Source: a virus. From it: a stretch of 23,297 nt of DNA. Location of the stretch: IMG/VR virus record IMGVR_UViG_3300015245_000225, positions 1 through 23,297 of that record; one strand, 5' to 3'. This document shows positions 1-23,297 of the stretch, piece by piece (positions within the stretch are counted from its first letter, which is position 1; every line of letters starts with the position of its first letter). The notes beneath the pieces were generated by a model that ran no database searches, had not been told where the DNA came from, and saw only the letters and a program-made list of their open reading frames with translations. A program made the translations under genes and the position numbers.

Positions 1-1
1 G

Positions 2-364
2 CCTGGCACCTGGGCGAAGCTCGCCGACGACTTCATCGCGATCGAGTCGTACCGGATGAGCCCCGGCCAGGGGTTCGACGCCGACGGCAACCAGCCGCGT
101 TCGGCCTTCCGCGCGCTCGATGTCGGCGGCGTACCGATTTACGTGGACCTCGGATGCCCGGAGGGCACCCTGTACCTGCTGAACATGAACTACCTGAATC
201 TGTACGTGCATGAGATGGCGAACTTCAGTTTCAGCGGCTTCGAGAGCCTGCTGAGTTCGAGCGTGCTCGGGTACATCGGCGTGGTGCTGTCGCTGCTGGA
301 ACTGGTCTGCACGAAGCCCACCACGCAAGCGGTGGTTACTGGTTTCACGAGCGTCGCGCTCTAA
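2..364 (+). CDS. Major capsid protein, C-terminal part (partial at left edge)
   Basis: This reading frame is open from the first bases of the window and stops with TAA, so only the last 120 residues are visible and the start lies outside. The segment has the pattern seen at the C-terminus of many HK97-fold phage capsid proteins: a short strand containing GVPIYVDLGCPEGTLYLLN, an aromatic strand, then a hydrophobic helix-rich end. The position supports this, because an adaptor and a nozzle-like gene follow within 2 kb, as they do downstream of capsid genes in podoviruses. The product would form the icosahedral shell. I infer the function from pattern and order. The alternative is another abundant head protein. 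The in-frame ATG at 56 is unlikely to be the start, because coding sequence continues upstream of it. Confidence 0.7.
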   Translation, partial: PGTWAKLADDFIAIESYRMSPGQGFDADGNQPRSAFRALDVGGVPIYVDLGCPEGTLYLLNMNYLNLYVHEMANFSFSGFESLLSSSVLGYIGVVLSLLELVCTKPTTQAVVTGFTSVAL

Positions 365-379
365 AAGGAAGTCACTTCA

Positions 380-1048
380 ATGGAACCGAAAATTGCCCTG
401 TACGGCCTCGACCTTCAGAGCGAACTGTCCATCGCGCAGTTCGTGATTCCGGCCGGCGCCGGCGCGACCTACGCGGTTACGGCCGCCGGTATCGCGACGA
501 TCACGTTCAACGCGGCGCACGGCCTCACGCTCACGCCTGCGGCGGGCGTGCCGGCGAACTATTTCATCAGCTTCGGCGGTTCCACCTCGGGTCTCACGGG
601 CACGGGTATTCTGGTCGGCAACATCTTCAGGATTCTCGCGATCCCGTCGACGACCACGATCCAGATTTACTCGACGATCACGGCCGCGACCGTGACCTCG
701 CTCACTGGCATCCCCGTGTTCCTGCCCCCGTTCGCCGGCTCCGCAGCGGCCCCTGGCGTTTACGGCCCGACGCAGACCGTCGCTGCGGTGACGACCACCT
801 ACGGTCCTGCTCAGGTGGGACAGTGCGCGTTCAACTGCCTGCTGGGAGCGAACTGCGCGGTCTCGTACAACTCGGACGGTACGTTCATCCCGCTCGATCC
901 GACGACCGGCAATACGCCAGCGGTTGCTCCGGTGTTCCGAGCGCTCATTGCCGCTTCGGGTTCCGGCCAGATCGAAGGAACAGGCGCGTCCACCGCAGTG
1001 TTCGCCAACGGCACGACTGCGACTAGCCGTTTCAGCGTCCACAACTAA
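380..1048 (+). CDS. Beta-rich phage structural protein of unknown role
   Basis: The gene encodes 222 residues, starts at ATG and has AAGGAAG a few bases upstream. The sequence is rich in Ala, Gly, Thr, Ile and Val, has few charges, and contains ITFNAAHGLTL near residues 40-50. That resembles the 'HGLT' beta modules common in phage head and tail proteins. There is no signal peptide, clear membrane helix or catalytic motif. It lies directly between the capsid gene and the adaptor block, so a capsid decoration or head completion role is plausible. I cannot name a family with confidence. The C-terminal end (GTTATSRFSVHN) looks like a beta strand. Confidence 0.65.
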   Translation: MEPKIALYGLDLQSELSIAQFVIPAGAGATYAVTAAGIATITFNAAHGLTLTPAAGVPANYFISFGGSTSGLTGTGILVGNIFRILAIPSTTTIQIYSTITAATVTSLTGIPVFLPPFAGSAAAPGVYGPTQTVAAVTTTYGPAQVGQCAFNCLLGANCAVSYNSDGTFIPLDPTTGNTPAVAPVFRALIAASGSGQIEGTGASTAVFANGTTATSRFSVHN

Positions 1049-1058
1049 GAGGTGAGCG

Positions 1059-1511
1059 ATGTCTGAGCAGAACGAGCCGGGCTTCTCGCACCTCCGTATC
1101 GTGGTGCCTTTCAAGCTCAAGTGCCGTTTCGGCGGCATCGACTACGTGTGGCCGAAGGGCGGGGAGGCACTGAATGTGCCGATCGACGCGGCACGCCACT
1201 GTTTCGGGTTCGGCCTCGATGACAAGGCGCCCGCCTTCCATCGCCTCGGATGGCTGACGACCTCGGACACGATGGAGACCGCGCAGGTGAAGCTCGATCA
1301 GATCGACTTCCAGCCGATCCGCCAGGTGTTCGAGATTCAGCCTCGCGCGCCGCGGCGCGGTAGAGTGCCCAGGATCAGCAACGATCGTTCCCTCGTGAAT
1401 GCTGGTGGCACGAAGGGACCGAGTTCGGAGACCCCGGACCCGGTCCCTACCGACCCCGACGACGATGATGATGACGGGGACGAGGACGATATTCCTGCTG
1501 AAGCGATCTAA
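1059..1511 (+). CDS. Hypothetical protein with an acidic C-terminal tail
   Basis: This 150-residue protein starts at ATG after a strong GAGGTGA ribosome binding site. The N-terminal two thirds look like a small soluble domain, with LRIVVPFKLKCRFGGIDYVWPKGG near residues 10-33. The last 20 residues contain a run of aspartates and glutamates, DDDDDDGDEDD. Acidic tails occur in some phage scaffold or head-associated proteins, but at this position, after the capsid gene and before the adaptor, a head completion or internal head role is only a guess. I do not recognise the family. Confidence 0.65.
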   Translation: MSEQNEPGFSHLRIVVPFKLKCRFGGIDYVWPKGGEALNVPIDAARHCFGFGLDDKAPAFHRLGWLTTSDTMETAQVKLDQIDFQPIRQVFEIQPRAPRRGRVPRISNDRSLVNAGGTKGPSSETPDPVPTDPDDDDDDGDEDDIPAEAI

Positions 1512-1521
1512 GAGGTGGTAA

Positions 1522-2166
1522 TTGGGTGCGCTCACAACCTACCAGACACAGGTTCAGCGCCTCCTGCACGACACTTCAGGGAACTACTGGCCGCTTGCTG
1601 AACTGACCGACTACATCAACGAGGCGCGTAATCGCGTCGCGCAGGATGCCAAGTGCCTGCGCCAGTTGGTCCCAAGTCTCGCCCTGACCGCGCAGACCGA
1701 AATGTACGTCCCGCAGACGTTCCTCGGCAGCTTAGGCCCGAGCCTCGTCGATGTCATGGGCATCACGCTGTACTGGGGAAACCAGCGCGTGAAACTCAAC
1801 TACTACCCGTTCACGAAGTTCGACGCGCTGTTCCGACCCTACGCACAGTATTACCAGCGTCCGGTCGCCTTCACGCGCATGGGCGCGACGCTGGTGTGGT
1901 TCGGCCCGAACCCGGACCAGGCGTATGTCACGGACTGGGACGTGGCGGTGATTCCGAACGCGCTCGTGACCGATGCCACGGTCGAGCAGTTGCCGGTTCC
2001 GTTTCAGGAGCCGGTGCAGTATTACGCGGCCTTCAAGGCGAAGTGGAAGGAGCAGGCCCAAGGAGAAGCCGCGATTTTCATGCAGCAGTATTCGGCCATG
2101 ATGAGAATGTGCTACCGCGGATTTATGACCCGCGTCATCACCAACCCTTACAACGTGACGGTATAA
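1522..2166 (+). CDS. Head-tail adaptor protein
   Basis: The 214-residue product starts at TTG; AGAGGTGG lies just upstream and overlaps the end of the preceding gene, which settles this rare start codon. The N-terminus (YQTQVQRLLHD, then YWPLAELTDYINEARNRVAQD) is the helical pattern of phage adaptor proteins that sit under the portal in podoviruses (SU10/P22 gp4-like adaptors). The middle contains PVAFTRMGATLVWFGPNPD, followed by a C-terminal helical part with PFQEPVQYYAAFKAKWKEQA, which also fits. It would join the portal to the nozzle after DNA packaging. The next gene is the nozzle-like gene, consistent with this role. Confidence 0.75.
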   Translation: MGALTTYQTQVQRLLHDTSGNYWPLAELTDYINEARNRVAQDAKCLRQLVPSLALTAQTEMYVPQTFLGSLGPSLVDVMGITLYWGNQRVKLNYYPFTKFDALFRPYAQYYQRPVAFTRMGATLVWFGPNPDQAYVTDWDVAVIPNALVTDATVEQLPVPFQEPVQYYAAFKAKWKEQAQGEAAIFMQQYSAMMRMCYRGFMTRVITNPYNVTV

Positions 2167-2169
2167 CTC

Positions 2170-3747
2170 GTGGCCGTCGATCAGCAAGTAGCGGCGAAGG
2201 GCGAACGCGAACTGTTCACGAAGGCGTTTCGCGACTTTAAGGGCGTGTACACGAAGTCCGACCGCTCTGCGATGGTGGGAGAGCACAGCGATTACTTCTA
2301 CCACCTCGAGAACTTGCAGCCGATCGGCGCCGCAAACGTTCACTCGGTCCCGGATAAGAGCGCATCGCTCCACGATTTCGCCGGCGATTCGATCTACGCC
2401 GCGCAGTTCGGCCAGGTCACGACCAATCCGTACCTGTTCTGTTACGCGGCGAATGGCAAGACATTTTCATACCGCACGGATACGAGCGCCACCGCTCAGA
2501 TCAACGGAGGGCAACTGTTTTCAGGCGCAGGCTCGCGCATGTCGCAGTGGATGAACAAGTACGCGATCTTCTCCGACACCTCTGGCGTCTACACCTGGGA
2601 TGGAACCACGCTCACGAAGATGATCGGTGCCGCGCAGCCCACGGGAGGCTCCGATGTGTGCGTGTACGCGAATCGCGTGTGGGTCGCGAGCGGGCGCCTG
2701 CTCGTGTACTCGGCTGCGAACGATGGCACGGCGACGACGGACCCGATCAATAACAGCGCGTGGCAGGCGGCGAACGGCGCCGGATTCCTCAACCTCACCG
2801 ATCCCACGCTCTCCGGCTCGGTCACGCGACTGTGGGCTCAGAACGGGTACCTGTACATTTACGGTGCCACCTGCGTGTACGCGCTCGCGGACGTGTACGT
2901 GCCTGCGGGCGCGGCCCCTCCCACCCCTTTGTACACGCTGGTCGCCATTCAGAGCATCATCGGGACAGATCAGCCGTTCAGTGTATTCCCGTACAACCGA
3001 TCTCTGATGTTCGCGAATCGGTATGGCGGCTGGCTTATCGACGGCGTGAACGCGGTTCGTGTGTCCGAGGACATCGACGGCACATGGCAGTACCTGGCCT
3101 TCAATCCATCTATTTCAGGCGGGCAGTGCGTCGTCAATAACATTCTCTGCGCGGCGTTCCTGATGAAGCGCCTGAGTGACCCGACCTTCGGCAGCAACAC
3201 CGTCATAGGACTGTGGTTCAACGGGCTGTGGTGGTTCGCGAATTTCGGCGAGGTGACGTTCCTGACCTCGGCGATCATCGGCAGCGTGCCAACGCTCATG
3301 GCTTTCATCGGGAACAAGCTGTACTCGCTGTTCACGAACAGTGCGACCAATCCCGATGGCATAGCCATTTCGCCGCTGTGGGACATGGACGATCCGATTT
3401 CGGATAAGTCCGTCATTCGCGCCGGCGTGCAGATCATTGCCTTCCAGCCCGGATCTTCGGTAACGCTCTCGATAGACGGCATCGACACGACGGAGGTGTT
3501 CAAGACTGCGGCCACGGCCGCCGCCTTCCTGCAGTTCGTGAACAATGCGTCAATTCCCATTATCTTCACCGGGTCCGGCGGCGCCCCGATCAACTGGATC
3601 GCATCGAAAGCCTACGTACTCATCAACGGCTCGACACCTGGCCTGTGGAGTCCGTATGTGGGAATGACGCTGAAATCCTTCAACTCGAATTTTCAACTGT
3701 CGGGGTTCTTCATCGACTTCAAGAAAGGCGTGCGGTGGGGGAACTGA
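2170..3747 (+). CDS. Tail nozzle / packaged-DNA stabilisation-like protein
   Basis: A 525-residue product begins with GTG (MAVDQQVAAKGERELF) only 3 bases after the adaptor gene. It shows repeated beta motifs of roughly 40 residues typical of a beta-propeller: examples are NKYAIFSDTSGVYTWDGTTLTKM, ANRVWVASGRLLVYSAAN, NRSLMFANRYGGWLIDGVNAVRVS and FNGLWWFANFGEVTFL. P22 gp10 and other podovirus nozzle proteins have this character and position, closing the tail tube below the adaptor. The C-terminus ends in a distinct beta region (GFFIDFKKGVRWGN). I infer the role from fold-like pattern and order; a tail hub protein of another type is the alternative. Confidence 0.7.
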   Translation: MAVDQQVAAKGERELFTKAFRDFKGVYTKSDRSAMVGEHSDYFYHLENLQPIGAANVHSVPDKSASLHDFAGDSIYAAQFGQVTTNPYLFCYAANGKTFSYRTDTSATAQINGGQLFSGAGSRMSQWMNKYAIFSDTSGVYTWDGTTLTKMIGAAQPTGGSDVCVYANRVWVASGRLLVYSAANDGTATTDPINNSAWQAANGAGFLNLTDPTLSGSVTRLWAQNGYLYIYGATCVYALADVYVPAGAAPPTPLYTLVAIQSIIGTDQPFSVFPYNRSLMFANRYGGWLIDGVNAVRVSEDIDGTWQYLAFNPSISGGQCVVNNILCAAFLMKRLSDPTFGSNTVIGLWFNGLWWFANFGEVTFLTSAIIGSVPTLMAFIGNKLYSLFTNSATNPDGIAISPLWDMDDPISDKSVIRAGVQIIAFQPGSSVTLSIDGIDTTEVFKTAATAAAFLQFVNNASIPIIFTGSGGAPINWIASKAYVLINGSTPGLWSPYVGMTLKSFNSNFQLSGFFIDFKKGVRWGN

Positions 3748-3748
3748 T

Positions 3749-4090
3749 ATGTCGATCCTCACACTGTTCGGTACGTTGGACTTCGAGGATGAAAAGGCCT
3801 TGAAAGACTGGTCTGGCGCTCACGCAGTTCGTCACATGACACTGGATAAGGAAATGGCCCGACAACACAACGCGGTCGCGACAATCACGCTGTTCGGTGC
3901 GTTGGACAAGGACTGGTTCGGGCGGCACTGGCTGAAGCACCAGTCACTGAACCGAGTGCCGACAGGTGCCACCGCCGTATCGTCCTTCGAGCACGAGTGG
4001 CGGAACGAAAACGAGTTCTATACTTGGCATCGGGCGCATAATCGGGCGCATGTGAACATCGAGCGCGCTTTGGGCATCAACACGGTGTAG
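3749..4090 (+). CDS. Small hypothetical virion-region protein with an internal repeat
   Basis: The gene encodes 113 residues starting at ATG, one base after the nozzle gene, with GGGGGAA as ribosome binding site. It is rich in His, Trp and charged residues. The N-terminal motif LTLFGTLD (near residue 4) recurs as ITLFGALD (near residue 46). At DNA level this is a 22-base direct repeat with two mismatches. The C-terminus is helical and polar (EHEWRNENEFYTWHRAHNRAHVN). It could be a small internal virion or tail assembly protein because ejection-type proteins follow. I do not recognise a family. Confidence 0.6.
   Translation: MSILTLFGTLDFEDEKALKDWSGAHAVRHMTLDKEMARQHNAVATITLFGALDKDWFGRHWLKHQSLNRVPTGATAVSSFEHEWRNENEFYTWHRAHNRAHVNIERALGINTV
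3760..3907 (+). repeat. 22-bp direct repeat within the 113-residue gene
   Basis: Bases 3760-3781 and 3886-3907 are identical at 20 of 22 positions and encode LTLFGTLD and ITLFGALD. They lie 126 bases (42 codons) apart, so the repeat is in frame. Confidence 0.7.
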
Positions 4091-4092
4091 CC

Positions 4093-5700
4093 ATGTCAGT
4101 ACCAGCAGATCATTTCGGCAACCTGGGAAAGTCCACAGACTTCCTGAACACCAATGCGCTTGGTCTCGATAGCGGCGTCAATATCCCTGCACCATCGCCG
4201 GGGCCAACCGTGAATGCGACCGGAGCCACGCCGGCACCAGCCGCCACTCCTCCAGTCGTAGGAATCGGCGGCACTGGAGTCGGCGGTGCGCCCACACCTG
4301 CGCCCGTTGCCTCTGGCAGTACCGGCACCGACTGGGGATCGCTCTTTGGCAACCTCGGCAGCGACATCAGTTCGATCCTGAACAGCCCGCTCGGCAGCCT
4401 CGCCGAATTCACGGCGCTGTACAAGATCATTTCCGGTCAGGCGAGCGATACGCAGAAGCAGAACAAGGACTTGGCCGGACAAATCAGTGCGATCGGGCAG
4501 CCCGACGTGACGGCCGGCAAGAATCTGCTGGACGCCTACACCAGCGGCAACCTCACCGCACCATTCCAGGCTCAACTCGATGCGGCGAGAGCAGCCGATG
4601 CGGAAACCGCTACCAGCCAGACACAGCAGGTCGCTTCGATGCTCGCCAATGCAGGCGGACAGAACATGCAGAGTGCGCAAGTCAGTCAGGCGGGACAGAT
4701 TGAGAAGCAGAAGAATCTCGCTGACCAGACCGCGATGAGCAATGCCTTCCTTGCCGAATTGTCCGCGAGTCTGAGCCTGACATCGACCGGCGGCGCGTTC
4801 GTGCAGGCCGGAATCATGCAGGAGATTCAGAGCAACACGCAGCTGCAGGGGCAACTCGCGGACCTCATGGGCGCGCTCGCGAAAGCCTACGCGGAGCAGA
4901 CCGCGAACAGCGGAAAGGGTGGTTCTGGCGGTGGCATCGGCAGTCTCATCAGCGATGTGGGGAATATATGGAAAGGGGTCACTAACTTGTTCGGCGGATC
5001 AGGCTCCGGGGTCGACGCGCTCGCCACGGCTACGTCTGGCATCGGGGACATCAGCGCAGCACCCGGTCTCGCTGGGAATGTCGCAGCGGCTGGAGAAGCG
5101 GCGGCCGGCAACATCGCTGGCTTGGATCTTGGAGGCGGCGCTGCGGCGGGAGGTGCGGGTGCAGCAGGTGCGGGTGCAGGCGGAGCAGCGGGCGCTGGAG
5201 CGGCCGGCGCTGGCACAGCTGGGGCCGGTGCCGCTGGCGCAGGTGCAGCTGGAGCCGCGGGTGCCGGCGCCGCAGGTGCCGCTGGTACTGCCGGCGCTTA
5301 CAGTTCTTCGCCGGCGGTTATCGAAGCAATCAATGCTGCAATTCCTGATGCTGCGGCTGCGGCGGGCGGTGCTGCAGGCGCTGGTGCCGGCGGTGCCGAG
5401 GCTGGGTCCGCCGCTGCGGCATCTTCTCCGACGTGGGCGGCGGCCGGTCCTGCGGCCATCGCAGCTGCAGCCATTGCCATCCTCGGTAATTATGCTGGCA
5501 GGAAGCAGGATCAGGCCGACCTGAACAAGGGCGCCGGTCCAGGCACGGGCTGGTTAGGAAATTACAAGGGCGTGGATATGTTCAGTAACCGCCCGATAGA
5601 TCCTGAGCGGGCAAAGCTGTGGGATGAGTTCATGGCGCTGCACGCGAACGATCAGCCGTATGGCCCAGGCCACGGTAGCGATGCCGGGACCGGACACTAA
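4093..5700 (+). CDS. Internal virion (ejection-type) protein with Ala/Gly low-complexity segment
   Basis: The 535-residue protein begins at ATG two bases after the preceding stop, with only a weak ribosome binding site, so it may depend on coupling. Residues 1-75 are Pro, Gly and Ala rich. Residues 105-270 are helical and Gln/Ala rich (SDTQKQNKDLAGQISAIG, AQLDAARAADAETATSQTQQV), as in podovirus internal virion proteins. Residues 345-402 are almost only Ala and Gly, and another Ala-rich stretch lies at 420-463, ending in a hydrophobic AAIAAAAIAILGNYAG segment that could touch a membrane. Together with the next two genes it forms the usual set of proteins ejected ahead of the DNA. The family assignment rests on composition and position. 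Confidence 0.6.
   Translation: MSVPADHFGNLGKSTDFLNTNALGLDSGVNIPAPSPGPTVNATGATPAPAATPPVVGIGGTGVGGAPTPAPVASGSTGTDWGSLFGNLGSDISSILNSPLGSLAEFTALYKIISGQASDTQKQNKDLAGQISAIGQPDVTAGKNLLDAYTSGNLTAPFQAQLDAARAADAETATSQTQQVASMLANAGGQNMQSAQVSQAGQIEKQKNLADQTAMSNAFLAELSASLSLTSTGGAFVQAGIMQEIQSNTQLQGQLADLMGALAKAYAEQTANSGKGGSGGGIGSLISDVGNIWKGVTNLFGGSGSGVDALATATSGIGDISAAPGLAGNVAAAGEAAAGNIAGLDLGGGAAAGGAGAAGAGAGGAAGAGAAGAGTAGAGAAGAGAAGAAGAGAAGAAGTAGAYSSSPAVIEAINAAIPDAAAAAGGAAGAGAGGAEAGSAAAASSPTWAAAGPAAIAAAAIAILGNYAGRKQDQADLNKGAGPGTGWLGNYKGVDMFSNRPIDPERAKLWDEFMALHANDQPYGPGHGSDAGTGH
5125..5300 (+). repeat. Ala/Gly-coding low-complexity DNA
   Basis: This stretch of short GCN/GGN triplet repeats encodes almost only Ala and Gly (residues 345-402 of the 535-residue internal virion protein). 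It is GC-rich and irregular rather than a perfect tandem array. Confidence 0.65.
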
Positions 5701-5712
5701 GAGGCAACGATC

Positions 5713-6939
5713 ATGTTCCGTTCATCTGAAAGCTCGTCCCCCATCGACACCACGGGCGGCGTGAATCCTGCAATGAGTTCTCTCGATGAGGCAACTCAGG
5801 CCGATACCGCCTACGCGAGAACGGACTTGCCAGAAGCATCGGCTGGGTATAAGGACATTCAGAGCAGGGAAGCGGCGAACCTCAGTGATGAGTTTCGTCA
5901 GCCGGTGCCGCAGTCGCAGAAGAATCCGCTGGGCCGACTTTTCCCGCTGCTCGCCATCGCCGCATTCGGTGGTAAGTCATCGAAACTCGACGCGGGTTCG
6001 ATGCTGGCCGCGACGACGGGCGTCGTGAAGGGATTCCTGGCCGGGAACGCCGAGGCGTACCAACTCTCCGAGCAGCAGTACCAAGCCGCCTACCAGAGAT
6101 TCAAGGACCGCCAGGAGCAGCAGGACAAAATCTTCAAGGAGATGCGCGAGGCCTACAAAGGCCGCATCGACGCCGACGTGAAGGCACTCCAGTTCGCGCG
6201 GCAGTTGACCCACGACGAGGCGATGGCAGAACATCAGACCGCAGCGATGGCGCAGCAGTATCAGGAGTGGGCGGCCACTCTCGCTGAGAAAAGCGATAAG
6301 AATGATTCAGACAGGGTATTCAAGGCGCTGATGCTGCGCATCGCTCAGCAGAATGCTGACTCTCGCGGTCGGACTGCAGACGCCGCAGTGGAAAACGCTG
6401 ACACGCGACGAAACAACCCGCCCGGCAGCGCCGCCGGTAAAAAGAAGAAGGCTGAAGCGGAATCGTTGGCGACAAGCACGATTCCCATCATCGACGAAAC
6501 CATCGCTCTGATTCGGTCGAAAGCGGGGTCAGTGGGGACGACCGGACTGCCAGGGTTTGCTCGTTCAGTAAAGGAAAATGTCACGGGGTCTGTAGGCCAA
6601 GGCGCCGATCAGACGGCGCATAAGGTGAACTCAAATCTCACGATACTGACGGCCGCCGCGACGCACATGGCCGGATTGCGGCCGGGCGTCGGAGCTATGA
6701 AAGAGTTTGCTGGCACGCTGGGTTCACAGGGGTTCGGATCGAACGATGCGGCTACGATTCAGAACCTGGAGGCCTTGAAAGCCAGACTTCAAGAAACTGC
6801 TGCGGCTCCTGACACAGAGGGTTCAATACAAGATGGACCGGACAAACCTGTTGGGACTCTATGGAATGTTCCCGACAGCAGCGGAGCCACGCATCAATTA
6901 CGATCGCTTGGAAATGGAAAATGGCAAACGCTCCAGTAG
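5713..6939 (+). CDS. Internal virion / ejection-type protein
   Basis: This gene codes for 408 residues from an ATG preceded by GAGG at 8 bases. Most of it is predicted helical and highly charged. A long coiled-coil-like region near residues 115-210 is rich in Gln, Lys, Glu and Ala (QYQAAYQRFKDRQEQQDKIF), followed by a Lys-rich stretch, AAGKKKKAEAE. The C-terminal third has a compact domain with AATHMAGLRPGVGAMKEFAG, and the protein ends in a small beta-like tail (GATHQLRSLGNGKWQTLQ). Its place between two other large candidate virion proteins suggests it is carried in the capsid and injected. I do not recognise a catalytic motif. The following gene starts inside its last codons. Confidence 0.6.
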   Translation: MFRSSESSSPIDTTGGVNPAMSSLDEATQADTAYARTDLPEASAGYKDIQSREAANLSDEFRQPVPQSQKNPLGRLFPLLAIAAFGGKSSKLDAGSMLAATTGVVKGFLAGNAEAYQLSEQQYQAAYQRFKDRQEQQDKIFKEMREAYKGRIDADVKALQFARQLTHDEAMAEHQTAAMAQQYQEWAATLAEKSDKNDSDRVFKALMLRIAQQNADSRGRTADAAVENADTRRNNPPGSAAGKKKKAEAESLATSTIPIIDETIALIRSKAGSVGTTGLPGFARSVKENVTGSVGQGADQTAHKVNSNLTILTAAATHMAGLRPGVGAMKEFAGTLGSQGFGSNDAATIQNLEALKARLQETAAAPDTEGSIQDGPDKPVGTLWNVPDSSGATHQLRSLGNGKWQTLQ

Positions 6940-9608
6940 CACTTGATTGGAGCAAGGCGACTCCGGTCAGTCAGCCGGAGGCCGCGCCGCCGCTTGACTG
7001 GAGCAAAGCCAAGCCAGCCGCTCCAGGTAGTGATGCGGACGCGCTCGATACGGCCACAGGCCTGCCCTTCACCGACCGCGTGCATCTGGCGACTGCTGAC
7101 AGCCTGGAGGAAAAGCGGGCCTATCTCGAGTCCGTCTACGGCAGGGAGAACGTGTCATCCGTTCGACAGATGAACGGCACCGAGAACCTGACGGTGAAGC
7201 ACGGCGATCAGTGGGTGCTCGCGGAAGGCGGTAATGCGTGGGAAAACTTTGGTGCCAGCCTTCTCTCTCACGTTCCCAGCCTCACAGGTATGGCGGCAGG
7301 CGCCACCGAGGGAGGCGCACTCGGCACGGCGGGTGGTCCTTTTGCGCCGATAACCGTCCCGGTTGGGATAGTGGGCGGCGCCGCGATCGGCGGCATGTTC
7401 GGCAAGACCGTCGAGAAGGTCGGGCAGGCAGTCACTGCGCCCGCCACCATCAGGCCGATGCTCGGCAAGGGCGGGGAAACCTATGTGCGGTCCATTGCAG
7501 ACGCCGGAGAAGGCGGAGCACTCGGAGAAGTGGGCGGCCGCGTGGTAGGCAAGGTCATCGGTAAGTTGGCCCGCGGAGGCCTTCCCGATTGGTTCACCGG
7601 CAGCACGGCTGAAATCAAGCGGCAATTCCAGCGAATCAAGGCGATGGGCGGGAAGCCGCCGATCATGTCCGTGGCTCCTGACCTTCGCAAGCTCTCGCGT
7701 ATGGAAATCATGGCCGAGAAAACGACCGGCCCGGCAACGAGCCGCATCGCGACCAACCGTAAAGTGCTGGCCGACCAGGCGAAGCGCGTGCTGGTGAACG
7801 GCGGTGTGCCAGAACACTCCGTCGATTCGGTGTACGAGGACTTGCAACACGGGCATTTCGCTCAGAGCGGCGTGCCGGTCGCAGAGGCTGTATCGAAGCG
7901 GGTTCAGGCCCATCAGGAAATGCTGCAGAAGCGCGTCGATTCCGCCATCTCGTTCGCCAGGGCTGAAACCGATAAGCAGATCCAGACCTTCGATGAACTC
8001 GCTGCGCGCTACGAGAAGGGCACGCTCGGCGTCGATGTGGCGAAGGGCTTCCAAGCGGCGAAAGCACAGTTTCAGGTGACGATGAGCCACGTCTACAAGC
8101 AGGTCGACAAGCTGTTTGGGGACAAGCCGATCATCGAGACCGACGGTATCCGCGGTGTGGCGAACATGCTGCTGAGGAAAGCGCAGGGCGTGAAACCGTC
8201 CGGTGCCGCAGGTCAGGCGGCGCGTGTCGGCGCTCCGGCCGCTGAAGGTGCGGCCGACATCAGCGCCAGCGCGACGCCGCAACTGGACGATGCGGGTTTA
8301 TTCAAGGAACTCGGTATCGAAATGCCGCCGGACGGGAAGCTCACCTTCGAGCAGGCCCAGCGGATGCGCTCAGTCCTGCGCGAGGCCGCACAGGGTCCGT
8401 CGATCATCAAGAACATCAAGCAGCGCGAAATCGGGCTGCTCGCCGATTCGGTGGACCGCGCCATCACGCGAGCCGGCATGTCTCCAGAGGCGCAGGGCGC
8501 CGGGAAGCTGCTCAAGGCCGCCGATCAGGCGTATTCGCAGGGGCGCTCCAAGTTCGCCGACGCTCAGCTGCGCACGTTCCTCAACGACTTCAGGAAAACC
8601 AAAGTCGCGCCCGACCCGGCAAAGGTCGCGGATCTGCTGATTCAGAGCGGGAAAACTGAGCGCGCGCTCGAATTCAAGAAAACGCTCGGTCCCGAGGTGT
8701 GGAACAAGGTCGTCGCGCAGGACATGGAGAACGTGCTGTTCCGTGCTCGAGATCCGATTACGGGTGCCGTAGACCCCTCTCGCCTCGCCGCCACAATCGC
8801 CGGCCGCCGCGGCATGATGTCGACCATCCACGGCGCGGACGTGGAAGCGCGCATGATCGCGCTGACCAAGAATCTCGCGGCCGTCAACGGGAAAATCCCG
8901 GCTGAGGCGTTGGCGCCTGGCGCGTTCCGCTCATTCATGGAGCAGCACGAGGCCGCGGTGAAGGATCTGGACGAGTTCGTAAAAACCGACCCAATCGCCG
9001 CACTCGCCGATCCGAAGATTCCGCCCGAGCAGGTGTACGCGAGCGTGTCGAAGCCCGAGAACGGGTCTCTCCTGCGCCGAGTCGTGGACTTCCTAGCGCC
9101 AGTGGGTAAAAACGGCATCCGCCCTCCATCCTCTGAACTCAACGCGCTGAGGGAGACCGCGCTGCGGCAGGCAATGGCCGAATCGGAGGCCGTGTCGGCG
9201 TTCAACAAGGAGACCGAAGTCGGTGCCAACCTAACCTCGTACCTGTCGAAGTACCCGAAGGCCTCTCAGGATCTGCTGTTCCCAGGCGGAATGGCCGATG
9301 CCATGCGCCAGTTCGACAAGGACGCGCAGTTTCTATTTCCCATCATCCACGATCCGGCGGTGGCTGGATTCAAGGGCGGCGAGGTGTTGGAATACTGGTT
9401 CGGCAGGCGCTGGTACGCGCAGGCGAAAATCGCACTCGGCCGCATGATTATCAATCACCCTGGATTCGAGACCTACCTGATCGGAGAGCGAACTCCTGGG
9501 AAGCTCGCGAAGGGCGCGCAGTCTGCCTCGATGCAGATGACTCGCTTTTTTATGCAGGAGGCGATGAGCGAGGACGCCGACCGGCCGGAGCAACCCAGTG
9601 GTCCGTGA
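6921..9608 (+). CDS. Large internal virion protein
   Basis: I choose ATG at 6921 (MANAPVALDWSKA) rather than the in-frame ATG at 6861: GGAAATGGAAA sits directly before 6921, and the 20 codons upstream overlap the previous gene and read as non-native sequence. The product is 895 residues. LDWSKA occurs twice near the N-terminus (residues 8-13 and 25-30). Residues 118-162 form a Gly/Ala-rich hydrophobic stretch that could insert in a membrane. The remainder is long, mostly helical and charged, with many Gln, Lys and Ala residues. This matches the large ejection protein of podoviruses, which helps DNA cross the cell envelope. No lytic transglycosylase motif is obvious. It overlaps the next gene by 11 bases. 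Confidence 0.65.
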   Translation: MANAPVALDWSKATPVSQPEAAPPLDWSKAKPAAPGSDADALDTATGLPFTDRVHLATADSLEEKRAYLESVYGRENVSSVRQMNGTENLTVKHGDQWVLAEGGNAWENFGASLLSHVPSLTGMAAGATEGGALGTAGGPFAPITVPVGIVGGAAIGGMFGKTVEKVGQAVTAPATIRPMLGKGGETYVRSIADAGEGGALGEVGGRVVGKVIGKLARGGLPDWFTGSTAEIKRQFQRIKAMGGKPPIMSVAPDLRKLSRMEIMAEKTTGPATSRIATNRKVLADQAKRVLVNGGVPEHSVDSVYEDLQHGHFAQSGVPVAEAVSKRVQAHQEMLQKRVDSAISFARAETDKQIQTFDELAARYEKGTLGVDVAKGFQAAKAQFQVTMSHVYKQVDKLFGDKPIIETDGIRGVANMLLRKAQGVKPSGAAGQAARVGAPAAEGAADISASATPQLDDAGLFKELGIEMPPDGKLTFEQAQRMRSVLREAAQGPSIIKNIKQREIGLLADSVDRAITRAGMSPEAQGAGKLLKAADQAYSQGRSKFADAQLRTFLNDFRKTKVAPDPAKVADLLIQSGKTERALEFKKTLGPEVWNKVVAQDMENVLFRARDPITGAVDPSRLAATIAGRRGMMSTIHGADVEARMIALTKNLAAVNGKIPAEALAPGAFRSFMEQHEAAVKDLDEFVKTDPIAALADPKIPPEQVYASVSKPENGSLLRRVVDFLAPVGKNGIRPPSSELNALRETALRQAMAESEAVSAFNKETEVGANLTSYLSKYPKASQDLLFPGGMADAMRQFDKDAQFLFPIIHDPAVAGFKGGEVLEYWFGRRWYAQAKIALGRMIINHPGFETYLIGERTPGKLAKGAQSASMQMTRFFMQEAMSEDADRPEQPSGP

Positions 9609-9783
9609 GTCGAAAGACGATAATGCCGTCCTCGATGAAATCATCGTCGAGTTACGCGCATGCGTGAAGGCCACTACGGACCCGGACGAGAAAGCGAAGT
9701 ATTACGACCGGCTCCTAAAGGCACTGCAGATGCGTCGCAAGGACGGCGGCAGCAAAAAGGGGCGCGGCTTTGACATCAAGTAA
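9598..9783 (+). CDS. Small charged hypothetical protein
   Basis: A 61-residue protein starts at GTG inside the end of the large internal virion gene, with GGAG upstream. It is helical and charged (DEIIVELRACVKATTDPDEKAKYYDRLLKAL, abbreviated here to its first half and last residues by position 12-42) and ends in a basic, Gly-rich tail, RRKDGGSKKGRGFDIK. The size and the basic tail recall small DNA-binding or packaging proteins, but no signature lets me claim a small terminase. It is co-oriented and coupled with the virion genes. Confidence 0.55.
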   Translation: MVRESKDDNAVLDEIIVELRACVKATTDPDEKAKYYDRLLKALQMRRKDGGSKKGRGFDIK

Positions 9784-9794
9784 GGGGAACGTGC

Positions 9795-10043
9795 ATGGAC
9801 GACATGGTGAGACCGAGGATGGACACGGGACAGGCGTTGCTGATCCTCGACGTGCTGCTGAAGGCGCTGGGTACGAAGGTGCTGGCACTCCTTGCCCTGG
9901 CGATGACCTTCGGCCTATTCTGCTGGGCGATGTGGCTTCAGACTTGGCTCGGGGTCACGGTGGCGGTCGTCTTTGGCCTCGGCGCACTCTGGCCGGTGCT
10001 GTACATTGGCCTGAAAAACAGGAGTGAAGGTAATGACCCGTAA
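9795..10043 (+). CDS. Small membrane protein with two hydrophobic segments
   Basis: The 82-residue product begins at ATG after AAGGGGA. Two strongly hydrophobic stretches are visible, at about residues 33-50 (VLALLALAMTFGLFCWAMW) and 53-72 (WLGVTVAVVFGLGALWPVL). They are separated by a very short turn, and the C-terminus is short and polar (KNRSEGNDP). Two-helix proteins of this size include class II holins, but the lysis genes lie 4 kb downstream, so a virion-associated or membrane role during infection is equally possible. It overlaps the next gene by 11 bases. Confidence 0.6.
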   Translation: MDDMVRPRMDTGQALLILDVLLKALGTKVLALLALAMTFGLFCWAMWLQTWLGVTVAVVFGLGALWPVLYIGLKNRSEGNDP

Positions 10044-10281
10044 ATTCAACAACGCTGACACCGATCGCTACACGATGCTGTCGGGCAAGACCGTGCGCCG
10101 GTTCGAGACACAGATTCCAAACGAGCGCGACCAGAAGAAGAACACGGACTTCAAGCTCCAGTTCTTCGATCAGAAGTCCGTGGTTCCAATACTGGTGACG
10201 GGCGGCAGCGACACCGCGCACACGCGTACGATGAACGCCGGCGGCAAGCCCTACTCCCGCACCGGCAAGCCGGACGAATAA
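10033..10281 (+). CDS. Small hypothetical protein
   Basis: I use ATG at 10033, which has GGAG eight bases upstream; a GTG three codons earlier (10024) is the alternative and would overlap that ribosome binding site. The 82-residue protein is polar and basic (MTRKFNNADTDRYTMLSG, KTVRRFETQIPNERDQKKN). It has no membrane segment or recognised motif. It precedes the fibre genes and overlaps the membrane protein gene, so it is probably expressed with the virion block. Confidence 0.55.
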   Translation: MTRKFNNADTDRYTMLSGKTVRRFETQIPNERDQKKNTDFKLQFFDQKSVVPILVTGGSDTAHTRTMNAGGKPYSRTGKPDE

Positions 10282-10284
10282 GCC

Positions 10285-10473
10285 GTGGCTCTCCAAGTCT
10301 CAGGCATCGCGCGTTACTTGTGGACCGGGCTTTCCGGTGACACGAAACCTACCGATCCCATTCGAGTGGGGATCAACGACGTGTTCTTTGAAACGGACAC
10401 GGCGAAGTATTACGTGTTCAACGGCGTGGCGTGGTCGGTGTCGAATAGCAAACCTCCAATGAGGGGGCCGTAA
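10285..10473 (+). CDS. GDTKPTD-module protein, stand-alone copy
   Basis: A 62-residue protein starts at GTG 3 bases after the previous stop; no good ribosome binding site is seen, so reinitiation is likely. Residues 13-50 (WTGLSGDTKPTD, then NDVFFETDT and NGVAW) match residues 13-49 of the next gene. The DNA of the GDTKPTD part is identical at 26 of 30 bases (10327-10356 against 10515-10544). Modules of this type ('GLS.DTKPT ... F.ETDTG..Y.Y.G..W') are common in phage tail or fibre proteins. Its stop overlaps the start of the fibre gene. It may be a small virion protein or a leftover copy from duplication. Confidence 0.6.
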   Translation: MALQVSGIARYLWTGLSGDTKPTDPIRVGINDVFFETDTAKYYVFNGVAWSVSNSKPPMRGP

Positions 10474-11567
10474 TGACTATTGCATATGGTGGCGTCCCAC
10501 GAAATCAGTGGAGCGGGCTCTCCGGTGACACGAAGCCCACGGATCAGAGGGTTTTAGTCAACGATCTGTTCTTCGAGACAGATACCGGAAATTTATTCAT
10601 CTACACGGGGACAGCATGGTTTGCGTTCCCGACGGCCTCGGGCGGCTCCGGCACGATTCCGGCGCAAACGAACCTCCAGGTATTCACCTCGGCAGGTGCG
10701 GGACTGTGGACGAAGCCTACGGTTGGAACACCGAAGCTCGTGCGCGTCATCTTGGTCGGCCCTGGCGGTGGCGGTGGTTCTGGCGGGTCGATTATTTCTG
10801 GCACGGCGAGTTCCGGTGGCGCCGGCGGCGGCGGCGGCGCAATCGTCGATGTCACTTTCCCCGCTTCAGCACTTCCCGCGACGGTCGTCACTTCAGTCGG
10901 CACGGGTGGTGCCGGTGGTCTCACGGTAACGGGTGCGGTCGGGAATCCAGGATCTAGCGGAAGTGGCGCGACTGTTTTCACAGCTTTCGCCCAAGCGTTT
11001 GCTGGTGGAGGCGGCGCTGGCGGTCAGAGCGCCGGAAATTCTGGGGGCGGTGGGTCTGCTGGTTTGACCGGCAACGGTGGCGTAGGAACCAATGCCGCCG
11101 GTGGCGCAGCGGGAGCGGGTTCAGGCGCAATAGGTGGATTCGGCGCGAACGGCGTGTTCGGTAATTCTGGCGATGCTTCCGGTGCCGGCGGCGGCAGTGG
11201 TGTTTTGGGATTCAACGGCGGTAACAGTTATCTCGGCGGCGCTGGCGGTGGTGCGGGTGGCGGATTGACGGCTGGGCCGGCGGCGACTAACGGCGGCAAC
11301 GGCGGAGGCATGACAGCTTTGACTGCGGCTATGGCCGGTCCCGCCGGCGGTGCGGGCGCAGGCGGCAATGGAGCAAATGCCCCTGGTTACACTGCCGGTT
11401 CAGGTGGCGCGGGTGGCGCATCAAGCGCCGCAGCCACAGGATTCGCCGGCGGTGTGGGTGGCATCGGCGCCGGCGGCGGCGGCGGCGGTAGCGCGATCAG
11501 CACGCAGGCCTCTGGTGCCGGTGCAGCCGGCGGCAACGGCGCGATCTACGTCATCACGAGTTTCTAA
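10473..11567 (+). CDS. Glycine-rich tail fibre protein
   Basis: This 364-residue product starts at ATG overlapping the previous stop by one base, with GAGGGGG upstream. Residues 1-55 carry the GDTKPTD/FFETDTG module that probably attaches it to the virion. Residues 65-95 (NLQVFTSAGAGLWTKPTV, then PKLVRVILVGPGG) are the typical entry of the phage glycine-rich domain. From there to about residue 355 the chain is dominated by GG, GGA and GGN repeats, ending in NGAIYVITSF. Such chains form packed polyglycine II helices in some receptor-binding tips, for example T4-like gp38 adhesins. The expected role is host recognition or a fibre shaft. The neighbouring spike gene supports this. Confidence 0.75.
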   Translation: MTIAYGGVPRNQWSGLSGDTKPTDQRVLVNDLFFETDTGNLFIYTGTAWFAFPTASGGSGTIPAQTNLQVFTSAGAGLWTKPTVGTPKLVRVILVGPGGGGGSGGSIISGTASSGGAGGGGGAIVDVTFPASALPATVVTSVGTGGAGGLTVTGAVGNPGSSGSGATVFTAFAQAFAGGGGAGGQSAGNSGGGGSAGLTGNGGVGTNAAGGAAGAGSGAIGGFGANGVFGNSGDASGAGGGSGVLGFNGGNSYLGGAGGGAGGGLTAGPAATNGGNGGGMTALTAAMAGPAGGAGAGGNGANAPGYTAGSGGAGGASSAAATGFAGGVGGIGAGGGGGGSAISTQASGAGAAGGNGAIYVITSF

Positions 11568-11575
11568 GGTAGACC

Positions 11576-13594
11576 ATGAGCAAGCCCGTTACGATTCCAA
11601 ACGTCTTTGCCACGCAGTCTGGCAACGTTCCGGCGAGCGAACTGGACGCGGACTACAACGTACTCTCCGCTGCGATCAACGATTTCGTAACCTACGCCAA
11701 TTTCCTGTCGGACGCGGGCGCGGTGAACGCGATCGTTGTCTCCACTCCGGCAAACACCACCTTTTCCCTCGTCGGCGGCGTCTGGTTCGACTGCATGGTG
11801 GCGAACGCGAACACCTCGGCGAGTGTAACGGCCAACCCCAACGGGCTCGGTGCCACTCCGGTGCGCGACGCCAGCGGCAACGCCCTGGCGATCGGCGCGC
11901 TTCAGGCGAACACGATCTACCGCTTTGTCTACGACGGCGCCGCATTCTTCCGAGTCATCGCTCAGAGTGCGGTTCCCTTCTACCCTCCCACCGCCACTGA
12001 AATATCGGCCGCCTCCACGATCGTCGCCTACTTTTACGCGCCCGGAGATGTGCGCCGATATGGCGCCGATCCGCTCGGTGTCGCTGATTCTGCGACCGCC
12101 TATCAGCAGGCATCGAACAGCAATTTGAAGGTGGATATGCCAGAGGGCACTTACAAAATCGCCGTTCAGGTTACATGCGTTGCCCGTCCCGTCACCTACA
12201 TAGGAGCTGCGCGCGGGGCCACCAAACTCATTCTGTCTACCAATACAGATGCTTTCAAATGGAGCGGGGCAGGTTCTGGCGGCGGCATGAAAAGATGCGT
12301 TCTTCAGGTGAGTGGCATGACTGGTGGCTACGCTCTTAGCGTCACCACTCAGGGCCGATGGTTGGCTGAAGATATGAACGTCATCACCAACAGTACTGGA
12401 GCAGGGGCCTTTTACGCCGCTGATTTCAACAGCGTCACCTTCAGAGATATATGGCTCAACGGCAGCTATGGAACGAACGGTGCAGCGATCTATCTTTTCG
12501 GGTCTGGCGCGGCATCGGCATTGGTCGCAGATATCAACAATGTCCAATACGGTGGTTCTGGAGGCGCATCTGCCACTTCATCATACGGGCTTGTTGTCGA
12601 TGGCGGTGTAGCAACCGTCAACATCCGTAGCTTCTCATCTGTGGCTTGCTTTTGCGGCGTGATAACGCTGAATACATCTGCAGTCACCAACTTCGCCCAA
12701 TTCATCGAAGGCGATAACGTTCAGGTCGATGGCTGCTACGGCGATGGAATAGTTTTGGGCACAGCTGGGGCTGGCAACACGACGGGCCACAACTTTGCTA
12801 TGACCTATGTCCATCACACCGGACAGAACAATTCAGGCGCAGGTATTGGTAAAGGAACAGGGATTTACATCTACGCCAACTGTCGCGCCTCGAGATTTCA
12901 GGGCGGGGACATACTCACCTGCAACTTGGGCGGCATGTTCATCGACGGAAACAATATCCAAGTTTCTGATATGGATATCCGTAAAAACAGCCAGGATGCT
13001 GTTGGCACCTATCCTGCCATTCAGCTTGGGGCCAATTCCTTTGGCAATAACATCCATCACAACACGCTCGGGCAAAACAGCGGCGCAGCGACATCCGATC
13101 AGTCCTATGGCGTGCAGATTGACTTAGGATCTAGCCAGAACATCGTCGTCCATAACTACATGCTGCTCAACACGCTGGGCGCGATCCTTGATAATTCCGG
13201 TGACACCAACAGCATCATCAAGGACAACCTCTACGCCGGCAACTCGACCTTCCACTCGGCGCTCGGACCGGCTGCAATGGCCGCGACGGTTAACAATTAC
13301 AACCCGACCAGCTGGAACGTCAACGTCACGCACCTGCGCCTCACGCCGGCGGCCGGCGGCACCACGGTCAATGGTCTCTTTTCCGGTACCGTGGCGAGCG
13401 TTTGGATACACGGCTCTACACTTGTGATCGAGAACCTGTCCTCGGCAGATAGCCTTACGTTCACTCACCTCAACGCCAGCTCGAATTCGTGGAACAGGTT
13501 CTCCCTTAAGAACGCAGTAAGCCTAGTGCTCGCGCCTTTTGAATCGCGCCAATTTATGTACAACACGATCCTTTCAAAGTGGCAAGCGATATGA
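11576..13594 (+). CDS. Tail spike with right-handed beta-helix (pectate-lyase-like) domain
   Basis: The 672-residue protein starts at ATG after AAGGTAGACC. The N-terminal 130 residues look like a virion attachment and beta module. VRRYGADPLGVADSATAYQQA (starting at residue 159) is the classic opening of the pectate lyase 3 / tail spike beta-helix domain, followed by MPEGTYKI. Residues 200-560 contain many Asn-, Gly- and Ser-rich coils such as NNIHHNTLGQNSG and GSSQNIVVHNYM, as expected for parallel beta-helix rungs. The C-terminus (about 560-672) is a separate domain that could trimerise. Spikes of this type bind or degrade surface polysaccharide. Catalytic residues cannot be assigned by eye. 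The stop overlaps the next start (ATGA). Confidence 0.8.
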   Translation: MSKPVTIPNVFATQSGNVPASELDADYNVLSAAINDFVTYANFLSDAGAVNAIVVSTPANTTFSLVGGVWFDCMVANANTSASVTANPNGLGATPVRDASGNALAIGALQANTIYRFVYDGAAFFRVIAQSAVPFYPPTATEISAASTIVAYFYAPGDVRRYGADPLGVADSATAYQQASNSNLKVDMPEGTYKIAVQVTCVARPVTYIGAARGATKLILSTNTDAFKWSGAGSGGGMKRCVLQVSGMTGGYALSVTTQGRWLAEDMNVITNSTGAGAFYAADFNSVTFRDIWLNGSYGTNGAAIYLFGSGAASALVADINNVQYGGSGGASATSSYGLVVDGGVATVNIRSFSSVACFCGVITLNTSAVTNFAQFIEGDNVQVDGCYGDGIVLGTAGAGNTTGHNFAMTYVHHTGQNNSGAGIGKGTGIYIYANCRASRFQGGDILTCNLGGMFIDGNNIQVSDMDIRKNSQDAVGTYPAIQLGANSFGNNIHHNTLGQNSGAATSDQSYGVQIDLGSSQNIVVHNYMLLNTLGAILDNSGDTNSIIKDNLYAGNSTFHSALGPAAMAATVNNYNPTSWNVNVTHLRLTPAAGGTTVNGLFSGTVASVWIHGSTLVIENLSSADSLTFTHLNASSNSWNRFSLKNAVSLVLAPFESRQFMYNTILSKWQAI

Positions 13595-13980
13595 GCGACC
13601 CTGACTTCAACGACCCGGTGTTTCTTAAAGGACAACTCAACCTCGCAGTTGCGGCGATCCGCTCGCGTGACCAGACGGCAGCCGAGATTACCGCGCGCTT
13701 GGAAGCCCAATACGCCGATCAATATGAGCAGATCAGGCTAGACGGAGAACGAGCGCGGAAGATGTTCGAGGAGAAGAAAGACGAGTTGCGCCAAGTCTCG
13801 CTCCGCTACGCCGCGCTGCGTCATTATCAAGTGCGCGTTCGCTCACTCGGGATACTCGCCAAGGGCAAGAGCCTAGACGCTGCGCTCGATAGCGTGCTGA
13901 AACAGATGGGCGCGCAGGAGGTCGAGAAGATGAGCATAGACGCTGGCGTTCGCAACGCGATTCTAGGGCGACTGCAGTGA
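13591..13980 (+). CDS. Helical protein downstream of the spike
   Basis: ATG at 13591 overlaps the spike stop in an ATGA, so I prefer it to the in-frame GTG at 13579. The product is 129 residues, highly charged and almost entirely helical, with a coiled-coil-like middle (AQYADQYEQIRLDGERARKM, FEEKKDELRQVSLRYAALRH). Genes directly after spikes or fibres often encode assembly chaperones, which are frequently coiled coils; that is inference from position. No membrane segment or enzyme motif is present. Confidence 0.6.
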   Translation: MSDPDFNDPVFLKGQLNLAVAAIRSRDQTAAEITARLEAQYADQYEQIRLDGERARKMFEEKKDELRQVSLRYAALRHYQVRVRSLGILAKGKSLDAALDSVLKQMGAQEVEKMSIDAGVRNAILGRLQ

Positions 13981-14438
13981 TCCTCCCGCTCTCCCGCACG
14001 GCTTCGACAGAACTGGCGACCAGTGGCACGCTCCTGGCCGCAGACTCGCTGTTCCACACGATCGAGCAGCCGTGGCGTAACAATCTGAAGGGTCACTCGT
14101 GCGTGCCGGTGGGAACCTACGACCTGATTCCCTACCAATCGCCGCGCCACGGTGCCACGTGGCAGCTGCACAATCCCGCGCTGAACATCTACGGACGCGG
14201 AAACGTGCCGGAAGGCGGGCGTTCAGCGTGCGAAATTCACTCTGCGAACTGGGCCGAGCAGCTTGAGGGCTGCATTGCGCTGGGACTGGATGACAAGCCA
14301 ATGTTTGACCCTCTGACTGGGAAGGTCGAGCCCAGTATCGAAGGCAGTCGTGACGCCGTGGCTCACCTGCACGCAATCCTCGGTGAGATGTCTCATGGGC
14401 ACACGCTGGTTATTTCAGAGCAAGGAGTACCGACATGA
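13977..14438 (+). CDS. DUF5675-like protein in the lysis cassette
   Basis: The gene starts at GTG overlapping the previous stop (GTGA) and encodes 153 residues. The pattern SCVPVGTYDLIPYQSPRHGATWQL (residues 41-64) followed by CEIHSANWAEQLEGCIALG (residues 85-103) fits the DUF5675 family found in phages and bacteria, whose function is not established to my knowledge. Cys42, Cys85, His88 and Cys99 stand out. The arrangement of a His shortly before a Gly-Cys-Ile recalls the His and Cys of YkuD-type L,D-transpeptidases, but I have no alignment to support that. It opens a cassette of membrane proteins and spanins where an endolysin would be expected, and no other gene in the window looks like one. 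A role in cell-wall processing is therefore a reasonable hypothesis. Confidence 0.65.
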   Translation: MILPLSRTASTELATSGTLLAADSLFHTIEQPWRNNLKGHSCVPVGTYDLIPYQSPRHGATWQLHNPALNIYGRGNVPEGGRSACEIHSANWAEQLEGCIALGLDDKPMFDPLTGKVEPSIEGSRDAVAHLHAILGEMSHGHTLVISEQGVPT

Positions 14439-14587
14439 CCGACCCCGTAAAACCTGTAATCGACGCGCTCGAGGCCTCCGGCCAGCGCCAGGGCAGCAAG
14501 GCATGGGCGTGGCTCAAGGTTCACTGGTACGCCGCCGGGATAGGTGCGGCCGCCGGCGCGATCGTCGGCCATCTTTTTTGGAAGTGA
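14435..14587 (+). CDS. Membrane microprotein (50 residues)
   Basis: The frame begins at ATG overlapping the DUF5675-like stop (ATGA), with AAGGAG nine bases upstream. It encodes a polar N-terminal half (MTDPVKPVIDALEASGQRQG) and one Gly/Ala-rich hydrophobic helix at the C-terminus (residues 32-49, YAAGIGAAAGAIVGHLFW), ending in Lys. A single small helix rich in Gly and Ala fits a pinholin-, antiholin- or holin-like role, but could also be an accessory membrane protein. It is the first of four consecutive membrane proteins before the spanins. Confidence 0.55.
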   Translation: MTDPVKPVIDALEASGQRQGSKAWAWLKVHWYAAGIGAAAGAIVGHLFWK

Positions 14588-14588
14588 C

Positions 14589-14801
14589 GTGCAAATTTCG
14601 AGCGACGACATTGCCCCGATCCTGACCGCCGCAGCACTGGTAGTGACCGCGCTCGGGACTGCGATCACCGGCCTTGTGATTGTCCTGCGCCAGGGGCGCG
14701 TGCAACGAGAACATGGAGCGGCCATTGCCCAGCTCAAGACCGGAACAACCGGCATCCACCAAACGCTCGGAGAAGCGCCAGCGAAACCGCCGGAGCCGTA
14801 A
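14589..14801 (+). CDS. Single-helix membrane protein, holin candidate (70 residues)
   Basis: I place the start at GTG 14589, one base after the previous stop, with GGAAG upstream. The N-terminus is short and acidic (ISSDDIAPIL), followed by one long hydrophobic helix (residues 9-32, TAAALVVTALGTAITGLVIVL), a basic patch (RQGRVQRE) and a Pro-rich end. An outside N-terminus, one helix and a basic inside C-terminus resemble small phage holins and holin-like proteins. Its neighbours on both sides also have membrane segments, so which one forms the lysis hole cannot be told from sequence alone. Its stop overlaps the next start by one base. Confidence 0.55.
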   Translation: MQISSDDIAPILTAAALVVTALGTAITGLVIVLRQGRVQREHGAAIAQLKTGTTGIHQTLGEAPAKPPEP

Positions 14802-15118
14802 TGGGTTTCGATCGCCACCCTACCTTTGGCCGGCGCGCGCCCGCGAAAGTAGAGGACGACGAGCTATCGCAGACCCACACTAACCTGCTCGCGATCTTCG
14901 ATCAGGAAATCCTCAGCCCGTCCGGACCGTCCAAGGCCATGCTCAATATCATGGTGGCGTGGATGGGACTCGCCCGCCCTCGCTTGGTGGCGCTCCACAA
15001 GGCCAAGGTCGCCGAGGAATTTCCGATCCTGAAGGAGCGCGTGGCGAATTGGATTTGGGTCATCATCGCGCAGTGGGCGGTGATTGGATTTCTAGCCGCA
15101 CTGGTGTTCAAGAAATGA
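14801..15118 (+). CDS. Tail-anchored membrane protein (105 residues)
   Basis: The product starts at ATG overlapping the previous stop. The first 75 residues are soluble and mixed in charge (FGRRAPAKVEDDELSQTHTN, SKAMLNIMVAWMGLARPRL). A single hydrophobic helix lies at the very end (residues 84-102, WIWVIIAQWAVIGFLAALV), closed by FKK. This topology places most of the protein in the cytoplasm. It lies between two other membrane proteins in the lysis cassette. I know no family for it; a holin regulator is one option. Confidence 0.6.
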   Translation: MGFDRHPTFGRRAPAKVEDDELSQTHTNLLAIFDQEILSPSGPSKAMLNIMVAWMGLARPRLVALHKAKVAEEFPILKERVANWIWVIIAQWAVIGFLAALVFKK

Positions 15119-15537
15119 GCGAGGAGGCGAAATGGGCGTTGCTCGCCTGCGGGTCTCTCGCCGCGCTGATCGTGCTGCTGTATTTCAGAGCGAGAGCGCA
15201 CGCCAAATTTCTGCACGGTCACATTGATCGCAAAATTGACGTGGTGCATCAGAAGGTCGAGGACGTGAAGGTGGCCGTGGAGGGCAGCCGACTGGAAGCG
15301 GAGGACGCTACGCTGAAGGCACGCGCACACGCCGGCTATCTCACGGCGATGGTGGAGGGCAGTCGCAAGGATGCTGCGAAGGCCGTGGAGGGTATGCGCA
15401 CTGCCTTGCACGACAGTGATGCAGCGGCTGCACTTGAAGGTGAGAAGAACCGTAGCCAAAATAAGTTGTTTCAAAGCACATTCTTCCGCCATGTCCTTGA
15501 GTTTATGAAGTCCGTGGTGAACGGTAAGTCAAAGTGA
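15115..15537 (+). CDS. Membrane-anchored coiled-coil protein
   Basis: I choose ATG at 15115, which overlaps the previous stop (ATGA), instead of the longer in-frame start at 14959 that would run through the neighbour. The 140 residues start with one membrane helix (residues 7-23, WALLACGSLAALIVLLYF), then RARAHAKFLHG and a long Ala/Glu/Lys helix with two similar parts: EGSRLEAEDATLKARAHAGY and EGSRKDAAKAVEGMRTALHD. The segment EGSR occurs twice, 24 residues apart. The end is polar (KSVVNGKSK). It may be an accessory lysis or envelope protein. Function is unknown. Confidence 0.6.
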   Translation: MSEEAKWALLACGSLAALIVLLYFRARAHAKFLHGHIDRKIDVVHQKVEDVKVAVEGSRLEAEDATLKARAHAGYLTAMVEGSRKDAAKAVEGMRTALHDSDAAAALEGEKNRSQNKLFQSTFFRHVLEFMKSVVNGKSK

Positions 15538-15713
15538 GCAGCGATCCTGAACTCAAGGCCGCCGTCGTTGATCTGACACTGCGCTATCGTCGGCTCCGCG
15601 CCGCACTGCGCACGATCTACAACACCGCCACCGCGCGCGGGCCGATCAACCTGGTGGCGCGCCTGACTGAGATAGAGGAAGTCTCAGGCCGGGCACTGGG
15701 GAGAATCAGGTGA
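15534..15713 (+). CDS. Small basic hypothetical protein (59 residues)
   Basis: The frame starts at GTG overlapping the previous stop (GTGA) and ends in a TGA overlapping the Rz start (GTGA). It encodes a helical, Arg-rich chain (DLTLRYRRLRAALRTIYN, then NLVARLTEIEEVSGRALGRI) without a membrane segment. Overlap at both ends argues strongly that it is a real gene. I cannot assign a function. Confidence 0.55.
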   Translation: MSSDPELKAAVVDLTLRYRRLRAALRTIYNTATARGPINLVARLTEIEEVSGRALGRIR

Positions 15714-16189
15714 CCACGAAGCTCGAAGCAATCCTCGTCGCCGTTGTGCTGGCGATGGGCGCGGCATGGTACTGGACGTGGCACGAGCGCAGCGTCGGCG
15801 CGGCGAAGTGCATCGCCAGTGACGCTAAGGCAGTCGTGAAGGAAGGAACCAAGAACGCGGCCGCCGAAGGGCGCGCCGGCGAAATCGTCAAGCAGGAGGC
15901 CACCGATCATGCGAACGCTATTGCCGCTCCCCTTGCTCCTGTCGCTACTCTCGGCGTGCAGCACGGTTCCAAACCATTCCGTTGCCGCACCTCAGTACCA
16001 GCCGCCGCCCCCGGACCCGTCGCTGAAACCGACCCCCTCCAATTCATTAGAATTACGGGTCCGACAGGCGATTTGCGTAAAGACTCTGACGCCGCTGACC
16101 GATCCACGGTGCAAATTGCCCGTGAAGGTGACGACACCATAGAGAAACTGTGGGACTACGCTACGCGGGTGTGTCCGCGGCCGAAATAA
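15710..16189 (+). CDS. Rz: Rz-like inner-membrane spanin
   Basis: The 159-residue product starts at GTG overlapping the previous stop. It has an N-terminal signal anchor (residues 5-22, LEAILVAVVLAMGAAWYW) followed by a charged periplasmic domain (KAVVKEGTKNAAAEGRAGEI). A lipoprotein gene, Rz1, lies entirely inside it in the +1 frame, which is the hallmark arrangement of lambda-type spanins. Rz and Rz1 span the periplasm and fuse the two membranes in the last step of lysis. The C-terminal half, where Rz1 overlaps, is Pro- and Ala-rich and less helical than in lambda Rz, as expected when one stretch encodes two proteins. Confidence 0.8.
   Translation: MTTKLEAILVAVVLAMGAAWYWTWHERSVGAAKCIASDAKAVVKEGTKNAAAEGRAGEIVKQEATDHANAIAAPLAPVATLGVQHGSKPFRCRTSVPAAAPGPVAETDPLQFIRITGPTGDLRKDSDAADRSTVQIAREGDDTIEKLWDYATRVCPRPK
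15894..15899 (+). promoter_or_regulatory. Ribosome binding site for nested Rz1
   Basis: AGGAGG lies within the Rz coding sequence, nine bases before the Rz1 ATG. It decides the start of the nested gene and allows independent initiation. Confidence 0.6.
15909..16142 (+). CDS. Rz1: Rz1-like outer-membrane spanin lipoprotein, nested in Rz
   Basis: The ATG lies in the +1 frame of Rz with AGGAGG nine bases upstream, and the frame ends inside Rz. The 77 residues begin with a lipoprotein signal, MRTLLPLPLLLSLLSAC, with lipobox LSAC at residues 14-17, followed by a Pro-rich stretch (PQYQPPPPDPSLKPTPS), which is typical for Rz1. After cleavage the acylated Cys17 would anchor it in the outer membrane, where it would pair with Rz. 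This lipoprotein also shows that the host is Gram-negative. The C-terminus has two further Cys residues that may form a disulfide. Confidence 0.85.
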   Translation: MRTLLPLPLLLSLLSACSTVPNHSVAAPQYQPPPPDPSLKPTPSNSLELRVRQAICVKTLTPLTDPRCKLPVKVTTP

Positions 16190-16225
16190 AAGGTCAAGGC
16201 GACCGTCGTTAACGTACTAACGGTC
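16184..16225. terminator. Candidate terminator at the convergent junction
   Basis: Read on the minus strand, GGTC-GCCTT-GACC is followed by TTTTATTT, a weak hairpin with a U-rich end that would stop leftward transcription of the early operon as it enters Rz. Beside it lies an imperfect palindrome (16201-16225, GACC/GTTA pairing with TAAC/GGTC, with three bases bulged). The stems are short, so this is tentative. No plus-strand T-run follows, so Rho-dependent or readthrough ending is possible for the lysis transcript. Confidence 0.3.
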
Positions 16226-16332
16226 ACGGCGCCGGCGTTGCCGGACGACTGCCGTCGGCATGACCTCGAAGCCAAGCGGTCGGCGCGGCGGCTTATCCCA
16301 ATTTCCTGAGCCCCACTTTTTCCGTAGGTCAT
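16190..16332. other. Convergent intergenic region
   Basis: This 143-base stretch separates the rightward lysis genes from the leftward early genes. Besides the hairpins at its left end, a GC-rich stretch (about 16223-16265) begins with GTCA and ends with TGAC and contains several GCCG/CGGC pairs, so a larger folded structure is possible. A minus-strand open frame crossing it (16217-16498) lies in a different frame over the 71-residue gene and looks like a shadow. I see no promoter. Confidence 0.5.
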
Positions 16333-16548
16333 CTATAGCTTCGGCTCCAGAGACTTGATCCAATCGGCTTGGTAGACCACATAGCGGCCGTCGATTCTCA
16401 GAACGATGTCTGTCATGTGCGCGTGTTTTGCCATTCGCACAACTTCGGTGATGCTGGCCTGCTGTAATTTGTTCAAGACGTGGTGCGGCAGTTCCCACGT
16501 CGTAGCGGGCGGCATATCTTCATACGGAATGTCGGCGTAATCGATCAT
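16333..16548 (-). CDS. Hypothetical protein (71 residues), last gene of the early operon
   Basis: ATG at 16548 follows AAGGAG and overlaps the stop of the upstream membrane protein (ATGA). The protein is acidic at the N-terminus (MIDYADIPYEDMPPATTWEL), with a helical middle (VLNKLQQASITEVVRMAKHA) and a small beta end (IVLRIDGRYVVYQADW). It looks like a compact soluble domain. I do not recognise it. Confidence 0.6.
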   Translation of the reverse strand: MIDYADIPYEDMPPATTWELPHHVLNKLQQASITEVVRMAKHAHMTDIVLRIDGRYVVYQADWIKSLEPKL

Positions 16549-16760
16549 CGCTCACTCCTTGGGTACATTCTCCGTATAGCCTCGAATTGCGCCTGCGAGC
16601 CCCGCAGGTCGCGCATGGGCGGCGTGTCAATGTACATGCGCCCTTTGCGCCGCGTGTGCCATTCGTAACACTGGGCGATGGCGCAGGATACTGCCAACGC
16701 GATCAGGCACGCCACGTACCAGCGGTGCGCAGTCACATACGAAAGGATGGGGCCGTTCAC
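16545..16760 (-). CDS. Small membrane protein (71 residues)
   Basis: I place the start at GTG 16760, overlapping the stop of the upstream 57-residue gene (GTGA); a longer frame to 16967 would run over two neighbouring genes. The N-terminus (NGPILSYVTAHRW) leads into one hydrophobic helix (about residues 15-30, YVACLIALAVSCAIAQC), followed by a basic cytoplasmic-type tail, HTRRKGRMYIDTPPMRDLRG. Small membrane proteins in early phage operons sometimes act in superinfection exclusion; that is only a possibility here. Confidence 0.55.
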   Translation of the reverse strand: MNGPILSYVTAHRWYVACLIALAVSCAIAQCYEWHTRRKGRMYIDTPPMRDLRGSQAQFEAIRRMYPRSER

Positions 16761-16930
16761 CGCTTGACCCCCGCTCGCTCGGCGACATTGAGCCCAAGAT
16801 GCGCTCCGAGGCTCACCGCCTTGGTCGTGTAAACGATCAACTCCGCAGTGTTCATCTCGCGCACCGGCTTCGGCGCATTCACCAGCAACGTGGCGGCAGC
16901 AATCGAGCACTGCTTTTCTAAGGCTGTCAT
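16757..16930 (-). CDS. Hypothetical microprotein (57 residues)
   Basis: The frame starts at ATG overlapping the upstream stop (ATGA) and ends in TGA overlapping the next start (GTGA). The chain is MTALEKQCSIAAATLLVNAP followed by KPVREMNTAELIVYTTKAVS and a short Gly/Ala-containing helix ending in AERAGVKR. It is soluble and mostly helical. Overlap at both ends supports it as a real gene. No family is recognised. Confidence 0.5.
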   Translation of the reverse strand: MTALEKQCSIAAATLLVNAPKPVREMNTAELIVYTTKAVSLGAHLGLNVAERAGVKR

Positions 16931-17151
16931 GGCGACACCCGGCGCAGTGTTTCAAGCTCTCGCTCAAGCGAGGCTACCTTCTGCGCCCTCGTCGCAGCCT
17001 CGACGGCCGTAACTTCTGCTTGGCTTCGCTCTGGCAGTTCGACCTCAACAAATTCAGAGATACGCACCATTCTCAGAGCGTCCGCCTCGAAATCGAACAC
17101 ATGGGTGTATCCAGATACGATGTCCCTGAACGCTGCAATTCTGACTCTCAT
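16927..17151 (-). CDS. Hypothetical protein with C-terminal coiled coil (74 residues)
   Basis: ATG at 17151 is preceded by GGAGAC, and the gene begins 9 bases after the upstream stop. The N-terminal half is beta-like (MRVRIAAFRDIVSGYTHVFD) and contains FEADALRMVRISEFVEVELP. The C-terminal 30 residues form a charged coiled coil (AATRAQKVASLERELETLRR), which suggests oligomerisation. The stop overlaps the next start. Function unknown. Confidence 0.55.
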   Translation of the reverse strand: MRVRIAAFRDIVSGYTHVFDFEADALRMVRISEFVEVELPERSQAEVTAVEAATRAQKVASLERELETLRRVSP

Positions 17152-17160
17152 GCTTGTCTC

Positions 17161-17388
17161 CTAATCCGCGCAGTAGATGTGCCACTCGGCAACGTACTTC
17201 CCGTTTTGAATGCGCCACACGCAGGTCGTGCCGTACCCGAGCGGCGGAAACTTATCGTACACACCTTCGACGAACTCATCGGCCTCTGCCTCGGTATCGA
17301 ATACCGCCGTGCCGCTGGAGGCGTGGTGGACCGTGCTCAGGGCGGCTGTGACGGCGGCGCTCATGGCATCCTCATTGGAATAGCGCAT
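17161..17388 (-). CDS. Hypothetical soluble protein (75 residues)
   Basis: The start at ATG 17388 lies inside the last codons of the HerA-like ATPase gene (17-base overlap in another frame). The protein contains an acidic helix (FDTEAEADEFVEGVYDKF) and ends with a beta-like region (CVWRIQNGKYVAEWHIYCAD) carrying two cysteines. It may be translated by coupling with the ATPase, so a partner role is possible but unproven. Confidence 0.55.
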   Translation of the reverse strand: MRYSNEDAMSAAVTAALSTVHHASSGTAVFDTEAEADEFVEGVYDKFPPLGYGTTCVWRIQNGKYVAEWHIYCAD

Positions 17389-19030
17389 CCGTCGCGCGCA
17401 CAGTGCCGCGCTCCGGTTCGGTTACGAGTTGTTTCGCCGCTAGGCGGGCGAGATAGGCGTCGCGCGATGAACGCTTGTACTCGGTGTGCTCATCGAGCGC
17501 AGCGCGCGCTATGTCAACCGGATAGTGAGAAATCAGCACTTCAAGGATCGCCCGCTCGCCTGGCGGGAGTCGCGCCATCCAGTAATCACGCAACGCCGCG
17601 CCGGTCGGCAACGGCTCGGCATCTGGCAGAGCAGCCTCCCCCTCGGCGGTCGCACGAACCACCTCGCCGTTGACCAGGATATAGCCCTTCTCGCGGAGCC
17701 TCGCGATATAGGCATCACGGCTCGATCGCTTGTAGCCGGTGAGCACCGTCAGTTGCGAACGTTCGAGGCCGTCTGGAAACTGAATGCAGGCAGAAAGGAC
17801 GGCCTTCTCGCCTGGAGGCAGGCGCACTCCGGAGCCGTTGGACTTCGCGCCTGACCTCGGCGCCGGCCGTTGAACCGGCGCACGCGCCTGCTGCGGGGGT
17901 GCGGTATAGGCCGGCATATCGACGGGCAGCGCAAGCACTCCATGAAAAGCCCCCTCGATCGCCTGATGTGTGTCGGCTTTTAGCGCCTTGAGGTGCTTTG
18001 CAAATGCGCGCTGCACTTCGGCGACGCCGCGATCGAAACCGCGCTGCTCGGCCGCCTTCTGGTCCTCTTGGCTGGCCTTGGCAGGCACCGGCACTGTGCG
18101 CGACTGGCGCTCCAGTTCTGCAATGCGCTTCTTCAGCAGCGTCGGGTCATTCGCCTGCGCCTGCTCGATGCTGGCCGCGAGTTTCGTGCGAACCTCGTCG
18201 AGGTCAACCTCCGCCCAGCCCTTCAGCTTTCCCGCGTCCGCGGCCTGCGGCTTGAACGAATCGTAGGTCGAGAACATCGGGAACTTCACACGTTCAGGCC
18301 CGAACTCTATTTCAGGCGACCACGCCCAGGCCTCGCCCCGCTTCATGCCGGCCAGCGTGGTCAGCACCTCTTTACCCTTCGCCGGATCTGCACAGCCGTC
18401 GATCCAGTCCTTGATCGCGTCGCGGTCCAGCTTGTGAATCACGCGCATCGCGATCAGAGTCTCGCATCCGGTCAGAAAATCCTTGTGGACCTTCTGTGGT
18501 CGCTGGGAGGCGGCGAGGATAGTCAGGCCCTTGCCGCGGCCCTCGCTGGCGAGGCGGTTCGCCCAGTGCAGCATCTTGCCGGCGTCCACGTCCATGATCT
18601 TGCCCTGCGGGGCGAAGTTGTGAACCTCGTCGATGACCAAGTGGCGCGCGCCGCGTGTGAATTTGAACAGCGTGGAGGCGAACTCGATGAAAAAGCGGGT
18701 GCGCTCGCCCACCATCCAGCCGCCCAGGTCGATGAGCGACGGTCGGTTGCCGGTAGCCACGAGCTCGGCCACTGCGGCGCCGGCGTGGGCGTTGATCGGC
18801 ACGTCGGCGTGCTCGCCGCCGAAAATCACGACAGGGTAGCCGGGGCGCTTCCCATCAGCCGCAGACTTGATTCCCCACCAATCACCCTTTGGGTCAATGA
18901 TCGTCACCGGCTTGGCATCGTCCAAGAGGCCTTCTACCAGCAGCCGCATGGCTGACGACTTGCCTGCGCCCGTCTTACCCAAGGCGATGACGTGCTGCGC
19001 CAACGCGGCGCGCGGGATAGGATTACTCAC
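17372..19030 (-). CDS. HerA/DUF87-type ATPase with tandem C-terminal winged-helix-like modules
   Basis: The 552-residue product starts at GTG, overlapping the upstream 56-residue gene by eight bases. The N-terminal ATPase has Walker A GKTGAGKS (18-25), a following strand TIIDPKGDWWG (43-53), and Walker B LVIDE (131-135) in HLVIDEVHNF. LAASQRPQKVHKD (172-184) is the next conserved strand, as in HerA, FtsK and VirB4-like pumps. Residues 270-350 are charged and helical. Residues 375-400 are a Pro/Arg-rich linker. Two similar modules end the protein, each with LPPGE(K/R)A and YKRSSRDAY (404-470 and 488-550), and look like winged-helix DNA-binding domains. It probably moves or remodels DNA as a ring. 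HerA ATPases normally work with a nuclease; a PD-(D/E)XK nuclease is encoded 3 kb upstream in the same operon, but pairing is speculation. Confidence 0.75.
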   Translation of the reverse strand: MSNPIPRAALAQHVIALGKTGAGKSSAMRLLVEGLLDDAKPVTIIDPKGDWWGIKSAADGKRPGYPVVIFGGEHADVPINAHAGAAVAELVATGNRPSLIDLGGWMVGERTRFFIEFASTLFKFTRGARHLVIDEVHNFAPQGKIMDVDAGKMLHWANRLASEGRGKGLTILAASQRPQKVHKDFLTGCETLIAMRVIHKLDRDAIKDWIDGCADPAKGKEVLTTLAGMKRGEAWAWSPEIEFGPERVKFPMFSTYDSFKPQAADAGKLKGWAEVDLDEVRTKLAASIEQAQANDPTLLKKRIAELERQSRTVPVPAKASQEDQKAAEQRGFDRGVAEVQRAFAKHLKALKADTHQAIEGAFHGVLALPVDMPAYTAPPQQARAPVQRPAPRSGAKSNGSGVRLPPGEKAVLSACIQFPDGLERSQLTVLTGYKRSSRDAYIARLREKGYILVNGEVVRATAEGEAALPDAEPLPTGAALRDYWMARLPPGERAILEVLISHYPVDIARAALDEHTEYKRSSRDAYLARLAAKQLVTEPERGTVRATDALFQ

Positions 19031-19193
19031 GATTCCACCGTTGTTTCGCCAGTTTGCTGTAGTGCGCCGCGTTACCGCGCCGCTTCTTCTCGCCGCGACC
19101 GGCCGCGCCGCCCATCGCGCCGATTTCGCTCATGCGATCGCGCACCGCTTTCTTCACCGCGCGCTGAAACCGGCGATCGTCTGGCTTGCTCAT
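19023..19193 (-). CDS. Small basic microprotein (56 residues)
   Basis: ATG at 19193 overlaps the methyltransferase stop (ATGA), and the stop lies inside the start of the ATPase gene. The chain is very basic, with RRFQRAVKKAVRDRMSE, a Gly-rich turn (GAMGGAAGRGEKKRRG) and AHYSKLAKQRWNRE. The ending recalls short phage proteins with a 'GG.A...K....A..A...RW' pattern, whose function I do not know. The charge suggests nucleic acid binding. Confidence 0.55.
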   Translation of the reverse strand: MSKPDDRRFQRAVKKAVRDRMSEIGAMGGAAGRGEKKRRGNAAHYSKLAKQRWNRE

Positions 19194-20254
19194 ATCGCCA
19201 TTCCCTGCTGCTGCGAGCGGTGCTTCTTGTACAGGGCCGCGTATTCGGGTTTGAGCTCGCAGCCGATAAATCGGCGGCCGAGCGACAGCGCGACCTCCGC
19301 CACCGTGCCACTGCCCATGAACGGGTCGAACACGATGTCATCGCCTTCGCTGCCGGCGAGGACGCAGCGGCGCACCAACTCCTGCGGGAAGGTGGCGAAG
19401 TGTGCGCCTGGGAAGGCCTGCGTTGGAATCGTCCAGGCCGTGCGCGCGTTTCGGTCCTCGACGACTTCGGTCACGGGCTCCGAAAAGCTCTCGTTCTGCT
19501 TGCTCCGGTACCTGGCGTTGAAGCCGGTCATTCTGTCCCCGCCCTTAATCTGCGCGCGCGCATCCTGCTTACGCTTGCTGTGCGTGAGCGTGTCGTGCGC
19601 GCCGGGACTGCTGTCCCATCCCGACACCTTGCCGTTCTTAGCCTTCGGATTGACGCCAGTGCCGCGAGCGTGGGCGCCGCCGGTTGTGGGTTCGGCGATC
19701 GACTCCGCATCGTAGTGGTAACTGCCAGACTTCGAGAATAGGAATAGGTACTCGTGCGCTTTGGTCGGCCGGTCCTTCGTGCTCTCTGGCATGGGGTTAG
19801 GCTTGTGCCAGATGATGTCCGAGCGCAGCCACCAGCCGTCGTCCTGCAGGGCGAGGGCGATGCGCCACGGCATCCCGACGAGATCCTTCGGCTTCAATCC
19901 TCGCAGCGCACTCCGCTTCTTGAGGTTTCGCTGCGTGTGCGTTCGGCCGGCGCGCTGTCCATGCTTGCCCTGCCATCCGGCGCCGCCAGAACTGGCGTAG
20001 GAGTCGCCGTAGTTGAGCCAAAGCGTGCCGTCGTCGGCGAGCATATCGCGCGCCAGGCGGAACACAGCGCGCATCCTGGCGACGTGCCTGATCCAGTCGC
20101 GCTCGAGTCCGAACTGGCCGGAGTGACCGTAGTCGCGGAGTCCCCAGTACGGCGGCGAAGTCACGATGCACTGCACCTTCACGCGGTCAGCGATCATTGT
20201 TCGCATCAGCGCGCGGCAGTCGCCGACGTGGATCTGGTCGATCCAAGTGCTCAT
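19190..20254 (-). CDS. DNA methyltransferase (N4-cytosine/N6-adenine, beta-type motif order)
   Basis: I start at ATG 20254, where GAGG lies nine bases upstream and the stop of the upstream microprotein overlaps (ATGA). The longer frame to 20434 would run over two other small genes. The 354 residues show motif IV TSPPYW (32-37) near the N-terminus and the AdoMet-binding motif FDPFMGSGT (309-317) near the C-terminus. This order defines the beta class of the N4/N6 DNA methylases. KPNPMPES (151-158) and HFATFPQELVRRCV (285-298) are also typical. TSPPY is frequent in N4-cytosine enzymes, but base specificity cannot be settled by eye. No restriction endonuclease partner is next to it, so it is likely an orphan that protects phage DNA or alters host marks. 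Confidence 0.85.
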   Translation of the reverse strand: MSTWIDQIHVGDCRALMRTMIADRVKVQCIVTSPPYWGLRDYGHSGQFGLERDWIRHVARMRAVFRLARDMLADDGTLWLNYGDSYASSGGAGWQGKHGQRAGRTHTQRNLKKRSALRGLKPKDLVGMPWRIALALQDDGWWLRSDIIWHKPNPMPESTKDRPTKAHEYLFLFSKSGSYHYDAESIAEPTTGGAHARGTGVNPKAKNGKVSGWDSSPGAHDTLTHSKRKQDARAQIKGGDRMTGFNARYRSKQNESFSEPVTEVVEDRNARTAWTIPTQAFPGAHFATFPQELVRRCVLAGSEGDDIVFDPFMGSGTVAEVALSLGRRFIGCELKPEYAALYKKHRSQQQGMAI

Positions 20255-20394
20255 TTCGTCAGCCTCGCAATGACGGAAATCAACGCCGAGAGCACTGCCA
20301 GTGCCCAGCACACGACCATGATGCCGATTAGAACCGACTCGATTCGTCGATGGCGCGCGTCGCGCGCGATACGCTTTCCGGCGTGGCGGCTCAT
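20251..20394 (-). CDS. Membrane microprotein (47 residues)
   Basis: The frame runs from ATG 20394, overlapping the upstream stop (ATGA), to a TGA overlapping the methyltransferase start. It has a basic N-terminal part (SRHAGKRIARDARHRRIES) and one hydrophobic helix (residues 21-42, VLIGIMVVCWALAVLSALIS), ending RLTK. The positive-inside rule places the N-terminus in the cytoplasm. Overlaps at both ends support it as real. Function unknown. Confidence 0.5.
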   Translation of the reverse strand: MSRHAGKRIARDARHRRIESVLIGIMVVCWALAVLSALISVIARLTK

Positions 20395-20486
20395 GATTTA
20401 TCTTTTGAAAAACGGATGATGAGGTAGTTGACAAAGCCAGAGGCCGCCGCGCCGCACCAAAAGTAAAACCAATTAACGTTGTTCAC
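20391..20486 (-). CDS. Candidate membrane microprotein (31 residues)
   Basis: A very short frame starts at GTG 20486, overlapping the upstream stop (GTGA), and ends in TGA overlapping the next start (ATGA). The chain is NNVNWFYFWCGAAASGFVNY followed by LIIRFSKDKS. Residues 5-25 are hydrophobic and aromatic, so it may be a single membrane helix. The double overlap fits the pattern of the whole operon, but its small size leaves doubt that it is translated. Confidence 0.4.
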   Translation of the reverse strand: MNNVNWFYFWCGAAASGFVNYLIIRFSKDKS

Positions 20487-20743
20487 GGCTTGACCCTCGC
20501 CAGCGCCATCGCACTGCGGACGCCGGCAGCGAAGCCTTCCTCGTAGGTGCCAGTCACTTCAATCAGAGGGCCAGCCGGGATATTGCGAAACAACGCATCC
20601 CTCTGCTCGGCGCTTCTCGTGATTGCGGTATCTAACCCAGTGCAGATCATTGAGGATAACGTCCAGACGGTAGTGCCGCGCTGAAGGACGTGCTCGCGTT
20701 CGTGTACCAACCAATCGCGCAGCAATTCCAGATCGGTTTTCAC
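20483..20743 (-). CDS. Hypothetical soluble protein (86 residues)
   Basis: ATG at 20743 overlaps the stop of the RecA-like ATPase gene (ATGA). The protein is helical, with DLELLRDWLVHEREHVLQRG at the N-terminus and GTYEEGFAAGVRSAMALARV at the C-terminus. The last part resembles the short 'Y..GF..G...A...AR' helix common in small phage proteins. No membrane segment or catalytic motif is present. Confidence 0.6.
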   Translation of the reverse strand: MKTDLELLRDWLVHEREHVLQRGTTVWTLSSMICTGLDTAITRSAEQRDALFRNIPAGPLIEVTGTYEEGFAAGVRSAMALARVKP

Positions 20744-21717
20744 AGGGCCTCCGCATCGACCAGCTGACCCTTGCGCTCGTCCTTCGCGGCCTCAATGCGC
20801 TTCAGCAGCGCGTTGAAGGTGTGTGCGTCGTCCTTCCGTGCGCGCGCGGCCGCTTTCGCGGAATCGAACCTGGCCCGGAGCGCGTCGATGTCTGGTGCGG
20901 CGATAATCTCGTCGATCAGATCCTCGACGTTGACGGCCTGAGCGGCGGAGGGTGCCCCACTGGTGGCAACACCTCCGGCCGCCCAGGACGCAACACGCTG
21001 GCCCGAAGCCTCGTCGACGGGTTTATCCAGCGGGAACATCGCCCGATGCTGCTCCTGCAACTTGATCGGCAGCGGGAAGCCGGGCCTGTCATTCATCAGC
21101 AGGAACGATACCGTGAGCTCGAACGGGAGCGACTTCTCGCTCACCGGCACCCAGCCATCGAGTCCGGTGCGCGTGAGCTTCGGCACAATCTTCATCTTGC
21201 CGTCGTCGCCGCGGACCATCTCGATCTTTTCCTCGGCGCGGAAACACAGAATCAGGTGCGCGCGGACCTGCAGGAGTCGCTGCACCATGCGCTTGTGCGC
21301 CATCTTCGGCTTGATCCACGCCGCCATGCGTACGGCCTCGCGCTTTTTCCAGTCGTCGCCGGCCATGCGGTCGAGTTCGGCTTCCTGCATCTCGAGCACG
21401 CCGCCCTCTCCGGCCCACTCATGCGACATGGAATCGACGACGATCGCCGGATACCCCGCCTTGTCGGCCGCGTGAATCGCATCGGCATACGCATCCGGTC
21501 CGAATGGCGGCGGCAGATCGCCGTGGTCGAATCGAAACTGGTCGGCGTAGTGCTTTGCGCGCCCGGCCTCGGTGTCAATTACCGCGAACGGCCGGTCGCC
21601 GCAGATGCCTTTCGCCAGGCGCAGTGCAGAAAAAGTTTTGCCAGAACCGCTGCAGCCAGCCAAGCCGATTAACAGACCTACTTGCTCTCTGATAGCCGGT
21701 TTGAACTGGAAAGTCAT
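20740..21717 (-). CDS. RecA-fold ATPase (AAA_24/Sak4-like), candidate recombination protein
   Basis: I choose ATG 21717, with GGAGAG upstream and an overlap with the HNH stop (ATGA). An in-frame ATG 33 bases upstream lacks these features. The 325 residues carry Walker A GCSGSGKT (21-28), a first acidic strand FAVIDTEAGRAKHYAD (44-59), Walker B AIVVDSMSHEW (91-101), and HLILCFRAEEKIE (154-166). This is the pattern of phage AAA_24 proteins, which include Sak4-like single-strand annealing and RecA-type proteins. The last 70 residues form a charged helical tail (DAHTFNALLKRIEAAKDERK). With the PD-(D/E)XK nuclease upstream it probably forms a recombination or repair pair. Direct proof of annealing activity cannot be read from sequence. 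Confidence 0.75.
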   Translation of the reverse strand: MTFQFKPAIREQVGLLIGLAGCSGSGKTFSALRLAKGICGDRPFAVIDTEAGRAKHYADQFRFDHGDLPPPFGPDAYADAIHAADKAGYPAIVVDSMSHEWAGEGGVLEMQEAELDRMAGDDWKKREAVRMAAWIKPKMAHKRMVQRLLQVRAHLILCFRAEEKIEMVRGDDGKMKIVPKLTRTGLDGWVPVSEKSLPFELTVSFLLMNDRPGFPLPIKLQEQHRAMFPLDKPVDEASGQRVASWAAGGVATSGAPSAAQAVNVEDLIDEIIAAPDIDALRARFDSAKAAARARKDDAHTFNALLKRIEAAKDERKGQLVDAEAL

Positions 21718-22124
21718 GCTGCTCTCCGTCGAAACTTCCACGGCTTCCAATGCAATTTCATGCCTGGAATTCCGATTCCATGTTCCCGCATGTGCGCTGC
21801 ACGAGTCAGCACAACGAGATTCTTGAGCCTGTTGTTGTGGGGATTGCCGTCGATGTGGTGGACCACCTCATCGCTCCGCAGTCGGCGCCCTAGCTTTTTT
21901 TCGATGACAACGCGGTGCTGATGGCGTCCGTTCATCTTTACGTAGGTGTCTGGCCGTCCAGACCCGCGCTGGCCGTCACCCCTCTTTCCTGCACTCTCTC
22001 GAGCGATACGCGCGTTGAACGCTGCGCCGCCTCTCGAAACCCACGCGCAATAGCGTCCGCAAAATTTTCCAGTGGTGTGCCGCTTCGGCTGGAATAGTTT
22101 GCCGCACACGTCGCAGACGTTCAC
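21714..22124 (-). CDS. HNH endonuclease with N-terminal zinc-finger-like motif
   Basis: The start is GTG 22124, which overlaps the upstream nuclease stop (GTGA); the longer frame to 22223 would extend over that gene. The 136 residues begin with CDVCGKLF and CGRYC (Cys4, Cys7, Cys22, Cys26), a zinc-binding pattern. The HNH core is HQHRVVIEKKLGRRLRSDEV, then VVHHIDGNPHNNRLKNL with His88-His89 and Asn96-Asn97, and AHMREH with His110 and His114. Enzymes of this type cut DNA, often as free-standing homing endonucleases. It sits between the two presumed recombination genes and keeps the overlaps at both ends. The C-terminal tail is basic (WKPWKFRRRAA). Confidence 0.8.
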   Translation of the reverse strand: MNVCDVCGKLFQPKRHTTGKFCGRYCAWVSRGGAAFNARIARESAGKRGDGQRGSGRPDTYVKMNGRHQHRVVIEKKLGRRLRSDEVVHHIDGNPHNNRLKNLVVLTRAAHMREHGIGIPGMKLHWKPWKFRRRAA

Positions 22125-22960
22125 AGATATTCCCCTGTCTCCATCGCCGCAACTTGCCACGCGGCCGGCTCGGCGTAGTGGATGGATGGCGGATAGCCGG
22201 GCCACTTCCCACTTTTCAGGCACGCGGCCCAGCGATCCATCGCTCCACCGACCTTTGCCTTGCCGACTTCACGATACGCATTGGATAGACTGACCAGAGA
22301 ACAGGCGTATGGGGCTGAAATTTCCTGAACGACAAAAACGAACGTCGGAGTGACCTGCACGCACTCCTCGACGGCTTTAACGTACATTTCAGCCTGTAGG
22401 TCATAGTTCATCCTCCCGATCTGTCGAATGAATGTTTCTGGATCAGCGCTGTCCGTAGTCTTGAAATCCAAAATTATCTTTCGATCGTCCGTTAGCCAGT
22501 CGAAGCGCGAGCGGCAGTGAATTTCGCCGTCAGTCCAAGTAGCGACCACCTCGGGCTTGCCACGCTCAAAGATGCCAACCAACTCCGTGTTGGCAATGAA
22601 TCTCTTAGCCTCGGCCACCATGTTCGTGACATCGTAGAACTGGTGACGGAGGATCGGGTACATGCCCTTGGCGCGCGCGTCGTCGCGCTCGGTCTGCGCG
22701 AGTTTCGTTCGCCAGTCGTTCGCGTCCACGACCACCATCCGGTCCTCGCCCTCCAACAGCAGCGCGTGCGCGGCCTGTCCAAGGTCAAAACGCGAGGTTT
22801 CGACCTCTTTGTAGTTTGGATTGAGGCGCGGGTGCGCGAGCCAGGCGTGCAACGGCGATTGCGTGAGCAGCACTGACGCGATACTCGCCGACAGCGACGG
22901 CGGATTCGCCGTGTCGTCGGCGTGGTATTTCTCCGAACTCATCAAGGCAATTTTGCTCAT
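22121..22960 (-). CDS. PD-(D/E)XK exonuclease-like protein (RecE/RecB-type)
   Basis: The 279-residue product starts at ATG 22960 after AGAGGGA, overlapping the upstream stop (ATGA). An early motif, RFDLGQAAHALLLEGED (57-73), is characteristic of phage RecE/exonuclease VIII-like nucleases. The active-site set is visible: Glu137 in GKPEVVATW, Asp154 in RFDWL, and Asp165-Phe-Lys167 in ILDFKTT. YDLQAEMY (186-193) matches the QxxxY motif of RecB-family nucleases. It would resect double-stranded DNA ends and supply single strands to the RecA-like ATPase two genes downstream. Confidence 0.8.
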   Translation of the reverse strand: MSKIALMSSEKYHADDTANPPSLSASIASVLLTQSPLHAWLAHPRLNPNYKEVETSRFDLGQAAHALLLEGEDRMVVVDANDWRTKLAQTERDDARAKGMYPILRHQFYDVTNMVAEAKRFIANTELVGIFERGKPEVVATWTDGEIHCRSRFDWLTDDRKIILDFKTTDSADPETFIRQIGRMNYDLQAEMYVKAVEECVQVTPTFVFVVQEISAPYACSLVSLSNAYREVGKAKVGGAMDRWAACLKSGKWPGYPPSIHYAEPAAWQVAAMETGEYL

Positions 22961-23172
22961 TGCACGTCCCTCTTAGAAATAGTTACCGTTGCTTTTTCTT
23001 CCCTGATCCACCGCAACAGCGTCTTGATCTGACACTCTCGGTGCTTTTCACCTCCAGTTCCGTAGATTACGTGCGTGTCATTCACTGCCAGAATCCAGCG
23101 TGGTTTTATGCCGACGGCTCTTGGAATCCACCAGACATCGGCATTGATAGCAGGGGGGGGGTAACGAATCAT
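22957..23172 (-). CDS. Hypothetical protein (71 residues) with a homopolymer near its start
   Basis: ATG at 23172 directly follows the upstream stop (TGAATG) and has GGAGG eight bases before it. The first codons cross a run of nine C (nine G on the plus strand, 23153-23161) that encodes part of YPPPA. The protein continues with DVWWIPRAVGIKPRWILAVN and ends in a basic, helical part, LLRWIREEKATVTISKRD. It looks soluble. A change in the length of the C-run would shift the frame at codon 5, so the gene could be switched off by slippage, or the run could hide a sequencing error. Function unknown. Confidence 0.55.
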   Translation of the reverse strand: MIRYPPPAINADVWWIPRAVGIKPRWILAVNDTHVIYGTGGEKHRECQIKTLLRWIREEKATVTISKRDVQ

Positions 23173-23297
23173 TCACGCGGCCTCCAACAACTCGATGAGT
23201 TTGTCTGAGGCCCTTTTGTAGTAAGCCGCGTAAGCCGCGCGAGCCGCGTCAGCCGCGTCAGCCGCGCGAGCCGCGCGAGCCGCGTAAGCCGCGTAAG
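23173..23297 (-). CDS. Ala-rich repeat protein, C-terminal part (partial at right edge)
   Basis: The frame is open from the right edge and ends in TGA directly before the next ATG. The visible 40 residues consist of eight X-Ala-Ala units, where X is Tyr, Arg or Asp, followed by YYKRASDKLIELLEAA. Phage early proteins with long Ala-rich helical tails ending in a similar 'KL.ELL' element are common in my experience, but the main domain lies outside the window, so no function is offered. The reading frame is chosen because the other two give either a stop or an unlikely Leu/Arg repeat and lack the downstream coupling. Confidence 0.55.
   Translation of the reverse strand, partial: YAAYAARAARAADAADAARAAYAAYYKRASDKLIELLEAA
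23221..23297. repeat. 9-bp tandem repeat inside the Ala-rich coding region
   Basis: Eight full copies and a partial ninth of a 9-base unit lie end to end. The common part is AGCCGC with a variable GTA, GCG or GTC context, and the units alternate in pairs along the plus strand (types Tyr, Tyr, Arg, Asp, Asp, Arg, Arg, Tyr, Tyr). The array reaches the edge and may continue. The unit length is a multiple of three, so copy-number changes keep the frame. Confidence 0.75.

What the first reader, a model, noticed from the sequence alone, without database searches (positions are those of the whole stretch)
13977..14438. A DUF5675-like protein sits where the endolysin should be
The lysis cassette has membrane proteins and a spanin pair, but no gene in the window shows a lysozyme, amidase, peptidase or transglycosylase motif. 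The first gene carries a DUF5675-like sequence with Cys42, Cys85, His88 and Cys99, and a His followed by Gly-Cys-Ile as in some cell-wall L,D-transpeptidases. It may be a new type of phage cell-wall enzyme, or a wall-binding partner of an endolysin encoded elsewhere.
Basis: partly seen in the sequence, partly recalled or inferred. Interest (0 to 1): 0.65.

Follow-up and report, generated by a model that had tools for sequence, protein, structure and literature searches.

The report
Phage DUF5675 protein: a probable endolysin
A small phage protein of unknown function (family DUF5675) has the predicted fold of bacterial L,D-transpeptidases and, in three unrelated phage groups, sits exactly where close relatives carry an ordinary wall-cutting endolysin, so it is very probably the enzyme that breaks the host cell wall at lysis.

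Summary
Window 13977-14438 encodes a DUF5675 protein (PF18925), first gene of a lysis cassette with membrane proteins and an embedded Rz/Rz1 pair; no other wall hydrolase is detected in the window. The 'new cell-wall enzyme' reading is supported. The AlphaFold2 model (pLDDT 95.5) matches only L,D-transpeptidase-fold structures (Pgp2 Z 11.1, LdtMt2 9.2, Tlde1a 9.1). His88, Gly98 and Cys99 are invariant in 17 phages; Cys85 is not conserved and Cys42 is replaceable. The decisive finding is precise exchange with known endolysins in otherwise collinear phages: a Peptidase_M15_3 endolysin in a sister of the window phage; a GH108 muramidase in a 93-97% DNA-identical relative of Vibrio phage martha 12B12; a SAR-endolysin in HP1-like Vibrio prophages. 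Each of 48 Mu-like lysis slots holds exactly one endolysin type. Best explanation: a soluble, holin-dependent Cys-His endolysin of the L,D-transpeptidase superfamily that cuts peptide stems. The role is strongly supported by comparative genomics; chemistry and the bond cut (mDAP3-D-Ala4 proposed) are inferred. In the databases and open-access library searched, DUF5675 (PHROG 1501) is still 'unknown function'. It is a new endolysin class inside a known kind of system.

The parts
13591..13980 (+). Conserved 129-aa gene just upstream of the endolysin slot; its stop overlaps the DUF5675 start (GTGA). Function unknown.
   Evidence: 67% identical homologue in the same place in L098; junction sequences
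13977..14438 (+). DUF5675 protein, 153 aa, no hydrophobic signal or anchor segment seen: predicted L,D-transpeptidase-fold endolysin
   Evidence: Pfam PF18925 52.4 bits; AlphaFold2 pLDDT 95.5; structural matches all L,D-transpeptidase fold; hydropathy; replaced by a Peptidase_M15_3 endolysin in L098
14238..14240 (+). His88 codon, predicted catalytic His (end of strand 86-88)
   Evidence: invariant in 17 phages aligned without motif bias and in 70 viral homologues
14271..14273 (+). Cys99 codon, predicted catalytic Cys, just before strand 100-103
   Evidence: invariant in the unbiased 17-phage set; model secondary structure
14435..14587 (+). 50-aa protein with one hydrophobic C-terminal segment, start overlapping the DUF5675 stop (ATGA); part of the swapped segment
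   Evidence: ORF, hydropathy; no counterpart found by tblastn in L098
14589..14801 (+). 70-aa single-TM protein, holin-like candidate
   Evidence: hydropathy 2.38 at residue 15; 33% identical homologue in L098
14801..15118 (+). 105-aa protein with C-terminal TM segment, cassette member (holin/antiholin candidate)
   Evidence: 61% identical homologue in L098; hydropathy 2.38 at residue 85
15115..15537 (+). 140-aa protein with N-terminal TM segment, cassette member
   Evidence: 33% identical homologue in L098; hydropathy 2.04 at residue 8
15534..15713 (+). 59-aa ORF of unknown function between the membrane genes and Rz
   Evidence: ORF only; no homologue found in L098
15710..16189 (+). Rz-like inner-membrane spanin, 159 aa
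   Evidence: 77% identical homologue in L098; weak PHROG 'Rz-like spanin' hit, E 0.042
15909..16142 (+). Rz1-like outer-membrane lipoprotein spanin (LLSAC lipobox), embedded in Rz in another frame
   Evidence: PHROG 'Rz-like spanin' hits, best E 0.012; 66% identical homologue in L098

Best explanation
The gene encodes the phage's endolysin. It is a single-domain soluble enzyme of about 150 residues with the L,D-transpeptidase (YkuD-superfamily) fold. It is made in the cytoplasm and released to the periplasm by a holin encoded just downstream. Cys99 would act as nucleophile, activated by His88. It would attack the peptide stem, most likely the L,D bond between mDAP3 and D-Ala4 (and 3-3 crosslinks), and the acyl-enzyme would be resolved by water, so that crosslinks are opened rather than made. 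The spanin pair then disrupts the outer membrane. Shown here by sequence comparison or structure prediction: family, fold, conserved His/Cys, cassette position, exchange with known endolysins. Inferred: hydrolysis, the bond cut, holin dependence.
For: (1) Fold: model pLDDT 95.5, pTM 0.90; all chains that reach Z 5 are L,D-transpeptidase/L,D-carboxypeptidase folds (Pgp2 6xj6 Z 11.1 over 117 residues, LdtMt2 9.2, Tlde1a 9.1, Bd1075 9.0), with no unrelated match at Z 2 or more. A second model from a Cellulophaga-phage homologue (pLDDT 96.8) gives Pgp2 12.3, Csd6 10.9, B. subtilis YkuD 10.5, DpaA 9.3, and then a drop to 2.5 for the first unrelated fold. (2) Sequence: Tlde1_dom matches 14 of 70 homologues, best E 7.8e-5. 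(3) Active site: R82, H88, N91, G98, C99, G103 invariant in 17 phages. (4) Exchange A, window lineage: L098 is collinear (spike 52%, upstream gene 67%, membrane proteins, Rz 77%, Rz1 66%) but carries a Peptidase_M15_3 (53.3 bits) / PHROG 'endolysin' gene in the DUF5675 slot, joined at the same 4-base start-stop overlap; its record has no DUF5675. (5) Exchange B, Mu-like: martha 12B12 and L106 are mostly 93-97% identical in DNA outside a swapped segment; homology resumes at the first codon after the DUF5675 stop and after the GH108 stop. In 48 Mu-like slots: GH108 40, lysozyme 5, Amidase_2 1, SLT 1, DUF5675 1, never two. (6) Exchange C, HP1-like: DUF5675 plus a 3-TM holin against holin plus SAR-endolysin plus spanin between the same flanking genes. 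(7) 15 gammaproteobacterial chromosomal copies all lie in these two prophage lysis slots. (8) Peptidase_M15_3, Phage_lysozyme and Amidase_2 are absent from all 48 DUF5675-carrying records tested; martha 12B12 and phi39:1 show no other wall-hydrolase Pfam among the proteins scanned. (9) A small TM gene lies directly beside DUF5675 in 46 of 66 loci (downstream in 29 of 66; background 8%).
Against: No biochemistry exists. The canonical motif (S/T)HGC is not present (only GC), and the His-Cys spacing is short, so catalysis and bond specificity are uncertain. Superposition of H88/C99 on a known site could not be inspected residue by residue (no coordinates available). Profile-profile comparison with E. 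coli LDTs was not significant, although it paired His with His and Cys with Cys. The absence of one common family proves little: only 5 of 50 Mu-like controls have Phage_lysozyme. One DUF5675 record also has an SLT protein far from the gene, and G001 has an NlpC/P60 protein in its tail module. Known L,D-carboxypeptidases trim stems without lysing cells at once. In one large phage (L188) the gene is not beside an obvious lysis cassette.
Confidence: 0.8

Rival explanations
1. An L,D-transpeptidase-fold wall-modifying enzyme (D-amino-acid exchange or 3-3 crosslinking) that weakens or protects the wall, while lysis depends on another, unrecognised protein.
For: The closest fold matches include enzymes that exchange or crosslink; Tlde1a does carboxypeptidation, exchange and some crosslinking and kills without an endolysin (PMC9638812).
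Against: In three lineages the gene takes the place of an endolysin one for one, with no second candidate recognised in the swapped segment. A wall builder would not be expected to replace GH108, GH24 and M15 hydrolases.
Confidence: 0.1
2. A non-catalytic wall-binding or accessory partner of an endolysin encoded elsewhere in the genome.
For: The window is a 23-kb fragment, so an endolysin outside it is possible.
Against: His/Cys invariance; replacement, not accompaniment, of endolysins; no other candidate in the scanned proteins of martha 12B12 and phi39:1 or among the annotated genes of the 5-kb microvirus.
Confidence: 0.04
3. A virion-borne wall enzyme used for DNA entry, placed near tail genes.
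For: Cassettes often follow tail-fibre genes; a DUF5675 domain occurs within a very large protein of Ralstonia phage RP31.
Against: Neighbours are holin-like and spanin genes, and in Mu-like phages the gene follows the late activator, away from the tail genes.
Confidence: 0.03
4. An endolysin of this fold that cuts a different bond (for example L-Ala-D-Glu or an amide), not mDAP3-D-Ala4. This shares the best explanation except for the last step.
For: Motif differs from canonical LDTs; DpaA of the same fold cleaves a protein-wall link (fold match Z 9.3).
Against: Characterised members of the YkuD family act as LD-transpeptidases, LD-carboxypeptidases or LD-endopeptidases (PMC12729407).
Confidence: 0.3

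Closest known systems
L,D-transpeptidases / L,D-carboxypeptidases of the YkuD superfamily (Pgp2, Csd6, YkuD, LdtMt2, Bd1075)
   Same: Predicted fold over 95-117 residues; His then Gly-Cys-hydrophobic before a strand; 'P-x-G-x-Y' segment upstream
   Different: No hydrophobic secretion segment or accessory domains; (S/T)HGC reduced to GC; fails the YkuD profile; phage-borne and in lysis cassettes
Tlde1 domain (PF10908, formerly DUF2778), antibacterial type VI effector
   Same: Nearest Pfam family by sequence (14 of 70 homologues, best E 7.8e-5); same size class and fold (Z 9.1); also turned against bacterial walls
   Different: Window protein scores below the family cut-off (14.4 against 30.1 bits); secretion-system effector, not a lysis gene; acts by stem trimming and D-amino-acid exchange
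Classical Gram-negative phage endolysins (GH24, GH108, M15, Amidase_2, SLT)
   Same: Same slot, same holin/spanin neighbours, one per phage
   Different: Unrelated folds and chemistry: muramidases, zinc peptidases, zinc amidases or transglycosylases against a proposed Cys-His peptidase
Phage lytic proteins with YkuD domains in PhaLP (10 entries)
   Same: Same superfamily used by phages (PMC8310338)
   Different: PhaLP lists PF03734, PF10908 and cd16913 for this group, not PF18925; a gut-phage survey reports one YkuD domain fused to GH25 (PMC13284279)
crAss-like phage cr116_1 'L,D-carboxypeptidase/transpeptidase'
   Same: Fold match TM 0.65 in BFVD
   Different: 17% identity; name is an annotation, context not examined here

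Membership tests
DUF5675 (PF18925 / PHROG 1501) | Score above the Pfam gathering cut-off | tested here: met
   52.4 bits against 26.7; PHROG 1501 E 7.3e-20
YkuD superfamily (L,D-transpeptidase fold) | L,D-transpeptidase fold | tested here: met
   All matches with Z 5 or more are this fold for two separate models, with a gap to unrelated folds; predicted, not solved
YkuD superfamily (L,D-transpeptidase fold) | Conserved His and Cys nucleophile | tested here: met
   H88 and C99 invariant in 17 phages fetched without using the GC motif; spatial proximity not inspected
YkuD family proper (PF03734) | YkuD profile match | tested here: not met
   No hit for the window protein; 1 of 70 homologues at E 0.14
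YkuD family proper (PF03734) | Motif HXX14-17-(S/T)HGCh | tested here: not met
   DUF5675 has H-x10-C in the window protein, and Gly but not (S/T)H before Cys; motif as given in PMC9638812
YkuD family proper (PF03734) | L,D-transpeptidase, carboxypeptidase or endopeptidase activity | not testable with these tools
   needs purified protein
Tlde1 domain (PF10908) | Score above the Pfam gathering cut-off | tested here: not met
   14.4 bits against 30.1 for the window protein; best homologue E 7.8e-5
Phage endolysin (functional class) | Encoded in a lysis cassette with holin and spanin genes | tested here: met
   Window cassette and L098 collinearity; Pfam 3-TM holin next to DUF5675 in L192
Phage endolysin (functional class) | Occupies the place of, and excludes, other endolysins in near relatives | tested here: met
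   Three exchanges and 48 Mu-like slots with one type each
Phage endolysin (functional class) | Peptidoglycan hydrolysis and requirement for lysis | not testable with these tools
   needs experiment
NlpC/P60 | Papain-like fold / Pfam match | tested here: inconclusive
   No Pfam match for the window protein; not listed among structural matches, but the list is a re-alignment of Foldseek's top 1000 only

The most novel reading that the evidence does not exclude
DUF5675 is a separate, widespread class of single-domain endolysins: L,D-transpeptidase-fold Cys-His enzymes turned into fast lytic L,D-endopeptidases, used by Mu-like, HP1-like, siphovirus, podovirus and even 5-kb microvirus phages of Gram-negative bacteria, and perhaps inhibited by carbapenems as other enzymes of the fold are.
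Probability: 0.5. Interest if true: 0.75.

Novelty: new variant of a known kind. Interest (0 to 1): 0.62.

Why it matters
A widespread phage family that the tested databases call 'unknown function' gets a testable role, and phages such as Vibrio phage martha 12B12 and Cellulophaga phage phi39:1, in which no endolysin is annotated, get a candidate. It would show that a fold known for building and trimming walls can serve as a stand-alone lytic enzyme, with an unusual prediction for an endolysin: lysis sensitive to L,D-transpeptidase inhibitors. It also gives an annotation rule (PF18925 in a holin/spanin neighbourhood means endolysin).

Tried and rejected
phmmer of the window protein against PDB gave no relative, and a profile search gave only a chance motif match to coagulation factor X. 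Foldseek alone against PDB gave no significant match; the L,D-transpeptidase fold appeared only on re-alignment by VIA-align 2, so the second model was made to check it. hhalign against E. coli LDTs was not significant. The idea that absence of Phage_lysozyme in DUF5675 phages is by itself strong evidence was dropped after the Mu-like control (5 of 50 positive). The GH108 absence search rang in no control genome and is not used. The DUF5675 loci fetched with alignment A2 were found with a GCI-containing pattern, so conservation of Gly98-Cys99 in A3 is biased; the 17-phage set, nearly all from a tblastn search, was used instead. Cys85 and Cys42 were rejected as catalytic because they are not conserved. 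Genome scans with alignments A2/A3 were not possible, so a single protein was used. NlpC/P60 did not appear among the structural matches. Literature: only two papers in the library mention DUF5675, both as an unassigned protein.

Full report
What is there. The ORF at 13977-14438 (+) encodes 153 residues and belongs to DUF5675: Pfam 52.4 bits against a cut-off of 26.7, PHROG 1501, unknown function. It is the first gene of a cassette that continues with four small membrane proteins (14435-15537), a 59-aa ORF and an Rz-like gene at 15710-16189 with an Rz1-like lipoprotein gene embedded at 15909-16142. A Pfam scan of 35 window ORFs finds no known wall hydrolase. The window is a 23,297-base virus record, so it is a fragment and genes outside it are unseen.

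Fold. With 70 viral homologues AlphaFold2 gives pLDDT 95.5 and pTM 0.90. Foldseek against PDB alone finds nothing significant, but re-alignment of its candidates finds 25 chains with Z of 5 or more, every listed one an L,D-transpeptidase or L,D-carboxypeptidase fold: Pgp2 11.1 (117 residues), LdtMt2 9.2, Tlde1a 9.1, Bd1075 9.0. No other fold reaches Z 2. Because middling Z values can mislead, a second model was made from a distant homologue, the Cellulophaga phage phi39:1 protein (pLDDT 96.8). It gives Pgp2 12.3, Csd6 10.9, YkuD 10.5 and DpaA 9.3; L,D-transpeptidase folds fill every place down to Z 7.2, and the next fold scores 2.5. Sequence agrees: Tlde1_dom, an L,D-transpeptidase-type domain, matches 14 of 70 homologues, best E 7.8e-5. 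In the viral structure library the protein matches other DUF5675 proteins and a crAss-like phage protein named L,D-carboxypeptidase/transpeptidase.

Active site. In 17 phages collected without use of the GC motif, Glu30, Asn36, Ser41, Gly46, Tyr48, Arg82, His88, Asn91, Gly98, Cys99, Gly103 and Ser124 are invariant. Cys42 is Ser or Arg in some, and Cys85 varies. The order His, then Gly-Cys-hydrophobic just before a strand, is that of L,D-transpeptidases, but the canonical (S/T)HGC is reduced to GC (motif from PMC9638812), so membership in the YkuD family proper is not met, while the fold is.

Exchange with known endolysins. (A) A search with the upstream gene found L098, collinear with the window: tail spike 52%, upstream gene 67%, three membrane proteins 33-61%, Rz 77%, Rz1 66% identical. 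In the DUF5675 slot it has a 149-aa Peptidase_M15_3 protein (53.3 bits; PHROG endolysin E 5e-26). In both phages the upstream stop and the endolysin start overlap by four bases, GTGA or ATGA. The L098 record has no DUF5675 and the window has no M15. (B) Vibrio phage martha 12B12 has DUF5675 behind the late activator, where Mu-like phages carry their lysozyme. Its relative L106 is mostly 93-97% identical in DNA on both sides; homology stops at the activator and resumes directly after the DUF5675 stop on one side and after the stop of a GH108 endolysin on the other. Among 48 Mu-like loci fetched with the terminase the slot holds GH108 in 40, lysozyme in 5, Amidase_2 in 1, SLT in 1 and DUF5675 in 1, never two. 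(C) In HP1-like Vibrio prophages L192 has DUF5675 plus a 3-TM holin between the YbiI-like gene and the HP1 orf26 homologue, where L195 has holin, SAR-endolysin and spanin. Fifteen gammaproteobacterial chromosomal copies of DUF5675 all lie in slots B or C.

Wider context. In 48 DUF5675 records no Peptidase_M15_3, Phage_lysozyme or Amidase_2 was found, and one has an SLT protein far away. The value of such absences is limited, since only 5 of 50 Mu-like controls have Phage_lysozyme. Martha 12B12 and phi39:1 have no annotated endolysin and no wall-hydrolase Pfam among the proteins scanned other than DUF5675 itself. A small hydrophobic gene lies directly beside DUF5675 in 46 of 66 viral loci; for the downstream neighbour alone it is 29 of 66, against 8% of ORFs further away, with a crude gene caller. 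The gene also occurs in a 5-kb microvirus as the only candidate wall enzyme. The nearest relative of the window protein (60%) is in a phage with an unrelated tail and head module, with a holin-like and an Rz-like gene next to it, which suggests transfer of the lysis module.

Mechanism. The best account is a cytoplasmic endolysin released by a holin, in which Cys99, activated by His88, attacks the stem peptide and water resolves the acyl-enzyme. The bond is inferred from characterised relatives, such as Tlde1a, which cleaves between mDAP3 and D-Ala4 (PMC9638812; review PMC12729407). Cutting the donor stem of a 4-3 crosslink there would open the mesh. This step is unproven, and a different bond is a serious alternative. 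Carbapenem sensitivity of the fold is taken from the review and is a prediction here.

Novelty. YkuD-type domains are listed for ten phage lytic proteins in PhaLP (PMC8310338), so phage use of the superfamily is not wholly new. DUF5675 itself is 'unknown function' in Pfam and PHROGs, has no NCBIfam match for the window protein, and appears in two papers of the searched library only as an unassigned protein. Papers outside that open-access library could not be checked. I rate it a new variant of a known kind.

Noticed in passing
L196:3010-3519 and L197:2993-3490: In two HP1-like Vibrio phages the endolysin slot holds a 165-169-aa gene with no Pfam hit (PHROG 3108, unknown function; annotated in one record as an RNA polymerase subunit). 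It may be a further unrecognised endolysin.
   Followed up: partly
L095:66-638 and L095:1074-2357: The phage with the closest DUF5675 homologue carries an Lcl_C lectin-like protein and a reverse transcriptase nearby, as in a diversity-generating retroelement.
   Followed up: no
L007:7-384: A 5-kb Microviridae genome carries DUF5675 as its only recognisable candidate wall enzyme; similar hits occur in other microviruses.
   Followed up: partly
BFVD entry A0A1L7N1E2 (Ralstonia phage RP31): A DUF5675 domain lies inside a very large protein of a Ralstonia phage, which suggests a virion-associated use of the same domain.
   Followed up: no
L188:2983-3381: In the 137-kb Vibrio phage vB_CoeS_P1 the DUF5675 gene sits among nucleotide-metabolism and phoH genes, not beside an obvious lysis cassette.
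   Followed up: no
L017 record (G005), about 50.5 kb: One DUF5675-carrying record also has an SLT transglycosylase protein, far from the DUF5675 gene; it may be virion-borne.
   Followed up: no
window 13591-13980: A conserved 129-aa gene of unknown function directly precedes the endolysin slot in both the window and L098 and is not replaced with it.
   Followed up: partly
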